Source of the DNA: Rhizomicrobium sp.
Lineage (GTDB): Bacteria > Pseudomonadota > Alphaproteobacteria > Micropepsales > Micropepsaceae
Reading direction: 5' to 3'
NCBI GenBank assembly: GCA_037200985.1
Contig: JBBCGJ010000001.1
Coordinates: forward strand, 1,216,756 to 1,280,755
Length of the DNA: 64,000 nt
This document shows positions 1 to 64,000 of the stretch, one piece after another (the first letter of the stretch is position 1; each line of letters begins with the position of its first letter). A program made the translations under genes and the position numbers. The notes beneath the pieces are model-generated. The model was given only the letters and a program-made list of their open reading frames with translations, was not told where the DNA came from and did no database searches.

Positions 1-2
1 CG

Positions 3-1070
3 GTCTTGTGCCTTACGACGGGACTTCCCTGGTATGCCGGCCAGATCGAGCCGGATTGCTTCGTCGCCGTGGCGCCGCTCGCGATCTATCTGCTGGCGTT
101 CCATGGCGAGGAATTGGGGTCCGCGCGCAAGACCCTGCTCGTGGTCGCGGCGACCATCGCGATCGCCTGTCATTCCTCGCATGTCGCGCTCGCCGCGGGC
201 CTGCTCGTCGTCCTGGCCGCGATGCGCTTCGCGCCGGTCGCCTGGATCGAGGCCAACGCGCTGCCGCGCCCGCGGCTCAGGCTTTCCGTGGCGAGCTTCG
301 TTCTGGCGATCCTGTCGATCTATGCCGCGAACTACATCTTCACCAAGCACGTCTTCTTCAGCCGTTCGGGCATGGTTTTCCTGGAAGCGCGGCTGATGGA
401 GGACGGACTGATCGCGCCGGTGCTCGACACCGATTGCCCCGCGGCCGGCTATGCGATCTGCCCCTATAAGGACCGTCTGCCGGTCCATGCCGATACCTGG
501 CTTTGGATGGGCGGCATCGCCAGTCCGTTCCACAAGGCCGGCGGCTTCGAGAAACGGGCAAAGGAATCCGCGCACCTCGTGGGCCAGAGCCTGGCGCGCT
601 ATCCGCTGGAGAACGCCATCGTCGCGGCTCAGGACGCGGGACTGCAGTTCTTCTGGTTCCAGACCGGCGACGGGATCGTGCCGCAGGAATGGGTGCTGAA
701 CCGCGAGTTCAAGGTCGCCATTCCCCAGCAGCTCGACGACTACGACCACGCCTATCAGCAGGAAGGCGCGATCTGGTTCCTGCCGATCAACCTCGTGCAT
801 GTGCCCGTCGCGATCCTGTCGCTGGCGGCGCTCTACCTCGTCCTGCGCAACGCGGTGCGGCGGCGCGACTGGCGCGGCAGCGTGCTGCCGGCCTTCGTCC
901 TGCTCGCGCTCCTGGGCAACGCCTTCGTCTGCGGCGTGTTCTCCGGCCCGCATGGCCGCTACCAGTCGCGCATCATGTGGCTGCCGACCTTCGCGGTCAT
1001 TCTCATCGCCTGGCCCCGGATCGAGAGCGAAGCGCGGCGCCGGCTGGATACGAAAACACCCACCGCCTAG
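3..1070 (+). CDS. Integral membrane protein of unknown function, 5' end cut off by the window
   Basis: The reading frame is open to the left edge, so the true start lies outside the window; a TTG at position 6 is only an internal codon candidate. About 355 residues are visible. Hydrophobic stretches lie at roughly residues 18-32, 42-75, 95-112, 258-280, 297-318 and 325-338. Between them a long polar segment of about residues 113-255 is rich in Trp and carries two Cys, and probably forms an extracytoplasmic domain. I recognise no catalytic motif. The C-terminus is charged and presumably cytoplasmic. It is followed 42 bp later by rpe on the same strand. A polytopic enzyme or transporter is possible, but no function is assigned. 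Confidence 0.7.
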   Translation, partial: VLCLTTGLPWYAGQIEPDCFVAVAPLAIYLLAFHGEELGSARKTLLVVAATIAIACHSSHVALAAGLLVVLAAMRFAPVAWIEANALPRPRLRLSVASFVLAILSIYAANYIFTKHVFFSRSGMVFLEARLMEDGLIAPVLDTDCPAAGYAICPYKDRLPVHADTWLWMGGIASPFHKAGGFEKRAKESAHLVGQSLARYPLENAIVAAQDAGLQFFWFQTGDGIVPQEWVLNREFKVAIPQQLDDYDHAYQQEGAIWFLPINLVHVPVAILSLAALYLVLRNAVRRRDWRGSVLPAFVLLALLGNAFVCGVFSGPHGRYQSRIMWLPTFAVILIAWPRIESEARRRLDTKTPTA

Positions 1071-1112
1071 GCGCGTTCCCGCCTTGCGGGCAGGATCAGA
1101 ATCCGTCACTTA

Positions 1113-1781
1113 ATGGCCGCCATGGCCAGCAAAATCCGCATCGCTCCGTCGATCCTTTCGGCCGATTTCTCGCGGCTGGGCGCGGAGATCGAGGCGGTCG
1201 AGGCCGCCGGCGCCGATCTCATCCATGTGGATGTCATGGATGGCCATTATGTTCCCAACATCACGATCGGTCCGATGGTGGTGAAGGCGATCAAGCCGCA
1301 CGCCAAGAAGCCGCTCGACGTGCATCTGATGATCTCGCCGGTCGACCCTTATGTGCAGGATTTCGCGAGTGCCGGCGCCGACGGGATCACCGTCCACCCC
1401 GAGGCGGGGCCGCACGTCCATCGCACGCTGCAGTTGGTCAAGAGCCTGGGCAAGCGCGCCGGCGTGGTGCTCAATCCCGGAACCCCGGTCGAGATGCTCG
1501 ACAATCTCATGGACCTCGCGGATCTCATCCTGGTGATGAGCGTCAATCCCGGCTTCGGCGGCCAGACCTTCATCCACAGCCAGCTCCGGAAGATCGAGGC
1601 CATCGCGACGCGCATCGCCAAATCCGGCCGCGCCATCGATCTGGAGGTGGACGGCGGGATCAATCCCGAGACCGCGAGGCTCGCGGTCTCGGCCGGCGCG
1701 AACATCCTGGTCGCGGGAACCGCGGTGTTCACGGGCGGACCGTCGCGCTACGCGGCGAACATCGCCGCGCTGCGCGGCTGA
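1113..1781 (+). CDS. rpe: Ribulose-phosphate 3-epimerase
   Basis: This cytosolic enzyme interconverts ribulose 5-phosphate and xylulose 5-phosphate in the pentose phosphate pathway. The 222-residue length is normal for the family. The TIM-barrel signatures are all present: APSILSADF near residues 11-19, HVDVMDGHYVPN at 38-49, HLMI at 71-74, NPGFGGQ at 145-151 and LEVDGGIN at 177-184. The expected metal ligands and acid/base residues are seen as His38, Asp40, His71 and Asp180. An alternative ATG three codons downstream (1122) would remove MAA and is equally plausible. The next gene begins 4 nt after the stop, suggesting co-transcription with the heparinase-like gene. Confidence 0.96.
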   Translation: MAAMASKIRIAPSILSADFSRLGAEIEAVEAAGADLIHVDVMDGHYVPNITIGPMVVKAIKPHAKKPLDVHLMISPVDPYVQDFASAGADGITVHPEAGPHVHRTLQLVKSLGKRAGVVLNPGTPVEMLDNLMDLADLILVMSVNPGFGGQTFIHSQLRKIEAIATRIAKSGRAIDLEVDGGINPETARLAVSAGANILVAGTAVFTGGPSRYAANIAALRG

Positions 1782-1785
1782 TGCC

Positions 1786-3495
1786 GTGGCGGACAAGGCG
1801 ACGAGTTCCCTTCCCATCGGTCTTCTACCGGAGGTCCTGCGCGCCCTGCTGCGCGTCTGGCTCCGTCCCCTTCGCGTCTGGTATCGCCGCACCTGGCTCT
1901 ATCGCCGCTTCCTGAAAGGTCCGCTGTCGGACCGCATCCTGTTCCACCCCTACGACGCGCTGCCGCGCCGCCTGGAGGACGCCGATGCCCTGCTGCGCGG
2001 GCGCTTCCGCTTCGCGGGCGAGACGGTCGAGGTGAAGGACGGCTCGGTGTTCGACAAGGAGGCGCCGTCGGACGAGTGGGCGCGGGCGCTACACGGATTT
2101 GCCTGGCTCCCGCCCTTGGCCCTGGCCGGCGGCGATGCATCGCGGACGCTGGCGACCAACCTGATCAGCCAATGGCTCAAGCGCAATGCGCGCTATTCCG
2201 AGCCGGCCTGGTCGCCGGAAGTGATCGCGCGGCGGCTGATCCACATCTTCGCGCATGGACGGCTGGTGATCGCCAATTCCGATCTGCTCTGGCGCTCGAA
2301 GGTCTTCGTCTCGCTGCGCGAGCAGTCGCGCATGCTGGCGCGCATCGCGGGCGCGGCGCCGGACGGCATGCCGCGCCTCGAAGCGGCGGCGGCCTTCGCG
2401 CTCTCGGGCGCCTGCCTCGGCGACAGCCAGCGCCGGCTGGAAGAAGGTCTCAAATGCCTCGAAAGCGAGATTACGCGGCAGATCCTGCCCGACGGCGGGC
2501 ATATCAGCCGCTCGCCGGAGAACCTCGTCGCCTGCTACCGCCTGATCGTGATGGTGATGGACGCGCTCGGCGCCGGCGGCCTCGACGTGCCGCATCCAAT
2601 ACGGAGCGCCCATGACCGTATCGCGCCGGCGATCCGCTTTTTCCGCCATGGCGACGGCGCGCTGGCGCTGTTCAACGGCGGCACCGAAGCGGATTCGCGG
2701 ATGATCGCGGGCCTGTTGGCGCGCGACGAGGTGCGCGGCCAGCCTTTCGCCTTCGCGCGCCATTCCGGTTATCAGCGGCTCGCCGCCGCGAAATCGCTGC
2801 TGGTGCTCGATTGCGGCGCGGTGCCGCCGGCCGCATTCTCGATTCAGGCGCATGCGGGATGCAACGCGTTCGAATTCTCGAGCGGCAACCAGCGCATCGT
2901 CGTCAATTGCGGCGCCGCCAGTCTGGCGCATCCCAAATGGGAATCGGCGCTGCGCGCGACCGCGGCGCATTCGACGCTGGCAATGGACGACGCCTCGATG
3001 GCGGCGATCCTGCCCGCGGGGCTGGCGCGCCGCCTGCTCGGGCCGCGCCTCCTCAAGGGCCCGCGCACGATCGAGACGCAGCGCCTCGAGACCACGCAAG
3101 GCTGGAGCGTCGAGGCCAGCCATGACGGATACCTCGCCCAATTCGGCGTGCGCCATGAGCGGCAGGTCGTGTTGTCCGTCAACGGGCTCGTCGTCACCGG
3201 CGCGGACCGGCTGCTGCCGAAACCCGAGAAGGGCCGCAAGGACGTAGCCTTCGCGATCCGCTTCCATATCCATCCCGACGTGCGCGTGTCGCAGATCCAG
3301 GGCGGCGGCGTGCTCTTGAAGCTGCCAAACGGCGAGGGCTGGCGGTTCCGCTCCGGCGGGCAGGTGGGAATCGAGGAAAGCGTCTATCTCGGCGGCGACC
3401 TGGTGCGCCGCACCGAGCAGATCGTGCTGACCGGATCGGTCAAGGACCGGCCGGTCGAAACCGCCTGGGTGTTCGAGCAGATCGGAACGGGGTAG
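1786..3495 (+). CDS. Heparinase II/III family protein
   Basis: The 569-residue protein has the arrangement of bacterial heparinase II/III-like proteins: an alpha-helical toroid-like N-terminal half (about residues 60-330) and a beta-rich C-terminal half beginning around QAHAGCNAFEFSSG near residue 350. Family members cleave acidic polysaccharides by beta-elimination, but many chromosomal alphaproteobacterial copies have no proven substrate. No clear signal peptide is visible; the N-terminus is Arg-rich with a WYRR-type segment. The start is a GTG directly after the rpe stop. The gene probably shares an operon with rpe. The substrate is unknown and may be an endogenous envelope polysaccharide. 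Confidence 0.88.
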   Translation: MADKATSSLPIGLLPEVLRALLRVWLRPLRVWYRRTWLYRRFLKGPLSDRILFHPYDALPRRLEDADALLRGRFRFAGETVEVKDGSVFDKEAPSDEWARALHGFAWLPPLALAGGDASRTLATNLISQWLKRNARYSEPAWSPEVIARRLIHIFAHGRLVIANSDLLWRSKVFVSLREQSRMLARIAGAAPDGMPRLEAAAAFALSGACLGDSQRRLEEGLKCLESEITRQILPDGGHISRSPENLVACYRLIVMVMDALGAGGLDVPHPIRSAHDRIAPAIRFFRHGDGALALFNGGTEADSRMIAGLLARDEVRGQPFAFARHSGYQRLAAAKSLLVLDCGAVPPAAFSIQAHAGCNAFEFSSGNQRIVVNCGAASLAHPKWESALRATAAHSTLAMDDASMAAILPAGLARRLLGPRLLKGPRTIETQRLETTQGWSVEASHDGYLAQFGVRHERQVVLSVNGLVVTGADRLLPKPEKGRKDVAFAIRFHIHPDVRVSQIQGGGVLLKLPNGEGWRFRSGGQVGIEESVYLGGDLVRRTEQIVLTGSVKDRPVETAWVFEQIGTG

Positions 3496-3562
3496 GTGCC
3501 GCGTTGCCAGAGGGGAGGGGGCTTGCTAAACCCGCTCCACGATATTTCCCGCCAGGACGGTC

Positions 3563-4357
3563 ATGGTTCAGCTCACATTGCCCAAAGCTTCGCGCCCGAC
3601 CAAAGGTAAGGTCTGGCCGGCGCCGAAGAACGCCAACGGCAAGAAGCCCAAGGGCACCAAGGAGTTCAAGGTCTACCGCTACGATCCCGAGGGCGACGCC
3701 AATCCGCGCGTCGACACCTACACGGTCGATCTGGCGAGCTGCGGGCCGATGGTCCTGGACGCCCTCATCAAGATCAAGAACGAGATCGATCCGACGCTGA
3801 CCTTCCGCCGCTCCTGCCGCGAGGGTGTGTGCGGCTCCTGCGCGATGAATATCGGCGGCGGCAACACGCTGGCCTGCACCAAGGCGATCACCGACATCTC
3901 GGGGCCGGTCGCCGTCTATCCTCTGCCGCACATGCCGGTGGTGAAGGACCTGGTGCCCGATCTCACCAACTTCTACGCGCAATACGCCTCCATCGAGCCG
4001 TTTCTCCAGACCAAGACGGCGGAGCCCGAGAAGGAATGGAAGCAGTCGCCGGAAGACCGCGCCAAGCTCGACGGCCTCTACGAGTGCATCCTGTGCGCCT
4101 GCTGCTCGACGGCGTGCCCGAGCTATTGGTGGAATTCGGAGCGTTATCTGGGACCGGCGGCGCTGCTGCAATCCTATCGCTGGCTGGCCGACAGCCGCGA
4201 CGAGCACACCGGCGAGCGCCTCGACAAGCTGGAGGACCCGTTCCGGCTCTATCGCTGCCACACGATCATGAACTGCACCAACACCTGCCCGAAGGGTCTC
4301 AACCCCGCCCAGGCCATCGGCGAGATCAAGCAGATGCTGGTGAAGCGCAGCGTGTGA
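3563..4357 (+). CDS. sdhB: Succinate dehydrogenase iron-sulfur subunit
   Basis: This is the electron-transfer subunit of complex II, passing electrons from the flavoprotein SdhA to ubiquinone at the inner membrane. All cluster ligands are visible: the [2Fe-2S] site with Cys85, Cys90, Cys93 and Cys105 (CREGVCGSC core), the [4Fe-4S] site with Cys175, Cys178, Cys181 and Cys242, and the [3Fe-4S] site with Cys185, Cys232 and Cys238. The length of 264 residues is normal. A Lys/Pro-rich extension of about 30 residues precedes the ferredoxin fold. SdhC, SdhD and SdhA are not nearby, so sdhB is separated from its usual partners. A small membrane protein gene follows after 4 nt. Confidence 0.97.
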
Positions 4358-4361
4358 CGCG

Positions 4362-4616
4362 GTGACGGCCCGCACCCGGCGTCTCGTCGCGGTCATCGTC
4401 CTGATCGCCTTCGGCAGTTCGCTGGGCCTGGCGCTGGTCTTCGGCCCGAACGGCATCGGGCTCTATCTGCTCTATCAGTTGCGCTGGCCCTTGATCGTGC
4501 TGGCGGCGATGATCGCCGCGACGATCTGGCTACGCCGCCGGCAGCCGAAACCGCCCGCGCCCAAGCCCAGGCCGACCCATCTCAAGATCGTCAAGCCGGA
4601 CGAGACGCTGCATTAG
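4362..4616 (+). CDS. Small membrane protein of unknown function
   Basis: The 84-residue product begins at a GTG 4 nt after the sdhB stop. It has two hydrophobic segments, about residues 8-27 and 38-54, followed by an Arg cluster and a Pro/Lys-rich tail (PKPPAPKPRPT) ending in LKIVKPDETLH. The positive-inside rule suggests that both termini are cytoplasmic. No family is recognised. Its tight spacing behind sdhB suggests co-transcription, but nothing in the sequence shows that it works with complex II; it is too polar at the C-terminus and lacks the His ligands expected of SdhC or SdhD. Confidence 0.65.
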   Translation: MTARTRRLVAVIVLIAFGSSLGLALVFGPNGIGLYLLYQLRWPLIVLAAMIAATIWLRRRQPKPPAPKPRPTHLKIVKPDETLH

Positions 4617-4648
4617 CGACCTGCTCAATCGGAGCCTTATTCTAAAAC

Positions 4649-4757
4649 CGTCATGGGCGCCCTTGAGGCGCCCATCCATCGCGCCCGCGTCTGCGGGCGC
4701 ATGAGAGTCTTTCCGGCGCGCGCCGGATGGATGGGCGGGGCAAACCCGCCCATGACG
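4649..4757. repeat. Palindromic intergenic element, family A (copy A1)
   Basis: The element has outer arms CGTCATGGGCG and CGCCCATGACG. Inside are three further hairpins: ATGGGCGCC/GGCGCCCAT, GCGCCCGC/GCGGGCGC and TCCGGCGCGCGCCGGA. It fills the gap between two convergent genes and resembles the mosaic REP/BIME-type repeats common in alphaproteobacterial chromosomes. It shares its layout with copy A2 at 13464-13558. Confidence 0.8.
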
Positions 4758-4792
4758 ATTTTCTGAACGCAGTCGAATAGCGACCCTTGGCG

Positions 4793-5650
4793 TCAGGCCG
4801 CGGCGGGACGCAGCCCGGCGCGCAGGCGCAGGAAGCGCCACAGCACCGCGCCGGCGACCCGGGCGAAGGCACCGTGCGGCGCGGCGCCCACGGCCTTGGC
4901 CACCATCTGCACCAGCTTCTGGACGTGATGGCGCTGGTAGATCGTGTTGAGGATGCCGGCCGCCACCCTGGCGTGATGGGACCGCCGGTAGGGCGTGCGC
5001 GCCGTCTCGCCCGGCGGAATATTGGCGCAATAATAGGCGTAGGCGATCTCGTCGTCGTCCGACTCGGTGATGCGCCCCGCCGCGACCGAGATCTTCTTCC
5101 AGAACGGCAGATCCGGCTCATCCTGGGCGTGAAGAGTCTCGAAGAAGAGCTTGTAATGCCTGAACTCGTCGGCGGCGATGCGGCCGGCGATCTCCTTGAG
5201 CACCGGCTCCTCGGTCGCGTCCTTGATGGCGGTGTAATAGGTCGAGGTGCCGCTCTCCACGACGCAGCGCGCGATCATCTCGCCGCGCCGGCTGCCGCGG
5301 ATCGACGCGCCGTCGTCGTCCTGGAAGTGCTCCGGCTTGTAGCCGGCGCGGAAGCGGGCGAAGGCGTCGGCAACCTTGTAGCTGGAGTCCGCCATCTCGG
5401 CCCAGCGGCCGAGGGCGCGGCCGTGCTGGCTCTCCTCGCACCCCCATTGCTCGATGGCGGCATGGATCTCGGGGCCGGCGTCCTTGAAGACCCGCTTCAG
5501 GTAAGTGACGTAGTCGGGCGCATTCATTTCGACCAGGGCGGCGGCCTTGATGGCCGCGACCATGCGCGGCGTGGTCTTCGCGGCGTCGAAGCGGTCCCAC
5601 CGGATATCGTCCAGCGTCCAGCCCTGTTTGTAGACGGTTGCTTCCGTCAT
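4793..5650 (-). CDS. Ferritin-like diiron-fold protein, possibly oxidase or desaturase related
   Basis: The 285-residue, largely helical protein carries two spaced carboxylate-histidine motifs typical of four-helix diiron proteins: EESQH (Glu72-Glu73, His76) and DEFRH (Glu162, His165). Glu41 and Glu132 are in positions to complete a diiron site. This pattern fits the ferritin-like superfamily, close to acyl-ACP desaturase or rubrerythrin-like domains. No membrane segment or signal peptide is evident, although the C-terminal end is Arg/Ala-rich and mildly hydrophobic. The substrate is unknown. The gene stands alone on the minus strand, with a family A repeat downstream and about 170 bp separating its start from atpC. 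Confidence 0.75.
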   Translation of the reverse strand: MTEATVYKQGWTLDDIRWDRFDAAKTTPRMVAAIKAAALVEMNAPDYVTYLKRVFKDAGPEIHAAIEQWGCEESQHGRALGRWAEMADSSYKVADAFARFRAGYKPEHFQDDDGASIRGSRRGEMIARCVVESGTSTYYTAIKDATEEPVLKEIAGRIAADEFRHYKLFFETLHAQDEPDLPFWKKISVAAGRITESDDDEIAYAYYCANIPPGETARTPYRRSHHARVAAGILNTIYQRHHVQKLVQMVAKAVGAAPHGAFARVAGAVLWRFLRLRAGLRPAAA

Positions 5651-5823
5651 TCGCCTGCATGCCCCATGGTGGGTCTTCCGACCCCGTCAACGCACTATAT
5701 CAAAACCGGTTGCCGAGTGGGAACCCACAGTCGCGCCCTATCCGCGGGTAAAAGTCCGCCGAATCAGGTGCTTGTCCGCCTGCCGCACCCGAAAGGGAGG
5801 GCGCTGCCAGTCCGGACCGGCCT

Positions 5824-6219
5824 CTAGAACGCGGCGCGGACCATCTTGAGGTCGTCGAGCACTTCGGCGATGCGCGCTTTCTCGGCCTCGGTGCCGGCGG
5901 CGATCAGGTCTTCTTCGGTGTCCCGGATGCGCTGGTCGAGCACCGGCAAAGCCATTTCCGTCATCGGGATCGCTTCCTCGGCGAGAACCGTGATCTTCTC
6001 GGCGCCGATCTCGGCGAAACCGCCGCGGACGAAGAAGCGGGTGTCCGCCCCGTCCTTGAGGATGTCGATCATGCCGGGGCGCAGGGTGGTGATCACCGGC
6101 GCATGGCCGGCCATCACGCCCATATAGCCCTCGGTCGCCGGCACGGTGACCATGTCGGCGGTGTCGGAGAGCAGGAGCCGCTCCGGCGAGACCAGGTCGA
6201 AGGCAATCTTATCGGCCAT
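5824..6219 (-). CDS. atpC: ATP synthase F1 epsilon subunit
   Basis: This is the central-stalk subunit of F1, which contacts the c-ring and modulates ATPase activity. The 131-residue product has the N-terminal beta-sandwich (LVSPERLLLSDTADMVTVPATEG near the start, GFAEIGAEKITVLAE about residues 67-81) and a C-terminal helical hairpin. It is the last gene of the atpHAGDC cluster. Unlike the other junctions in the operon, it is separated from atpD by about 90 bp that hold an inverted repeat, which could lower or uncouple its expression. No clear terminator follows it in the 170 bp before the ferritin-like gene. Confidence 0.95.
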   Translation of the reverse strand: MADKIAFDLVSPERLLLSDTADMVTVPATEGYMGVMAGHAPVITTLRPGMIDILKDGADTRFFVRGGFAEIGAEKITVLAEEAIPMTEMALPVLDQRIRDTEEDLIAAGTEAEKARIAEVLDDLKMVRAAF

Positions 6220-6228
6220 GTAAAATTA

Positions 6229-6304
6229 GCGAATGGCGAGTAGCGAATAGCGAGTAGTCGCCTCCGCTTCTTTCCCTATTCGCTACTCCCTATTCGCTAT
6301 TCGC
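6229..6304. repeat. Inverted array of 7-bp repeats between atpD and atpC
   Basis: The left arm (6229-6256) is four tandem heptads GCGAATG, GCGAGTA, GCGAATA and GCGAGTA. The right arm (6277-6304) is the inverse pattern TATTCGC, TACTCCC, TATTCGC and TATTCGC. The two arms can pair as a long imperfect hairpin around a loop of about 20 nt in the atp transcript. Its A+T content contrasts with the GC-rich flanks. Confidence 0.85.
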
Positions 6305-6309
6305 GGACC

Positions 6310-7800
<1,491 letters not shown>

Positions 7801-7965
7801 TTAGGCCCCGATCGGTTCGATCGGGACCGGGTCTTTCTGCTCCACGATCTCCACGGCCACCGCGTCGATCGTGTTCGGCGGCGGGAGCGCCGCAACGCGC
7901 GACCGCCGTCCGAAGATTTCGCGGAAGAATCGGACGACCCTTCCCAGTCTCTCGCGCCAATTCAT
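7801..7965 (-). CDS. Small ORF between atpG and atpD, unknown
   Basis: The 54-residue ORF begins at an ATG preceded by a G-rich GGGGGCAGACGGG and stops 24 nt before the atpD start. It starts MNWRERLGRVVRFFREIF, an Arg-rich amphipathic stretch, continues through a PPP turn and ends with an acidic/hydrophobic tail (VEIVEQKDPVPIEPIGA). About 45 of 54 third codon positions are G or C, in line with the coding neighbours. It is not one of the standard F1 subunits. It may be a small accessory protein or merely a translated leader of atpD. It is short enough that chance cannot be excluded. Confidence 0.5.
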   Translation of the reverse strand: MNWRERLGRVVRFFREIFGRRSRVAALPPPNTIDAVAVEIVEQKDPVPIEPIGA

Positions 7966-8060
7966 CCCGTCTGCCCCCGCAGCGCCGCCAGTTTAGGCTA
8001 GGCGCGGCTCATGACGATGGGGCGAATTGGGCGTTTACCTTGTTCCTGCTCCCTCGCGCG

Positions 8061-8924
8061 TCAGACGGCGGATGCACCGGAGATGATCTCGATCAGCTCC
8101 TTGGTGATCTGTGCCTGACGGGTACGGTTCATCTTGATGGTGAGCGCCTTGATGAGGTCGCCGGCATTGCGGGTCGCGTTGTCCATCGCGGTCATCTGCG
8201 AGGCGAAGAAGCCAGCCTGGTTCTCGAGCAGCGCGGTCAGGAGCTGCACGGCGATGTTCTGCGGCAGCAGCGCTTCGAGAATCGTGGATTCATCGGGCTC
8301 GTATTCGTAGAACGCGGCGCTGCCGGCATTCGCGTCCACGGCCGCCGGGATGAGCTGACGCGCGGTCGGCGTCTGGGTCACGACCGACTTGAAGCGGCTG
8401 GACACCAGCGTCACGACATCGGTCTCGCCCGCCAGGTACATGTCGATGATCTTCTTGGCGATCGGGCGCACCAGCGCGAAATCCGGCGCCTTCGTCCCGA
8501 CCTCGTAGTTCTCCACGAAGCGCGCGGCGTGTTGCCGGCGCAGCTGGTCGCGCGCTTTGCGGCCGATGGTGATGATGCGGACGTCCTTGCCCTCATCCAG
8601 CAGCCGGGCGATGCGCTCGCGCGCCGCGCGCACGATGCCCGAATTGAATCCGCCGGCGAGGCCGCGGTCGGAGGTCGCCACGATGAAGAGATGGCGCTGG
8701 TCCTTGCCGTTGCCGGCCAAAAGCAGCGGCGCGTCGGCGCCGGAGACGCCCGCCGCCAGGTTGGCGATCACCGCCGCCATGCGCTGAGCGTAAGGGCGCG
8801 CGCTTTCCGCAGCGGCCTGGGCGCGGCGTAGCTTCGCCGCCGCCACCATCTGCAGCGCCTTGGTGATCTTCTGCGTGGACTTCACGCTTCCGATCCGTGT
8901 GCGCATTTCCTTGACGGATGCCAT
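8061..8924 (-). CDS. atpG: ATP synthase F1 gamma subunit
   Basis: This is the central rotor shaft of F1, coupling c-ring rotation to the catalytic beta subunits. The 287-residue product has the N-terminal coiled-coil helix beginning [35 protein letters not shown] and the matching C-terminal helix ending [18 protein letters not shown], the two family hallmarks. The central Rossmann-like part includes [17 protein letters not shown]. The start is a clear ATG. It follows atpA by 19 nt in the operon, and a 54-codon ORF separates it from atpD. Confidence 0.97.
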
Positions 8925-8943
8925 GGAAAATCAGCCTTGTGCG

Positions 8944-10485
<1,542 letters not shown>

Positions 10486-10487
10486 TG

Positions 10488-11045
10488 TCAGTTACCTCTC
10501 ATGGCCGCACGGATGCCGTTCAGCTTGGTGCGGAGCGATGTGTCGATCATGCGCGAGCCCACCTTCACGACGAGGCCGCCGAGCAGGGTGGGATCGACTT
10601 TGGTTTCGAGCCGCGGCTCGCGGCCGAGCTTGCCCTTGAGCGCCGCCTTCAGCTCGGCGGTCTCGCCATCGTTGAGCTTGCGGGCCGATGTCACCTGCGC
10701 CTGCACCTCGCCGCGGCGCGCCGCGAGGATGCGCTCGAAGCTCTTGATGATGTCGGACAGGTAGAACAGCCGGCGCTTGGCGGCCAGCACGAGGACGAAT
10801 TTGGTGCCGAGATCGCTGGCGCCGATGCGTTCGAGCACGGCCTTCAGGGCGCGGGCCTGGTCGTCGCTCGCGAAGACCGGCGAGCGCACGAGGCGGGTGA
10901 GGTCGGAGCTTTCCGCCAGCAGCTCGCGCAGGACGGCGAAATCCTTCTCGATGGCGGCGATGGATCGGCTGTCCTCCGCCAGTTCGAAAATGGCGGTGGC
11001 GTAGCGTCCCGCGATGCCGGTTTCGTGCTGCTGTTCCGTAGCCAC
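10488..11045 (-). CDS. atpH: ATP synthase F1 delta subunit
   Basis: This is the peripheral-stalk connector between the top of the alpha3beta3 head and the b subunits. The 185-residue protein shows the delta/OSCP pattern: [16 protein letters not shown] near the N-terminus, a helical domain and the C-terminal [27 protein letters not shown] motif. The start is a GTG with AAAGGG 4 nt upstream. It is the first gene of atpHAGDC, so the operon promoter must lie in the roughly 270-bp region upstream, which is shared with the divergent parDE pair. The Fo genes are not in the window, as is usual in alphaproteobacteria. Confidence 0.96.
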
Positions 11046-11288
11046 GTTCGCCCTTTAACCCTTGGCGCTTTTGCGTATCGCGCCGGCCGTTTAAGCTCTT
11101 GAATTCGCTTATGAAATTACGCCGCACACGGGCGAGTCCCCACGCGCGCGAAGCAGTTAGCACGCGACCTTCCCGCGCGCAACAATGTGCCACTAGCCGT
11201 GGTGTCGCGGGCCGGAACCGGCCCATAGGGCGGCGCATAAATCGCCGCCCCGGAGCAATCGGCTTGCGTGCAAGGGGCATGGCCGTAG
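11046..11288. promoter_or_regulatory. Divergent intergenic region between atpH and parD
   Basis: These 243 bp contain no convincing gene. They must hold the atp operon promoter (minus strand) and part of the parDE promoter (plus strand). The segment at about 11085-11120 is the most A+T-rich and is the likeliest promoter zone for atp, but I cannot assign -35 and -10 boxes with confidence. Confidence 0.4.
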
Positions 11289-11303
11289 TATGACACCGTC
11301 ATA
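11289..11303. promoter_or_regulatory. Perfect 6-3-6 palindrome, likely ParD operator
   Basis: TATGACACCGTCATA is a perfect hyphenated palindrome 12 bp upstream of the parD start and directly before its ribosome binding site (ATAGGAG). Ribbon-helix-helix antitoxins usually bind such a site to repress their own operon, so autoregulation by ParD or ParDE is the likely use. Confidence 0.65.
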
Positions 11304-11315
11304 TAGGAGCTCAGA

Positions 11316-11594
11316 ATGGCGCGCACCAGCCGGCCGATCACCGTCACGCTCGGCGATCTTCACAGAAGCGTGGAGGCGCGTTTGAACAGCGGCGCCTACG
11401 CCTCCGCCAGCGAAGTTTTGCGCGCCGCGGTCCGTGCGCTGGACCGCGAGGATGCGGCCGTCAATGCTTGGCTCAAGCAACAGGTCGCGGAATCCCTGAA
11501 CGACCCGCGCCCCAGCATCCCGGCAAGCACCGTGTTCGACCGCCTGCGCAAGCGTCACGCGCGCAGGTCGAAGGCCAAGCGTGAGCCCGCATAG
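11316..11594 (+). CDS. parD: ParD-family ribbon-helix-helix antitoxin
   Basis: This is the antitoxin of a type II toxin-antitoxin module. The 92-residue protein begins with a short ribbon-helix-helix DNA-binding domain (PITVTLGDLHRSVEARLNSG, then YASASEVLRAAVRALDRED), followed by a charged C-terminal part that would wrap the toxin. A good ribosome binding site (AGGAG) precedes the ATG. The stop overlaps the start of the toxin gene by 14 nt, the usual coupling for such pairs. It probably represses its own promoter through the palindrome at 11289-11303. Confidence 0.88.
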   Translation: MARTSRPITVTLGDLHRSVEARLNSGAYASASEVLRAAVRALDREDAAVNAWLKQQVAESLNDPRPSIPASTVFDRLRKRHARRSKAKREPA

Positions 11595-11886
11595 GGTTGT
11601 CTTTCGTCCGCTTGCCGAAGCCGACCTGATCGAGCTGTACGAATACATCGCCGACAAGGCGGGCGCGAAGATCGCCGGCGGCTATATCGAACGCATCGAA
11701 GCGGCCTGCTTTTCGCTGGAAAATTTCCCTCAGAGGGGCACGCGGCGCGACGATATCGAACCAGGCCTGCGAACGATGGGATTCGAACGCCGGGCGACGA
11801 TCGTGTTTCGCGTCCTCAAATCCGAAGTGACGATCGTCCGCATCTTCTATGGCGGCCGGGACGTCGAAGGACTGCTGCGCCTCTGA
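11581..11886 (+). CDS. parE: ParE/RelE-superfamily toxin
   Basis: This is the toxin of the type II module; ParE proteins typically poison DNA gyrase. The 101-residue basic protein has the family outline: FRPLAEADLIELYEYIADKAG at the N-terminus, a central FPQRGTRRDDIEPGLRTMGFERR loop and the C-terminal VTIVRIFYGGRDVEGLL strand. The GTG start lies inside parD with a 14-nt overlap. The protein looks intact. The gyrase target is inferred from the family and is not visible in the sequence; other RelE-fold toxins cleave mRNA. Confidence 0.87.
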   Translation: MSPHRVVFRPLAEADLIELYEYIADKAGAKIAGGYIERIEAACFSLENFPQRGTRRDDIEPGLRTMGFERRATIVFRVLKSEVTIVRIFYGGRDVEGLLRL

Positions 11887-11994
11887 ACGGGGCCGGATGT
11901 CTTTCTATTGTTTCAACCTTTCCTAACCAGTCCTGTCAGCCCGAAATTAACGCGCGCGGCGCATGCTGCCAGTGTGGGGCAGAGGCGCAAAGCC

Positions 11995-12375
11995 ATGCAG
12001 GAACGGGTTCTGGGTGCTTTCAAGCAGGTCGTGGGCTTTCTCGTTCAGGGCGTGGACTTCGAAGCCGAGGGCTGGCGGGCCTTCGAGGCGGAAATGCGCG
12101 AGCTGATCGCGCCCCACATCGCGGTCCTGGCGCATCGCCGCGCCAAGCTGCTCGACGGCTCAGACGGCGCGCGCTGGGGCGAGGAGCTCGACGCTTTCAT
12201 GCAGGCCAGCCTGTGGCCGCTGCTCGGCGACGAGCGCGACTTCGCCGAGCGCAACCGCACCTTCGTGACCCTCATGCTGGACGTCGCTGTGGCCGAGGAA
12301 CAGCGCCGCCGCCGCGAATCAGCCGCGCAGTCGCTTCCGTTCGTCCGCGCCTTCGACGCGAGCTGGGCGGGCTAG
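11995..12375 (+). CDS. Hypothetical helical protein
   Basis: The ATG at 11995, with GAGG 8 nt upstream, is preferred over an in-frame codon at 11908 because the extension has no protein-like character. The resulting 126-residue product is soluble, acidic in the middle and probably all-helical ([36 protein letters not shown]). I recognise no family. Its 3' end overlaps the convergent hxlR-type gene by 57 nt, which is long for a convergent overlap and slightly lowers confidence in the last residues. Confidence 0.55.
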
Positions 12376-12777
12376 CGATCCCGGCCTGACCGCGATCTTC
12401 GGGGTTGGACGCGGCGCCGCCGCGTCGAATTTCGCGCGCGCATTCTCGATCTTGCCGATATTGGCGAGCGCCCAGGCGCCCAGGGCGCTGACCGGCACCA
12501 GCAGCGAGCGGCCGAGCGCCGTCAGCGCGTAGTCCACGCGCGGCGGAATCGTCATAAAAACGGTACGGGTGACCAAGCCGTCGCGCTCCAGGCCTCTTAA
12601 GGTCAGGGTCAGCATGCGCTGGGAAATCCCGCCGATGTCGCGCTTCAGCTCGCTGAACCGCATGGCGCGGTCGCCGAGCCGGCTGACGATCAGGACCGAC
12701 CACTTGTCGCCGATCCGGGAGAGCACGCCGGAAACGGCGCGGCAGTCGCCGGTGTCATGGATGTGCCCCTGTTTCAT
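12319..12777 (-). CDS. HxlR-family winged-helix transcriptional regulator
   Basis: The 152-residue protein has the HxlR (DUF24) winged helix: [24 protein letters not shown], then [33 protein letters not shown] and a [11 protein letters not shown] wing. The Cys near residue 11 is at the position used for thiol sensing of quinones or electrophiles in YodB-type members. The ATG at 12777 has AAGG 7 nt upstream. The gene is divergent from an FMN reductase gene, a common arrangement in which the regulator represses the reductase. A C-terminal basic extension of about 40 residues is longer than usual. Confidence 0.88.
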
Positions 12778-12825
12778 GAGCGTGCCTTCTTGCAAGACAT
12801 TCGGCCAGGAACCATCCTAGCTCCA

Positions 12826-12859
12826 GTTACCTTTTGATACCATACAACCGAACGATACC
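12826..12859. promoter_or_regulatory. Direct repeats in the hxlR/FMN reductase divergent region
   Basis: GTTACC (12826-12831), GATACC (12836-12841) and GATACC (12854-12859) recur between the divergent regulator and reductase genes. The first two start 10 bp apart, about one helical turn. They could be HxlR half-sites, but the match is short. Confidence 0.35.
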
Positions 12860-12876
12860 GCCAGCAGGAGCAGACC

Positions 12877-13458
12877 ATGGCCTTGAAGCTTCACACCGTC
12901 ATCGGCACGACCCGTCCCGGCCGCCAGGGACCGATCGTCGCCCAGTGGTTCCATGCCGCCGCGAAGGCGCACGGCAATTTCGACGCGCATCTGGTCGACC
13001 TCGCGGATTTCGAGCTGCCGCTCTATGACGAGCCGCACCATCCGATGCGCCGGCAATACGAGCACGCGCACACCAGGAAGTGGTCGGCCAGCGTCGACGC
13101 CGCGGACGCCTTCGTCTTCGTGATCCCGGAATACGACTACATGCCGCCGCCGGCCTTCGTGAACGCGGTCGACTACCTGTTCTGGGAATGGCAGTACAAG
13201 CCGGCCGCCTTCGTCAGCTATGGCGGCGTGTCCGGCGGACTGCGGTCGGCACAGGTGGCGCGGAGCCATGTCTCCACGCTCAAGATGATGCCGATTCCGG
13301 AAGGCGTGGCGCTGCCGAACGTCTTCGCCCAGATCAAGGACGGCAAGTTCGAGGCCAACGATCTCAACCTGCAGGGCGTCGCCGCGGTGCTGAACGAGCT
13401 GCACAAATGGTCGACCGCGCTGGCCCCGCTGCGCGAGCAGATCCGCAAGCCGAAGTAG
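12877..13458 (+). CDS. NAD(P)H-dependent FMN reductase / NADPH:quinone oxidoreductase-like protein
   Basis: The 193-residue flavodoxin-like protein has the FMN phosphate-binding loop GTTRPGRQG at about residues 9-17, PEYDYMPPPAFVNAVDYL near 83-102 and the SYGGVSGGLRSAQ segment. Family members reduce FMN, quinones or azo dyes with NAD(P)H. AGGAG lies 8 nt before the ATG. It is divergent from an HxlR-type regulator, which probably controls it in response to electrophilic or quinone stress. It is followed by repeat A2. Confidence 0.9.
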   Translation: MALKLHTVIGTTRPGRQGPIVAQWFHAAAKAHGNFDAHLVDLADFELPLYDEPHHPMRRQYEHAHTRKWSASVDAADAFVFVIPEYDYMPPPAFVNAVDYLFWEWQYKPAAFVSYGGVSGGLRSAQVARSHVSTLKMMPIPEGVALPNVFAQIKDGKFEANDLNLQGVAAVLNELHKWSTALAPLREQIRKPK

Positions 13459-13463
13459 CCTCC

Positions 13464-13558
13464 ACCCGTCATGGGCGGGCTTGACCCGCCCATCCATCGC
13501 GCCCGCGGGCGCAAATGAGTCGTTTCGGATGGCCGGCTCGCGGCCGGCCATGACGGGT
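13464..13558. repeat. Palindromic intergenic element, family A (copy A2)
   Basis: The outer arms ACCCGTCATGG and CCATGACGGGT enclose ATGGGCGGG/CCCGCCCAT, GCGCCCGCGGGCGC and ATGGCCGGC/GCCGGCCAT hairpins. It fills the convergent gap between the FMN reductase gene and lepB and touches the lepB stop codon. Its layout matches copy A1. Confidence 0.8.
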
Positions 13559-14349
13559 CAGTTGACGCTGTTGAACACGCGCGACAGGCGGAACTCGCCG
13601 AGCCACGTCCAGACCGCGTGCGCGTTGAGGAAGTCGTAGGAGCCGACGACGAATTCGGCGCGGCCGACGAGGTTCTCCACCGGCACGAAGCCGACGCCGA
13701 GTTCGGCCTCGGACCACCGGCTGTCCTGCGAGTTGTCGCGGTTGTCGCCCATCATGAAGAGATGGCCGGGCGGCACGACATAGACGTCGGTGTTGTCCTT
13801 GGGTCCTTCCCAGTTCCACTTGAAGATCGGATGCGACACGCCGTTCGGCATCGTCTCGATGAAGCGCGGGACCTGGCGGATCGTGCCGTCCTCGTCTTCG
13901 ACCTGTCCGTAACCGTTCGCCCGCAGCGCCAGCGCCTTGCCGTTGATCCACAAATGCCCGTCGAGCATCTGCACGCGATCGCCGGGCAGGCCGATGACGC
14001 GCTTGATGTAGGTCTGTTTCGGATCGCGCGGCAGGCGGAAGACCACGACGTCGCCCTGCTTGGGCATCGTCTGCAGCAGCCGCCCGGCGGAGGCCGGGCC
14101 GAAGCCGAACGGCACCGAATAGCGGCTGTAGCCATAGGGATATTTCGCCGCGACGAAGGCATCGCCGATGGCGAGCGTCGGCTGCATCGAGCCCGACGGC
14201 ACATAGAAGGGCTGCGCGATCGCGGTGGTGGAGGCGAAGGTGATGGCGACGATGGCGATGGGTTCGAGCACCGCACGCGCCACGCCCTTGCCGTCCTCCA
14301 CACCGAGGAGGCGTTTGATCGTCGCCCAGACCGAATCCAAGATTTCCAT
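13558..14349 (-). CDS. lepB: Signal peptidase I
   Basis: This membrane-bound serine protease removes signal peptides from exported proteins. The 263-residue protein has one N-terminal membrane segment (about residues 28-46), then the catalytic box PSGSMQPTL with the nucleophile Ser54, the general-base Lys116 in YIKRVIGLPGD and the GDNRDNSQDSR box near residue 200. This is the normal Ser/Lys dyad layout with its active site on the periplasmic side. It is transcribed alone here, divergent from queF. Many alphaproteobacteria have lepB beside rnc, era or acpS, which are not seen here. Confidence 0.96.
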   Translation of the reverse strand: MEILDSVWATIKRLLGVEDGKGVARAVLEPIAIVAITFASTTAIAQPFYVPSGSMQPTLAIGDAFVAAKYPYGYSRYSVPFGFGPASAGRLLQTMPKQGDVVVFRLPRDPKQTYIKRVIGLPGDRVQMLDGHLWINGKALALRANGYGQVEDEDGTIRQVPRFIETMPNGVSHPIFKWNWEGPKDNTDVYVVPPGHLFMMGDNRDNSQDSRWSEAELGVGFVPVENLVGRAEFVVGSYDFLNAHAVWTWLGEFRLSRVFNSVN

Positions 14350-14431
14350 GCCTTAGCCCTGCGCGCCCCCTCGCGAACTTCGATATTGCCGGAAGCGAAT
14401 TCAAGATGACATTAACGCATAAAAGGATTTC

Positions 14432-14920
14432 TTGACGGAAATTCATGGGGCTGCCAAAGCCTTGGCCATGGCGAAAAAGCTTACCCAGCTGGGCCGTTCG
14501 GTGCCGGTTCCGGCCTCGCCGGACGCGGCGGTCCTGGAAGCGGTTCCCAATCCGCAGGCCGGCGAGGCTTACCTCGTGCGCTTCACGGCGCCGGAATTCA
14601 CCTCGCTCTGCCCGGTGACCGGCCAGCCGGATTTCGCCCATTTTGTGATCGATTACGTGCCCGGCGCGAAGATCGTCGAATCGAAATCGCTGAAGCTCTT
14701 CCTGTTCAGCTTCCGCAACCACGCGGCGTTCCACGAGGATTGCACGGTCTATATCGGCAAGCGCATCGCCGGCGCGATCAAGCCGCGCTTCCTGCGCATC
14801 GCCGGCTACTGGTATCCGCGCGGCGGCATCCCGATCGACGTGTTCTGGCAGAGCGGCAGGTTGCCGTCCGACGTGTGGCTGCCCGAGACCGGCGTGGCGC
14901 CCTATCGCGGGCGCGGCTGA
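14432..14920 (+). CDS. queF: NADPH-dependent 7-cyano-7-deazaguanine reductase
   Basis: This enzyme reduces the nitrile preQ0 to preQ1 in queuosine biosynthesis. The protein has the type I QueF layout: [14 protein letters not shown] with the thioimide-forming Cys60 and Asp67, then the NADPH motif [15 protein letters not shown] at about residues 83-97 and HED at 101-103. The TTG at 14432 has AAGGA 4 nt upstream; an ATG at 14468, giving MAKKLTQLG, is an alternative start. The stop overlaps the next gene's ATG by one base, so the acetyltransferase is probably co-translated. Confidence 0.94.
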
Positions 14921-15387
14921 TGTCCGTCGCAATCGTGCCGGTTCTCGAGAGCGAGAAGGCGCTGTTGTGGGACAGGTTCCAGGACTATGCGCAGGAGTTG
15001 ACCCGCTACGGCACGCATGAGCGCGTGGACGGCGTTTTCGAATATCCGTATTTCGATCTCTATTGGCGCGAGCCCAACCGTCATCCCTTCTGGGCCGTGG
15101 TCGACGGCAGGCGCGTCACCTTCGCGCTGGTGCATCGCCTGGACGGCGTCACCGAAATGGCCGAGTTCTACAGCTTCCCGGAAAGCCGCCGCACGGGCGC
15201 GGCGCTCCAATTCGCGCGGGCGATTCTCGAACGCTTCCCCGGCTCCTGGCAGCTGACGCAATACCGCACGAATGAGGCCGCGGTGGCTTTCTGGCGGCGC
15301 GTGATCGGCGAACGGCCGTATACGGAGGAGTCCTATATCGGCGGCTCCGGCATCGAACGCCTGCGGCAGACCTTCACGGTCGGCTGA
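14920..15387 (+). CDS. GNAT-like acetyltransferase
   Basis: The 155-residue protein looks like a small GNAT-fold protein: an N-terminal helix (ALLWDRFQDYAQELTRYG), a central beta region with WAVVDGRRVTFALVHR, an RRTGAALQFARAILERF stretch in the place of the acetyl-CoA pyrophosphate loop and a C-terminal NEAAVAFWRRVIGERPY motif common in the family. The loop is not a perfect Q/RxxGxG/A, so the substrate and activity are uncertain. The start overlaps the queF stop. It is followed by repeat A3. Confidence 0.75.
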   Translation: MSVAIVPVLESEKALLWDRFQDYAQELTRYGTHERVDGVFEYPYFDLYWREPNRHPFWAVVDGRRVTFALVHRLDGVTEMAEFYSFPESRRTGAALQFARAILERFPGSWQLTQYRTNEAAVAFWRRVIGERPYTEESYIGGSGIERLRQTFTVG

Positions 15388-15399
15388 CCTCAAGACATT

Positions 15400-15479
15400 C
15401 TGTCATGCCCGCGCAGGCGGGCATCCAGAGGACTGGGCGCACTGCCAAGCATGGATTCCCGCCTACGCGGGAATGACAG
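15400..15479. repeat. Palindromic intergenic element, family A-like (copy A3)
   Basis: The outer arms CTGTCAT and ATGACAG enclose ATGCCCGC/GCGGGCAT and TTCCCGC/GCGGGAA hairpins. It is a variant of the GTCATxCCCGC type of repeat and again lies between convergent genes. Confidence 0.75.
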
Positions 15480-15505
15480 TCTGGAATGGTCGAAAATCCT
15501 TCGCC

Positions 15506-16150
15506 CTATATCCGCGCCAGCAGTTCCGCCTTCTTCGCGTCGAACTCCGCTTGGGTCAGGAGCCCCTGGTCGCGCAGTTCGGCGAGGTGCCGGATCTGCT
15601 CGGCGATGTCGGCGGCCTTGGCGGCGGCAGGCGAGGGCGCGACCGGTCCAGCGGGGGACGGCGGCGAGAAGAACGGCGCCGCGGGCTGCACCACCGGCGC
15701 GCCGCCGGCGACGCTGGGCGAGGCCGTCATCTTCACCCCGATCCGCGCCAGCGTGTCGGCCGGCCATTTGTTGAACACGCTCCAGAACAGATAGCCCTCG
15801 GCGGCGATCACGATCAGGAACCATAGCCCGCTCAGGCTGCCGAAGAAGAAGCCGCCGAACACCAATGCGACCAGCCCGATGCCGAGCGCATAGACCACGA
15901 ACTGCGTCGCCGGCTCGATCGCCAGCGTGACGGTAGATGCCCCGTCCGGCGCCGCCGCGACCACCGCCCGGCCGGGCATGGTCACCTCCATCGAGCCGGT
16001 GTCGGCATCCTTGCGGGTCAGCGCGAAGTCGAGATTGGTCGGCGGCGTCTGCGCGCCCAGGACCGCGCCGGCGGCCTGCAGGGCACCGCGCGTATATTCG
16101 AACGCATCGCCCGGCGTCATCGCCACATTGTAGACGGCCGTTGCCGGCAT
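15506..16150 (-). CDS. SHOCT-domain membrane protein
   Basis: The 214-residue protein has an N-terminal soluble part, two hydrophobic segments at about residues 90-105 and 108-130, a Pro/Ala-rich linker and a C-terminal SHOCT-like helix pair (IAEQIRHLAELRDQGLLTQAEFDAKKAELLARI region). SHOCT domains are thought to mediate oligomerisation. The ATG at 16150 is chosen because GAGGAG lies 7 nt upstream; a further ATG at 16156 is too close to that site. No enzymatic function is evident. The upstream tag gene lies about 50 bp away on the same strand. Confidence 0.75.
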   Translation of the reverse strand: MPATAVYNVAMTPGDAFEYTRGALQAAGAVLGAQTPPTNLDFALTRKDADTGSMEVTMPGRAVVAAAPDGASTVTLAIEPATQFVVYALGIGLVALVFGGFFFGSLSGLWFLIVIAAEGYLFWSVFNKWPADTLARIGVKMTASPSVAGGAPVVQPAAPFFSPPSPAGPVAPSPAAAKAADIAEQIRHLAELRDQGLLTQAEFDAKKAELLARI

Positions 16151-16197
16151 GCGCATTCTCCTCGGGTCACATCCTGTCAGAGAAACGCGCGAGAAGG

Positions 16198-16794
16198 CTA
16201 GTGCGGCGCATGTTTGCCCAGCTTCGCCACCGGCCCGTGGCGGTAGCAGGTGACGACATGGTCGTTCACCATCCCCACCGCCTGGGCGAAGGCATAGACG
16301 ATCACCGGGCCGACGAAGTTGAATCCGCGGCTTTTCAGTTCCTTGGACAGGCCCTGGCTCATCGCCGTCTGGGGCGGGATCTGCTTGAGGGTCTTGAAGC
16401 CGTTCTGTTTCGGCCTGCCGTCGACATGCTTCCAGATCAATTCGGTGAAGCCGCCGGGCTCCTTCTCCTGGATGTCGAGCCAGAGCTGGGCGCCCTTGAT
16501 CGCCGCCTTGATCTTGGCCTCGGAGCGGATGATCCCCTCGTTCTTGAGCAGCCGGTTCATCTCGCGCTTGCCGTAGCGGGCGACCTTTTCCGGGTCGAAT
16601 TTGTCGAACGCCGCGCGGAAATTCTCCCGCTTCTTCAGGATGGTGATCCAGGACAGCCCCGCCTGGAAGCCGTCCAGCACCAGCTTCTCGTAGAGCGCGC
16701 GCGGATCGTATTCCGGCACGCCCCATTCCTCGTCGTGATAGACGGAATAGATCGGTTCCTTGCCCACCCAGCCGCAGCGGACGAGGTCGCTCAA
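16198..16794 (-). CDS. tag: DNA-3-methyladenine glycosylase I
   Basis: This base-excision repair enzyme removes 3-methyladenine from DNA. The 198-residue protein has the Tag zinc snap, Cys7 and His20 in the N-terminal RCGWVGKEPIYSVYHDEEWG and the C-terminal His and Cys in NDHVVTCYRH. The catalytic Glu is in YEKLVLDGFQAGLSW. The length is typical. The start overlaps the stop of the VOC gene by 4 nt, indicating an operon with it. Confidence 0.95.
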   Translation of the reverse strand: MSDLVRCGWVGKEPIYSVYHDEEWGVPEYDPRALYEKLVLDGFQAGLSWITILKKRENFRAAFDKFDPEKVARYGKREMNRLLKNEGIIRSEAKIKAAIKGAQLWLDIQEKEPGGFTELIWKHVDGRPKQNGFKTLKQIPPQTAMSQGLSKELKSRGFNFVGPVIVYAFAQAVGMVNDHVVTCYRHGPVAKLGKHAPH

Positions 16795-17288
16795 CGGCGG
16801 CTCTTCTTCTTTTTTGCCTTTGTCTTCACGGCTTTCTTGGCTGCCTTTTTCACGGCCTTCTTCTTGACCGCCTTCTTGGCTTTCTTCTTGGGGGCCTTGG
16901 CAGGCGCCGCCGGGGCGGGTCGCAGCGTCGCCTCGATCTTGTTGCCGTCGAGATCGAAGACGAAGGCGCCGTAATAGTCGGGGCCGTAGTCCGGACGCGG
17001 ACCGGGCTCGCCGTCATTGCCGCCGCCCTGGGCGAGCGCGACGGCATGGAATTTGTTCACCTGCGCCTTGGTCCGCGCGGCGAAGCCGAGATGGGTGCCG
17101 TTGCCCGCGCTGGCGGGCTTGCCGTCATGCGGCGCGCCGATCCAGAACTCGGGATAGGCCTCGCCATAGCCGATCGCATGCGGCGAGAAATCGGCGACGC
17201 GCTTGAAGCCCAGCGCCGCCAGCACCGCGTCGTAGAACTTCGCGGCGCGGTCGAAATCGGCGACGCCGACCGAGACATGATGGAGCAT
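16791..17288 (-). CDS. VOC-family protein with lysine/alanine-rich C-terminal tail
   Basis: Residues 1-118 form a glyoxalase/bleomycin-resistance-like VOC domain: MLHHVSVGVADFDRAAKFYD, GYGEAYPEFWIG, GTHLGFAART and DYYGAFVFDLDGNKIEATL. His4 and the C-terminal Glu are at the usual metal-binding positions. Residues 119-165 are a low-complexity tail of Lys, Ala and Pro resembling histone H1-type tails, which is unusual for VOC proteins and suggests nucleic-acid binding. The substrate is unknown. It overlaps tag by 4 nt, which fits a DNA-related role but does not prove it. Confidence 0.85.
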   Translation of the reverse strand: MLHHVSVGVADFDRAAKFYDAVLAALGFKRVADFSPHAIGYGEAYPEFWIGAPHDGKPASAGNGTHLGFAARTKAQVNKFHAVALAQGGGNDGEPGPRPDYGPDYYGAFVFDLDGNKIEATLRPAPAAPAKAPKKKAKKAVKKKAVKKAAKKAVKTKAKKKKSRR

Positions 17289-17344
17289 TGTCGAAATCCC
17301 CTCGAAGATCGCGTGGCAAACGAGAAGCTTTCGCGCCTACGCCG

Positions 17345-18130
17345 TCAAGCGAAAAGCCAGGCGGGCTTGGTCAATTCGACCACGCTGCTGCCAATTGTGA
17401 CAGGAGCGTCCCCGGCCTCCTCCAGACGGTCGAGACGGATGAGGGCGAAGTCCGCCGAGACGACCTCGCCGATGTCCTTGCCGCCGGCGCTCACCGCCGC
17501 GCCGGGCTCGCCTTTCAGCGGCAGGAGCCGCTTGCGCGCCGTGCCGCGATGCTTCATCCGCGCGGTCAATTCCTGGCCGACATAGCAGCCCTTGGTGAAA
17601 TCCACCGCGTGGAGTTCGTCCAGGTCGGCGTCGAGCGCGAACATCCGGTCGGAGCCGAAATCGCCCGCCTCGGGCACGCCCAGGGCAAGGCGATGGGCGT
17701 GGTAGGCGGCGGTCGGAAGCAGGTCCTGGCGCATCTCGCCCCGGGCGATGACGGCGCGGCGGCCGAGCGCGGCGAGGCGCGGATCAGGATAGGCGACGGC
17801 GTATTTCGCCTCCGCGCCGTCCCATTCGGCCAGCACGGCAAGCTGGTCGCGCGCCTCCAGCACGATCTTGGCGCGGAGCTTGTACAGCGTCAGCCGCTTG
17901 AGCAGCGCGTCGCGCGCCGCGGCGTGGCAATCGATCAGGATCGCGCCGTCGCCCTCGACCAGGAAGAAGTCGAACAAAATCTTGCCCTGGGGGGTCAGCA
18001 GCGCGGCGTAGAGCCCGGTTCCCGGCTGCAGCCGCTCGACATCGTTGGTGATCAGCCCCTGCAGGAAGCCGCGCGCCTCGGGTCCGGCGACGGCGATGAC
18101 GGCACGGTCCTCGAGAAGGGCGATGGGCAT
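17345..18130 (-). CDS. ygfZ: Folate-binding YgfZ/GcvT-like protein
   Basis: This is a tetrahydrofolate-binding protein that supports iron-sulfur cluster enzymes. The signature TKGCYVGQELTARMKHRG is seen near residues 179-196, with Lys180, Cys182 and Glu187 of the KGCYxGQE box. The N-terminal half begins MPIALLEDRAVIAVAGPEA and contains the QGLITNDV motif. The 261-residue length is typical of short alphaproteobacterial YgfZ. The ATG at 18130 is chosen over an in-frame TTG at 18166 because the family normally begins near this point. It is divergent from dihydroorotase with about 65 bp between the starts. Confidence 0.92.
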   Translation of the reverse strand: MPIALLEDRAVIAVAGPEARGFLQGLITNDVERLQPGTGLYAALLTPQGKILFDFFLVEGDGAILIDCHAAARDALLKRLTLYKLRAKIVLEARDQLAVLAEWDGAEAKYAVAYPDPRLAALGRRAVIARGEMRQDLLPTAAYHAHRLALGVPEAGDFGSDRMFALDADLDELHAVDFTKGCYVGQELTARMKHRGTARKRLLPLKGEPGAAVSAGGKDIGEVVSADFALIRLDRLEEAGDAPVTIGSSVVELTKPAWLFA

Positions 18131-18195
18131 GGCGTAAGAAGTAGTGGGGACCGGCAAGGTTGCCAAGGGAAGGGCGGAAGGGATACGCCTTGCCC

Positions 18196-19533
18196 ATGTC
18201 TCAGACCTTCGATCTCCTTATCCGCGGCGGGGTTGTCGCCACGCCCAACGGCCTCGCCGGGGGCGATGTCGGCGTTGTCGGCGGCAAGATCGCCGCCATC
18301 GGTTCGCTCGCCGGCGCCAAGGCGGCGGAAGTGTTCGAGGCCAAGGGCCTCCACGTCCTGCCCGGCGTGATCGACAGCCAGTGCCATTTCCGCGAGCCCG
18401 GCAACGAGCACAAGGAAGATCTGGAGAGCGGCAGCCGTGCGGCGGTGCTGGGCGGCGTCACCGGCGTCTTCGAGATGCCCAACACCAACCCGCCGACCAC
18501 CACCCGCGCCGCAATGGAGGACAAGCTCGCCCGCGCCGCGAACCGCATGCATTGCGACTATGCGTTCTATATCGGCGCCACGCCGGCCAATATCGGCGCG
18601 CTGGCGGAACTGGAGCGGATGCCGGGCGTCGCCGGCGTGAAGGCGTTCCTCGGCTCCTCGACCGGCACGCTGCTGCTCGACCATGAGAGCGACATCGCCG
18701 CCATGCTGCGTGCCGGCCGCCGCCGGGTCGCGGTGCATTCGGAGGACGAGGATCGTCTGAAATCCCGCAAGCATCTCGCGCTGCCCGGCGATCCGCGCAG
18801 CCATCCGGTGTGGCGCGACGCCGAAGCGGCCCGCAAGTCGACCGAGCGCGTCATCCGCCTCGCGCGCGCCGCCGGCCGCCGCCTGCATGTGCTGCATGTG
18901 ACCACTGCCGACGAAATCCCGCTGCTGGCCGGTGCGAAGGAAATCTGCACCGCCGAGACCACGCCGCAACATCTGACACTCGCCGCGCCCGAATGTTACG
19001 AGCGCCTCGGCACCTATGCGCAGATGAACCCGCCGATCCGCGACGCGTCGCATCGCGCCGCTTTGTGGGAGGCTGTGAACCAGGGCGTGATCGACGTCAT
19101 CGGCTCCGACCACGCACCGCATACCCGCGCCGAGAAGGACAAGACCTATCCCGACACGCCGTCCGGCATGCCGGGCGTGCAGACTCTGGTAACGATCCTG
19201 CTCGACCATGTGGCCGCCGGCCGGATGACTCTCGAACGCTTCATCGACCTGACCAGCACCGGCGCGGCGCGCATCTTCGGCATCGCGGGCAAGGGCCGCA
19301 TCGCGCGCGGCTTCGACGCCGATTTCACCATCGTCGACCTCAAGGCCCGGCACAAAATCGAGAACAGCTGGATCGCCTCCAAATGCGGCTGGACGCCGTT
19401 CGACGGCATGCAGACCACCGGCTGGGCGCTGGCGACGATCGTCCGCGGCCAAACGGTGATGCGCGACCGCGCGCTGGTCGCCGGCGGCCTCGGCAAGCCG
19501 ATCCGCTTCGGCGAGACGCTGGAGCCGGCATGA
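18196..19533 (+). CDS. pyrC: Dihydroorotase (amidohydrolase)
   Basis: This enzyme would close carbamoyl-aspartate to dihydroorotate in pyrimidine synthesis. The 445-residue amidohydrolase has the GVIDSQCHFREPGNEHKED segment at residues 57-75, the carboxylated-lysine region GVKAFLGSSTG with Lys149, HSEDE, HVLHVTT and GSDHAPHT. The usual first metal-binding His of HxH is Gln62 here, as in a known subgroup of class I dihydroorotases. The start at 18196 is chosen because MSQTFDLLIRGG is the typical N-terminus. The stop overlaps the start of the thioesterase gene. An allantoinase or hydantoinase role cannot be fully excluded. Confidence 0.88.
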   Translation: MSQTFDLLIRGGVVATPNGLAGGDVGVVGGKIAAIGSLAGAKAAEVFEAKGLHVLPGVIDSQCHFREPGNEHKEDLESGSRAAVLGGVTGVFEMPNTNPPTTTRAAMEDKLARAANRMHCDYAFYIGATPANIGALAELERMPGVAGVKAFLGSSTGTLLLDHESDIAAMLRAGRRRVAVHSEDEDRLKSRKHLALPGDPRSHPVWRDAEAARKSTERVIRLARAAGRRLHVLHVTTADEIPLLAGAKEICTAETTPQHLTLAAPECYERLGTYAQMNPPIRDASHRAALWEAVNQGVIDVIGSDHAPHTRAEKDKTYPDTPSGMPGVQTLVTILLDHVAAGRMTLERFIDLTSTGAARIFGIAGKGRIARGFDADFTIVDLKARHKIENSWIASKCGWTPFDGMQTTGWALATIVRGQTVMRDRALVAGGLGKPIRFGETLEPA

Positions 19534-19964
19534 CCTGGGCGACCGAGCGGCTGGACGCATTGATCTCGGGCAAGGACGATCCGCCGCCGGTGATCCAGAC
19601 GATGCGGCTGGGAACGCTCGATGCCTGGGACGAAGGATGGGTCGGCAAGCGCTGGGAACCGGATGCGGAGATGCTGAACGACGACGGCACCTTGTTCGGC
19701 GGTTGTATCGCCGCGCTCGCCGATCAGCTCCTGGGCTTCGCGGCCATGACCGTGATCCCGGAAGGCAGCATGTTCCGCACGATCAATCTGCAGGTGCAGT
19801 TCCTGCGCGTCGGCCGCGCCCATCCCTTGCTGATGGAGGCGCGCGTCACCGCCCACACCAAGTCGCTCATCGCGGTCGAAGCCGATTTCTACCGCGAGGC
19901 GGACAAGACTCTGATCGCCCGGGCGAGCGCCCAGCAGATGGTGCTACCCCTGGCAACGCCTTGA
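19530..19964 (+). CDS. PaaI-family hotdog-fold thioesterase
   Basis: The 144-residue protein has the PaaI-type hotdog outline: WEPDAEMLNDDGTLFGGCIAALADQLLGFAA, where LFGG-x(6)-D is the active-site region, followed by the MFRTINLQVQFLRVGRAHPL strand. Such enzymes hydrolyse acyl-CoA thioesters, and the acyl group cannot be told from sequence. The ATG overlaps the dihydroorotase TGA (ATGA), so the two are translationally coupled. It is followed by acrylyl-CoA reductase, so a short-chain acyl-CoA substrate is possible. Confidence 0.85.
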   Translation: MTWATERLDALISGKDDPPPVIQTMRLGTLDAWDEGWVGKRWEPDAEMLNDDGTLFGGCIAALADQLLGFAAMTVIPEGSMFRTINLQVQFLRVGRAHPLLMEARVTAHTKSLIAVEADFYREADKTLIARASAQQMVLPLATP

Positions 19965-20022
19965 CGGCGCGCGCGAATTCGGGTGGCGTGCCGATCAACA
20001 TTATCCAGGTGGGCAACGACCA

Positions 20023-21009
20023 ATGAAGAGCCGGTTCAAGGCCGTCCTGCTGCGCAAGGACGGCGACAGGCAGACCGTTGAGGACGTCGAGTTGACGCCG
20101 GACGATCTGATGCAAGGCGACGTCACCGTCGCCGTGTCGCATTCGACCGTGAACTACAAGGACGGGCTCGCGCTCACCGGCCGCTCGCCCGTGGTGCGCA
20201 AATTCCCGATGATCCCGGGCGTCGATCTCGCCGGCACGGTCGAGGAATCGTCCCATCCCGACTTCAAGCCGGGCGACAAGGTCGTGCTGAACGGCTTCGG
20301 CCTCAGCGAGACGCATTATGGCGGCTATTCCGAGCTGGCGCGGGTCAAGGGCGATTGGCTGGTGCCGCTGCCGAAGGCGTTCACGCCGGCGCAGGCGATG
20401 GCGATCGGCACCGCCGGCTACACCGCGATGCTCTGCGTGCTGGCGCTGGAAGACGCGCATGTGACGCCCGCGAAGGGTGCCGTGGTGGTGACCGGCGCCA
20501 ATGGCGGCGTCGGCTCGGTCGCGGTCGCGGTGCTGGCCAAGCTCGGCTACAAGGTCATCGCCTCGACGGGACGGCCCGAGGAAGCGGACTATCTGAAGGA
20601 ACTCGGCGCCAGCGAGATCATGCCGCGCGCCGAACTCTCGGGCGATCCGCGCCCGCTCGCCAAGGAGCGCTGGGCCGGCGGCGTCGACAGTGTCGGTTCC
20701 AAGACGCTCGCCAATGTCATCGCGGCGACATCGTATCAGGGCGCAGTGGCGGCCTGCGGCCTCGCCGGCGGCATGGACCTGCCGACCAGCGTCGCGCCCT
20801 TCATCCTGCGCGGCGTCTCCCTGCTCGGGATCGACTCGGTGCAGATGCCCAAGCCGCGGCGAATCCAGGCATGGGAGCGGCTGGCCAAGGATCTCGATCC
20901 GGCCAGGCTTGCCGCGATGACACACTCGATCCCGTTCTCGGGTCTGCGCCAGGCGGCGGAGGATATCCTTAGCGGAAAAATCCGCGGCCGCCTGGTCGTC
21001 GAAATTTAG
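20023..21009 (+). CDS. acuI: Acrylyl-CoA reductase-type MDR oxidoreductase
   Basis: The 328-residue medium-chain dehydrogenase/reductase belongs to the AcuI/YhdH branch, which reduces acrylyl-CoA to propionyl-CoA with NADPH. Features are SHSTVNYKDGLALTGRSPVV at about residues 40-59, FPMIPGVDLAGTVEES, GFGLSETHYGGYSELARVKGDWLVPLP and the nucleotide-binding VVVTGANGGVGSVAVAVLAKLGY. No zinc ligands are seen, as expected for this branch. Some members reduce other enones, so the acyl-CoA role is inferred. It fits the propionyl/methylmalonyl-CoA genes elsewhere in the window. Confidence 0.88.
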   Translation: MKSRFKAVLLRKDGDRQTVEDVELTPDDLMQGDVTVAVSHSTVNYKDGLALTGRSPVVRKFPMIPGVDLAGTVEESSHPDFKPGDKVVLNGFGLSETHYGGYSELARVKGDWLVPLPKAFTPAQAMAIGTAGYTAMLCVLALEDAHVTPAKGAVVVTGANGGVGSVAVAVLAKLGYKVIASTGRPEEADYLKELGASEIMPRAELSGDPRPLAKERWAGGVDSVGSKTLANVIAATSYQGAVAACGLAGGMDLPTSVAPFILRGVSLLGIDSVQMPKPRRIQAWERLAKDLDPARLAAMTHSIPFSGLRQAAEDILSGKIRGRLVVEI

Positions 21010-21021
21010 CGCGCGGTTCGG

Positions 21022-21672
21022 ATGGACTATATCGTCCTCGGCGTCTCCGGGATCGTGATCGGGCTCTTCGTTGCGGTCCCGATCGGGCCCGTGAATCTGA
21101 TCTGCATCCGGCGCACGCTCGCCTTCGGTCCGCTCAACGGATTCATGTCCGGGCTGGGCGCTGCGGCCGGCGACACCGTGTTCGCCATCGTCACCGCCTT
21201 CGGCCTGACCGCGGTGGCGCAGCTCATCGAGGGCTATTCCTCGATCATCGAGCTCGCGGGCGGTGCGATGCTGGTCTATTTCGGCGTCCATACCTATCTG
21301 GCCAAGGTCGAGGCGCGGCTCGACGACAAGCTCGCCGCCAAGGAAAAAGGCGCGTCCACCCTGTTCCGCGCGGTGGCATCCACCTTCGCGCTGACCATCA
21401 CCAACCCCGCGACGCTGCTCGGCTTCGCGGCGCTGATCGCGGGCCTCGGCGGCCTGGCCGGCGGCCATCCCTCCATCGCCTCCGCGTCCTTCGTCGTGAT
21501 CGGCGTCGCGGTGGGCTCGACCCTGTGGTGGCTGATCCTGACGGCAATCGTCGGCCTGTTCCACGCCAGCATCAACGATCACACCATGGCGCTGATCAAC
21601 CGTATCTCCGGCATCGCCATCGCCGGCTCGGGCCTGGCGGTCCTCGTTCACGTCGCCACGAAGATCTTCTGA
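21022..21672 (+). CDS. LysE-family translocator
   Basis: The 216-residue integral membrane protein has about six hydrophobic segments and the LysE/RhtB N-terminal signature PIGPVNLICIRRTLAFGPLNGFMSGLGAAAGD. Family members export amino acids or related small metabolites. The middle holds a charged loop (KVEARLDDKLAAKEKG). It starts 12 nt after acuI and may be co-transcribed. Its stop is 3 nt from the stop of the convergent downstream gene, leaving no room for a separate terminator. Confidence 0.88.
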   Translation: MDYIVLGVSGIVIGLFVAVPIGPVNLICIRRTLAFGPLNGFMSGLGAAAGDTVFAIVTAFGLTAVAQLIEGYSSIIELAGGAMLVYFGVHTYLAKVEARLDDKLAAKEKGASTLFRAVASTFALTITNPATLLGFAALIAGLGGLAGGHPSIASASFVVIGVAVGSTLWWLILTAIVGLFHASINDHTMALINRISGIAIAGSGLAVLVHVATKIF

Positions 21673-21675
21673 CGC

Positions 21676-22062
21676 TCAGTGCGTTGCGCCGATGGCGACA
21701 AGCGCCACGCCGCGCAACTCGCGTCTCGTCGGCGCGCGGGGCGGCGCGCCGGCCTCCGTAAGCACCAGCCGGATCGTCACCCGTCCGCGACGCGCCAACC
21801 GGTCGGGCAGGGGGATCGTATAGGTGCCGGCCCCTTGCCCACCGCGAACCGCGAAGGGCGACACCGTGCCCAGCAATGCGCCCTCGCCATAGACGTCGAT
21901 CTCGGCGCCGCGCGGCAGCACGCCGGCCCGCACGCGCAGGACCAGGTTCTCGCTCGCCGGGACTGTGCGCGGCACGGCAATCGTGACGACGCGCGCCGCC
22001 GCCGCGCTCGCGGGCTGTCCCAGAAGGGCGAACAGCGCGAGCGCGGCAGCAGCAATACGCAT
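21676..22062 (-). CDS. Secreted hypothetical protein, tyrosinase operon partner
   Basis: The 128-residue product has a signal peptide (MRIAAAALALFALLGQPASAAAA) and a compact beta-rich remainder (VVTIAVPRTVPASENLVLRVRAGV, GTVSPFAVRGGQGAGTYTIPLP). I recognise no family and see no Cys or His cluster for copper binding. The ATG lies 2 nt after the tyrosinase stop, so it is probably translated together with the oxidase. It may be an accessory or structural partner, loosely comparable to caddie proteins of bacterial tyrosinases, but it lacks the His residues that would support copper delivery. Confidence 0.7.
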   Translation of the reverse strand: MRIAAAALALFALLGQPASAAAARVVTIAVPRTVPASENLVLRVRAGVLPRGAEIDVYGEGALLGTVSPFAVRGGQGAGTYTIPLPDRLARRGRVTIRLVLTEAGAPPRAPTRRELRGVALVAIGATH

Positions 22063-22064
22063 TG

Positions 22065-23657
22065 TCAGGGCGAGACCGCGACCGACACCGCCTTGAGCAA
22101 AGGCGCGGGGCCGTTCTGCCCGAGCGCGGTGGCGCGCAGATTGGGCGAGGCATAGGACGGCACGACGGTGAAGACGAGATCGCCCGGTGCCTTGCCTTTC
22201 GCGGCGGCCGGCAGCCTGGTGAGCGGCACCTGGAACGTCACGTCCATCGCCATCATGCCGGCCATGAAGCCGAAGAACGACACGGTTCCGGCGTAGTAAG
22301 GGCTGTCGGCCTCGACATGCGTCGTCCCGGGCGGGGCATTGACCAGCACGTCGTAGTCGCGCGGCGCCGCGCCCGACATCGGATGCGGGATGGTGATCGA
22401 AGCGACCAGCGTGCCGCCCTGCAGCAGGTTCTGCGGTACCGACACCGCACCGGCGCCGGCGCTCACCGCGCCGACGAAGGGCTTCAGCGCCGCCACCGCG
22501 GCGGCGACGGGCGTGACGCTCTGCTCGCCGGACCCGGGCTGATAGGCATAGTCGAAATCGCCGATCGGAATGCTCTCGCCGGCCGTCCGCCGCGGCGCCG
22601 GCTTGCCCATGCGGTCGACATAGAAGAGGAACGGCTCCGTCGCGAAGGTCCGGAATTGCGCACCGGTCGGCAGCCAGGGCAGGCGGCGCGCCTGCTGCTT
22701 GCGCGTCCACACATCCCACAGCCGGTCCATGTTGGAATGGTGCAGGAAGAACACCGGATCGACCGGCGACAAATTGTCGGCCATGTAGCCGAATTTCAGA
22801 TACTGGTCGTTCGGGATGTGGCCGACGCCCCCGATATTGTTGTGCGTCTTGTTGTGCGGCTGGCCTTCGAGGATGGCGAACACCGTCGTCCCGCTCGGCG
22901 CGGTGTTGTGCGACGGCGTCTCGTTCGAGTTGAACGTATCGAACGTATTCGGCGCCAACCCCTTCAGGATCGTCGGCAGCGACACCGTCACCTTGGTCTT
23001 GTCGTCCAGCCAGGGATTGGCCTTGGTCAGGTAGCGCGCATAAGGCGTCTGCGCGTACATCGCACTCTGCTCGAAATCCTTCACCTGCTGCCACAGCGAT
23101 GCGAGCGTCGGCATCCCGCGCGTCTGGAGCTGCGCAAGCTGCGCCGGCGACAGCGTCTTCCAATAGTCCGTCATCGCCGGATTGAGGTATTCGAAAAACG
23201 TCTCGAAGGTCGAAATATAAGGATTGAAGAACCCGCTCGTCGGATCGAGCGCGCCGGAGAACATGCCTTCGGGAATCCGCGCCTCCGCCGTCCAGTCCCA
23301 ATAGGGAAAGGCGAAATTGGGACTGCCCGAGGCGTCGCGCACCGTCTGCTCGAAATAGCCGACGAAGGGACGGTGCCAGGTGAAGAACCACCAATTGCCG
23401 TGCGGGCAGTCCATCGCGTGGATGAAGGCATTGCGGAACCAGTTGCGGCTGTCGCCGGCATCGTATTTCAGCAAATTCCGCACGCCACGCTCATAGCTCA
23501 CCAGCATGGCGCGGCCCTGCGGGCTGGTGGCGTTGTAGCGGGTGTATTTCGCTGCGGGCGCCGCGATGGCGGGCAGCAGCGCCGAACCCGCGGCCGCGGC
23601 GGCGGTGCCCAGGAAGACGCGACGCGAAGTACCGGGTACGTCGAACAGGACCGTCAT
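22065..23657 (-). CDS. Exported tyrosinase / polyphenol oxidase-like type 3 copper enzyme
   Basis: This enzyme oxidises phenols to quinones with a dinuclear copper centre. The 530-residue protein begins with a twin-arginine-like signal (SRRVFLGTAAAAAGS). CuA ligands are His80, His86 and His95 in HAMDCPHGNWWFFTWHRPF, with Cys84 in a position that could form the Cys-His thioether. CuB ligands are His268, His272 and His306 in GQPHNKTHNN and DPVFFLHHSNMDRLW. A long C-terminal domain (about residues 380-530) resembles the PPO/hemocyanin-like shielding domain and contains repeated beta segments. Substrates may be plant or humic phenols or an endogenous pigment precursor. It is co-transcribed with the small secreted protein. 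Confidence 0.92.
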   Translation of the reverse strand: MTVLFDVPGTSRRVFLGTAAAAAGSALLPAIAAPAAKYTRYNATSPQGRAMLVSYERGVRNLLKYDAGDSRNWFRNAFIHAMDCPHGNWWFFTWHRPFVGYFEQTVRDASGSPNFAFPYWDWTAEARIPEGMFSGALDPTSGFFNPYISTFETFFEYLNPAMTDYWKTLSPAQLAQLQTRGMPTLASLWQQVKDFEQSAMYAQTPYARYLTKANPWLDDKTKVTVSLPTILKGLAPNTFDTFNSNETPSHNTAPSGTTVFAILEGQPHNKTHNNIGGVGHIPNDQYLKFGYMADNLSPVDPVFFLHHSNMDRLWDVWTRKQQARRLPWLPTGAQFRTFATEPFLFYVDRMGKPAPRRTAGESIPIGDFDYAYQPGSGEQSVTPVAAAVAALKPFVGAVSAGAGAVSVPQNLLQGGTLVASITIPHPMSGAAPRDYDVLVNAPPGTTHVEADSPYYAGTVSFFGFMAGMMAMDVTFQVPLTRLPAAAKGKAPGDLVFTVVPSYASPNLRATALGQNGPAPLLKAVSVAVSP

Positions 23658-23764
23658 GGCGAATCCCCCTCAAATTGTGGGGTGGATTGGCTCATGCGCT
23701 GCGATCATAGTCAAAGCAAAGATCGAAGAACATTCGATCAAATATCGTGCAAATGAAACCCGCG

Positions 23765-24748
23765 TCAGGCTTTGGCCGCGACTTTGGCGAGTGCGGCCAT
23801 GCGCGCGATGACCTCTTCGGCTTCGGCCATGATGCCGGCGATGATTTCGCGAGCGGGTTTGACGTCGTGGATGGCGCCGGCGCCCTGGCCGATGGCGAAG
23901 GCCGAGCGTTCGCGCGACAGCCCCTCGATCTGGCCGCCGATGCCGCCCATCACGCCCGCCTGGCTCGAGAGGATCGCCTGCGCCGGGAACGGCTTGATGT
24001 CCTGCGGCCGCTTCTCCCAGTCCGCGACCCATTCGTTCCTGAACACCCGCATCGGCTTGCCGGAATAGGACCGCGTGATGATCGTGTCCTCGTCGGTCGC
24101 ATCCACGATGACCTGCTTGTAGAGCCCGCCGGCATGCGCCTCGGTCGCCGCGATGAAGCGCGTTCCCATCCACACGCCCTGCGCGCCCAGCGCCAGCGCC
24201 GCAGCGAGACCGCGCCCGTCGACGATGGCGCCCGCCGCGATCACCGGGATCTTCACCGCGTCCACGATCTGCGGGATCAGCGCCATGCCGGCAATGCGGC
24301 CCGTATGGCCGCCGGCCTCCGTTCCCTGCGCCACCACGGCATCGAGCCCGCCGGCCTCGGCCGAGCGCGCATGCTTGACCGTGCCGTTGACGTTCATGAC
24401 TTTCAGGCCCGCGTCGTGGAATTTCTTCACCAGATGCGGCGGCGGCACGCCGAGGCCGGAGATGAACGCCTTCGCGCCGCCCTCGATGATGATATCGGCG
24501 GTCGCCTCCAGCGATTGTGGCACCGCGGCGAGCAGATCGACGCCGAACGGCTTGTCGGTCAGATCGCGCACGACTTTCATCTCATGCTTGATCTCTTCGG
24601 CGGAGCGCCCCGCCATGCCGAGGGTGCCGAACCCTCCGGCCTCAGAAACGGCTGCGGCCAGTTCGCCGTAAGACACGCCGCCCATACCCGCGAGCATGAT
24701 GGGATAGTCGATGCCGAGCATGTCGCAGAGAGGCGTGCGGAGAGTCAT
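23765..24748 (-). CDS. Nitronate monooxygenase / 2-nitropropane dioxygenase-family flavoenzyme
   Basis: This FMN-dependent TIM-barrel protein of the NMO family has 327 residues. It contains the N-terminal DYPIMLAGMGGVSYGELAAAVSEAGGFGTLG, the GTEAGGHTGRI segment (about residues 141-151) bearing the catalytic His and the phosphate-binding AAGAIVDGRGLAAALALGAQGVWMGTRFIA. Family members oxidise alkyl nitronates, but many act on other substrates or serve as enoyl reductases, so the reaction here is not certain. It is a single gene on the minus strand between the Hsp70-like and tyrosinase genes. Confidence 0.88.
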   Translation of the reverse strand: MTLRTPLCDMLGIDYPIMLAGMGGVSYGELAAAVSEAGGFGTLGMAGRSAEEIKHEMKVVRDLTDKPFGVDLLAAVPQSLEATADIIIEGGAKAFISGLGVPPPHLVKKFHDAGLKVMNVNGTVKHARSAEAGGLDAVVAQGTEAGGHTGRIAGMALIPQIVDAVKIPVIAAGAIVDGRGLAAALALGAQGVWMGTRFIAATEAHAGGLYKQVIVDATDEDTIITRSYSGKPMRVFRNEWVADWEKRPQDIKPFPAQAILSSQAGVMGGIGGQIEGLSRERSAFAIGQGAGAIHDVKPAREIIAGIMAEAEEVIARMAALAKVAAKA

Positions 24749-24786
24749 GGCGTCCTCGTTTTCACCTTCCCTCCGGGGAGGTGGTT

Positions 24787-26040
24787 CTATCCAAACCGCT
24801 TCTGCGCCTCGCGCGTCAAGCCTAACGCCACGGAAAGGAAATCCGAGCCCGTCGTCGCGCGGGCGTTCGGCGCGGCGCGCCCGATCGCCGCGCGCACCGC
24901 CGGCACGCGGCCCGATCCGCCGGTGAAGAAGATCGTATGGATGTCGTCGGGCCTGAGGCCCGCATCGCGGATGCAGTCCGACGCGGTGCGGAACAGCCGC
25001 TCCGTCCGGCTCGCGATGGCATGATCGAAACCGTGACGCGTGGCCTCCGCCGCCAGCCCGCGCTCGATGAAATCGAGGGCCAGGACGGCCGCGTTCGCCT
25101 CGCTGAGCGCGATCTTGCCGTCCTCCACGGCGAAGGCGATGCGGTGGCCGAGCCGCTCGCGCACCACCTTGAGCAGTCGCGCCACCTTCTCCGGCTCGCG
25201 CGCGCCGGCGGTCAGTTCGATCAGCATGCGCTCGCTCTGATAGGTGTATGCGAAGTTGATCGTCGACCAGGTGCTGAGCTCGTAATAGAGCCCGTTCGGC
25301 ATCGGCAGGTTCTTCTCGACAAGCTGCGTGCCGAGGCCGAGCTGCGGCATGACCGCCTCCAGGCTGAGCAGCGAGTCGAAATCCGTGCCGCCGATCCGCG
25401 CGCCGTCATTGGCCAGGATGTCGTCGGTTCGGTCCGCCCGGCGCATGCGCTCCGGCCCGATGCGGATGACGGTGAAGTCCGACGTGCCGCCGCCGATATC
25501 GGCGATCAGCACGGTTTCCTCCCGCGTGGCGGTCTCCTCGTAATGATAAGCCGCCGCGATCGGCTCGTAGACGAAGGCCACGTCGCGGAAGCCGACGCGG
25601 TTGGCGATCCCTTCCAGCACGCGCTGCGCCTTGGCGTCGGCCGCGTCGTCGTCGTCCACGAACCGCACCGGGCGGCCGTGCACCACGGCGGTCAGCTCCG
25701 TGCCGGCAAAGATTTCGGCCTTCTGTTTCAGATGCCGCACGAAGATCTCGACCACATCGGTCAGCGCCACCATCTTCGAGCCCAGCGCCGTCTTCTCGTC
25801 GATCAGGGGCGAACCCAGGATCGACTTCAGCGCCCGCATCAGCCGCCCGTCATGCTGGCCGATATAGGTCGCGATGGCCTCCGCCCCGAACAGGACGTTG
25901 CCCTTGGTCTCGTAGTCGAAGAACACCGCGCTCGGGATCAGCGTTTCGCCGCCCTCGACGGGCGCCAGCACCGGCGCGTTGCCGCGCAGGACGCCGATCG
26001 CCGAATTGGATGTTCCGAAGTCTAAGCCGCAGGCCGCCAT
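24787..26040 (-). CDS. Hsp70-family protein (YegD-like)
   Basis: The 417-residue protein contains only the actin/Hsp70 ATPase fold: phosphate-1 loop CGLDFGTSNSAIGVLRG at the N-terminus, phosphate-2 loop LIADIGGGTSDFTVIRIG at about residue 200 and the adenosine motif FFTGGSGRVPAVRAAIGRA near residue 380. It lacks the substrate-binding domain and DnaK C-terminus, as in YegD, so it may be a regulatory ATPase or specialised chaperone. The ATG at 26040 is preferred over 26070 because the fold begins there and GGGGA precedes it. No partner gene is adjacent. Confidence 0.88.
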   Translation of the reverse strand: MAACGLDFGTSNSAIGVLRGNAPVLAPVEGGETLIPSAVFFDYETKGNVLFGAEAIATYIGQHDGRLMRALKSILGSPLIDEKTALGSKMVALTDVVEIFVRHLKQKAEIFAGTELTAVVHGRPVRFVDDDDAADAKAQRVLEGIANRVGFRDVAFVYEPIAAAYHYEETATREETVLIADIGGGTSDFTVIRIGPERMRRADRTDDILANDGARIGGTDFDSLLSLEAVMPQLGLGTQLVEKNLPMPNGLYYELSTWSTINFAYTYQSERMLIELTAGAREPEKVARLLKVVRERLGHRIAFAVEDGKIALSEANAAVLALDFIERGLAAEATRHGFDHAIASRTERLFRTASDCIRDAGLRPDDIHTIFFTGGSGRVPAVRAAIGRAAPNARATTGSDFLSVALGLTREAQKRFG

Positions 26041-26078
26041 GGGTGTCCCCGTGAGATGAGGGGACGCCATCTATTACA

Positions 26079-26161
26079 CTGGAAGCAGCCTTGCCAGTCT
26101 GTTTTTTTGCGCTTATGCTATCTGTCATACTGGGATGTCCGAAAAACGGGCGTCCTTTTTT
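26079..26161 (+). terminator. Two plus-strand hairpin/T-run terminators between minus-strand genes
   Basis: Hairpin 1 (26079-26097, CTGG...CCAG) is followed by seven T (26102-26108). Hairpin 2 has stem GGATGTCCG (26133-26141), loop AAAAA, stem CGGGCGTCC (26147-26155, with G-T pairs) and six T (26156-26161). Both face the plus strand, although the genes on either side are on the minus strand. They could end an antisense or small RNA. Confidence 0.6.
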
Positions 26162-26174
26162 GTTTGTGTACGGA

Positions 26175-26807
26175 TCATCGCGCCGCCGGCCGGCGCAGCG
26201 CCTTCACCATCGCGTAGAGCGCCACCGCGATCACATTCGGCATCCACGACGTGTAGGCAAGCCAGACCGACGCGGCGCTGTAGGTCGTAAAGCCCTCCAT
26301 GGCGAAGAACGGAATCTGCAGGCGCAGCGTCACGGCGGCGAAGGTCATCGCATAGCTGAAGCGCATCAGGAGGCGGTGCAGGTCGAATTTCCGCATCGCC
26401 GCGGCGCGCCAGGCGCCGAGCGTCGTGACGACCCACAGAAAGGCCAGCGTGCCGAAGCCGATCCCCGCGACCGGTCCGCCCGAGGCATAAGGCGCCGTCG
26501 CCAGCGCCGCGACTCCGGCGATCACGCAGGCCGCGACATAGACCTTGCCCAGCGTGCGGTGCAGGGCGGGGCGCCGGACGCGGATCGCGGTGAAGAACTG
26601 GAACGGCCCGACCAGCAGCGCCACCGGCGCCACGATCATATGGACCAGCGCGCGGACCGGCACGCGCTCGATGACGCCGCGGATGCCGTCATCCACCTGC
26701 AGCCAGACATGCGCCGGCACGGCGGCGAAGCGGAACGAATAGAGCGCGACGCCGACGGCGAGGAACGCCATGGCCGCCAGCCCGATCCGCGCGATCCCTC
26801 TTTCCAT
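26175..26807 (-). CDS. DUF2306-like polytopic membrane protein
   Basis: The 210-residue protein has about six hydrophobic segments, beginning GIARIGLAAMAFLAVGVALYS. Conserved-looking elements are RALVHMIVAPVALLVGPFQF, PALHRTLGKVYVAACVIAGVAAL and RKFDLHRLLMRFSYAMTFAAVTLR, in the pattern of DUF2306 membrane proteins with several membrane-embedded His and Arg. The ATG at 26807 has GGAGAGG 3 nt upstream; an ATG at 26819 is also possible. It is divergent from a TetR-type regulator, which probably controls it. The function of this family is unknown. Confidence 0.8.
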   Translation of the reverse strand: MERGIARIGLAAMAFLAVGVALYSFRFAAVPAHVWLQVDDGIRGVIERVPVRALVHMIVAPVALLVGPFQFFTAIRVRRPALHRTLGKVYVAACVIAGVAALATAPYASGGPVAGIGFGTLAFLWVVTTLGAWRAAAMRKFDLHRLLMRFSYAMTFAAVTLRLQIPFFAMEGFTTYSAASVWLAYTSWMPNVIAVALYAMVKALRRPAAR

Positions 26808-26861
26808 CGCCCTCTCCATCGGCCAGTATCTTAACAACGTACAGATCAGATAGGGCGTTAT

Positions 26862-27524
26862 TTGAACAGTGTCAAGATAAAGCGAAAACCGAAAACGCCG
26901 GCGAAGAAGCGGGCCTATCACCACGGCGACCTGAAGGATCAGCTCGTCGCGGCCGCGGAGGCGATCATCCTGGAGCGCGGGGTGGACGGCTTCACGCTGC
27001 GCGAGGCGGCGCGCCGTGCCGGGGTTTCCCCGGCCGCCCCGGCGCATCATTTCAAGGATACCAAGGGGCTTCTATCCGAGGTCGCGCTGCGGGCCTTCAA
27101 GGATTTCGGCGACGCGCTGGCCGCAGCCGACGCGCGCGGCGGCGCCGATCCGGCGGCGCGCCTGCGCGAGCAGGGGCTCGCCTATGTGACCTTCGCGCTG
27201 TCCCATCCGGCGCGCTTCCAGCTGATGTTCCGCCATGCGATGTACGACATCGACTATGCCGGCCTGGCCGACACCGGCGGGCGCGCTTTCGCCGTGCTCG
27301 AACGCGCGGTACGCGCGGCGACGGCGCTGTCCGAGGGCGCGCCGATGACGTCCGACGCCTTCGGCTTTCTCCTGGCGACCTGGTCGATCGTCCACGGCTT
27401 CGCGCATCTGGCGCTCGGCGGCGATCTCGATTCCGCGGCGCAAGGCCTGGGCGGCCCAAAAGCGATCCTCGACCGCTTCCTGCCGCTGATGCTGAAGCAT
27501 CTGCCGACGCCGTCTAGAAAATGA
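26862..27524 (+). CDS. TetR/AcrR-family transcriptional regulator
   Basis: The 220-residue regulator starts with a basic arm (KIKRKPKTPAKKRAYHHGDLKDQL) and the TetR helix-turn-helix (ILERGVDGFTLREAARRAGVSPAAPAHHFKDTKGLLSEVALRAF). The C-terminal half resembles the WHG-type ligand domain (HPARFQLMFRHAMYD, WSIVHGFAHLALGG). The only workable start in the frame is a TTG at 26862. It is divergent from the DUF2306 gene, so it is a likely local repressor acting in the 54-bp gap between them. Its 3' end overlaps the convergent SDR gene by 11 nt. Confidence 0.9.
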   Translation: MNSVKIKRKPKTPAKKRAYHHGDLKDQLVAAAEAIILERGVDGFTLREAARRAGVSPAAPAHHFKDTKGLLSEVALRAFKDFGDALAAADARGGADPAARLREQGLAYVTFALSHPARFQLMFRHAMYDIDYAGLADTGGRAFAVLERAVRAATALSEGAPMTSDAFGFLLATWSIVHGFAHLALGGDLDSAAQGLGGPKAILDRFLPLMLKHLPTPSRK

Positions 27525-28293
27525 CGTAGCCGCCGTCGATGATGAACGTGTCGCCCGTGTGGTACTTCGAAGCGTCGGACGCGAGATAGACCGCGATGCC
27601 GCCGAAATCCTCCGCCGTGCCCCAGCGGCGCATCGGCACGCGGCTGATCACCTTCTCGGTGAACACCGACGAGCTCTGCGCCCCCGCCGTCATGTCGGTG
27701 GCGATCCAGCCCGGCGCGACGGAATTGGCCCGGATGCCGTAGCGCGCGTGCTCCACCGCGATGGAGCGGATCATCGCCAGGACCGCGCCCTTGGTCGCGC
27801 TATAGGCCTCGTTGCGCGCCGCGCCTTCGATGCCCGCCAGGCTCGCCACGCCGACCAGCGAGCCGCCCGCGTCGCCCTTGCCCGCCCGCTCCACCATGTG
27901 CTTGCACGCCTCGCGCAGGGTGAAGAACACGCCCTCCTCGTTGACCGCGTGGATCTTGCGCCAGGTGTCGATGGTCATCTCGCTGAACGACCGCGAGCCG
28001 AAGCCGATGCCGGCATTGGCGATCACCGTGTCGACGCGCCCGAATGCCGTTATCGCCGCGCCCATCGCGTCGATCACCTCGGTCTCGCTGGCGACGTTCA
28101 CCTTGCTTGCGGCGACTCGCGTGCCGTGCGCCTTGAGGCTGGCGGCGGCCGCGGCGTTCTTCTCTTCGTTCGTGCCCCAGATCACGATATCGGCGCCGGC
28201 CTGCGCCATCGCATCGGCCATGCCGAGGCCGATGCCGCCATTGCCGCCGGTGACGAGCGCGACCTTGCCGCTGAGATCGAATGGCTTGTACAT
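27514..28293 (-). CDS. SDR-family oxidoreductase
   Basis: The 259-residue classical short-chain dehydrogenase has the Rossmann motif TGGNGGIGLG at residues 15-24, NAGIG at 93-97, catalytic Ser151, Tyr164 and Lys168 (YSATK) and a C-terminal IDGGYV segment typical of 3-oxoacyl-ACP reductase/gluconate dehydrogenase-like members. The cofactor preference is unclear; WGTNEEK after strand 2 suggests NADP(H) is possible. GAGGGAA lies just before the ATG. The substrate is not predictable. It stands alone, convergent with the TetR gene and divergent from the Ntn-hydrolase-like gene. Confidence 0.92.
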   Translation of the reverse strand: MYKPFDLSGKVALVTGGNGGIGLGMADAMAQAGADIVIWGTNEEKNAAAAASLKAHGTRVAASKVNVASETEVIDAMGAAITAFGRVDTVIANAGIGFGSRSFSEMTIDTWRKIHAVNEEGVFFTLREACKHMVERAGKGDAGGSLVGVASLAGIEGAARNEAYSATKGAVLAMIRSIAVEHARYGIRANSVAPGWIATDMTAGAQSSSVFTEKVISRVPMRRWGTAEDFGGIAVYLASDASKYHTGDTFIIDGGYVIF

Positions 28294-28441
28294 GATGTTC
28301 CCTCCGGGTTCCGACCGACGCCGAACCTAGCCACTGCCCGAAAGACGGGCAATGTGCCCTCGTCAACCATGTTTCTTGTCGCCTCCCAATTGTCGCGGGG
28401 CTGTGGAATACTCCAGCAAAAGGCGGGGTAGGGCGTATCGC

Positions 28442-29695
28442 ATGACATCCGAGATCGCGGTGATGAACCAGCGCGCGGTGGCGCTCGCCGCGGATTCGGC
28501 CGTCACGCTGATCGACGGCGGCACCGTCGTGGTGCGCAACGACCAGCGCAAGCTCTACAACCTCGTCGGCGGCCAGCCGGTCGGCGTGATGTTCTTCGGC
28601 GTGGCCGACATGATGGGCCACCCCTGGGAACATCTGATCGAGCATTACCAGAAGACCGTGAAGCCCGGCACGCTGCCCCATATCCGCGGCTACGCCTCGG
28701 GCTTCGTCGGCATGCTGGACAATCTGGAGGAGTTCTTCCCGAAGAACCGCCAGCGCGACGAATACAAGCGGCTGCTGGCGAGCGTGTTCCGCTACATCTT
28801 CCACCTCGCACAATATCTGCGCGAGAGCGGCGGCGAGGAACGCGCCCATATCAGCGACACGGCGATCCTCGAAGAAGCGATCGAGCGGGTGTGGCGCGAT
28901 TATCAGTTCCGCGAGGACGGCAGCCCGCGCGGCGATCTTTCCTGCTTCCCGGCCGGCTTCGCCGAGACGGTGCGCAAGACCTACGCCGCCGACATGGATG
29001 AGGTCATCGCCTACGGCTTCCAGCCCTTCGGCCTCGGCAAGCAGGGGATCGCCCATCTGAAGGAGATCGCGGTCTATGCGGTGGTGAAGGACCTGTTCCT
29101 GGAGGACGTCACGGGCCTGGTCTTTGCCGGCTTCGGCTCGGAGGAGCGCTATCCGATCGTCACCACCTGGTTCGTCTCGGCCATCGTCGGCGGCATCGTC
29201 AAGCGGGCCGAGGCCTCGTTCGACCAGATCGACGGCGACACCCGCTCCAAGATCCGCGTCTTCGCCGACAGCGAAGTCACCAACGCCTTCATCCGCGGCA
29301 TCGATTTCAACCTGGAGCGCAGGGTCTACGGCGCGCTGAACATGCTGATGCATGCCCTGGTCGACCAGGTCGTTGGCGCCTTCCCGAACGCCGATCCGGT
29401 GGTCAAGGAGGACATCCGCCGCCAGTTCCAGTCGAACTACATCCCCCAGTATTTCGATGTCTTCCGCGGCATCATCGGCGACTACCAGCAGCACGCCTAT
29501 ATCAACCCGGTGCTCCGGGTGCTGGAGATCGCGTCGCGGACCGAGCTGGCCGAGACCGCGCGCGAACTGGTCTCGCTCAACGTTTTCAAAAAGCGTATCA
29601 TGGCGCAGAAGCAGACGGTGGGTGGCGCCATCGACGTCGCGATCATCAGCCGCGAGGGCGGCTTTCAGTGGCATTCGAGGCAGGGTGGAGGCTGA
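28442..29695 (+). CDS. Proteasome/HslV-like Ntn-hydrolase-fold protein with large C-terminal region
   Basis: The 417-residue protein begins Met-Thr. If Met is removed, Thr1 heads TSEIAVMNQRAVALAADSAV, in which Ala15-Ala16-Asp17-Ser18 falls exactly where proteasome beta subunits and HslV have their (A/S)ADS/GD motif. A Lys at mature position 36 (NDQRKLYNL) can serve as the Lys33 equivalent. GVMFFGVADMMGHPWE then resembles the following Ntn strand. The remaining roughly 330 residues are helical and unlike HslV or the 20S beta subunit. The ATG at 28442 is chosen for this fit; upstream in-frame codons give non-protein-like sequence. No hslU or proteasomal ATPase is nearby. It is coupled to the next gene by a 1-nt gap. 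Activity is inferred. Confidence 0.72.
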   Translation: MTSEIAVMNQRAVALAADSAVTLIDGGTVVVRNDQRKLYNLVGGQPVGVMFFGVADMMGHPWEHLIEHYQKTVKPGTLPHIRGYASGFVGMLDNLEEFFPKNRQRDEYKRLLASVFRYIFHLAQYLRESGGEERAHISDTAILEEAIERVWRDYQFREDGSPRGDLSCFPAGFAETVRKTYAADMDEVIAYGFQPFGLGKQGIAHLKEIAVYAVVKDLFLEDVTGLVFAGFGSEERYPIVTTWFVSAIVGGIVKRAEASFDQIDGDTRSKIRVFADSEVTNAFIRGIDFNLERRVYGALNMLMHALVDQVVGAFPNADPVVKEDIRRQFQSNYIPQYFDVFRGIIGDYQQHAYINPVLRVLEIASRTELAETARELVSLNVFKKRIMAQKQTVGGAIDVAIISREGGFQWHSRQGGG

Positions 29696-29696
29696 C

Positions 29697-30155
29697 ATGG
29701 CCGAAAGACTGACAAACGCGACAGGCTCGCTGGCGGACGGCGCCGAGCGGCTGGAACGACTGATCCGCGGCGTGAAGGACCGGCAGTTCTCCGAGGCGCT
29801 GAACGCGCCCCAGCCCAAAAGCGTCTCCAATGCCTATGCCGTCAGCCCGGAAGAAGAATGGTCCAGGAAGTTCATGACCGCCGGGATCGGCCCGCACGAT
29901 TTCAAGCCGGTCCAGATGCCGGTGATCTCGATTGCCGCGCCGTCGGCCGCGCTCAAGCCGGCGCCCAAGGTGCTGGAGCCCGCCATCGCGGCCGTCGCCG
30001 CCAGTCCGGCCGCCCCCAAATCCGTCCCGAAGGCTGCGGCGCCAGCGGCCGCGGCCCAGTCGCCGGGTTCGGTGCGCCCCGGCCCGATCGGCGCCGCCAT
30101 CGCCAAGCCGGCGCGCAAGCGGACCTGGTTCGGCCGGATGGTGCGGGGGAATTGA
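29697..30155 (+). CDS. Disordered Ala/Pro-rich protein coupled to the Ntn-hydrolase-like gene
   Basis: The 152-residue protein has a short helical N-terminal part (SLADGAERLERLIRGVKDRQFSEAL), a probably structured segment SPEEEWSRKFMTAGIGPHDF, then a long low-complexity region rich in Ala, Pro and Lys, and a basic end RKRTWFGRMVRGN that could bind a membrane or nucleic acid. No family is recognised. The ATG lies one base after the preceding stop, so the pair is almost certainly translated together. It may be a substrate, tether or activator of the Ntn-like protein, but no motif proves this. Confidence 0.65.
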   Translation: MAERLTNATGSLADGAERLERLIRGVKDRQFSEALNAPQPKSVSNAYAVSPEEEWSRKFMTAGIGPHDFKPVQMPVISIAAPSAALKPAPKVLEPAIAAVAASPAAPKSVPKAAAPAAAAQSPGSVRPGPIGAAIAKPARKRTWFGRMVRGN

Positions 30156-30303
30156 TCGCCTCGCTTTCGCCATCAAGGCCGGGTTTGTCGCGCTCCCACA
30201 GGGGCTTGTAAGAATGTGTTGAGCCGGCTGCTCAATTGAGCGGCAGGGCGGATTTTGCGATAAGGTCTTGGACTCGCGTCGGGTCAAGCAAGGAGCTGAA
30301 AGC

Positions 30304-30825
30304 ATGAAGCGTTTCGGGGCCCTCATGGCCGCGCTGGCCGCGTTTTTGTCGTTCTCGGGGGCGGCGCAGGCGGCCGATCCGGCGCTGAGCGGCCCGGCGA
30401 ACGAGGCTTATCTGGCGGCGAATTCCCACAAACCGGGCGTCGTGGTGCGCCCCAGCGGCCTGCAATACAACATCATCAAGAGCGGCTATGGCGACCGGCC
30501 GAGGACGACCGACGAAGTCGACGTGCTCTACACGGGCATGCTGATCAATGGGAAGGTGTTCGACGGCACCGAGCCGATGACGCCCGCCCATTTCACCGTC
30601 AACAAGCTGATCCCGGGCTGGACCGAGGCGCTCAGCCTCATGCGGACCGGCGACAAATGGCACATCGTCATCCCGTCCGGCCTGGCCTATGGCGCGCGCG
30701 GCGCGGGCGACGGGCTGATCCCGCCGAACCAGGTGCTGGTGTTCGATATGGAGCTGCTGTCGATCACCCACCCCAAGGGGCCGCCCCCCGGGCAGGACCC
30801 CGACGATCCCAACGGCGGTCAATGA
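30304..30825 (+). CDS. FKBP-type peptidyl-prolyl cis-trans isomerase, exported
   Basis: The 173-residue protein has a signal peptide (MKRFGALMAALAAFLSFSGAAQA) and a single FKBP domain: SGLQYNIIKSGYGDRPRTTDEVDVLYTG, GKVFDGTEPMTPAHFTVNKLIPGWTEALSLMRTGDKWHIVIPSGLAYG and IPPNQVLVFDMELLSI. This is the FkpA/Mip-like form without the N-terminal dimerisation domain. It should assist folding in the periplasm. A strong AAGGAG lies 9 nt upstream of the ATG. The C-terminal tail is short and Pro/Asp-rich. Confidence 0.93.
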   Translation: MKRFGALMAALAAFLSFSGAAQAADPALSGPANEAYLAANSHKPGVVVRPSGLQYNIIKSGYGDRPRTTDEVDVLYTGMLINGKVFDGTEPMTPAHFTVNKLIPGWTEALSLMRTGDKWHIVIPSGLAYGARGAGDGLIPPNQVLVFDMELLSITHPKGPPPGQDPDDPNGGQ

Positions 30826-30881
30826 CGGCGGCGCAGTTGCGGAACCTGATATAAAATGGGCGGGCCCGGGCAGCGATAGGC

Positions 30882-33548
30882 GTGGTCGAGAAGGTCCTCA
30901 GTGGCTGGCGTCGATGGCTCGGGAGCGGCCGGCTCCGGATCGCCGCATCCTTGTTTCTGGTCGTCAGCGCCTCCGTGCTGTTCTGGGCCAGCCGCGACTA
31001 CACGATCGTGGCACCCGATTGGGAAGGCCAGATCCGCGGCGTCACCTACGCGCCCAGCCATGTGTTCTCGCTTCGCGAGCACAACCGCATTTCCCCCGCC
31101 CAGATCGACCGCGACATGGCGCAGCTCTCCCAGCTCACGGGGCGGGTGCGCACCTATACGGTGGGCGGCGGCATGGACAAGGTGCCGGAGATCGCCCGCC
31201 GCTATGGCCTGATGGTCTCGCTCGGCTGCTGGATCTCGGCCGATTCCGAGCAGAACGAGACCGAGCTTTCGCTCTGCATCAAGACCGCGCTCGCCAACCG
31301 CCGCGTCATCGACCGCGTCTTCGTCGGCAACGAGGCGATCCTGATGGGCTTCGTCACGCCCGACCAGCTCAACGGCTACATCAAGCGGGTGCGCGACGCG
31401 CTGCCCGACCGCATCAAGGTCACGACCGCCGAGCCGTGGTCGACCTGGCTGCTGACGCCGGAGATCGGCCAATATGTCGACGTCATCTCGGTGCACCTGC
31501 TGCCCTATTGGGAAGGTGTCTCCGCCCACGATTCCCTGCGCATGCTTGAGCACGCCTATAACGACGTCGCCGAGGAATTCCCCGACAAGCCGGTGATCAT
31601 CGGCGAGGCCGGCTGGCCGTCGGAGGGCCGCACCAAGCGCTTCGCCGAGCCCTCGGTCGCCAATGAGGCCTATTTCATGCGCGGCTTCGTCCAGCTCGCG
31701 CGCGAGAAGGGCTACGACTACTACCTGCTCGAAGGCTACGACCAGCCCTGGAAGGGCGGCAACGAAGGCTCGGTCGGGGCGAGCTGGGGCCTGTTCGACG
31801 CCATGGGCAATCCGAAATTCAGCTTCAGCGGCTTGCTGCGCACCTTCCCGGAATGGCGCACCTATGCGCTGTTCGCCTCGGTCCTCACCCTGGTTCTCGG
31901 CCTGATGATCCTGGGCTGGATGCCGCGCATGCGCCAGCAAGGCTATCTCGTCATGGGCGGCCTCGTCGCCGTGGTGACGACGGGCCTTCTGGTGCTGATC
32001 GACGCCAGCTCGCTCGAATATATCGATCCCGCCGACCTCGCCATGATCATCGCCATGGTGCCGCTGGTCCTGCTCGCCTCCACCGTGATCCTGACCGAGG
32101 GCATCGAGCTCGCCACCAGCCTGTGGCGCGTCGAGCGCCGCGCGCTGCGCACCGCCATCCCCAAGATCAGCCCGCGCGTCTCCATCCATGTGCCGTGCTA
32201 CAACGAGCCGCCGGCGATGGTGATCGGCACCCTGAACGCGCTGGCGCGCCTGGACTACGACAATTTCGAAGTCATCCTGCTGGACAACAACACGCCGGAC
32301 GAAGCCGTCTGGAAACCGGTCGCGGCGCATTGCGCCGCGCTGGGCGAGCGCTTCCGCTTCTATCACTACGACGACATGGCGGGCTTCAAGGCGGGCGCGC
32401 TCAACGAGGCGCTGCGGCTCACCGATCCGGCGGCGCAATACATCGCGGTGATCGACAGCGACTACCAGGTCGAGCCGTTCTGGCTGCGCCGCGCGCTGCC
32501 CTTCTTCGCCTCGCCCGACATCGCGGTGGTGCAGGGGCCGCAGGATTACCGCGACGCGCACCAGAACGCCTTCAAGTCGATGGCCTATCAGGAATATCGC
32601 GGCTTCTTCCAGATCGGCATGGTCGAGCGCAACGAGTACAACGCCATCATCCAGCACGGCACGATGACCATCGTGCGCCGCCACGCCCTGCAGGAAGTCG
32701 GCGGCTGGGCGACCTGGTGCATCACCGAGGATACCGAGCTCGGCCTCAAGCTGTTCGAGGCCGGCTATGGCGCGGCCTATATCCCGGAGAGCATGGGATC
32801 GGGCCTGATGCCCGACACGCTCGACGCCTTCATCTCCCAGCGCTACCGCTGGGTCTATGGCGCGATGCAGATCATGAAGCGCCATGCCGGCGCGATCTTC
32901 CTCGGCCGCACCAGGCTCACCGCCGGCCAGCGCTACCAGTTCCTGGTCGGCTGGCTGCCCTGGATCTCCGACGGCTTCGGTCTCGTCGTGACGCTCACGG
33001 CCCTGGCCTGGACTGCGGCGATGTGGGTGGCGCCGCAGACCTTCGACGTGCCGCTGCCCGCCCTGTCGGCGGCGGCGCTGGCCCTCTTCGTCGCCAAGAC
33101 GATGAAGACGCTGCTGCTCTATCCGCAGAAGGTGCGCTCGGGCATGAAAGGCGCCGTCGTCGCATCCATCGCCGGCCTTTCGACCACGCACGCGGTCGCC
33201 AAGGCGGTGATCTCGGGCCTCTTCACGCGCGGCCAGCCCTTCCTGCGCACGCCCAAATGCGAGGACCAGGCGCTGCTCAGCCAGGCGTTGCGCAAGGTGT
33301 GGCAGGAGACCACGCTGCTGGCGGCGTGCGTGCTGGCGCTGCTGTCGCTGGCGACCGGCGCCACGCTGGACGATCCGGCGATCCAGCTTTGGATGGTGAT
33401 GATCGCCGTGCAGTCGCTGCCCTATCTGGCGACGGTGGTGACCGCATCGATCAGCGCGATCTCGAACAAGCAGCGCAATGCGCGCTTGGCGGTGCAGGCC
33501 GTTCCGACCGCCCCCGATCCGAAACCGGCCTTGCCGAAAGCGGCATGA
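30882..33548 (+). CDS. GH17-GT2 bifunctional membrane glucan synthase/transferase
   Basis: The 888-residue fusion has an N-terminal membrane anchor, a GH17-like beta-1,3-glucan domain (about residues 45-320) with likely acid Glu151 (VFVGNEAIL) and nucleophile Glu242 (GEAGWPS), a pair of membrane segments (about 330-410) and a GT2 domain (about 430-660). The GT2 domain contains DNNTPDE, the DSD motif near 525, TEDTE near 614 and QRYRW near 653, followed by four or more C-terminal membrane segments. This architecture matches NdvB/NdvC-type proteins that make and rearrange beta-1,3/1,6-linked (often cyclic) periplasmic glucans. The start is a GTG. Repeat B1 follows. Confidence 0.9.
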   Translation: MVEKVLSGWRRWLGSGRLRIAASLFLVVSASVLFWASRDYTIVAPDWEGQIRGVTYAPSHVFSLREHNRISPAQIDRDMAQLSQLTGRVRTYTVGGGMDKVPEIARRYGLMVSLGCWISADSEQNETELSLCIKTALANRRVIDRVFVGNEAILMGFVTPDQLNGYIKRVRDALPDRIKVTTAEPWSTWLLTPEIGQYVDVISVHLLPYWEGVSAHDSLRMLEHAYNDVAEEFPDKPVIIGEAGWPSEGRTKRFAEPSVANEAYFMRGFVQLAREKGYDYYLLEGYDQPWKGGNEGSVGASWGLFDAMGNPKFSFSGLLRTFPEWRTYALFASVLTLVLGLMILGWMPRMRQQGYLVMGGLVAVVTTGLLVLIDASSLEYIDPADLAMIIAMVPLVLLASTVILTEGIELATSLWRVERRALRTAIPKISPRVSIHVPCYNEPPAMVIGTLNALARLDYDNFEVILLDNNTPDEAVWKPVAAHCAALGERFRFYHYDDMAGFKAGALNEALRLTDPAAQYIAVIDSDYQVEPFWLRRALPFFASPDIAVVQGPQDYRDAHQNAFKSMAYQEYRGFFQIGMVERNEYNAIIQHGTMTIVRRHALQEVGGWATWCITEDTELGLKLFEAGYGAAYIPESMGSGLMPDTLDAFISQRYRWVYGAMQIMKRHAGAIFLGRTRLTAGQRYQFLVGWLPWISDGFGLVVTLTALAWTAAMWVAPQTFDVPLPALSAAALALFVAKTMKTLLLYPQKVRSGMKGAVVASIAGLSTTHAVAKAVISGLFTRGQPFLRTPKCEDQALLSQALRKVWQETTLLAACVLALLSLATGATLDDPAIQLWMVMIAVQSLPYLATVVTASISAISNKQRNARLAVQAVPTAPDPKPALPKAA

Positions 33549-33552
33549 TTTC

Positions 33553-33688
33553 TTTCCTCCCCCGCTGTTGCGGGGGAGGTGCCGAGCGAAGCGAGGCGGA
33601 GGGGGCCTGTGCGGGGCGGCTGGCCCCCTCCGTCACGGCTCCGCTTCGCTCCGCCGTGCCACCTCCCCCGCAACAGCGGGGGAGGAAA
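33553..33688. repeat. Palindromic intergenic element, family B (copy B1)
   Basis: The element starts TTTCCTCCCCCGC and ends GCGGGGGAGGAAA, with internal complementary arms GGAGGGGGCC and GGCCCCCTCC, and terminal hairpins of CCTCCCCCGC-type stems. It lies between convergent genes and abuts the stop codon of the downstream minus-strand gene. Copy B2 at 48144-48277 is the same element in the opposite orientation. Confidence 0.85.
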
Positions 33689-35071
33689 TCAGAGCGCGAT
33701 CACCTTCCCGGGATTGAGAATATTCCCCGGATCCAGCATCCGCTTCAGCATCCGCATCACATCGAGCTCCGCCGCGCTCTTGTAGCGCGGGAGTTGATCC
33801 CGCTTCTGCACCCCGATGCCGTGCTCCGCGCTGATCGAGCCGCCGAAATCGCGCACGACGTCGTGCACGATCCGCTGCACCTCTTCCCAGCGCGCGAGGA
33901 ACGCGGCCGCGTCGCCCTCCTTCGGAGCGCTGAAATTGAAATGGATATTGCCGTCGCCGATATGGCCGAACGACACCGGCCGCGCGCCGGGAATCGCCTT
34001 CAGCACAGCCGCCGTCGCCGCGACGAGGAAGTCCGGAATCGCGCTCACCGGCACCGACACGTCATGCTTGATCGAGGCGCCTTCGCGCTTCTGCGCCTCC
34101 GACATGTTTTCGCGCAGCGCCCACAGCGCGGCGCGCTGCGCCTCGCTGGACGCGATGACCGCGTCGTCGGCGTCCGCCAGCGCGGTCTCGAAGGCGCCGT
34201 TCAGGTCGGACCCGCCGCCCGCCTCGACCAGCACATACCAGGGCGAGGGCTTGGACAAGGGATCGCGCGCACCGGGCATATGCGCCAGCACGAGTTCGAG
34301 CCCGGCCCGCGGCAGGATCTCGAAGGCGCTGACGAGGCCGCCCGTCGCCTCCTGCATCCGCCCCAGCAGCGCCACCGCGGCGGCGGGCGAGGGCAGGGCG
34401 ACGAAGGCGGTGGCCCGCGCCGCCGGCTTGGCGAACAGCTTCAGCGCCGCCGCCGTGATCACGCCCAGCGTGCCCTCGGCGCCGATGAAAAGCTGCTTCA
34501 GGTCGTAGCCCGTATTGTCCTTGCGCAGCGTGCGCAGCAGGCCGAGCACCCGCCCGTCCGCCAGCACGACCTCCAGCCCCAGCGCCAGGTCGCGCGCCAT
34601 GCCGTAGCGCAGCACCGCGACGCCGCCGGCATTGGTCGAAAGGTTGCCGCCGATCGTGGCGCTGCCCTCCGCCGCAAGGCTCAACGGGAAAAGCAGGCCG
34701 GCCTCGTCGGCCGCCTTCTGCACCTGGGCGAGGATCATCCCCGCTTCCACCGTGATCGTATGCGCCGCGGCATCGAGCCCGCGCAGCTTGTTCATCCGCG
34801 CCAGGCTGAGAACGACCTCGCCGTCGAACGGAATCTGCCCGCCGACCAGCCCTGTATTGCCGCCCTGCGGCACCACGGCGGTGTGCGTCTCGTTGCAGAT
34901 CGCCAGCAGCGCGGAAACCTCCGGCGTGGTCGCCGGCCTGAGCAGCAACGAGGAACGGCCATGATATTTGCTGCGCCATTCCTCCAGATGCGGCGCGATC
35001 TCCGCAGGGTCTTCCGAGAAGCCCTTCGGTCCGGCGGCGGCTTTCAGGCGCGCGAGCGTTTCGCCGTTCAT
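33689..35071 (-). CDS. FAD-linked D-2-hydroxyacid (2-hydroxyglutarate/lactate-type) dehydrogenase
   Basis: The 460-residue protein has the FAD_binding_4 (PCMH-type) domain, with PQGGNTGLVGGQIP near residues 68-81 and GNLSTNAGG near 139, and the FAD-oxidase C domain with FGHIGDGNIHFN near residue 365 and a C-terminal EHGIG and DPGNILNPGK. This is the D-2-hydroxyglutarate dehydrogenase/glycolate oxidase GlcD-like family, which oxidises D-2-hydroxyacids and passes electrons to the quinone pool or an electron-transfer flavoprotein. The exact substrate cannot be read from the sequence. The start overlaps the preceding Sua5-type gene by 4 nt. Confidence 0.9.
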   Translation of the reverse strand: MNGETLARLKAAAGPKGFSEDPAEIAPHLEEWRSKYHGRSSLLLRPATTPEVSALLAICNETHTAVVPQGGNTGLVGGQIPFDGEVVLSLARMNKLRGLDAAAHTITVEAGMILAQVQKAADEAGLLFPLSLAAEGSATIGGNLSTNAGGVAVLRYGMARDLALGLEVVLADGRVLGLLRTLRKDNTGYDLKQLFIGAEGTLGVITAAALKLFAKPAARATAFVALPSPAAAVALLGRMQEATGGLVSAFEILPRAGLELVLAHMPGARDPLSKPSPWYVLVEAGGGSDLNGAFETALADADDAVIASSEAQRAALWALRENMSEAQKREGASIKHDVSVPVSAIPDFLVAATAAVLKAIPGARPVSFGHIGDGNIHFNFSAPKEGDAAAFLARWEEVQRIVHDVVRDFGGSISAEHGIGVQKRDQLPRYKSAAELDVMRMLKRMLDPGNILNPGKVIAL

Positions 35072-36033
35072 GACGGATCTCGCGGCGCCGCCGCGCGGCG
35101 CAGCCGGTCGTTGATCGCCTCGCCGAGCCCTTCGTCCGGGATCGGCATCACGGCGATGGCCCGCGCCGCGTCGAGTTCGTGCAGCATCGCGAACAGGTTC
35201 GCGGCCGCCTCGCGCAGATCGCCGGTCCGGCTGAGGTTGCGCGCCGCGCGCGGCGCCTCCGGCCCGAAGCCGAGCAGCGTCTCGCCGGCGCGGGCCTCGC
35301 GCGCGTTCAGGCGCAGGCTCGCGCGCGGCGCATAGTGGCTGGCAAGCTGTCCCGGCGCCTGCACCTTGCCGTCGCTGGGCGCGATCAACGGCCCCGCGAT
35401 GCGCTCGATGGCTTCACGCGGGATCGCTCCTGCGCGCAGCAGCACCGGCTCGCCCGCGTCGAACCCGATCACCGTGGACTCCAGCCCCAGCGGCGTCGCG
35501 CCGCCGTCGAGGATCAGATCAACCATGTCGCCAAGGCCCTCGGCGACATGCGCGGCCGTGGTTGCCGTGATGCGGCCCGAGGCGTTGGCGCTCGGCGCCG
35601 CGATGGCGAGGCCGCTTTGCGCGATCAGCTTCGCCGCCACCGGATGCGCCGGCACGCGCAGCGCCACGGTACCGAGGCCGGCGCTGACCAGCTCGGAAAG
35701 CCGGCAATCCTCCTGCCGCGGCAGCACCAGCGTCAGCGCCCCAGGCCAGAACGCGTCCGCGAGCTTGCGCGCCGTGTCGTTGAACACGGCATGCCGCTCG
35801 GCTTCGGCGGCATCGTGGACATGGACGATCAGCGGATTGAAGCGCGGCCGCCCCTTCGCCTCGAAGATGCGCGCCACCGCGCGGCCGTTGGCGGCGTCGG
35901 CGCCCAGCCCGTAGACCGTCTCGGTCGGGAACGCCACGAGCCCGCCGTCGCGCAGAAGGCGCGCCGCCTCGGCGATGGCGCCGTCATCGGCGGGGCGCAG
36001 GAGTGGAGCCGTCGTCGTGGTCATGCGCCGCAT
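35068..36033 (-). CDS. tsaC: L-threonylcarbamoyladenylate synthase (Sua5 type)
   Basis: This enzyme makes threonylcarbamoyl-AMP from Thr, bicarbonate and ATP for the t6A modification of tRNA. The 321-residue protein has both the YrdC core (GGLVAFPTETVYGLGADAAN, KGRPRFNPLIVHV, SANASGRIT) and the C-terminal Sua5 domain (PGQLASHYAPRASLRLN onward). The KR..SANxSG motifs are intact except that the KxR position reads KGRPR. An ATG at 36024 is an alternative start. It overlaps the FAD oxidoreductase gene by 4 nt, an operon arrangement whose functional link is unclear. Confidence 0.94.
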   Translation of the reverse strand: MRRMTTTTAPLLRPADDGAIAEAARLLRDGGLVAFPTETVYGLGADAANGRAVARIFEAKGRPRFNPLIVHVHDAAEAERHAVFNDTARKLADAFWPGALTLVLPRQEDCRLSELVSAGLGTVALRVPAHPVAAKLIAQSGLAIAAPSANASGRITATTAAHVAEGLGDMVDLILDGGATPLGLESTVIGFDAGEPVLLRAGAIPREAIERIAGPLIAPSDGKVQAPGQLASHYAPRASLRLNAREARAGETLLGFGPEAPRAARNLSRTGDLREAAANLFAMLHELDAARAIAVMPIPDEGLGEAINDRLRRAAAPRDPS

Positions 36034-36045
36034 TCTATACGGAAT

Positions 36046-36606
36046 TCACAAGGCCTTTGTCGCGGTCAGATCGACCGTGATCGTCACCGCATGGCCGATG
36101 GGCGTCTCGCCCGCCCATTCGCCGCTCGCGCCCAGCCCGAAATCGAGCCGGCTCACCACCGCCTTGCCCGTCATATGCGCCGTGTCGCCTGCGACGGTCA
36201 GCGTGAAGGGCAGGGCGATCACCTTCGTCACGCCGTGCAGGTTCAGCCGTCCGGTCGCGATATAGCCGTTGCCGCCGGTGGCCTTGAAGCCCGTCGTCTC
36301 GAAGGTCGCGGTGGGGAACCGGGTGACGGAGAACCCCTCCGCGCCCTTCAGCCCGTCGTCATTGTCCGCCGCGCCCGACGCTTCGCTGTCGAGCGCGACG
36401 GTGACCTTGGCATGCGCCGCCGCGAGGTCCGCCGGATCGAAATCGATCGCGGCGCTCCAGGATTTGAACGTCGCGTCGAACGCCTCGCCGCTCCATTGCA
36501 CCGTGAAGCCGAGCCGGCTCCTGGCGGGATCGACGGTCCAGCGCGCCGCCGCGGCCGGCGTGGCGGCCAGCAGCGCGATGCACAGAACCGCCAGCGCCCG
36601 CCGCAT
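36046..36606 (-). CDS. YceI-family periplasmic protein (second copy)
   Basis: The 186-residue protein has a signal peptide (RRALAVLCIALLAATPAAAA) and the YceI lipocalin-like barrel: RWTVDPARSRLGFTVQWSGEAFDATFKSW, FDPADLAAAHAKVTVALDS, FPTATFETTGFK, GRLNLHGVTKVIALPFTLTV and SRLDFGLGASGEWAGETPIGHAVTITVDLTATKA. YceI proteins bind isoprenoid or quinone-like lipids in the periplasm. The ATG overlaps the stop of the cytochrome b561 gene by one base. Together with the other YceI gene it brackets the cytochrome. Confidence 0.9.
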   Translation of the reverse strand: MRRALAVLCIALLAATPAAAARWTVDPARSRLGFTVQWSGEAFDATFKSWSAAIDFDPADLAAAHAKVTVALDSEASGAADNDDGLKGAEGFSVTRFPTATFETTGFKATGGNGYIATGRLNLHGVTKVIALPFTLTVAGDTAHMTGKAVVSRLDFGLGASGEWAGETPIGHAVTITVDLTATKAL

Positions 36607-37187
36607 CAATCGCCCACGCTCATGCCCGGCACCATGCGCCGCAGCACGTCGTCGCCGCGCAGGAAATGGTGATAGAGCGCCGCGGCCACATGGATCGGAA
36701 TGAGCACGATGGCGCTCCAGGCGAGATAGACATGCACCGTCTCGTACATCTCGTGCACGGAATGAAGCTGCTCGCGGGTCTGGCCGGCGTAGAAGCCGAG
36801 ATTGGGCCAGATGAACAGCCCGAAGAAATTCGTGCCGTTGCCCAGGGGCGAAGCCGACACCATCAGCCAGCCCGACAGCGGGATGGCGATGATCAGGACA
36901 TAGAAGAAGACATGCGTGAAGCGCGCGAAGCCCGCCACGATGGGATGCATGCCCAGCGGCAGATGCGGCACGCGGTTGACCAGGCGCCAGCCCAGCCGCA
37001 GCAGGCTGAGCACCAGCACGGTCAGGCCGATCGATTTGTGCGTCTGGATGATCATGAACTTGCTGGGATCGCTGCGCGGCAGCCCGCCCATGTAAAGCCC
37101 GAGCGCGATATTGGCGATGAGCAGCGCCGCGATGATCCAGTGAAACGACATCGCGACGGTGTTGTAGCGGAGGGGACGCGCCGGCAC
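36606..37187 (-). CDS. Cytochrome b561-family membrane protein
   Basis: The 193-residue four-helix membrane protein of the prokaryotic b561 (CybB) family has conserved heme-ligand His residues in SFHWIIAALLIANIALG, IIQTHKSIGLTVLVLSLLRLGWRL, ETVHVYLAWSAIVLIPIHVAAALYHHFLRGDDVLRRM. Such proteins transfer electrons between quinol and a periplasmic acceptor, often superoxide or an exported enzyme. It sits between two YceI genes, with a 3-nt gap to the upstream one and a 1-nt overlap with the downstream one. A quinone-like lipid bound by YceI may serve the cytochrome. Confidence 0.93.
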   Translation of the reverse strand: MPARPLRYNTVAMSFHWIIAALLIANIALGLYMGGLPRSDPSKFMIIQTHKSIGLTVLVLSLLRLGWRLVNRVPHLPLGMHPIVAGFARFTHVFFYVLIIAIPLSGWLMVSASPLGNGTNFFGLFIWPNLGFYAGQTREQLHSVHEMYETVHVYLAWSAIVLIPIHVAAALYHHFLRGDDVLRRMVPGMSVGD

Positions 37188-37190
37188 GGC

Positions 37191-37805
37191 TCAACCCTTC
37201 TGCTTCTGGAACAAGGCTTCGACGGTCAGCTTGACGTCGTCTCCGACAAAGCCGGTCCAGCCCATCTTGTCCAGCCCGAAATCGCTGCGTTTGATGCTGG
37301 TCGCGGCGTGGAAGCCGAGATAATAGCCCGGCCCCATCGGCGAGGGCGCCCCGCCGTTGAACGTCACGTCGAAGGTGACCGGCCTGGTCACGCCATGGAT
37401 CGTGAGATCGCCCGTCATCCGGCCGGACGTCGGGCCGGTGCGTTCGAGGGACGTGGAGGTGAAGGTCGCCTGTGGGAACTTGGCGGTGTCGAACGCGTCC
37501 CCGGCCACCAGTTCTTCGAGCAATTCGCTGTTGGGCACGTTGAGGCTGGGCATGTCAATGGTGATCGACACCGAACTCTTTTCCGGGGCGCCCGGCGTGA
37601 AGTTCAGCGTGCCCGAGGTCTTCTCGAAACGGCCGTAATAATCCGTGATCCCCAGATGCGGGATGGCGAACAGCACCACGGTGTGGCGCGGTTCGATCTG
37701 ATAGGCGCCGGCGGGCGCCTGCTTGGTGTCGGTCGAGACGCCGGCGGCCTGCGCGACGACGGTGTGGAGCGCGAAGACGGCTCCGAGAACGGCAAGGCGG
37801 CGCAT
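37191..37805 (-). CDS. YceI-family periplasmic protein (first copy)
   Basis: The 204-residue protein has a signal peptide (RRLAVLGAVFALHTVVAQAAG) and the YceI barrel: YQIEPRHTVVLFAIPHLGITDYYGRFEKTSG, LVAGDAFDTAKFPQATFTSTSLE, TGDLTIHGVTRPVTFDVTFNGG and SIKRSDFGLDKMGWTGFVGDDVKLTVEALF. It is the first gene of the YceI-cytochrome b561-YceI operon. The two YceI copies are only distantly alike, so they are probably not a recent duplication. An amphiphilic ligand such as a polyprenoid is expected. Confidence 0.92.
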   Translation of the reverse strand: MRRLAVLGAVFALHTVVAQAAGVSTDTKQAPAGAYQIEPRHTVVLFAIPHLGITDYYGRFEKTSGTLNFTPGAPEKSSVSITIDMPSLNVPNSELLEELVAGDAFDTAKFPQATFTSTSLERTGPTSGRMTGDLTIHGVTRPVTFDVTFNGGAPSPMGPGYYLGFHAATSIKRSDFGLDKMGWTGFVGDDVKLTVEALFQKQKG

Positions 37806-37954
37806 GTTTCCTCCGGTGCGGGAAAGTTCCGACTAGATATAACGTGCAACCGGCCCACATGCAGTGCCGTGACGCGGTAAATATCGGCGGCTTGACGCAC
37901 CCGGCGCCCTCTACCCATAGTCGAAAGAACCGCTATTTCCCGAAAGGCTCACTG

Positions 37955-39010
37955 GTGAGCGCCACCGAAGTCCGGGTCCGTCCCGGCAGCAATCTCGACT
38001 ATCCGTTCGAGCACAGGCCCGAGACCGGCCACAGCATCGTCGTCGCCCCCGGCGTGCACTGGGTGCGCATGCGCCTGCCCATGCAGCTCAACCATATCAA
38101 CCTGTGGCTGCTGGAGGACGGCGACGGCTGGACCGTGGTCGACAGCGGCATCCGCAACGAGGAGACCACCCAGGCCTGGGAACAGCTCTTCGCCGGTCCG
38201 ATGCAAGGCCGCCCGGTCAAGCGGGTGATCGTCACCCACATGCATCCCGACCATATCGGGCTTGCCGGCTGGCTGGTGCGCAAATTCGGCGTGCAGCTCT
38301 GGATCACGCGCACCGAATATCTGATGTGCCGCAACCTCGTCTCCGACACCGGGCAGGAAGCGCCGGCCGAGGCGCTGCGCTTCTACCGCGCCGCGGGCTT
38401 TCCGGAGGATCTGCTGGAGACCTACCGCACCCGTTTCGGCGGCTTCGGCCATGGCGTCTACCGGCTGCCCAGTTCCTATCGCCGCATCGCGGACGGCGAG
38501 GCCATCGAGATCGGCGCCAACACCTGGCGCGTGGTCGGCGGCAACGGCCATTCGCCCGAGCATGCCTGCCTGTGGTGTCCGGAGCTGAACGTGTTCATCT
38601 CGGGCGACCAGATCCTGCCGAAGATCTCGTCCAATGTCTCGGTGCATCCGACCGAGCCGGAAGCCAATTCGCTGCAGGACTGGCTCGACAGTTGCGCCAA
38701 GCTCCGGCGCGTCGTGCCGGACGATGCCCTGGTGCTGCCGTCGCACAACGAGCCGTTCCGGAAAGCAACCCTGCGCCTGACCGAGCTGATCGAGCATCAC
38801 GAGGAGGGCCTGGAGAAGCTCCACGCGCTCTGCGCCGAGCCCAGGCGCGCGGTGGATGTTTTCCCCGCGCTGTTCCGCAGCCGCATCACCCAGGGCAATT
38901 TCGGCATGGCGACGGGCGAGAGCCTGGCGCATCTGAACTGCCTGCGCGCCCGCGGCCGCATCCTGCGCACCGCCGACAAGGACGGCATCGACTGGTACGA
39001 GGCGGTCTGA
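37955..39010 (+). CDS. MBL-fold metallo-hydrolase
   Basis: The 351-residue metallo-beta-lactamase-fold protein has the metal motif THMHPDHIGLAGWL (HxHxDH) near residue 95, WRVVGGNGHSPEHACLW near residue 190 and FISGDQILPKIS with the bridging Asp. The C-terminal helical domain (residues 235-345) resembles that of glyoxalase II-like or lactonase/thioesterase-type members. The GTG at 37955, preceded by GAAAGG, is preferred; the longer frame upstream is not protein-like. The substrate is unknown. Confidence 0.88.
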   Translation: MSATEVRVRPGSNLDYPFEHRPETGHSIVVAPGVHWVRMRLPMQLNHINLWLLEDGDGWTVVDSGIRNEETTQAWEQLFAGPMQGRPVKRVIVTHMHPDHIGLAGWLVRKFGVQLWITRTEYLMCRNLVSDTGQEAPAEALRFYRAAGFPEDLLETYRTRFGGFGHGVYRLPSSYRRIADGEAIEIGANTWRVVGGNGHSPEHACLWCPELNVFISGDQILPKISSNVSVHPTEPEANSLQDWLDSCAKLRRVVPDDALVLPSHNEPFRKATLRLTELIEHHEEGLEKLHALCAEPRRAVDVFPALFRSRITQGNFGMATGESLAHLNCLRARGRILRTADKDGIDWYEAV

Positions 39011-39073
39011 CCTCCGGTTACCTTTTGCGCATATCCCGCGTGCAAGCCCGCGCGAGCCGTGCTGAATGGGCGG

Positions 39074-39847
39074 ATGATCCGAGCCATCCTCACCGCCTTC
39101 CTTTTCCTCGCGGCCGCCGTGCCGGCGGCCGCGCTGCCGTCCTGCGCGGGACCGGCCGAAATCGCCGGCGGACAATTGCTCCGTGTCGAGCGCAATGGCG
39201 CGGTGATCCTCACCGACGGCCGGGCGACGCATCTGGAAGGCATCCGCCTGGCCGCAGGCGCGGCGGATCGCGCGCCGCAGGCCTTTGCCGACCAGGCGAT
39301 TTCCGCGATCCTGGCGATGGCACGCAAGGCGCCGCTGACGCTGACCGCCGTGCCGCCGAAGGAAGACCGCTATGACCGCATCCGCGGCCAGCTCTTCGCC
39401 GGCGACGGCACCTGGGTCCAGCTCGCGCTTCTGAGGAAGGGCCTCGCCCGTGTCGCGCTCGCGCCCGACCGCACCGAGTGCTTTACCGAGCTCTATGAGG
39501 CGGAGGCCGAGGCGCGCGCGGCGCGTGCCGGCCTATGGGCGGTCCCGGCCTATGCCGTGCGGACGCCGGACACGGTCGGGCGCGACACCGGCACGTTCCA
39601 GATCGTCGAGGGCACGGTGCGCAACGCCGAGCTCAAAAATGGCCGCGCCTATCTCAATTTCGGCGCCGACTGGCGCACCGATTTCACGGTCACGGTCGAT
39701 CCGGAGGACATGCCGAATTTCCGCAAGCTCGGCGTCGACCCGCGCGCCTATGCCGGCCAGACCATCCGCGTGCGCGGCCTGGTGCAGTTCCTGAACGGCC
39801 CCGAGATCGAGATCGCCAATCCGCAGAGCGTGGAAGTGGTGAACTGA
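39074..39847 (+). CDS. Exported thermonuclease-like (SNase-fold) protein
   Basis: The 257-residue protein has a signal peptide (MIRAILTAFLFLAAAVPAAA), then an SNase-like OB-fold (about residues 35-155): GQLLRVERNGAVILTDGRATHLEGIRLA, KEDRYDRIRGQLFAGDGTWVQLALLRKGLARV and AEAEARAARAGLWAVPAY. The catalytic Arg/Glu set of true staphylococcal nuclease is only partly present, so activity is doubtful. The C-terminal part (about 165-257) is a second OB-like domain (GTVRNAELKNGRAYLNFGADWRTDFTV). It probably acts in the envelope. Confidence 0.8.
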   Translation: MIRAILTAFLFLAAAVPAAALPSCAGPAEIAGGQLLRVERNGAVILTDGRATHLEGIRLAAGAADRAPQAFADQAISAILAMARKAPLTLTAVPPKEDRYDRIRGQLFAGDGTWVQLALLRKGLARVALAPDRTECFTELYEAEAEARAARAGLWAVPAYAVRTPDTVGRDTGTFQIVEGTVRNAELKNGRAYLNFGADWRTDFTVTVDPEDMPNFRKLGVDPRAYAGQTIRVRGLVQFLNGPEIEIANPQSVEVVN

Positions 39848-39882
39848 ATCGACCCTCTCCTTGAGGGAGGGCAATAAAAACA

Positions 39883-39911
39883 AAAAGGCCCGGATCGTCT
39901 CCGGGCCTTTT
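39883..39911. terminator. Bidirectional intrinsic terminator
   Basis: A perfect 11-bp stem AAAAGGCCCGG / CCGGGCCTTTT closes a 7-nt loop between the convergent SNase-like gene and carD. The A-rich and T-rich ends make it work in both directions. Confidence 0.9.
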
Positions 39912-39933
39912 CGCAATCGATGGTTCGAAGCGC

Positions 39934-40503
39934 TTAAGCCGCCTTCTTTAGCAGCATGCCTTCGACGCGCTTGACGGCCGACGGCTCGTCGGTCTTCTCG
40001 ACGGCGGCGACTTCGCGCGCCATGCGGGCCAGCGCCGCCTCGTAGAGCTGGCGCTCGGAATAGGACTGCTCCGGCTGGCCGGACGCGCGGTGCAGGTCGC
40101 GGACCACCTCGGCGATCGACACGAGGTCGCCCGAATTGATCTTCGCTTCGTATTCCTGGGCGCGGCGCGACCACATGGTGCGCTTGATGCGGGCGCGGCC
40201 CTTCAGCGTGTTGAGCGCGTTGTTCACGATGTCCGGCGAGGACAGCTTGCGCATGCCCACGGCCTTGGCCTTCATGGTCGGCACGCGGAGCGTCATCTTG
40301 TCCTTCTCGAAGGTGATCACGAACAGTTCCAGCTTCATGCCTGCGACTTCCTGTTCCTCGATCTTCATGATGCGGCCGACGCCATGGGTGGGGTACACGA
40401 CATGGTCGTTGGTCTTGAATTCATGCTTGGTCTTGGTGTTCGTGTTCGCGGGCGTCTTAGGCTTCGCGGGGACGGGTGCGGGGGCGGTCTTTGCGGTTGT
40501 CAT
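39934..40503 (-). CDS. carD: CarD/CdnL-family RNA polymerase-binding regulator
   Basis: CarD-type proteins bind RNA polymerase beta and stabilise open complexes at rRNA and growth-related promoters. The 189-residue product has a Lys/Pro/Thr-rich N-terminal tail of about 27 residues, then the Tudor-like RNAP-interacting domain (FKTNDHVVYPTHGVGRIMKIEEQEVAGMKLELFVITFEKDKMTLRVP) and the helical C-terminal domain (MWSRRAQEYEAKINSGDLVSIAEVVRDLHR). This is the normal alphaproteobacterial form apart from the longer tail. It ends at a shared bidirectional terminator. Confidence 0.96.
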   Translation of the reverse strand: MTTAKTAPAPVPAKPKTPANTNTKTKHEFKTNDHVVYPTHGVGRIMKIEEQEVAGMKLELFVITFEKDKMTLRVPTMKAKAVGMRKLSSPDIVNNALNTLKGRARIKRTMWSRRAQEYEAKINSGDLVSIAEVVRDLHRASGQPEQSYSERQLYEAALARMAREVAAVEKTDEPSAVKRVEGMLLKKAA

Positions 40504-40800
40504 GGTTCACTTTCGTTCGGCCCCGCGCCTGGCGCGCCTTGGGGGCCTTTGGCCTTACTCTGCACTGCAACCGAAACGTGTTCCGGCGCCGGAATGTTGC
40601 CAGTCCGGTGAGGGCGCCTTCGAGCGTTTCAGATCGTGGAATTATATATCACAGTTCATCCGTAAACGGAAGGACAAAGTGACAAGGCCTTGAAATTTCG
40701 GCCTTTATTGAGATTCGCGGCGAAAAGACCCGAAAATTCAACTGGTTAAATTCGACGTGAACGGCGGTTAACGAATATCCACCGGCGGTCGTCCTTAATT
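40504..40800. promoter_or_regulatory. carD upstream region (297 bp)
   Basis: This gene-free gap between fdxA and carD (both minus strand) should hold the carD promoter. It includes an A+T-rich stretch at about 40635-40800 and a copy of CATCCGTAAACGGA at 40657-40670 that recurs on the other strand at 44841-44854. No ORF or hairpin terminator stands out. Confidence 0.45.
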
Positions 40801-41139
40801 CTACGAACCGGAACCGGGCTTATCGGAAAAGTACTTGGCGAATTTGTCAGGCTTTCCTTCCCATTCCTTGGCGTCGGCGGGCGCGGTTCCGTGCTGGGTG
40901 ATGTTCGGCCACTTCTTGGCATATTCCGCGTTCAGCGACAGCCATTGTTCCAGGCCGCTCTCCGTGTCGGCCTTGATGGCCTCGGGCGGGCATTCCGGCT
41001 CGCAGACGCCGCAATCGATGCACTCGTCGGGATGGATGACGAGCATGTTCTCGCCCTCGTAGAAGCAGTCCACCGGGCAGACCTCGACGCAATCCATGAA
41101 CTTGCACTTGATGCAGGCTTCAGTGACGACATAGGTCAT
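40801..41139 (-). CDS. fdxA: 7Fe ferredoxin
   Basis: The 112-residue low-potential electron carrier has one [3Fe-4S] and one [4Fe-4S] cluster. Ligands are Cys9, Cys17 and Cys50 for the 3Fe site and Cys21, Cys40, Cys43 and Cys46 for the 4Fe site; Cys12 and Cys25 are extra. The C-terminal extension of about 50 residues matches the FdxA/ferredoxin I type. It is transcribed after the S4-domain gene with a 45-bp gap. The S4-helicase-FdxA-CarD order is common in alphaproteobacteria. Confidence 0.97.
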
Positions 41140-41184
41140 GCGGTCGGGCCCCTTAAGCGTAGGCGATACATAGTCAGCGAAGCG

Positions 41185-41484
41185 TCATACGGGAGGGGGG
41201 CCTTTAGGATCAAGCCCATCCTCCGCGACGATTTCGTACAACAGCCGCGCTTCGGCAGCAGGCCCGCGCCGTTCCCCGAAAGCAACCACGCGCACGATAA
41301 GGACATCGCGCCCGGTCGGGACGGTCAGGATATCCCCGAGCTTGATGCCGCGCCCGGATTTTTCGGTCCGCGTTCCGTTGAGCCGGATGCGGCCCTTCTC
41401 GGCCGCCTCCTGCGCCAGCACGCGGGTCTTGTAGAACCGCGCATGCCAGAGCCATTTGTCGATGCGGGCGCGCACCTCGCTCAC
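41185..41484 (-). CDS. S4-domain RNA-binding protein (Hsp15-like)
   Basis: The 99-residue protein carries an S4 RNA-binding domain (RARIDKWLWHARFYKTRVLAQEAAEKGRIRLNGTRTEKSGRGIKLGDILTVP) as in Hsp15, which rescues stalled 50S subunits bearing peptidyl-tRNA. The C-terminus is short. It overlaps the helicase gene by 4 nt and is probably co-translated, suggesting that both act on RNA or ribosomes. Strict Hsp15 identity is not certain. Confidence 0.9.
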   Translation of the reverse strand: MSEVRARIDKWLWHARFYKTRVLAQEAAEKGRIRLNGTRTEKSGRGIKLGDILTVPTGRDVLIVRVVAFGERRGPAAEARLLYEIVAEDGLDPKGPPPV

Positions 41485-44060
41485 TTGCGCACGAGCGCCG
41501 CCAACCCCGCGAATGGAGAATCCGGACGGATTTCCACTTTGAATTCCTTGGGCGCCCGGCGGTCGGGGCGATGCTTCGGCTTGCGCAGCGGACGGGGCAG
41601 GGCCTTGCGCCAGACCTTCGTCACGCCGTTGCCGGTATCGGCGACATCCACGACCTGCCAGCCCATCTCGGCCAGCACGCCCTTGAGCTCCTCATTGCCC
41701 GAGCCGATCAGCGAAACCAGCCTGGGCAGCAGCGTCTCCGCATCCGTGCCCGCGGCGGCGCCTTTCTCGAGTTCCTCTTCGAGGCGCTCCACCATGTCGA
41801 GGCGGATGGCGCGCTTGCCGATCACGCGGAAGCCGGCGGCGGCGAGGAATTCGCGCGGCAGCTTGGCGTCGTTGACGAAAGAGGTCAGCCCGGGCTGCGG
41901 CGGCGCCGGGATGCGCTCATGCTTGGTCCACACACCCCAGAGCAGCGCCAGCAGCGATGCCGCCTCGGGCCGCAGCATCTTGGGCAGGTAGACCGAGCGC
42001 CGCCCGAACCACACGCCATAGGCCTTCAGCGCGCGGATCAGCGGCCCGAGCTGCTCCGGCAGTTGCAGCCGGGCGCGCTCCAGCGACCCGAAATGCTCCA
42101 GCAATTGATGCGCGATGCCGCGCGCCGCGCCGGGCAGGGCGTCGGCCGTGCCGGCCTTGGCCTCGACCGCCTCGCGCAACGCCAGCAAGGGTTGCAGCCG
42201 CGCCGCGATCCGTGTACGGACGAACGCCTCCAGCCGCGCCTGCACGCCCTCGCGCAGGTCGCCCTTCAGCCGCTCGTCCGCCAGCATGTCCACGCGCGGC
42301 TCCAGCGGCGACGGCCCGGCGGCGAGATGTGCCACCACCGCGCCGTCCCACCACAGCTTGCCGTGCTCGCTGAGCGAGATCGCCTTGTCGTCGGCCTCCG
42401 AAATGCGCTTGGCGCGGGCATAGAACTCGCCTTCCAGGCCGCGCATCGCCGCGGCGCGCAGCGTGCGGCCATGGATGCCTTCGGCCCGCGCATCGGGCTC
42501 GAAGCGGAAGCCTTCCAGCTTTCCGACCACCTCGCCGCCGATGGCGACGCCGCCGGAATCGTCCAGCGTCAGATCGATGATGTCGTCCTCGCGCAGCCGC
42601 TTCATCAGCACCGAGGTGCGCCGGTCGATGAAGCGCTGCGTCAGCTGTTCGTGCAGCGCGTCCGACAGCCGGTCCTCGACCGCGCGCGTCACGCCCTGCC
42701 AATGCACGCTGTCCCTGGTCCAGCTCGAGCGATGCGACGCATAGGTCCAGGTGCGGATCTGCGCCAGCCGTCCGGAGAGCGTCGCGACATCGCCTTCGGT
42801 GACGTTCAGCCGCTCGATCTGCCGCGCCAGCCAGTCGTCCGGCAGGACGCCGTCGTCGCTGGCCAGGAACAGGAAGATCGACTGCACCAGCCGCACATGC
42901 TCGTCGACCGAGAGCTTGCGGAAGTCCGGTAATTGGCAGGCATCCCACAGCCGGTGCACGCCGCCGCGCGAATTGGCCAGCGCCTGGACATCTTCCAGCG
43001 CCGCCAGAGTCCGCAGCGCGATGAAATCGCTCGACGGCCTTGCCTTGGCGAGGCCCTTCGCCGGCGGCGGCTCGTCCAGGCTGGCGATCAGCCGGTCGAG
43101 CGATGCGAAGTCGAGATTGGAATTGCGCCATTGCAGCACGCGCACCGGATCGTAGCGATGGCCCTCGACCCGCGCGACGAGTTCGTCCTCCAGCGGTTCC
43201 GCCTCCGCCGTCGTGCCGAAGGTGCCGTCGTTCATGTGCCGCCCGGCGCGGCCCGCGATCTGCCCGACCTCGTCGGGGCGCAGCGGCCGCATCTGGGCGC
43301 CGTCGAACTTCTCCATCGCCGCGAAGGCGACGTGGTCGACATCCATATTGAGGCCCATGCCGATGGCGTCGGTCGCCACCAGGAAATCGACGTCGCCGCT
43401 CTGGTAGAGCTCGACCTGCGCGTTGCGCGTGCGGGGTGAGAGCGCGCCCAGCACCACCGCCGCGCCGCCGCGCTGGCGGCGGATGAGTTCCGCGATGCCG
43501 TAGACGTCGTCGGCCGAGAACCCGACCACCGCGGCGCGGCGGGGCAGGCGGGTCAGCTTCTTGTGGCCGGTATAGGCGAGGTCCGAGAACCGCGCCCGCG
43601 TCATGAAATAGGCGCGCGGCACGAAGCGCTGGATGGCGCCGCGCATCGTGTCGGCGCCGAGCAGGATCGTCTCCTCCTCGCCGCGCGCATGGAGCAGCCG
43701 GTCGGTGAAGACATGGCCGCGCTCGAAATCGGCGCAGAGCTGGATCTCGTCGATGACGAGGCAGGCGACCGGAATGTCGAGCGGCATCGCCTCGACGGTG
43801 CAGACATAGTACCGCGCGTCGGGCGGGACGATCTTCTCCTCGCCAGTGATCAGCGCCGCCAGATTGGCGCCCTTCAGCCGCACCACCTTATCGTAGACCT
43901 CGCGGGCCAGGAGCCGCAGCGGCAGGCCGATCATGCCGGAGCGGTGCGCCAGCATCCGCTCGATGGCGAAATGGGTCTTGCCGGTATTGGTGGGGCCGAG
44001 GACCGCCGTGACGCGGGCGGCGGCGTTGGGATTGGTTTGCACTGAGCCAGCTTCTACCAT
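41481..44060 (-). CDS. Suv3-like DEAD/DExH-type RNA helicase
   Basis: The 859-residue SF2 helicase resembles mitochondrial Suv3. Its motifs are VLGPTNTGKTH (Walker A near residues 20-30), CLVIDEIQLCAD (DExH-type motif II), SPRTRNAQV, LVATDAIGMGLNMDVDHVAF and QIAGRAGRH (motif VI). The C-terminal third is helical and ends in a basic, Pro-rich stretch. Possible starts are ATG 44060 and ATG 44099; the extra 13 residues in the latter are not conserved-looking. It is coupled to the S4-domain gene. A role in RNA turnover or ribosome biogenesis is inferred from the family. Confidence 0.9.
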   Translation of the reverse strand: MVEAGSVQTNPNAAARVTAVLGPTNTGKTHFAIERMLAHRSGMIGLPLRLLAREVYDKVVRLKGANLAALITGEEKIVPPDARYYVCTVEAMPLDIPVACLVIDEIQLCADFERGHVFTDRLLHARGEEETILLGADTMRGAIQRFVPRAYFMTRARFSDLAYTGHKKLTRLPRRAAVVGFSADDVYGIAELIRRQRGGAAVVLGALSPRTRNAQVELYQSGDVDFLVATDAIGMGLNMDVDHVAFAAMEKFDGAQMRPLRPDEVGQIAGRAGRHMNDGTFGTTAEAEPLEDELVARVEGHRYDPVRVLQWRNSNLDFASLDRLIASLDEPPPAKGLAKARPSSDFIALRTLAALEDVQALANSRGGVHRLWDACQLPDFRKLSVDEHVRLVQSIFLFLASDDGVLPDDWLARQIERLNVTEGDVATLSGRLAQIRTWTYASHRSSWTRDSVHWQGVTRAVEDRLSDALHEQLTQRFIDRRTSVLMKRLREDDIIDLTLDDSGGVAIGGEVVGKLEGFRFEPDARAEGIHGRTLRAAAMRGLEGEFYARAKRISEADDKAISLSEHGKLWWDGAVVAHLAAGPSPLEPRVDMLADERLKGDLREGVQARLEAFVRTRIAARLQPLLALREAVEAKAGTADALPGAARGIAHQLLEHFGSLERARLQLPEQLGPLIRALKAYGVWFGRRSVYLPKMLRPEAASLLALLWGVWTKHERIPAPPQPGLTSFVNDAKLPREFLAAAGFRVIGKRAIRLDMVERLEEELEKGAAAGTDAETLLPRLVSLIGSGNEELKGVLAEMGWQVVDVADTGNGVTKVWRKALPRPLRKPKHRPDRRAPKEFKVEIRPDSPFAGLAALVRK

Positions 44061-44130
44061 GCATAAGAATTGCTGTTTGCGTTCGGCCGGACGGGACATC
44101 CTGCCATGCAGACTGGGCCCGGCGGCGGCG

Positions 44131-44778
44131 CTATCCACCCATGCGCCGCAAAAGCTCTGCCAGCAAGTGCTTGCCACCTTCCTTCAAGAGATCCCTTTTG
44201 GTTTCGCCCCAGAACTGATCCTTGGTTCGAAACGTATCCTGGAACACGACATCGTCGACATCGATGTGCAGGCATTTGCGGACGCCTTCATAGGGGTAGT
44301 TGCCGGCGTTGTTGTTGCAGTCCCCGACGTATCCGCCGGAGCCGTTCCGCACCGTACCGAAAACCAGATAGAGACCTTCGGACTCCTCCGCCGTCGGCGG
44401 GGGATGACTCTTGAAATAGGCCCGGCATGCGTTCTGTGCGGTCTCCAGCCGGCCATGCGCCATCTTTCCCCAATAGGTTCGCAGGAACCCCGGATTTGCC
44501 GCCTGCGCCCAGTGGAACACCGGCGGTATCAACACGTCGCTCTCGGCATAGCAAGGCCCTCGAAACCAGCCGACGGTAACGACCTTGATACCGTTGAATA
44601 CGGACGGTCCTTCCGTCAGGAAGGTCCAGCCTTCGAACCCGCCGGTCGCGTAGAGCGTCTCATAGTCGACGACCTGATAGGCTTGGCCATCGTGCGTCAC
44701 CTGTGCTCCGAACGCGGGCGACGAAAGTGTGAAGGCCAGACACGCAGCGAACAGAAGGGAGAGCGGTTTGATGTTCAT
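44131..44778 (-). CDS. Secreted protein of unknown function with four cysteines
   Basis: The 215-residue product begins MNIKPLSLLFAACLAFTL, a signal peptide probably cleaved after SSPAFGA. The mature part has four Cys (GPCYAES, NACRAYF, GDCNNN, RKCLHI), enough for two disulfides, and many Gly, Tyr and Trp residues, consistent with an exported beta-rich protein. No family is recognised. The start at 44778 is preferred over 44808 because the signal peptide begins there. Codon use appears slightly less G/C-biased than its neighbours, so acquisition by transfer is possible. Confidence 0.7.
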   Translation of the reverse strand: MNIKPLSLLFAACLAFTLSSPAFGAQVTHDGQAYQVVDYETLYATGGFEGWTFLTEGPSVFNGIKVVTVGWFRGPCYAESDVLIPPVFHWAQAANPGFLRTYWGKMAHGRLETAQNACRAYFKSHPPPTAEESEGLYLVFGTVRNGSGGYVGDCNNNAGNYPYEGVRKCLHIDVDDVVFQDTFRTKDQFWGETKRDLLKEGGKHLLAELLRRMGG

Positions 44779-45111
44779 GGAGACCAGCCCGAGCCGAACG
44801 GCGCGCACGTTACATCAGATCGACCGGCCGCTGTGGATCGTCCGTTTACGGATGGTACGTTCCAGGAACGAACCCGGCCCGAATCACTAACCGATAAAAT
44901 ATCATCCTTTGTTCTCATACGTTTAGTGGAAAGTCAAGGATCGCGTACCACTACATCTTGTGGACAGGTCCAGTGATGGAGCCGGAAGGGCTTATCCACC
45001 GGATAATCCGTACCCGGATCATTTGTTACGGAACGAAGACAAAGGCATGACAGGTTTGACGACCCTTTCGCACCTGCGATACTGCCCGCAAAGCACCAGG
45101 GAACGGGAACC
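44779..45111. promoter_or_regulatory. Gene-free divergent region upstream of methylmalonyl-CoA mutase
   Basis: This 333-bp region has no plausible ORF. It contains CCGTTTACGG (44842-44851), GTTCCAGGAAC (44859-44869), an A+T-rich core (about 44885-44935) and an interlocked palindrome array (44992-45019). It must carry promoters for the secreted protein (minus) and the mutase (plus). Confidence 0.55.
44992..45019. promoter_or_regulatory. Interlocked GGAT/ATCC palindromes, likely operator
   Basis: TTATCCACCGGATAA (44992-45006), CGGATAATCCG (45000-45010) and ATCCGTACCCGGAT (45006-45019) overlap, so GGAT/ATCC half-sites alternate four times. The site lies about 93-120 bp upstream of the mutase start. 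Confidence 0.55.
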
Positions 45112-47265
45112 ATGAGCGTCGACGGCAAGACACCGGAAAGCTGGGCCAGGGCGGCCCAGAAGGAACTGAAAGACCGTCCGCTCGCCAGCCTGACCTGGGC
45201 GACCCCGGAGGGTTTCGACGTCAAGCCGCTCTACACCGCCGCCGACCTCGAGGGCTTCGAGGCCGCGAATTCCCTGCCGGGGCAGATGCCGTATATGCGC
45301 GGCGTCCGCTCGACGATGTATGCCGGGCGCCCCTGGACCATCCGCCAATATGCCGGCTTCTCGACGGCGGAGGAATCCAACGCCTTCTACCGCAAGAACC
45401 TCGCGGCCGGGCAGATGGGCCTGTCGGTGGCGTTCGACCTCGCCACCCATCGCGGCTATGACAGCGACCATCCGCGCGTCGCGGGCGACGTCGGCAAGGC
45501 CGGCGTCGCGATCGATTCCGTCGAGGACATGAAGATCCTGTTCTCCGGAATCCCGCTCGACAAGATGAGCGTGTCGATGACCATGAACGGCGCGGTGATC
45601 CCGATCATGGCGAATTTCATCGTCGCCGGCGAAGAGCAGGGCACGCCGGTCGGCAAATTGTCGGGCACGATTCAGAACGACATCCTCAAGGAATTCATGG
45701 TGCGGAACACCTACATCTATCCGCCGACGCCCTCGATGCGCATCGTCGCCGACATCATCGAGTACACGGCCAAGAAGATGCCGAAATTCAATTCGATCTC
45801 GATCAGCGGCTATCACATGCACGAGGCCGGGGCGACGGCGACGCAGGAGCTCGCCTATACGCTGGCCGACGGCATCGAATATGTCCGCGCCGCCCTCGCC
45901 AAGGGCCTCGGCGTCGACGAATTCGCGCCGCGCCTGTCGTTCTTCTTCGGCATCGGCATGAACTTGTTCATGGAAGTGGCCAAGCTGCGCGCCGCGCGGC
46001 TACTGTGGTCGCGGATCATGGAAGGCTTCGGCGCGAAGAACGCCGAGAGCCTGATGCTGCGCACGCATTGCCAGACCAGCGGCGTGTCGCTGACCGAGCA
46101 GGACCCCTACAACAACGTGGTGCGCACCACGATCGAGGCGCTGGCCTCGGTGCTCGGCGGCACGCAATCGCTGCACACCAATTCGTTCGACGAGGCCATC
46201 GCGCTGCCGACCGAATTCTCCGCCCGCATCGCGCGCAACACCCAGCTGATCCTGCAGAACGAAGCCCAGGTGACCAAGGTCGTCGATCCGCTCGGCGGCT
46301 CCTATTATGTCGAGGCGCTGACGCATTCGCTGGCCGACGCCGCGAAGAAGATCATCGACGAGGTCGAGGCGATGGGCGGCATGACCAAGGCGGTCGAGGC
46401 CGGCATCCCCAAGCTGCGCATCGAGGAAGCCGCGGCGCGGCGCCAGGCCCGTGTCGATCGCGGCGAGGACGTCATCGTCGGCGTCAACAAATTCCAGCTC
46501 ACCAAGGAAGACGCGCTCGACGTCCGCGCCATCGACAACGCGCAGGTCCGCGAATCCCAGATCGCCCGGCTCAAACAGGTCAAGGCGACGCGCGATCCGG
46601 CGAAGCTGAAGGCGGCGCTCGATGCGCTGATCGCCGGCGCCAGGGGTACCGGCAACCTGCTCGAACTCGCTGTGGAAGCGGCGCGCGCCCGCGCCACCGT
46701 GGGCGAAATCTCCGATGCGATGGAAAGCGTGTTCGGACGCCACCACGCCGTGATCCGCTCCATCGCCGGCGTGTACGGCCAGGCCTATGAGGGCGACAAC
46801 GAATTCGGCGCCATCCGCGGCGAGGTCGAAGCCTTCGCCCGGCAGGAAGGCCGCCGTCCGCGCATGCTGGTCGCCAAGATGGGCCAGGACGGCCACGACC
46901 GCGGCGCCAAGGTGATCGCCACCGCCTTCGCCGATCTGGGCTTCGACGTCGACATCGGGGCCTTGTTCCAGACGCCGGAGGAAGTCGCCAAGGACGCGAT
47001 CGACGCCGACGTGCACGTCATCGGCGTGTCCAGCCAGGCGGCGGGACATCTGACGCTGGTGCCGCTCCTGATCGAGGCGCTGAAGAAGCACAAGGCGGAC
47101 GACATTCTCGTCGTGGTCGGCGGCGTGATCCCGGCGCAGGACTACGACGCGCTGCGCAAGGCCGGCGTCGCCGCGATCTTCGGCCCCGGCACCAACATCC
47201 CCGACGCGGCGCGGGGCGTGCTCAAGCTGATCCGCGAGCGCAAGCTTCCGCACGCGGCGGAGTAG
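45112..47265 (+). CDS. mcm: Methylmalonyl-CoA mutase, B12-dependent large subunit
   Basis: This enzyme interconverts (R)-methylmalonyl-CoA and succinyl-CoA. The 717-residue chain holds the N-terminal TIM-barrel catalytic domain, with [24 protein letters not shown] near residue 62, [21 protein letters not shown] near 230 and [29 protein letters not shown] near 320. The C-terminal B12-binding domain has the DxHxxG motif in [15 protein letters not shown] near 595. It is a homodimer-type enzyme; no small subunit gene is adjacent. AGGGAACGGG precedes the ATG. The protector GTPase MeaB is encoded 2 kb downstream, with panE in between. Confidence 0.97.
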
Positions 47266-47270
47266 GGCGA

Positions 47271-48143
47271 ATGATCGCCCTCATCGGTCCCGGCGCCATC
47301 GGCGGCACGGTCGGATTCGCCCTGCTGGAAAAGGGCGCCGACCTCGTCGTCTGCGCCAATCGCAAATTCTCCGAACTGGCGGTGACGCGCGCCGACACCA
47401 AGGAGCGCCGCGCGCGTCCCGTGGAGGTCGTCACCTCGCCGGCAGACGCTCGGCCCGCCGACTGGGTCTTGCTCTGCGTGAAGTCGCATCAGACCGATTC
47501 CGCCGCCGCCTGGCTGAAGGCGACCGTCGGCCCGCACACCGGGATCGCCGTGCTCCAGAACGGCGTCGAGCATCGCGAGCATGTCGCGCCCTATATCGGC
47601 CCGGGCAACGCGGTCGTGCCGGTGGTCGTGATGCTGCCCGCCGAGCGCACCGCGCCGGGCGAGATCACGACCTTCGGCAGCGCGGCGCTCACCGTGCCCG
47701 ACGACGCGGCCGGCCGCGCCTTCGCCGCGCTGTTCGAGTCGAGTTCCGTCAGGGTCTCCACCGACACGGATTTCGTCTCGCGCGCCTGGGAGAAGCTCTG
47801 CATGAACGCATGCAGCGGCGCGCTCTGCGCGATCCTGAACCATCCGGCGGCGCTGGCCGCCTATCCCGACCTGCGCCCGCTGGGCGAGCGCATCGTCGAG
47901 GAGACCATGGCGGTCGGCCGCGCCGAAGGCGCGACCTTCCCGGACGGCTTCGCGAAAGCCATCGTCGGGCTTTTCACCAACCCGGGCGGCCGCGGCAATT
48001 CGATGTATTACGACCGCCGCGACGGCAAGCCGCTGGAATGGGATGCCCGCAACGGCGTGGTGGCGCGGCTGGGCGCCAGGCACGGCATCGCGACTCCCGT
48101 CGCCGATACGATCGTGCCGATCCTGAGGTCGCTGAGTTCATAG
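47271..48143 (+). CDS. panE: 2-dehydropantoate 2-reductase-like ketopantoate reductase
   Basis: This enzyme reduces ketopantoate to pantoate with NADPH for pantothenate and CoA synthesis. The 290-residue protein has the N-terminal Rossmann motif GPGAIGGTVGFALLEKGADLV, LLCVKSHQTDSAAAWLK and the C-terminal ApbA_C helical domain with WEKLCMNACSGALCAILN, where the catalytic Lys is expected. It begins 5 nt after the mutase stop, so the two are probably an operon. The family also contains paralogues without pantothenate function, so the role is likely but not certain. Confidence 0.86.
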   Translation: MIALIGPGAIGGTVGFALLEKGADLVVCANRKFSELAVTRADTKERRARPVEVVTSPADARPADWVLLCVKSHQTDSAAAWLKATVGPHTGIAVLQNGVEHREHVAPYIGPGNAVVPVVVMLPAERTAPGEITTFGSAALTVPDDAAGRAFAALFESSSVRVSTDTDFVSRAWEKLCMNACSGALCAILNHPAALAAYPDLRPLGERIVEETMAVGRAEGATFPDGFAKAIVGLFTNPGGRGNSMYYDRRDGKPLEWDARNGVVARLGARHGIATPVADTIVPILRSLSS

Positions 48144-48277
48144 TTTCCTCCCCCGCTGTTGCGGGGGAGGTGGCACGCCGTAGCGAAGCGTAGGCGTGAC
48201 GGAGGGGGCCTATCGTCGCGCGGGCCCCCTCCGCCTCGCTGCGCTCGGCACCTCCCCCGCAACAGCGGGGGAGGAAA
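48144..48277. repeat. Palindromic intergenic element, family B (copy B2)
   Basis: This is the same composite palindrome as B1 but in the opposite orientation. The ends are TTTCCTCCCCCGC and GCGGGGGAGGAAA, with the GGAGGGGGCC/GGCCCCCTCC arms around a loop of about 11 nt. It fills the convergent gap between panE and the DUF3108 gene. Confidence 0.85.
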
Positions 48278-48284
48278 AACCCAT

Positions 48285-49139
48285 TCACCCCGCCGGCTTC
48301 AGCGGCGCGCCGTCGACCCTAAGCTGCGTCGCCACCGCGGCAATCACGCCGTAGTCGGTGCTCGCCCAGACGCGCAGCGGCACCACATAGCGCCGGCCCG
48401 TTACCGCGCTCGGGATCGTCGTGATCCAGGCGTTGATCAGGGGAAACTTCGCCGCGTCCTTGAGCACGCGCGGCTTGTAGCCGGAGATCTGCTTGTACTT
48501 CATCTCGCACAGCACCGCCGGCCCCTTATAGACCCCGTTGTCCAGCGCCACCGTGGTGTCCTTCACCTTCACGAACTCGACGTCGTAGCGCCGCCGCCCG
48601 TCGAACACCGGCAGGAGGACCGAGCACGGATTCTCCGCCGTCATGCCGACCCCGGAGACGAAATAGGTGATCGCGCTCAAGGGATCGAAGGTGCCCTTCT
48701 GCTGCGCCGGCGGCACCTCATAGCCGGTGGTCGGATAGACCGGATCGGCATAGAGCCGGACCGGCCCGCCCTCGTCATAGGTCAGCGAGACTTCCTGCTT
48801 CTTGTCGGCATGGCCCGTGTAGAACGAATCGTAGAGGCCGGGATGGAATGCCTTGGGCGCCACCGTTCCGGTGGAGGTCGCCTGGATCTCCGACTGCCAG
48901 AATGCATTGACGATGCCGCTGGTCTGCAGGTTCGACACCGAATGATACTGATCGCCGATGATTTTGGTGTTGAGGTCGACCTTGCCCAGCGTCACGCCGC
49001 CGGCATAAAGCGTCATCGCCATCTGCAGCGTCGAGCCCGGCTGCGCCGGCGCCTCGCCGCCCGAGCCGCCGGCGGCGAAGGCGGCGCCCGCGAGCGGCGC
49101 GGTCACGATCAATGCAAGGACGGCGTGACGAATTTTCAT
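48285..49139 (-). CDS. DUF3108-family exported protein
   Basis: The 284-residue protein has a signal peptide (MKIRHAVLALIVTAPLAGAAFA) and a mature part with the DUF3108 look: LQMAMTLYAGGVTLGKVDLNTKIIGDQYHSVSNLQTSG, KKQEVSLTYDEGG, TFDPLSAITYFV and PVFDGRRRYDVEFVK. The family is exported and of unknown function, probably in the outer envelope. The ATG at 49139 is preferred because the signal peptide begins there. It is divergent from meaB with a 65-bp gap. DUF3108 genes near rpmB and cobT are common in alphaproteobacteria. Confidence 0.86.
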   Translation of the reverse strand: MKIRHAVLALIVTAPLAGAAFAAGGSGGEAPAQPGSTLQMAMTLYAGGVTLGKVDLNTKIIGDQYHSVSNLQTSGIVNAFWQSEIQATSTGTVAPKAFHPGLYDSFYTGHADKKQEVSLTYDEGGPVRLYADPVYPTTGYEVPPAQQKGTFDPLSAITYFVSGVGMTAENPCSVLLPVFDGRRRYDVEFVKVKDTTVALDNGVYKGPAVLCEMKYKQISGYKPRVLKDAAKFPLINAWITTIPSAVTGRRYVVPLRVWASTDYGVIAAVATQLRVDGAPLKPAG

Positions 49140-49204
49140 CGTTGGGCTCCTTATGGCGGCGCAAAGTAGCGGCGCGGACGCTCCAAAACCACTATGGTCC
49201 AATT

Positions 49205-50206
49205 ATGGCCAATCCCTTGGATTCAAAAGCGGTTAACGGCGTGGACCTTGCCGCGTCCGTAACCCTCGGCGATCGCCGGGCACTGGCGCGCGCGATCACG
49301 CTCGTCGAATCCACGACGGTACAGGATCAGACGCAGGCCGAGGCACTGCTGACCGCACTCCTGCCCAGGACGGGCGGCGCGATGCGCATCGGCATCTCCG
49401 GCGCGCCCGGCGTCGGCAAGTCGACCTTCATCGAGGCGTTCGGGGGCCATCTGACGGGCCTCGGCAAGCGGATCGCGGTGTTCGCGATCGATCCGTCGTC
49501 GCGGCGCTCCGGCGGCTCGATCCTCGGCGACAAGACGCGCATGGAGAAACTGGCGCGCGATCCGAACGCCTATATCCGCCCGTCGCCCGCCGGCACCACG
49601 CTCGGCGGCGTCGCCCGGCGCACCCGCGAGTCGATGCTGCTGGCCGAGGCGGCCGGCTTCGACGTCGTGCTGGTGGAGACGGTCGGCGTCGGGCAGTCCG
49701 AGACCGCCGTCGCCGACATGACCGATCTCTTCGTGCTGCTCGCGGCGCCGGGCGGCGGCGACGACCTGCAAGGCATCAAGCGCGGCGTGATGGAACTGGC
49801 CGACCTCTTGATCGTGACCAAGGCGGATGGCGACCTGCTGCCCGCCGCCAACCGGGCGGCCGCCGACTACCAGGCGGCGCTGCACCTGATGCGGCCCAAG
49901 CATCCCGGGCTGTTCCCCAAGGTGCTTCGGGTCTCCTCGGTCGTGGGGCAGGGCATCGCCGAGGCCTGGGCCGAGATGGAGGCCGCCCATCGGGTGCTCG
50001 CCACCGGGGGTGGGCTGGCCGGGCTGCGCGCGGCACAGGCCCGGCGCTGGTTCTGGGGCGAGGTGCAGACTCTGGTCAGCGAAGCCATCCTGGAGGATGC
50101 GGGCCTCGCCCGGGACGCCGCCAGGCTGGAGGCCGCCGTCGCCGCGGGCGGCTCGCTGCCTGCGGCGGCCGCCCGGACGCTCCTCAGGCGGTTTCGCGGC
50201 GCTTGA
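49205..50206 (+). CDS. meaB: G3E GTPase MeaB (methylmalonyl-CoA mutase chaperone)
   Basis: This GTPase guards B12 loading and protects methylmalonyl-CoA mutase. The 333-residue protein has the P-loop GAPGVGKS at about residues 67-74, the [19 protein letters not shown] segment, [19 protein letters not shown] and the [12 protein letters not shown] (NKxD-like) motif. The start at 49205 (MANPLDSK) is chosen because the frame upstream is not conserved. The stop is 52 bp from rpmB. Its position near the mutase gene and cobST supports the B12 role. Confidence 0.95.
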
Positions 50207-50258
50207 CCGGCAAGGCCCCTTTCCTTATGAGGGCGCCTCTTTTGGACACGAGACTCCC

Positions 50259-50555
50259 ATGGCACGCCGCTGCGAATTGACCGGAAAAGGCACTTTGGTT
50301 GGCAACAATGTCAGCCACGCCAACAACAAGACCAAGCGGATTTACCGCCCGAATCTGCAGCAGGTGTCCCTGGCCAGCGAGGCCCTGGGCAACTCCTACG
50401 TGCTGAAGATCAGCATGAACGCGCTCCGGACCGTCGACAAAGTGGGCGGCCTCGACCCGTTCCTGCTCAAGTCCAAGGACGGCGTCCTGTCGACCAAGGC
50501 CCTGCGCCTCAAGCGCGCGATCGCCAAGAAAACCGCGGCGAAAGCGGCTGCTTAA
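50259..50555 (+). CDS. rpmB: 50S ribosomal protein L28
   Basis: This is a small basic component of the large ribosomal subunit. The 98-residue protein begins [32 protein letters not shown], the L28 hallmark, and has a Lys/Ala-rich end typical of alphaproteobacterial L28. It sits between meaB and a membrane protein gene. A GCCTGT/ACAGGC inverted repeat follows about 40 bp after the stop (50594-50607) but has no T-run. Confidence 0.97.
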
Positions 50556-50687
50556 GAGTTCCCGCTAAGCCTCTCTAAAATTTACCTTGTTTCGCCTGTC
50601 CACAGGCATGGCTCCTGCACGAACTTTGCCCTAGTGTATCAAAATGTGTCAGGTCCAAAATAACGGGCCGGCACGGGGCGGGGTGCG

Positions 50688-51452
50688 GTGCGGGCATACG
50701 AATCAGGTTCGATTTCGGCGCGGAACGGTGCGTCGCAGCGTCTGGCGGTCGGCATCGACGACGGCCCTTACCGGCTGCGCGGCGCCAGTGACACAACCTG
50801 GCACAATCAGGGCTACGTCCAGAATGCGGGCTTCGGGCGCCGCCTGGCGGATGGCTTCCGCGCCGTATTGCGGACCGTCATTCCAGTTCTGGCGCTCTGC
50901 ACCGCGCTGGCGGCCATGTACCTCTACATGGACACGACGCTTGCCTATTTCGCCGACGCCGGCGTGCGCTGGCTGACGGTCAGCCATCTTCTCCTTCCGG
51001 TGGCGTTTCTCACCGTCCACCTGACGAATCGCCGCTACGGGCCGGCTTATGCCTTCGCCCAGATCGTGCTGTCCTTCGCGGCGCTCGCCGCGGCGGTGAT
51101 CTTCGGCCGGGACGTGATCTCGCTGTTCCTTCCCGAAGCGATCGTCCCCAGCGTGCGGATGGTGGCCGCGTTCGGCGGCGCATTCCTGGCGGCGGGCTTC
51201 GTCGGCATCATTGCCTTCGACGGCGCGCGCGGTCCGCGCTGGTGGACGGCGCCGCTGATCGGCTCGATCGCGGCTTCGCTCGTCTTCGCGCCGATCTTCT
51301 ACGCCGCCGCCTATGCCGGCACGCCGGGGCCATGGTTCGCCCATATGGGCATCCATACGGGCCTGCTGGCAGGCGGCGCGATCCTGGCGCTCATCCCCTA
51401 CTGGCTGCTCCGCCGCATCGTGCAGCCGCTGCCGGGTTTCGGCGGGTATTGA
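50688..51452 (+). CDS. Polytopic membrane protein of unknown function
   Basis: The 254-residue protein has about six hydrophobic segments, starting with a polar N-terminal stretch of 55 residues, then VIPVLALCTALAAMYLY, WLTVSHLLLPVAFLTVHLTNRRYGPAYAFAQIVLSFAALAAAVIF, VAAFGGAFLAAGFVGIIAFDG, TAPLIGSIAASLVFAPIFYAAA and AGGAILALIPYWLLRRIV. The HLTNRRYGP loop looks like a conserved motif. I do not assign a substrate. The start is a GTG in a G-rich context, so the exact start is uncertain. It is followed by repeat B3 and the convergent cobT gene. Confidence 0.68.
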   Translation: MRAYESGSISARNGASQRLAVGIDDGPYRLRGASDTTWHNQGYVQNAGFGRRLADGFRAVLRTVIPVLALCTALAAMYLYMDTTLAYFADAGVRWLTVSHLLLPVAFLTVHLTNRRYGPAYAFAQIVLSFAALAAAVIFGRDVISLFLPEAIVPSVRMVAAFGGAFLAAGFVGIIAFDGARGPRWWTAPLIGSIAASLVFAPIFYAAAYAGTPGPWFAHMGIHTGLLAGGAILALIPYWLLRRIVQPLPGFGGY

Positions 51453-51460
51453 TCCTCCCA

Positions 51461-51490
51461 TTTCCTCCCCCGCAACAGCGGGGGAGGAAA
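51461..51490. repeat. Minimal palindromic element, family B (copy B3)
   Basis: TTTCCTCCCCCGC-AACA-GCGGGGGAGGAAA is a 13-bp perfect stem with a 4-nt loop. It corresponds to the terminal hairpin of B1 and B2 without the central arms, and is followed by a second GGGGGAGGAAA. It lies between convergent genes. Confidence 0.85.
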
Positions 51491-51502
51491 TGGGGGAGGA
51501 AA

Positions 51503-53383
51503 CTAATGCGCCACATGCCTGGGCGTGCGCTTTGCGAGGCCGCGCGGCGCACGGATGTGCCCTTCGTGACCCTTCTCTTCCTTGAACAGCCCGATGAGCT
51601 GTTCCGTCATGGCGCCGCCGAGCTGCTCGGCGTCGACGATGGTCACCGCCTTGCGATAATAGCGCGTCACGTCGTGGCCGATGCCGATGGCGGTCAGCTC
51701 GACGTCCGACTTCTCCTCGATCTCCTCGATCACCCGGCGCAGGTGCCGTTCCAGGTAATTGCCGGCATTGACCGACAAGGTTGAATCGTCCACCGGCGCG
51801 CCGTCGCTGATCACCATCAGGATCTTGCGCTGCTCCGGCCGCCCGACGATGCGGTTGTGCGCCCACATCAGGGCCTCGCCGTCGATATTCTCCTTCAGCA
51901 GGCCCTCGCGCATCATCAGGCCGAGATTCTTGCGCGCCCGGCGCCACGGCTCGTCCGCCGCCTTGTAGATGATGTGGCGCAAATCGTTGAGCCGGCCGGG
52001 ATGCGGCGGCTTGCCGTCGGCGATCCATTTCTCTCTGGACTGCCCGCCCTTCCAGGCGCGCGTCGTGAAGCCCAGAATTTCCGTCTTCACCGCGCAGCGC
52101 TCCAGCGTGCGCGCCAGGATGTCGGCGCACATCGCCGCCACCATGATCGGCCGCCCACGCATCGAGCCGGAATTATCCAGCAGCAACGTGACCACGGTGT
52201 CGCGGAAGGTCATGTCCTTCTCGCGCTTGAAGGAGAGCGGATACATCGGATCGATGATGATGCGGGGCAGGCGCGAAGTGTCGAGCATGCCCTCCTCGAT
52301 GTCGAACTCCCAGGTGCGGTTCTGCTGCGCCATGAGCAGGCGCTGGAGCTTATTGGCGAGGCGCGAGACCACGCCCGACATCGCCTGGAGCTGCTGGTCG
52401 AGGAAACTGCGCAGCCGCGACAATTCCTCGGCGTCGCACAGCTCGTTGGCCTCGACCTCCTCGTCGAACTGGAAAGTATGGACCTTGTAGCCCCACTCGT
52501 CCTTGTGGCTGAAGGGCTGCTCCGGCCGCTGCGGCTTCATCCCGTCTTCGGGCTCGGCCGCGTCCGACATCTCGTCGGTCTCTTCGGCGCGCATCTCGGC
52601 GGAGGAATCTTCGCTCTCCTCGCCGTCGGATTCCTGCATGTCGGCTTCGCTGGTCTCCGACTGGCTGTCGGATTCCTGCTCCTCGCCCTCCTGCTCCTGG
52701 CTCTCGGCGTTCTCGCCTTCGCCCGTTTCGTCGGAGGATTCCTCGGCGTCGAACTCGTCGGTGAGCTTGAGGTCCTTCAGGATGGTGCGCGTCAGCTTGG
52801 CGAATTGCGCCTGGTCGCGCAGCGAGTTCTCCAGCCTGGCGAGGTCCTTGCCGGCATTCTCCTCGATGAAGGGCCGCCACAATTCGACGGCGTTCTTGAG
52901 CACCTCGGGCGGCTTCTCGCCGGTCAGCTTCTCGCGCACCATCAGCCCGACCACGTCGGCGATGTTCGCGTCGGCGCGCACCCGCGCCTTGCCGAGGCCG
53001 CGCTGCACCAGCCGCTGCTCGAGCTGCGCCGTGAGGTTGTTCGCGACGCCTTTCATGGCGAGCGATCCGATGGCCTCGACGCGCGCCTGCTCGGCGGCTT
53101 CGAACACCGCCGCGGCGTCGGCCGATTGCGGGCGGAACTGGTCGTGGATCTTGCCCTCGTGATGCGCCCGGCGCAGCGCATAGGCGTCGCCGGCGCCGCG
53201 CACGATGGCGACCTCGTTCGGCGGCAGGTTGCGCGAGGGCAGGGGCAGCCGCGCTTTCAGGCCGCGCAGGGCAGGCGGCTCGGCGGAGAACGTGACCTCC
53301 ATCTCCGGCTCGCCCGACAGCGCCCGCACCGAAGCGGTGACGGCACGCTTGAACGGCTCGGAGGGATTTTCAGGCTTGGACAC
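51503..53383 (-). CDS. cobT: Cobaltochelatase subunit CobT
   Basis: CobT is part of the aerobic CobNST complex that inserts Co2+ into hydrogenobyrinate a,c-diamide. The 626-residue protein has an N-terminal helical region, a very acidic linker (about residues 212-290, rich in Glu, Asp and Ser) and a C-terminal VWA domain with the MIDAS motif DNSGSM near residue 405 and SDGAPVDD near residue 535. This layout and length are typical. The start is a GTG. It lies 18 nt behind cobS. CobN is not in the window. Confidence 0.97.
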
Positions 53384-53401
53384 GGGTCACCCGCGTGCGG
53401 T

Positions 53402-54394
53402 TCACGTCACCAGCACCTTGGCGGCGCTTTCCGGCAGGTCTTCGCCGAAGCAGCGCTGATAGAACTCGGCCACCGAAGCGCGCTCCAGCTCGTCGCATTT
53501 GTTCAGGAAGGTGAGCCGGAAGGCGAAGCCGACATCGTTGAAGATCTCGGCGTTCTCCGCCCAGGTGATCACGGTGCGCGGGCTCATCACGGTCGACAGG
53601 TCGCCGTTGATGAAGGCGTTGCGCGTCATGTCGGCGACGCGGACCATGGCCGCGATCTGCTTCTTCTTCTCCGGCGTCGCCGCATAGGACGGCACTTTCG
53701 CCAGCACGATCTCCTGCTCGGCGTCGTGGCTCAAATAGTTGAGCGTCGTGACGATCGACCAGCGGTCCATCTGGCCCTGGTTGATCTGCTGCGTGCCGTG
53801 ATAGAGGCCCGTCGTGTCGCCCAGGCCGATCGTGTTCGTGGTCGAGAACAGGCGGAACGCCGGATGCGGCCGGATCACCTTGTTCTGGTCGAGCAGCGTC
53901 AGCTTGCCCTGGACCTCCAGCACGCGCTGGATGACGAACATCACGTCCGGGCGGCCGGCATCGTATTCGTCGAAGGTCAGCGCCACCGGATGCTGCAGGC
54001 ACCAGGGCAAGAGGCCCTCGCGGAACTCCGTCACTTGCTTGCCGTCCTTGAGGACGATGGCGTCCTTGCCGATCAAATCGATGCGGCTGATATGGCTGTC
54101 GAGGTTGATGCGGATGCAGGGCCAGTTGAGGCGCGACGCCACCTGCTCGATATGGGTCGACTTGCCGGTGCCGTGATAGCCCTGAATCATCACGCGCCGG
54201 TTGAAGGCGAAGCCGGCGAGAATCGCCAGCGTCGTCTCGCGGTCGAAGCGATAGGCCGGATCGCGGTCCGGCACATAGGGCGTCGTCGTCTTGAAGCCCT
54301 TGATCTTCATCTTGGTATCGATGCCGAACGTGGCCTTCACGTCGACGTCCACATCGGGCGTCATCGCGGCGTCGAGTTCCTGTTGTTCCGTCAT
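53402..54394 (-). CDS. cobS: Cobaltochelatase AAA+ subunit CobS
   Basis: CobS is the ATPase ring of the aerobic cobaltochelatase. The 330-residue protein carries Walker [11 protein letters not shown] near residues 72-81, the Walker [20 protein letters not shown] and the sensor-type FSTTNTIG followed by a C-terminal helical lid. This matches family length and motifs. It is transcribed before cobT with an 18-nt gap, and after the DnaJ-domain gene with a gap of about 76 bp. Confidence 0.97.
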
Positions 54395-54470
54395 GTCCTG
54401 GTATCCGGCCCTAGAATCTTGTTTGCGGGGTGACCGCCGGATGAGGGGAGGGCGTTGGAAGGAGCCCTCG

Positions 54471-55076
54471 TTAGGTCAGCCCGGAGGCGCGCAACACGCC
54501 ATAGGCCTTGATAACCTGCTTCAGACGCTCCTCGGCGCCCCGATCGCCGCCGTTCGCGTCGGGATGAAACCGCTTCACAAGTTCCTTATACCGCGCCTTG
54601 ATCTCTAGCAAGGTGGCGGAATGCGCCAGCTGCAGGGTGTCCAGGGACTGCATCTGCAGCCGCGTCAAGGTGCGCTCCGGGCGGCGGATATGCGGCTTCG
54701 AATCGGCGTCGTTCTCGAACTGGCCGTAATTGTCGTCGACCGTGAAGGTGCCGAACGGATTCTGCATACGTGCCGCGCGTTTGCCGAGCGGCCAGGTCGG
54801 GCGATGGCCGGTGATGGCATCGTTGCGGAAGGATTCGATGGCCTTCTCGTCCATGCCGGCGAAGAAATCCCACGCCTCGTTGTGCTCGCGCGCGTGGGCA
54901 AGGCAGAGCCAGATATATTCGCCCAGCCGCTCGCGCGAGCGCGTCACCTTGAAGTCGCCGTTCTCCGCGCAGCCGGCATGCGCGCAGGGCCGCAGCGTCT
55001 TCGCCGGTTCCGGGCGGACGCCATCCGGTTTGATCCGGATGTCGGTTTTGAACTTTGCACTCTGCTTGGCGGCCAT
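54471..55076 (-). CDS. DnaJ-domain protein with Cys/His cluster
   Basis: The 201-residue protein has a short C-terminal J-domain ([42 protein letters not shown], with the HPD triad). The N-terminal Cys/His region, Cys31, His33, Cys36, Cys58 and His61, looks like a small zinc site. No Gly/Phe-rich or DnaJ zinc-finger domain is present. It is a J-protein of the type commonly found beside cobS in alphaproteobacteria; the specific client is unknown. The ATG at 55076 is preferred over an in-frame start at 55178. Confidence 0.85.
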
Positions 55077-55161
55077 GCGGTGAATTATGGGGCGCGACGG
55101 CGAAAAAACAAGAAAACGTATTGCTTGACTTAACGCCGCGGACGGCTGACACGCTGGAGTC

Positions 55162-55446
55162 ATGACGATGGCCGACACGATCCGGCAAAAACTGGAGGCC
55201 GCCTTCGCGCCGGCGGAGCTGGTTGTCGAAGACGACAGCCATAAGCACGCGGGCCATTCCGGCGCCCGTCCGGGCGGAGAGACGCATTACAGCGTGCGCA
55301 TCGTCGCACAGGTCTTCGAGGGCCTGTCGCGGGTGGAGCGCCAGCGCCGCGTCTATGCCGCGCTCGCCGAGGAACTCGAGCCCAACAAGGTACACGCCCT
55401 AGCCCTGACCACGATCACCCCCGCGGAGATGTGGCAGGAGAAGTAA
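55162..55446 (+). CDS. bolA: BolA-family protein
   Basis: The 94-residue BolA-like protein has DTIRQKLEAAFAPAELVVEDDSHKHAGHSGARPGGETHYSVRIVAQVFEGLSRVERQRRVYAALAEEL. The conserved His in SHKHAGH is the probable cluster ligand. BolA partners with monothiol glutaredoxins in iron-sulfur trafficking. The start is ATG 55162, with ATG 55168 as an alternative. It is divergent from the DnaJ-domain gene. Repeat A4 lies downstream. Confidence 0.93.
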   Translation: MTMADTIRQKLEAAFAPAELVVEDDSHKHAGHSGARPGGETHYSVRIVAQVFEGLSRVERQRRVYAALAEELEPNKVHALALTTITPAEMWQEK

Positions 55447-55457
55447 CACCCTGACGG

Positions 55458-55583
55458 TGTCATGGCCCGCGAATGCGGGCCATCCATGTGACGCCTTGCA
55501 TCGACCGAGCAGGTTTGGGCAGGCGCAATCCTGACAGGTTCTTCTGCTTTCAACTGGGTGGCCCGCATTCGCGGGCCATGACA
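55458..55583. repeat. Palindromic intergenic element, family A (copy A4)
   Basis: The outer arms TGTCATGGCCCGC and GCGGGCCATGACA enclose GGCCCGC/GCGGGCC hairpins and a central section of about 80 nt. A run of T (55585-55590) follows, so it could also end bolA transcription. The central section resembles that of A5 (GTGAC..CTTG and CAACTGG). Confidence 0.8.
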
Positions 55584-55598
55584 ATTTTTTGATGTCGA

Positions 55599-56885
55599 TC
55601 AGCTGGTCTCCGGTTCGGCTGCCATCGCCGCCGGCGGGATCACCCTGACGGCCGTGATCTGGTTGCGCTGCCGCCGCAGCACTTCGAACTCATAGCCGAA
55701 GAATTTGAACCTTTGGCCCACCTCCGGGATCGTGCGCGCCTCATGGATGACCAGCCCCGCGATGGTCGTCGCCTCCTCGTCGGGCAGGTTCCAGTCGAGG
55801 TCGCGGTTCAGCTCGCGGATCGGCACCGTGCCGTCGATCAGGAATGAGCCATCGGGGCGGCGCCGCACGTCGGGGCGGCCCTGTTCCTCGTGCTCGTCGG
55901 GGATGTCGCCGAAGATCTCGTTGAGGATGTCCTCCAGCGTGACCAGGCCCTGCAGCGCGCCGTACTCGTCCACCACCAGCGCGAAATGCGACCGCTTCTC
56001 GCGGAAGGCGTCGAGCTGTTCCTCCAGCATCGTGGTTTCCGGCACGAACCAGGGCGGCGAGGCCAGCGCCGCGACGTCGACGCCCTCGCGGCCGCGCTCC
56101 AGGATCGCGCGCACGATGTCCTTGGTGTGGACGACGCCGACGATGTTGTCCGGCTGTTCGCGCCACAGGGGCACGCGGGTGTGGTTGGCTTCCAGGATCG
56201 CGGTTAGGATCTCCTGCGGCGGCAGGTCGGCGTCGATGGTCGCCATGGTCTTGCGATGGATCATCACGTCGCCGACGGTGAGTTCGCGCAGGTTGAGGAT
56301 GCCGCCGATCATGTCGCGGTGCTCGCGCTCCACCGCGCCCTCCTTGTGGTGCAGGTCGACCGTGCCGCGGATCTCCTCATGCGCCTCGACCAGTTCCTCC
56401 TCGTTCGCGCGCACGCCGAAGACGCCGAGCACCCGCCAGACGACGAACTGCACGGCGTTGACGATCGGCCCCAGCACGCCGACCACCAGGCGCACCGGCG
56501 TGGCGACGGCGAGCGCGAAGCGGTCGGTGCGGGCGATGGCGAGCGTCTTGGGCAGCACTTCCACGAATACCAGAATGAGGACGGTCATGATCGCGGTCGC
56601 GATGATGACGGCGCGATGGCCGAAACTGTGCTCCAGCACCGTGGTCGCGATCGACGAGGCCAGGATGTTGACGAAGGTGTTGCCGAGCAGGAGCGCGCCG
56701 ACCATCCGCTCGCGGTTGTTGACGAGGCGGTTGACGTCGCGCGCCGCGCGGCTGCCTTCCTTTTCGAGCTGGTGCATGCGGCCGCGCGATACCGCGGTCA
56801 GCGCGGTTTCCGAGCCGGCGAAGAACGCGCCCAGCACCAGAAGGAGCAGGACGGGCGCGAAGGAAAGCAGGATGACCGTATCCAT
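55599..56885 (-). CDS. CNNM/CorC-type membrane transporter (HlyC/CorC family)
   Basis: The 428-residue protein has the DUF21/CNNM membrane domain (about residues 1-180; SETALTAVSRGRMHQLEKEGSRAA, VEVLPKTLAIARTDR), a CBS pair (about 200-320; VMIHRKTMATIDADLPPQEIL, FALVVDEYGALQGLVTLEDILNEIFG) and the C-terminal CorC_HlyC domain (LIDGTVPIRELNRDLDWNLPDEEATTIAGLVIHE). These proteins move or regulate Mg2+ or related divalent cations. An ATG at 56900 is an alternative start. It is the gene after aroK-aroB in many alphaproteobacteria; here an MFS gene is inserted between them. Confidence 0.92.
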   Translation of the reverse strand: MDTVILLSFAPVLLLLVLGAFFAGSETALTAVSRGRMHQLEKEGSRAARDVNRLVNNRERMVGALLLGNTFVNILASSIATTVLEHSFGHRAVIIATAIMTVLILVFVEVLPKTLAIARTDRFALAVATPVRLVVGVLGPIVNAVQFVVWRVLGVFGVRANEEELVEAHEEIRGTVDLHHKEGAVEREHRDMIGGILNLRELTVGDVMIHRKTMATIDADLPPQEILTAILEANHTRVPLWREQPDNIVGVVHTKDIVRAILERGREGVDVAALASPPWFVPETTMLEEQLDAFREKRSHFALVVDEYGALQGLVTLEDILNEIFGDIPDEHEEQGRPDVRRRPDGSFLIDGTVPIRELNRDLDWNLPDEEATTIAGLVIHEARTIPEVGQRFKFFGYEFEVLRRQRNQITAVRVIPPAAMAAEPETS

Positions 56886-57144
56886 TGGAGAATCTCGCAT
56901 AGTCGGATGACGAGAATGTCATCCGCGGGGCAGGGGGGCCACTCTCAATTCATCATGCCGGGGCGTCCCGACACCGCCGTCCTGCGCTACCTTGACCGCA
57001 TGCGGAACCTGGACAGGCGGACCGCCCGCAACCATTTGTATGATTGTGCGCTCGACGCGGGACGTCGAGACTCGCAAATCTTGTTGGCCGGCGCGCTCGG
57101 GACGGGCGCAGCCGGCGTTCCGTCCGATCGCAAGGCCTATCGTC

Positions 57145-58338
57145 ATGAAGCTCAATCCTCCCCTTCTTGCGCTGGCCGCCGGCGCCTTCGGCATCGGCGT
57201 CACCGAGTTCGCGCCGATGGGACTCCTGCCGGCCATTGCCGGCGATCTTCGCGTGTCGATCCCGACCGCCGGTCTGCTGGTCAGCGCCTACGCCATCGGC
57301 GTCATGCTGGGCGCGCCGGTGATGACGCTCGCCACCAGCCGCGTGCCGCGCCGTGCCCTGCTGATCGGCCTCATGGGGATATTCACCCTCGGCAACCTGA
57401 TGGCGGCGATGTCGACCGGCTACGGCATGCTGCTGGTCGCGCGGCTGATCACCTCGCTGAACCATGGCGCCTTCTTCGGTGTCGGCTCGGTCGTCGCGGC
57501 GCGGCTGGTGCCGCAGAACCGGCGCGCCGCCGCCGTCGCCGCCATGTTCATGGGCCTGACCCTCGCCAATGTCGTCGGCGTGCCGCTGGCCGCCTGGGCC
57601 GGCGACCAGATCGGCTGGCGCGCCGCCTTCTGGGGCATCGCCGCGATCGGCGTCGTGGCGATGGCGGCTTTGCGCCTGACGCTGCCCGCTATCGCCGCCG
57701 ACGCCGGCGGCGACATGCTCGCCGAGATCAGGGTCGTCGGGCGCGGTCCGGTGCTCGCGGCGCTCGCCCTGACGGTGATCAGCGCCAGCGCGATGTTCAC
57801 GGTCTTCACCTATATCGCGCCGATCCTGCAGGTGGAGACGAAGGCATCGATGTCCTTCGTCACCGCGATGCTGGTGACCTATGGCGTCGGCCTCACCGTC
57901 GGCAACTGGCTGGGCGGCCGCTTCGCCGACCGTTCGGTGGATCGCACGCTGATCGTCACCCTTGCATCGCTGGCGCTGCTGCTCGTGGCATTCGCGGTCG
58001 CCATGCCGTTCGCCGCGCCCAGCGCCGTGCTGATCTTCCTGTGGGGCGTGGCGAGCTTCGCCCTCGTGCCGCCGCTGCAGATGCGCGTGATGTCGGCGGC
58101 GCATGACGCACCGAACCTGGCCTCCGGCATGAACATCGGCGCCTTCAATCTCGGCAATGCCGTCGGCGCCGCCCTGGGCGGTGCGGTGATCGCCGGCGGG
58201 CTGGGCTATCCGGTTGTTGCCCTGGCCGGCGCGGCGGCGTCGGCGTGCGGCCTCGTCCTGGTGCTTTTGCTGGCGCGGCGCCGCGCCCGCATTCGGGCCG
58301 CCGAGCCCGTTCCGGCGGCCACCGCCTGCGGCGGGTGA
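57145..58338 (+). CDS. MFS transporter (DHA1-type)
   Basis: The 397-residue protein has 12 hydrophobic segments in the MFS pattern: MKLNPPLLALAAGAFGIGVTEFAPMGLLPAIAGDL at the N-terminus and ATSRVPRRALLIGLMGIFTLGNL in the helix 2-3 loop. The GxTEFxxMGLLP start is typical of AraJ/YdhP-like drug/H+ antiporters. The substrate is unknown. The ATG at 57145 is preferred because the frame upstream is not protein-like. Its stop abuts the aroB stop on the other strand with no gap. Confidence 0.9.
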   Translation: MKLNPPLLALAAGAFGIGVTEFAPMGLLPAIAGDLRVSIPTAGLLVSAYAIGVMLGAPVMTLATSRVPRRALLIGLMGIFTLGNLMAAMSTGYGMLLVARLITSLNHGAFFGVGSVVAARLVPQNRRAAAVAAMFMGLTLANVVGVPLAAWAGDQIGWRAAFWGIAAIGVVAMAALRLTLPAIAADAGGDMLAEIRVVGRGPVLAALALTVISASAMFTVFTYIAPILQVETKASMSFVTAMLVTYGVGLTVGNWLGGRFADRSVDRTLIVTLASLALLLVAFAVAMPFAAPSAVLIFLWGVASFALVPPLQMRVMSAAHDAPNLASGMNIGAFNLGNAVGAALGGAVIAGGLGYPVVALAGAAASACGLVLVLLLARRRARIRAAEPVPAATACGG

Positions 58339-59430
58339 TCAGGCGAGCATCGCCCGCACCGCCGCCAGCGGCACATCGGCCGTCACGAAGGCCTCTCCTA
58401 TCCTCTTCAGGAGGATGAACGTCACCCGCCCGTCCTTGACCTTCTTGTCGTGCGCCATGTGCTCCAGCAGCGTCTCGACATCCGGCCGCGGATCCGGAAT
58501 GTCGGCGATGGAAGAGGGCAGGCCCACCGCTTTCAGATGCCGCGCGAAGCGCTCGGCATCCTGCCCGCTGCACAGGCCGAGTTCGACCGACAGCCGGAAC
58601 GCCAGCGCCATGCCGATGGCGACGCCCTCGCCGTGCAGCAGCCGGCCGGAGAACCCCGTCGCCGCCTCCAGTGCATGGCCGAAGGTGTGGCCGAGATTGA
58701 GCAGGGCGCGGTCGCCGGTCTCCCGCTCGTCGCGCGCCACGATGTCCGCTTTCATCCGGCAGGAATGCGCCACCGCATGCACCATCGCGTTGCTGTCGCC
58801 GCCGAGCGCCCTGGCGCCGTTCGCCTCCAGCCATTCGAAGAACGCCGCATCGCCCAGCGCGCCATATTTGGCGACCTCGGCATAGCCGGCGAGCAATTCG
58901 CGGCGCGGCAGCGAGGCCAGCACGTCGGTATCGGCGATCACGATCCTGGGCTGATGGAACAGCCCGACGAGGTTCTTGCCGGCCTGGGTGTTGATCGCGG
59001 TCTTGCCGCCGACCGACGAATCCACCTGCGCAAGCAGCGTCGTCGGGATCTGCGCGAAGGCGACGCCGCGCTTGAGCACGCCGGCGGCGAAGCCCGTCAA
59101 ATCGCCGATCACACCACCGCCGAACGCGACGACGAGGCCGCTGCGATCCACACCGGTGTGCAGCAGGGCGTTCGTCAGCGTCTCCAGCCCGACGAAGCTT
59201 TTCGTCGCCTCGCCCGGCTCCAGCACGATCGGCCGCGCATCGAGGCCGGCATGGCCGAGCACGTCCAGCAGCGCCGCCAGATGCATCTCGCCGAGATGGC
59301 TGTCGGTGACCACGGGCAAGGGCCCGCGCGCGAACGGCTTCAGCAACTCTCCCGCGCGGCTAAGAAGGCCCGGTCCGATATGGATCGGATAGGACCGCTC
59401 GGCGAGGCTGACGGTCAGCGTCTCGCTCAT
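58339..59430 (-). CDS. aroB: 3-dehydroquinate synthase
   Basis: This is the second enzyme of the shikimate pathway, converting DAHP to 3-dehydroquinate with NAD+ and a divalent metal. The 363-residue protein has VVAFGGGVIGDLTGFAAG (NAD site, about residues 100-117), IPTTLLAQVDSSVGGKTAIN (128-147), ELLAGYAEVAKYG, LLNLGHTFGHALE and HGEGVAIGM with the metal-binding Glu and His residues. It overlaps aroK by 4 nt and is co-transcribed with it. Confidence 0.97.
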   Translation of the reverse strand: MSETLTVSLAERSYPIHIGPGLLSRAGELLKPFARGPLPVVTDSHLGEMHLAALLDVLGHAGLDARPIVLEPGEATKSFVGLETLTNALLHTGVDRSGLVVAFGGGVIGDLTGFAAGVLKRGVAFAQIPTTLLAQVDSSVGGKTAINTQAGKNLVGLFHQPRIVIADTDVLASLPRRELLAGYAEVAKYGALGDAAFFEWLEANGARALGGDSNAMVHAVAHSCRMKADIVARDERETGDRALLNLGHTFGHALEAATGFSGRLLHGEGVAIGMALAFRLSVELGLCSGQDAERFARHLKAVGLPSSIADIPDPRPDVETLLEHMAHDKKVKDGRVTFILLKRIGEAFVTADVPLAAVRAMLA

Positions 59431-59957
59431 GCCGCCAGCGCCCCGGCTTCGCTCAAAAGAAAGATGATGCGTTCGACGACGTCGGTCTGCGGTCCGTCCT
59501 CGCCGTCCAGCGTATGGTCGGCCTGCTCATAGACGGGCGAGCGCTCCGCCAGCAGCCGCTCCAGGATCGCGCGCGGATCGCCGTCGCGCAGCAGGGGCCG
59601 CGTGTCGCGCCGTCCGGTCCGCGCCAGCAGCACGTCGACCGGCGCCTTCAGCCAGATGGTGACGGCGTCATGTTTCAGCCGCTGGCGGGTGGTGGGATCC
59701 ATGAAGGCGCCGCCGCCGGTCGCCATGACGTGCGGCGGCTCGCCCAACAGGCGCGCGATGACCTTGCGCTCGCCGTCGCGGAAAGCCGGCTCGCCATAGC
59801 GCTCGAAAATCTGCGACACCGAGCAGCCGGCGGCGTGTTCGATCTCGCTGTCGGCGTCCTTGAACGGCACGGCCAGCCGCGCCGCCAACCGGCGGCCAAC
59901 CGAGCTTTTGCCCGCGCCCATCATGCCCACCAGCGCCACGGTTCGCGTCAGTTTCAT
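59427..59957 (-). CDS. aroK: Shikimate kinase
   Basis: This enzyme phosphorylates shikimate with ATP. The 176-residue P-loop kinase has GMMGAGKSSVGRRLA at about residues 12-26, the shikimate-binding DADSEIE, FRDGERKVIARLL and VMATGGGAF segments, and an Arg-rich lid (LLARTGRRDTRPLLRDGDP). The length is normal. It is the first gene of the aroK-aroB pair and divergent from the small membrane protein and xerD group, with an 88-bp promoter region between. Confidence 0.96.
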   Translation of the reverse strand: MKLTRTVALVGMMGAGKSSVGRRLAARLAVPFKDADSEIEHAAGCSVSQIFERYGEPAFRDGERKVIARLLGEPPHVMATGGGAFMDPTTRQRLKHDAVTIWLKAPVDVLLARTGRRDTRPLLRDGDPRAILERLLAERSPVYEQADHTLDGEDGPQTDVVERIIFLLSEAGALAA

Positions 59958-60045
59958 CGCCTCCGCTTACACGCCATTAGCGTTTCCTGCCAGCAGGTCT
60001 TGCCTAACCGCCTGCAATTCCGCCACAAACCTCCAGGAGTTTGTC

Positions 60046-60213
60046 ATGCGCAACGCTTACAGGGAGCCGTCGGGTTGGGGTTTGCGGATTGCGATCGGCC
60101 TTGGCGTGCTGGTCTTGCTGGCCGCTGTCGGACTGGCGGTCTATGGCAGTCGGGTCGAACCCGTGCGGCATCCGGTCGAGCTGACCGTGCCGAATGACCA
60201 ATTGCCGCGCTAG
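60046..60213 (+). CDS. Small single-span membrane protein
   Basis: The 55-residue product has AGGAG 6 nt before its ATG and one hydrophobic segment (IAIGLGVLVLLAAVGLAVYG) followed by a polar tail (SRVEPVRHPVELTVPNDQLPR). No family is recognised. It overlaps the next gene by 20 nt and is probably co-transcribed with it and xerD. The tail would be extracytoplasmic if the N-terminus is inside. Confidence 0.72.
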   Translation: MRNAYREPSGWGLRIAIGLGVLVLLAAVGLAVYGSRVEPVRHPVELTVPNDQLPR

Positions 60214-61975
60214 CCTCGTCTTCGCCGCCGTCCTGGCGCTGGCCGCAAGCGCCGCCGCCCAGGACCAGCCGCCGGCCGCGACCGGCGCGCCGACGCCGCT
60301 GGGCGGGCCGGCGACGACGACCGCCCCGCCGCCGGACGATCAGCCGCCCGCCGCCGACACCGCGCCAGTCGAATATAAGCCCGGCATCCTCGGCAATCCG
60401 GTGCAATCCACCGTCGTGCAGGGCGATCTCAGCGGCCCGGTCGACGGCCCGCCGGTCGGCACGCTGGACGAGTCGCAGGGCGGGCTCGGCCCGTCGATGT
60501 GGGTCAATTCCCCGCGCGAGGCGGTCGAGGACCTGCTCGGCCGCATTCCCTTCGTCAGCGCCGATCCCTTCGCGCGCGGCCTGTCGCGCCGCATCCTCCT
60601 GACGCCGTCGGAGGCGCCGGCCGGCTCGGCCAAGCGCGCCCTGGTCACGATCCGCGTCGAAAAGCTGCTGCAGGGCGGCGCCATCGAGGACGCCGGCACC
60701 ATCGCCGCCGCGCTGCATCTCGACAACGACCCGGATTTCGCGCGCGTGCAGGCCGATGCCTTGCTCTATGCCGGCCGCGACAAGGATGTGTGCGGCGACC
60801 TGACCGCGACGCGGCAGACCTCACCCGACCCGTTCTGGCTGGAGCTGCGCATCTATTGCTTCGCGGCGGGCGGCGACACCGCCTCGGCGGAGCTGGCGCA
60901 GGCGGCGCTGGACGGACTCGGCGCCAAGGACCCCGCCTTCGACAGCCTCGCCGCCGACGTGCTGACCGGCGCGAAGCGGCCGGTCGTCGCCATCGACCAT
61001 CCGACCGCGCTGCACATCTATCTCCTGCGCAAGGCGGGATTGCCCGTGACCAACGCCATCGCCGCCAGGCTCGGCACGGCGGCGAACGTCCTCGCCGCGC
61101 GCGATGCGCGGAACGCGCCCGCCGACCGCCTCGCCGCGGCCTCGCGCATCGCCGCAACCGGCGCGCTGTCCAACGCCGAACTGCTCGCGATCCTCAACGC
61201 GCAGGCCGTCGCCGCGAAGGACCTGGCGCAGGCGCAGGCGCTTGCCGCCAAGCTCACCTTCCTGCCGTCGCAGGGCCTGCTGCGCCGTGCCGCGCTCCTG
61301 GAATCGCGGCCGCCCGCCAGGCTCGACCTGCTGCTGGCCGCGCTGTCCGCCGGCGGCCATCCCGAAAGGCTGCCGCAGACCGCGGCGCTGCAGGGCGACG
61401 TCGCGCTGGCGATCAAGCCCGATGCGAGCGTGGCGCGGGGCCGGCCCGTCGTTCCGCACGCGCTGGTCCTGAACGGCAAATTCGACGCGGCGTCCGCCTG
61501 GTTCGCCGGCGCCGTCGACGGCGAGGACCTGCACGCCTTCCAGATCCTCGTCGACTTCGCCTCTCCCAGCGCGACGCACGACGCCGCCGCGCAGGCCGCC
61601 TATGCCTGGTTCGCGGCCAGCGCCGCGCCGCAGAAGAACCCGGACGCGCAGGCCGCGCTGGCGCTGGGCCTGGCCGACGTCCTCGGCCGCCCGATGCCGC
61701 CGGCGGCGCGGTCGCTGGCCGCCAATCTGGAAGCCATGCACTGGCCCGGAACGCGTCCGGACGGCGCCGAGATCCGCAAGCTGGAGGAGGCCGCTTCCCA
61801 GCCCGGCCGCAAGGGCGAAGTCGCGCTGCGCGTGCTCGACATCGTGGGCGTGGGCGGTCCCGGCGACCTGCCGGCCGACGTGACCATCGAATGCGTCCGC
61901 ATGCTGGTCCAGGCGGGCCTGGCCGACGAGGCGCGGGCGCTGAGCGTCGAAGCGCTCGCCCTGCAGGCGCCATGA
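60194..61975 (+). CDS. Large secreted protein of unknown function upstream of xerD
   Basis: The 593-residue protein starts with a signal peptide (MTNCRASLVFAAVLALAASAAA), then a Pro/Ala-rich linker of about 60 residues, and then about 500 residues of helical, Ala-rich sequence suggestive of TPR-like repeats (for example AALHLDNDPDFARVQADALLYAGR and FWLELRIYCFAAGGDTASAELAQAAL), with no clear catalytic site. The ATG lies within the preceding small gene (20-nt overlap), and the stop overlaps xerD by 4 nt. It may be a periplasmic scaffold protein. The function is not assigned. Confidence 0.72.
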   Translation: MTNCRASLVFAAVLALAASAAAQDQPPAATGAPTPLGGPATTTAPPPDDQPPAADTAPVEYKPGILGNPVQSTVVQGDLSGPVDGPPVGTLDESQGGLGPSMWVNSPREAVEDLLGRIPFVSADPFARGLSRRILLTPSEAPAGSAKRALVTIRVEKLLQGGAIEDAGTIAAALHLDNDPDFARVQADALLYAGRDKDVCGDLTATRQTSPDPFWLELRIYCFAAGGDTASAELAQAALDGLGAKDPAFDSLAADVLTGAKRPVVAIDHPTALHIYLLRKAGLPVTNAIAARLGTAANVLAARDARNAPADRLAAASRIAATGALSNAELLAILNAQAVAAKDLAQAQALAAKLTFLPSQGLLRRAALLESRPPARLDLLLAALSAGGHPERLPQTAALQGDVALAIKPDASVARGRPVVPHALVLNGKFDAASAWFAGAVDGEDLHAFQILVDFASPSATHDAAAQAAYAWFAASAAPQKNPDAQAALALGLADVLGRPMPPAARSLAANLEAMHWPGTRPDGAEIRKLEEAASQPGRKGEVALRVLDIVGVGGPGDLPADVTIECVRMLVQAGLADEARALSVEALALQAP

Positions 61976-62901
61976 AGGACCTGATCGAGGCGTTCCTCGA
62001 CATGATGGGCGCCGAGCGCGGCGCGAGCATCAACACCATCGCCGCCTATCGCCGCGACCTGCTCGATTTCGCCGCCCATTGCGCCGGGGAAGGCGCCAGC
62101 GCGCGCGACGCCAGCCGCGACGACATCAAGGCCTATCTCGCGCGCATGTCGAAGGCGGGCATCGCCGGCTCGACCCAGGCGCGGCGGCTGTCGGCGCTGC
62201 GCCAGTTCTTCGCCTTCCTCTATTCCGAAGTCATCCGCAAGGACGATCCGACCGACGCCATCGACGCGCCGCGCCGCGAGCGGCCGCTGCCCAAGGTGCT
62301 GTCGCGCGAAGATCTCGACGCGCTGATCGCCGCCGCGCGGACGCAATCGGAAACATCCGCGGAAGGCCTGCGGCTGCTCTGCGTCGTGGAGATGCTTTAC
62401 GCCTCCGGCCTGCGCGTCTCGGAACTGGCGACGCTGCCGCTCGCCACCGTGCGCAGCCGCGACGGCTTTCTCCTGGTGAAGGGCAAGGGCGGCAAGGAGC
62501 GTCTGGCGCCGCTCAACGATCACGCCCGCGATGCGATCCGCTCCTATCTGACCGTGCGCGAGCAATTCCTCCCCGCCGGAATCCGCCGCGCCCATGCCGA
62601 GCGCTTCCTCTTCCCCTCGCGCTCCGCCGAAGGCCATCTGACCCGCCGCCGCCTGCATCAGATGCTGAAGGAATTGGCGCTGAAGGCGAATATCGACCCG
62701 GACAAGCTCTCGCCGCACGTCCTGCGCCACGCCTTCGCGACGCATCTGGTGGAGGGCGGCGCCGACCTGCGCAGCGTGCAGACCCTGCTCGGCCATTCCG
62801 ACATCGCGACGACGGAGATCTACACGCATGTCGCCAAGGACCGTCTGACGCAGGTGATCGAACAGGCCCATCCCTTGTCGCGGCGGCACCGCAAAATATA
62901 G
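61972..62901 (+). CDS. xerD: Tyrosine recombinase XerD
   Basis: This site-specific recombinase resolves chromosome dimers at dif. The 309-residue protein has the N-terminal SAM-like domain (DLIEAFLDMMGAERGASINTIAAYRRDLLDF) and the catalytic domain with Arg in YASGLRVSEL, Lys in VKGKGGKERLAPL, HxxR in SPHVLRHAFATHL, the His in LLGHSDIATTEIYTHV and the nucleophilic Tyr in the same segment. It is the chromosomal XerD type, not a phage integrase; no att site or mobile genes accompany it. It overlaps the preceding gene by 4 nt. Confidence 0.93.
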   Translation: MKDLIEAFLDMMGAERGASINTIAAYRRDLLDFAAHCAGEGASARDASRDDIKAYLARMSKAGIAGSTQARRLSALRQFFAFLYSEVIRKDDPTDAIDAPRRERPLPKVLSREDLDALIAAARTQSETSAEGLRLLCVVEMLYASGLRVSELATLPLATVRSRDGFLLVKGKGGKERLAPLNDHARDAIRSYLTVREQFLPAGIRRAHAERFLFPSRSAEGHLTRRRLHQMLKELALKANIDPDKLSPHVLRHAFATHLVEGGADLRSVQTLLGHSDIATTEIYTHVAKDRLTQVIEQAHPLSRRHRKI

Positions 62902-63052
62902 GTGTCATCGCCCGCGAGTTCGTAGCGACAGCGTGCGAACGGGCGACCCAGGTGACATCTTGTCGGTCTTGCAGCGCCTGCTCGGATCGCAGCATGATCC
63001 CAACGTCCATTGTTTTCCCAACTGGATGGCCCGCTTTTGCGGGCCATGACAC
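62902..63052. repeat. Palindromic intergenic element, family A (copy A5)
   Basis: The outer arms GTGTCAT and ATGACAC enclose a left arm TCGCCCGCGAGTTCG... and a right arm GGCCCGCTTTTGCGGGCC. The central section of about 85 nt resembles that of A4. This is the only family A copy between two plus-strand genes. Confidence 0.7.
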
Positions 63053-63074
63053 CGGGAGGGGAGGGAGAGAGAAC

Positions 63075-64000
63075 GTGTCCTTCACCACCATCGAACGCCT
63101 TGCGCCCGTGCGCATCTACCGCTCGAAGCTCTTCGTGCCGGGCTCCAAGACGAATTTCTTCGAAAAGGCCGCCGCCGGCGCCGCCGACTGCGTCTGCCTC
63201 GACCTCGAAGACGCCGTCGCCCCGGCCGACAAGGACAAGGCGCGCGACAACGTCGTGGCCGCGCTCAACGATGTCGACTGGAAGGGCAAGATCGTCACCG
63301 TTCGCATCAACGGCCTCGACACCGGCTGGTGCTATCGCGACGTGATCGCGCTGGTGGAGAAGGGCGGCGAGAACCTCGACGCCATCATGATCCCCAAGGT
63401 CGCCAATGCGAAAGACGTCTACGCCATCGACTGGCTGATCACGCAATGCGCGACGGCCGCCGGCCGCAGGAAGAAGATCGGCCTCGAGGTCATCATCGAA
63501 TCCGTCCTCGGCCTGACCAACATCGACGAGATCGCCGCGTCCTCGAAGCGCATGGAGACGCTGCATTTCGGCGCCGCCGACTATGCCGCCTCCCAGGGCA
63601 TGCGCACGACGAATATCGGCGGCGGCAACGCCGACTACGTCATGCTGACCGACAAGCATCCCGACGCCGCGCGCGCGCGCCACTGGAACGACCTGTGGCA
63701 CTACCCGCTGTTCAAGCTGGTGCAGGCGGCGCGCGCCCACGGCCTCGTCGCCATCGACGGTCCATTCGGCGACTACCAGGATCCGGACGGCTTCCGCGCC
63801 CAGGCCAACCGCACCGCGATCCTCGGCTGCGAAGGCAAATGGGCGATCCATCCCAGCCAGGTCGAGCTTTGCAACGCGATCTTCACGCCGCCCGAAAAGG
63901 AAGTCGCCCGCGCCCAGGCGATCCTGGATTCGATGAAGGACGCCCACAGCACCGGTTCCGGCGCCGCCAGCCTGGGCGGCGTCCTGATCGACGCCGCCTC
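63075..64000 (+). CDS. mcl1: L-malyl-CoA/beta-methylmalyl-CoA lyase, 3' end cut off by the window
   Basis: This is a HpcH/HpaI-aldolase-fold lyase that splits malyl-CoA to acetyl-CoA and glyoxylate, and methylmalyl-CoA to propionyl-CoA and glyoxylate. About 308 residues are visible, with the Mcl1 pattern SKLFVPGSKTNFFEKAAAGAADCVCLDLEDAVAPADKDKAR, VRINGLDTGWCYRDV, IMIPKV, EVIIESVLGL, HFGAADYAASQGM, AIDGPFGDYQD and GKWAIHPSQVEL. The Mg-binding Glu in LDLEDAV and the later Asp are present. The GTG start has GGGAGGGAGAG upstream. It fits the methylmalonyl-CoA genes elsewhere in the window and suggests an ethylmalonyl-CoA or related pathway. Confidence 0.94.
   Translation, partial: MSFTTIERLAPVRIYRSKLFVPGSKTNFFEKAAAGAADCVCLDLEDAVAPADKDKARDNVVAALNDVDWKGKIVTVRINGLDTGWCYRDVIALVEKGGENLDAIMIPKVANAKDVYAIDWLITQCATAAGRRKKIGLEVIIESVLGLTNIDEIAASSKRMETLHFGAADYAASQGMRTTNIGGGNADYVMLTDKHPDAARARHWNDLWHYPLFKLVQAARAHGLVAIDGPFGDYQDPDGFRAQANRTAILGCEGKWAIHPSQVELCNAIFTPPEKEVARAQAILDSMKDAHSTGSGAASLGGVLIDAA

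Follow-up and report, generated by a model that had tools for sequence, protein, structure and literature searches.

A PMI-type proteasome homologue of Rhizomicrobium sp. with two predicted helical insertions and a small gene directly downstream

What would a protein with the N-terminal threonine of a proteasome subunit do where no unfoldase ATPase is encoded beside it? The question is raised by a gene for a 417-residue protein in a 64,000-nucleotide stretch of the genome of Rhizomicrobium sp. (contig JBBCGJ010000001.1), referred to here as the window. An earlier note on this DNA had proposed a stand-alone, proteasome- or HslV-like enzyme with a large C-terminal region. The answer towards which we lean, with modest confidence, is a partner-gated N-terminal-threonine enzyme which works without an AAA+ unfoldase: it has a predicted Ntn fold and the Thr1/Asp17/Lys33 residues of the proteasome, and its small partner likely has a gating or targeting role. 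Residues, gene pair and conservation were here read from sequence, the fold was predicted and the mechanistic steps are those which we infer. The features are collected in Table 1.

Table 1 Features of the enzyme gene, its partner gene and the nearest chaperone-like gene (positions in the window)
Feature	Position	Strand	Evidence
PMI-type proteasome homologue of 417 aa, predicted to form a single Ntn (proteasome-beta) domain that holds two helical insertions	28442..29695	+	
Thr2 codon (Thr1 of the mature protein), predicted nucleophile	28445..28447	+	132/132 homologues; residue 2 of the model falls on residue 1 in chains of Anbu and 20S beta
Asp18 codon (proteasome Asp/Glu17)	28493..28495	+	132/132 homologues; aligned with 20S beta
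Lys37 codon (proteasome Lys33)	28550..28552	+	132/132 homologues; aligned with 20S beta
Insertion I (approximately residues 95-222; helical by prediction), after the H1/H2 region and before the core strand that follows	28724..29107	+	Model helices 101-129 to 200-215; limits approximate
Insertion II (approximately residues 288-364), with long helices by prediction, from H3 to H4	29303..29533	+	Model helices 289-312 and 319-362; limits approximate
C-terminal core strands with QTVGGAIDVAII..GGFQW, aligned to SGGMIDVAVI..DG of 20S beta	29612..29677	+	Model and profile alignment
Partner gene (152 aa) with a helix at the N-terminus, the conserved SPEEEWSRKFMTAGIGP motif, a linker rich in Ala and Pro and a basic C-terminal end	29697..30155	+	
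Most conserved motif of the partner, residues 50-66	29844..29894	+	Invariant S50 P51 E53 W55 S56 M60 T61 I64 G65 P66 in 27 aligned homologues
Stand-alone Hsp70-type ATPase, 427 aa (PF00012), nearest chaperone-like gene	24787-26070	-	Pfam scan of neighbours

The translation opens M-T-S-E-I-A-V-M-N and has the AADS motif at positions 16-19. An alternative in-frame ATG lies upstream at 28352 (447 aa), and the family alignment begins at 28442. The enzyme gene is present in a single copy in the 4.64-Mb, one-contig genome, and neither a promoter nor a terminator was found in a scan of positions 28200-30300. The window protein had only chance-level matches in Pfam and NCBIfam and, searched as a single sequence, in the PDB. 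A database search with 7997 scored candidates returned 660 homologues at E 1e-3 or better; among the best 120 of these, the named ones were hypothetical proteins, several of them from Rhizomicrobium.

An HMM applied to all ORFs of the collected loci gave 183 matches, 144 of them unique, of which 12 were without the N-terminus. In the remaining 132 rows Thr2, Asp18 and Lys37 of the precursor were each present without exception, and Asn9 was present in 131. As all three residues are kept in 132 of 132 homologues, the match is not due to chance. Lys37, which is Lys36 of the mature protein, follows a three-residue insertion and is the counterpart of Lys33 in the Thermoplasma 20S beta subunit. The Thr1 which Met removal would expose, the Asp17 in the AADS motif and the lysine near the Lys33 site, which the earlier note had picked out in this one protein, are thus all present and conserved among the homologues, an outcome in favour of that note.

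The proteasome has a second set of active-site residues. In the yeast 20S particle, by the account given of these residues in PMC4792962, Asp166 is hydrogen-bonded to the Thr1 NH2 via Ser129 and Ser169, and its mutation impairs activity. In the family studied here position 169 is Val in 130/132 rows and position 129, as matched by our own alignment, is Ala in 129/130. A Glu/Gln two columns before the position-169 Val is nearly constant, and the placement of the 20S Asp166 in the family is uncertain. As judged from the alignment, the family keeps the nucleophile-activating set and has lost at least part of the second one. With Ala and Val at the two serine positions efficient peptide hydrolysis is not assured, and slower hydrolysis or transfer chemistry is possible. 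The conserved Glu/Gln and a Thr at neighbouring columns might, however, replace the lost Ser129/Ser169 relay, and part of the task of the Ser129/Ser169/Asp166 relay falls away because the enzyme has no propeptide to remove.

The enzyme is predicted to fold as a single proteasome-beta-type Ntn domain interrupted by the two helical insertions. Strands 397-403 and 407-412 close the predicted fold at the C-terminus, and the additional residues lie inside it; what had been described as a large C-terminal region is thus better read as two helical insertions inside the Ntn fold. The proteasome-type fold itself, with its alpha-beta-beta-alpha sandwich, was predicted by the model, which also favours the earlier proposal. 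In a PDB-sequence profile search the Thermoplasma 20S beta subunit ranked first, weakly (E 0.0076), and the alignment paired Thr with Thr1, Asp18 with Glu17, Lys37 with Lys33 and VGGAIDVAVI..DG with SGGMIDVAVI..DG. The single-chain model would be compatible with either assembled or unassembled subunits.

Fuchs, Alva and Lupas described 22 new proteasome homologues in silico in 2021 (PMC8665760). According to these authors, an insertion after H1/H2 occurs in PHI, PMI-3 and PMI-4, and one between H3 and H4 in PMI-2 to PMI-6. PMI-4 (Proteasome homologue with Multiple Insertions 4), which has both, was the most numerous of the 22, with 501 sequences at 90 % identity, and was found in several bacterial phyla, Euryarchaeota and phages; PMI-3, with the same insertions, comprised 28 sequences and has no phage mark in the table of that survey. 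The window protein fits PMI-4 by its described features, the insertion pair alone also fitting PMI-3: in common are the proteasome-like fold (predicted here) with Thr1/Asp17/Lys33, both insertions and no propeptide, as well as the spread over several bacterial phyla, Euryarchaeota and phages, and no linked AAA+ protein is reported. The survey describes neither a gene neighbourhood that hints at a function nor AAA+ interactors that co-occur, whereas a partner gene is found here. The assumption that the protein belongs to a poorly described group is supported, with the addition that the group was already known in silico. No functional study of the PMI-4 group was found in the literature searched, a scope that excludes preprints and most subscription journals; for the terms looked up in a 2026 review (PMC13022661), the 2021 survey appears only in the reference list.

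The virus family PHROG 5990, of unknown function, matched 25/25 members of a 25-row family alignment, and the window protein with E 1.4e-64 over residues 1-413; the PHROG entry is a family label that names no function. The 20S beta subunit and Anbu differ in being about 200-240 residues long and without the two large insertions, and Ser129 and Ser169 of 20S beta are not kept in the window family. PF00227, the profile of HslV and its kin, gave no match with the window protein, and among the 25 relatives one stood at E 0.094; it was present in all 31 genomes of a smaller sample. HslV is likewise an N-terminal-threonine proteasome homologue of bacteria, for which the window genome has a separate HslV-type gene, but it has about 175 aa compared to 417 and works with HslU. 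An HMM-HMM comparison with HslV (HHalign) gave a probability of 0.4 % in what was a weak test, with only the 6 HslV rows that the pattern used had yielded from 30 loci. Connectase, as described in the survey (PMC8665760), is also a proteasome relative with an insertion, acts as a monomer and has its specificity controlled by the insertion; it is, however, an archaeal ligase without H1/H2 and with a two-helix insertion between S3 and S4. Taken by itself, the model of the window protein shows helices where H1/H2 would be, and its third and fourth strands have no helix between them. With PADLOC-DB 2.0.0 (2023 library) the 25 alignment members, and the enzymes among 7 proteins, gave weak partial matches only (best 0.0056); the matches to DpdH (0.0093) and others were short and were rejected as chance.

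The enzyme was described in the earlier note as stand-alone, a view which could not be upheld, since a partner begins 1 nt after the enzyme and a similar partner follows most of the diverse members of the family. The stop codon of the enzyme ends at 29695 and the partner ORF starts at 29697, and the two genes are likely co-transcribed. For the partner, 108 homologues reached E 1e-3 or better, and the SP-E-WS...MT..IGP pattern is kept in the 27 which were aligned. Its AF2 model has a pLDDT of 59.9 and is mostly without confident structure; the partner is predicted to be mostly disordered.

For a census of such pairs, 160 loci were reduced to 111 distinct full-length enzymes, the loci without a match to the start-motif pattern or with a repeated protein being dropped, and these to 64 representatives at 60 % identity. 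Five representatives did not enter the adjacency counts, as their locus stopped within 300 nt, so that 59 remained. Because the selection pattern requires Thr at position 2, the representatives used for adjacency and tree are no test of Thr2. An ORF of 40-90 codons starting at most 35 nt from the enzyme stop was found in 47/59 representatives compared to 32/132 controls, which were other long ORFs (at least 250 aa) of the same loci, and with a Shine-Dalgarno score of at least 4 in 41/59 compared to 21/132 (Fisher p 1e-12). By a looser definition of the partner, applied without a control (35-220 codons, start -40 to +70), 51 of the 59 had one, with a median length of 59 aa and a median gap of 3 nt, and eight had none. 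Substitutions in 19 non-overlapping partner pairs (7 from the window clade), all at 40 % identity or more, numbered 393, 333 and 785 at codon positions 1, 2 and 3, respectively, a pattern suggesting that the partner ORFs are likely real genes. The partner was less conserved than the enzyme in 17 of these pairs and better conserved in two. Of the five representatives with a tail of at least 60 residues after the GG motif, four had no partner, compared to 4/54 others (p 7e-4, with the threshold chosen post hoc), and such long-tailed enzymes are possibly fusions with their partners. The partners are very diverse in sequence, and the small and long kinds need not be homologous. One strict motif common to all small partners was considered and received only modest support, an E-W-x3-F-like motif being modestly enriched (11/54; shuffle mean 3.2, maximum 8 in 500). 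New compared to the 2021 survey are the small gene directly after the enzyme in most of the diverse members, the patchy spread with many copies in phages, satellites or plasmids, the alphaproteobacterial clade with its longer partner, and Ala and Val at the Ser129 and Ser169 positions.

The 64-row tree, where the window protein is represented by the locus L003, unites in one group (support 100/97) the six representatives whose partner has 130-194 aa and whose C-terminal tail is short, whereas most other representatives have a C-terminal tail (RKHYF...) and a partner of about 60 aa. The window protein is a member of this supported alphaproteobacterial clade, and its locus is syntenic in the near relatives. 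An FKBP gene and a glycosyltransferase gene are located downstream of the enzyme in all 18 near relatives (L003-L020; about 5 kb away in L014), and a divergent SDR gene upstream in 12 of them. The partner was found by tblastn next to the enzyme in 17, and the remaining one, L019, has its own 130-codon ORF at that place. The conserved synteny suggests that the window locus has a regular cellular task; mobile copies likely have a task in conflict between elements.

The one PF00227 (HslV-type) locus of the genome is situated about 2.24 Mb from the enzyme gene, and the AAA_2 match beside it is presumably HslU. All eight AAA_2 matches of the genome are outside the window, and neither an AAA+ domain nor an obvious defence gene was found in the nine neighbours scanned with Pfam (23765-36033); that no HslU or proteasomal ATPase is encoded nearby, as stated earlier, is in agreement with this. 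The Hsp70-type gene occurs with the enzyme gene in 9/18 near-relative loci. As a helper of the enzyme its product was rejected, since the gene has the opposite orientation and is separated from the enzyme gene by a distance of three to four genes.

The family has a patchy distribution, and many relatives are genes of phages, satellites or plasmids. A member was found in 10/398 genomes of a phylum sample and 15/289 genomes of a class sample (own genome included in both), and the enzyme gene in two of the four genus genomes searched. Relatives found with tblastn cover query residues 1-414, mostly with 24-31 % identity in the best segment, and come from records labelled Bacteroidetes, Dehalococcoidia, Actinoplanes, Jiangella, various Proteobacteria and viral contigs; those of Methanoregula and another euryarchaeote (L032, L033) are both interrupted in frame. 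In the 25-row alignment, identity to the window protein goes down to 21 %. Members were present in 13 phage records, 10 plasmid records and 172 IMG/VR contigs (best 80 of 172 kept), and in E. coli a relative with 73 % DNA identity over 30 % of the query was found in 9 of 5426 genomes. Nine records are of Streptococcus phages or satellites, a few of these being near-copies, and in eight of the nine the match stops at most 250 bp from the end of the record.

The contexts of five of the 13 phage, two of the nine E. coli and nine of the 10 plasmid copies were viewed. In the E. coli prophages, where the pair has 427 and 49 aa and the small gene lacks annotation, the enzyme gene is located between the Q antiterminator and a DNA methyltransferase gene, on the opposite strand. 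The Providencia phage gene is near Q, a DNA adenine methylase gene and a holin gene, the Stenotrophomonas phage gene adjoins a holin gene on the opposite strand, and that of a Porphyromonas phage is among structural genes. Accessory lysogeny genes are often found at sites like the first three, and lysogeny genes which are expressed independently are often transcribed against their neighbours. These three positions suggest a benefit for the carrier. Mobile copies likely confer such a benefit, which may perhaps be phage defence.

A different neighbourhood was observed on four Rhizobiales plasmids (L163, L164, L166, L064), where the proteasome relative is beside a ubiquitin-like system. These four, out of nine plasmid records whose contexts were inspected, are those of Rhizobium sp. 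T1473, R. gallicum R602, R. leguminosarum TpK and Mesorhizobium 131-3-5; on each the enzyme gene is about 1.2-1.5 kb from an operon which in all four encodes Multi_ubiq, a ThiF-type E1 and DUF6527, and in the three Rhizobium records also a ClpP-like protein. A Multi_ubiq-E2 fusion was present in both Rhizobiales plasmids scanned, and Prok-JAB on the E1 of T1473. Multi_ubiq was found in 7/289 class genomes; it was not found in the window genome, in a search in which the control genomes also gave nothing. As the T1473 and Mesorhizobium enzymes are on separate, well-supported branches of the tree, the neighbourhood may have arisen twice, and a group count over the labelled rows only also allows one origin. 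The link was seen in Rhizobiales plasmids only and was kept out of the main explanation.

In the reading as a partner-gated enzyme, methionine aminopeptidase would remove Met1 and so free Thr1, with no propeptide needed. Lys36 of the mature protein, helped by Asp17, would activate the Thr1 hydroxyl, as their invariance suggests, and the activated Thr1 would attack an amide to form an acyl-enzyme. The two helical insertions likely cap the active site or alter assembly, restricting access, and the partner would attach to the enzyme so capped, to open it or else to bring in a substrate, a role suggested by the gene pair and comparable, by analogy, to that of HslU for HslV. In the near relatives the pair keeps its syntenic place; elsewhere the enzyme with its partner of about 60 aa is often accessory cargo of prophages, satellites and plasmids, likely benefiting the carrier, perhaps against other phages.

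The chemistry could be different. If the protein were a connectase-like ligase or acyl transferase for proteins, Thr1 would form an acyl-enzyme with a specific sequence and pass it on to another amine, the partner possibly being donor or acceptor. By the survey's description (PMC8665760), one of the proteasome relatives is indeed a ligase which acts as a monomer and whose active site is covered by a helical insertion, and the kept triad together with the Ala and Val substitutions would suit a ligase; we nevertheless regard it as unlikely, as no recognition sequence was found, the insertion of connectase is at another site and the neighbouring Glu/Gln and Thr could make up for the lost relay. 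The mobile copies, on satellites, phages, plasmids and viral contigs, bring to mind a toxin-antitoxin or abortive-infection module, in which the small partner holds off a toxic protease until a phage disturbs the pair. The tight linkage of two genes, the lower conservation of the partner in most pairs and the transcription against neighbours in the E. coli prophages and the Stenotrophomonas phage are in line with such a module, but the enzyme gene comes first, members without a separate partner exist (e.g. L026, L049, L064, L078), the partner is the better conserved one in two pairs, the window copy is syntenic in near relatives and no PADLOC match was convincing. We consider this rather more doubtful than the ligase.

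An HslV-like protease could also borrow HslU or another AAA+ unfoldase of the genome, and the HslV-type gene with its adjacent AAA_2 protein would provide one. This we find highly improbable: the HHalign comparison, weak as that test was, gave no HslV profile similarity, and the insertions are where ring or double-ring assembly could suffer, as is argued for PMI proteins in the survey (PMC8665760). A catalytically dead scaffold, to which the unconserved Ser129/Ser169 part of the 20S active site might point, has just as little to recommend it, given that Thr2, Asp18 and Lys37 are invariant in all 132 homologues, in a family where identity to the window protein goes down to 21 %. Returning to the partner-gated enzyme, a wider form of it can be proposed, tentatively and as something we would not expect to hold in full: a phage- and plasmid-borne two-component proteasome-like system without an ATPase, in which a capped threonine enzyme with a small partner as activator or substrate acts on intruder or host proteins in phage competition, and which was adopted as a chromosomal pair in one alphaproteobacterial clade. 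With part of the second active-site set lost, such a system may join proteins rather than cut them.

Since most of the diverse relatives also precede a small gene, the pair would be a first handle on the role of a widespread, uncharacterised group of enzymes. The partner behind the enzyme, including the pair of the E. coli prophage, offers a concrete and cheap route to the function of PMI-4. If the enzyme works without an unfoldase, a proteasome-type active site would be controllable by a small protein alone.

Some further observations were made at these loci. On the Ruegeria TM1040 megaplasmid the second annotated gene downstream of the PMI gene (L065:11095-12213) encodes a protein with a match, at E 1.7e-101, to PDC-S51, a candidate phage-defence model, and a DUF3800 gene is between the two. 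Two plasmids, of Hyphomicrobiales UR115 and R. leguminosarum TpK (L165, L166), have an interrupted copy of the PMI gene. The member from a record titled Bacillus subtilis SK6B4 (L025) groups firmly with the viral-contig members L119, L040 and L041 and away from the remaining Bacillota, a placement that points to contamination or mislabelling. In the window itself, a protein with tyrosinase-like motifs (FTWHRPFVGYFEQ, HHSNMDRLW), spotted by eye, is encoded at 22065-23657 on the minus strand.
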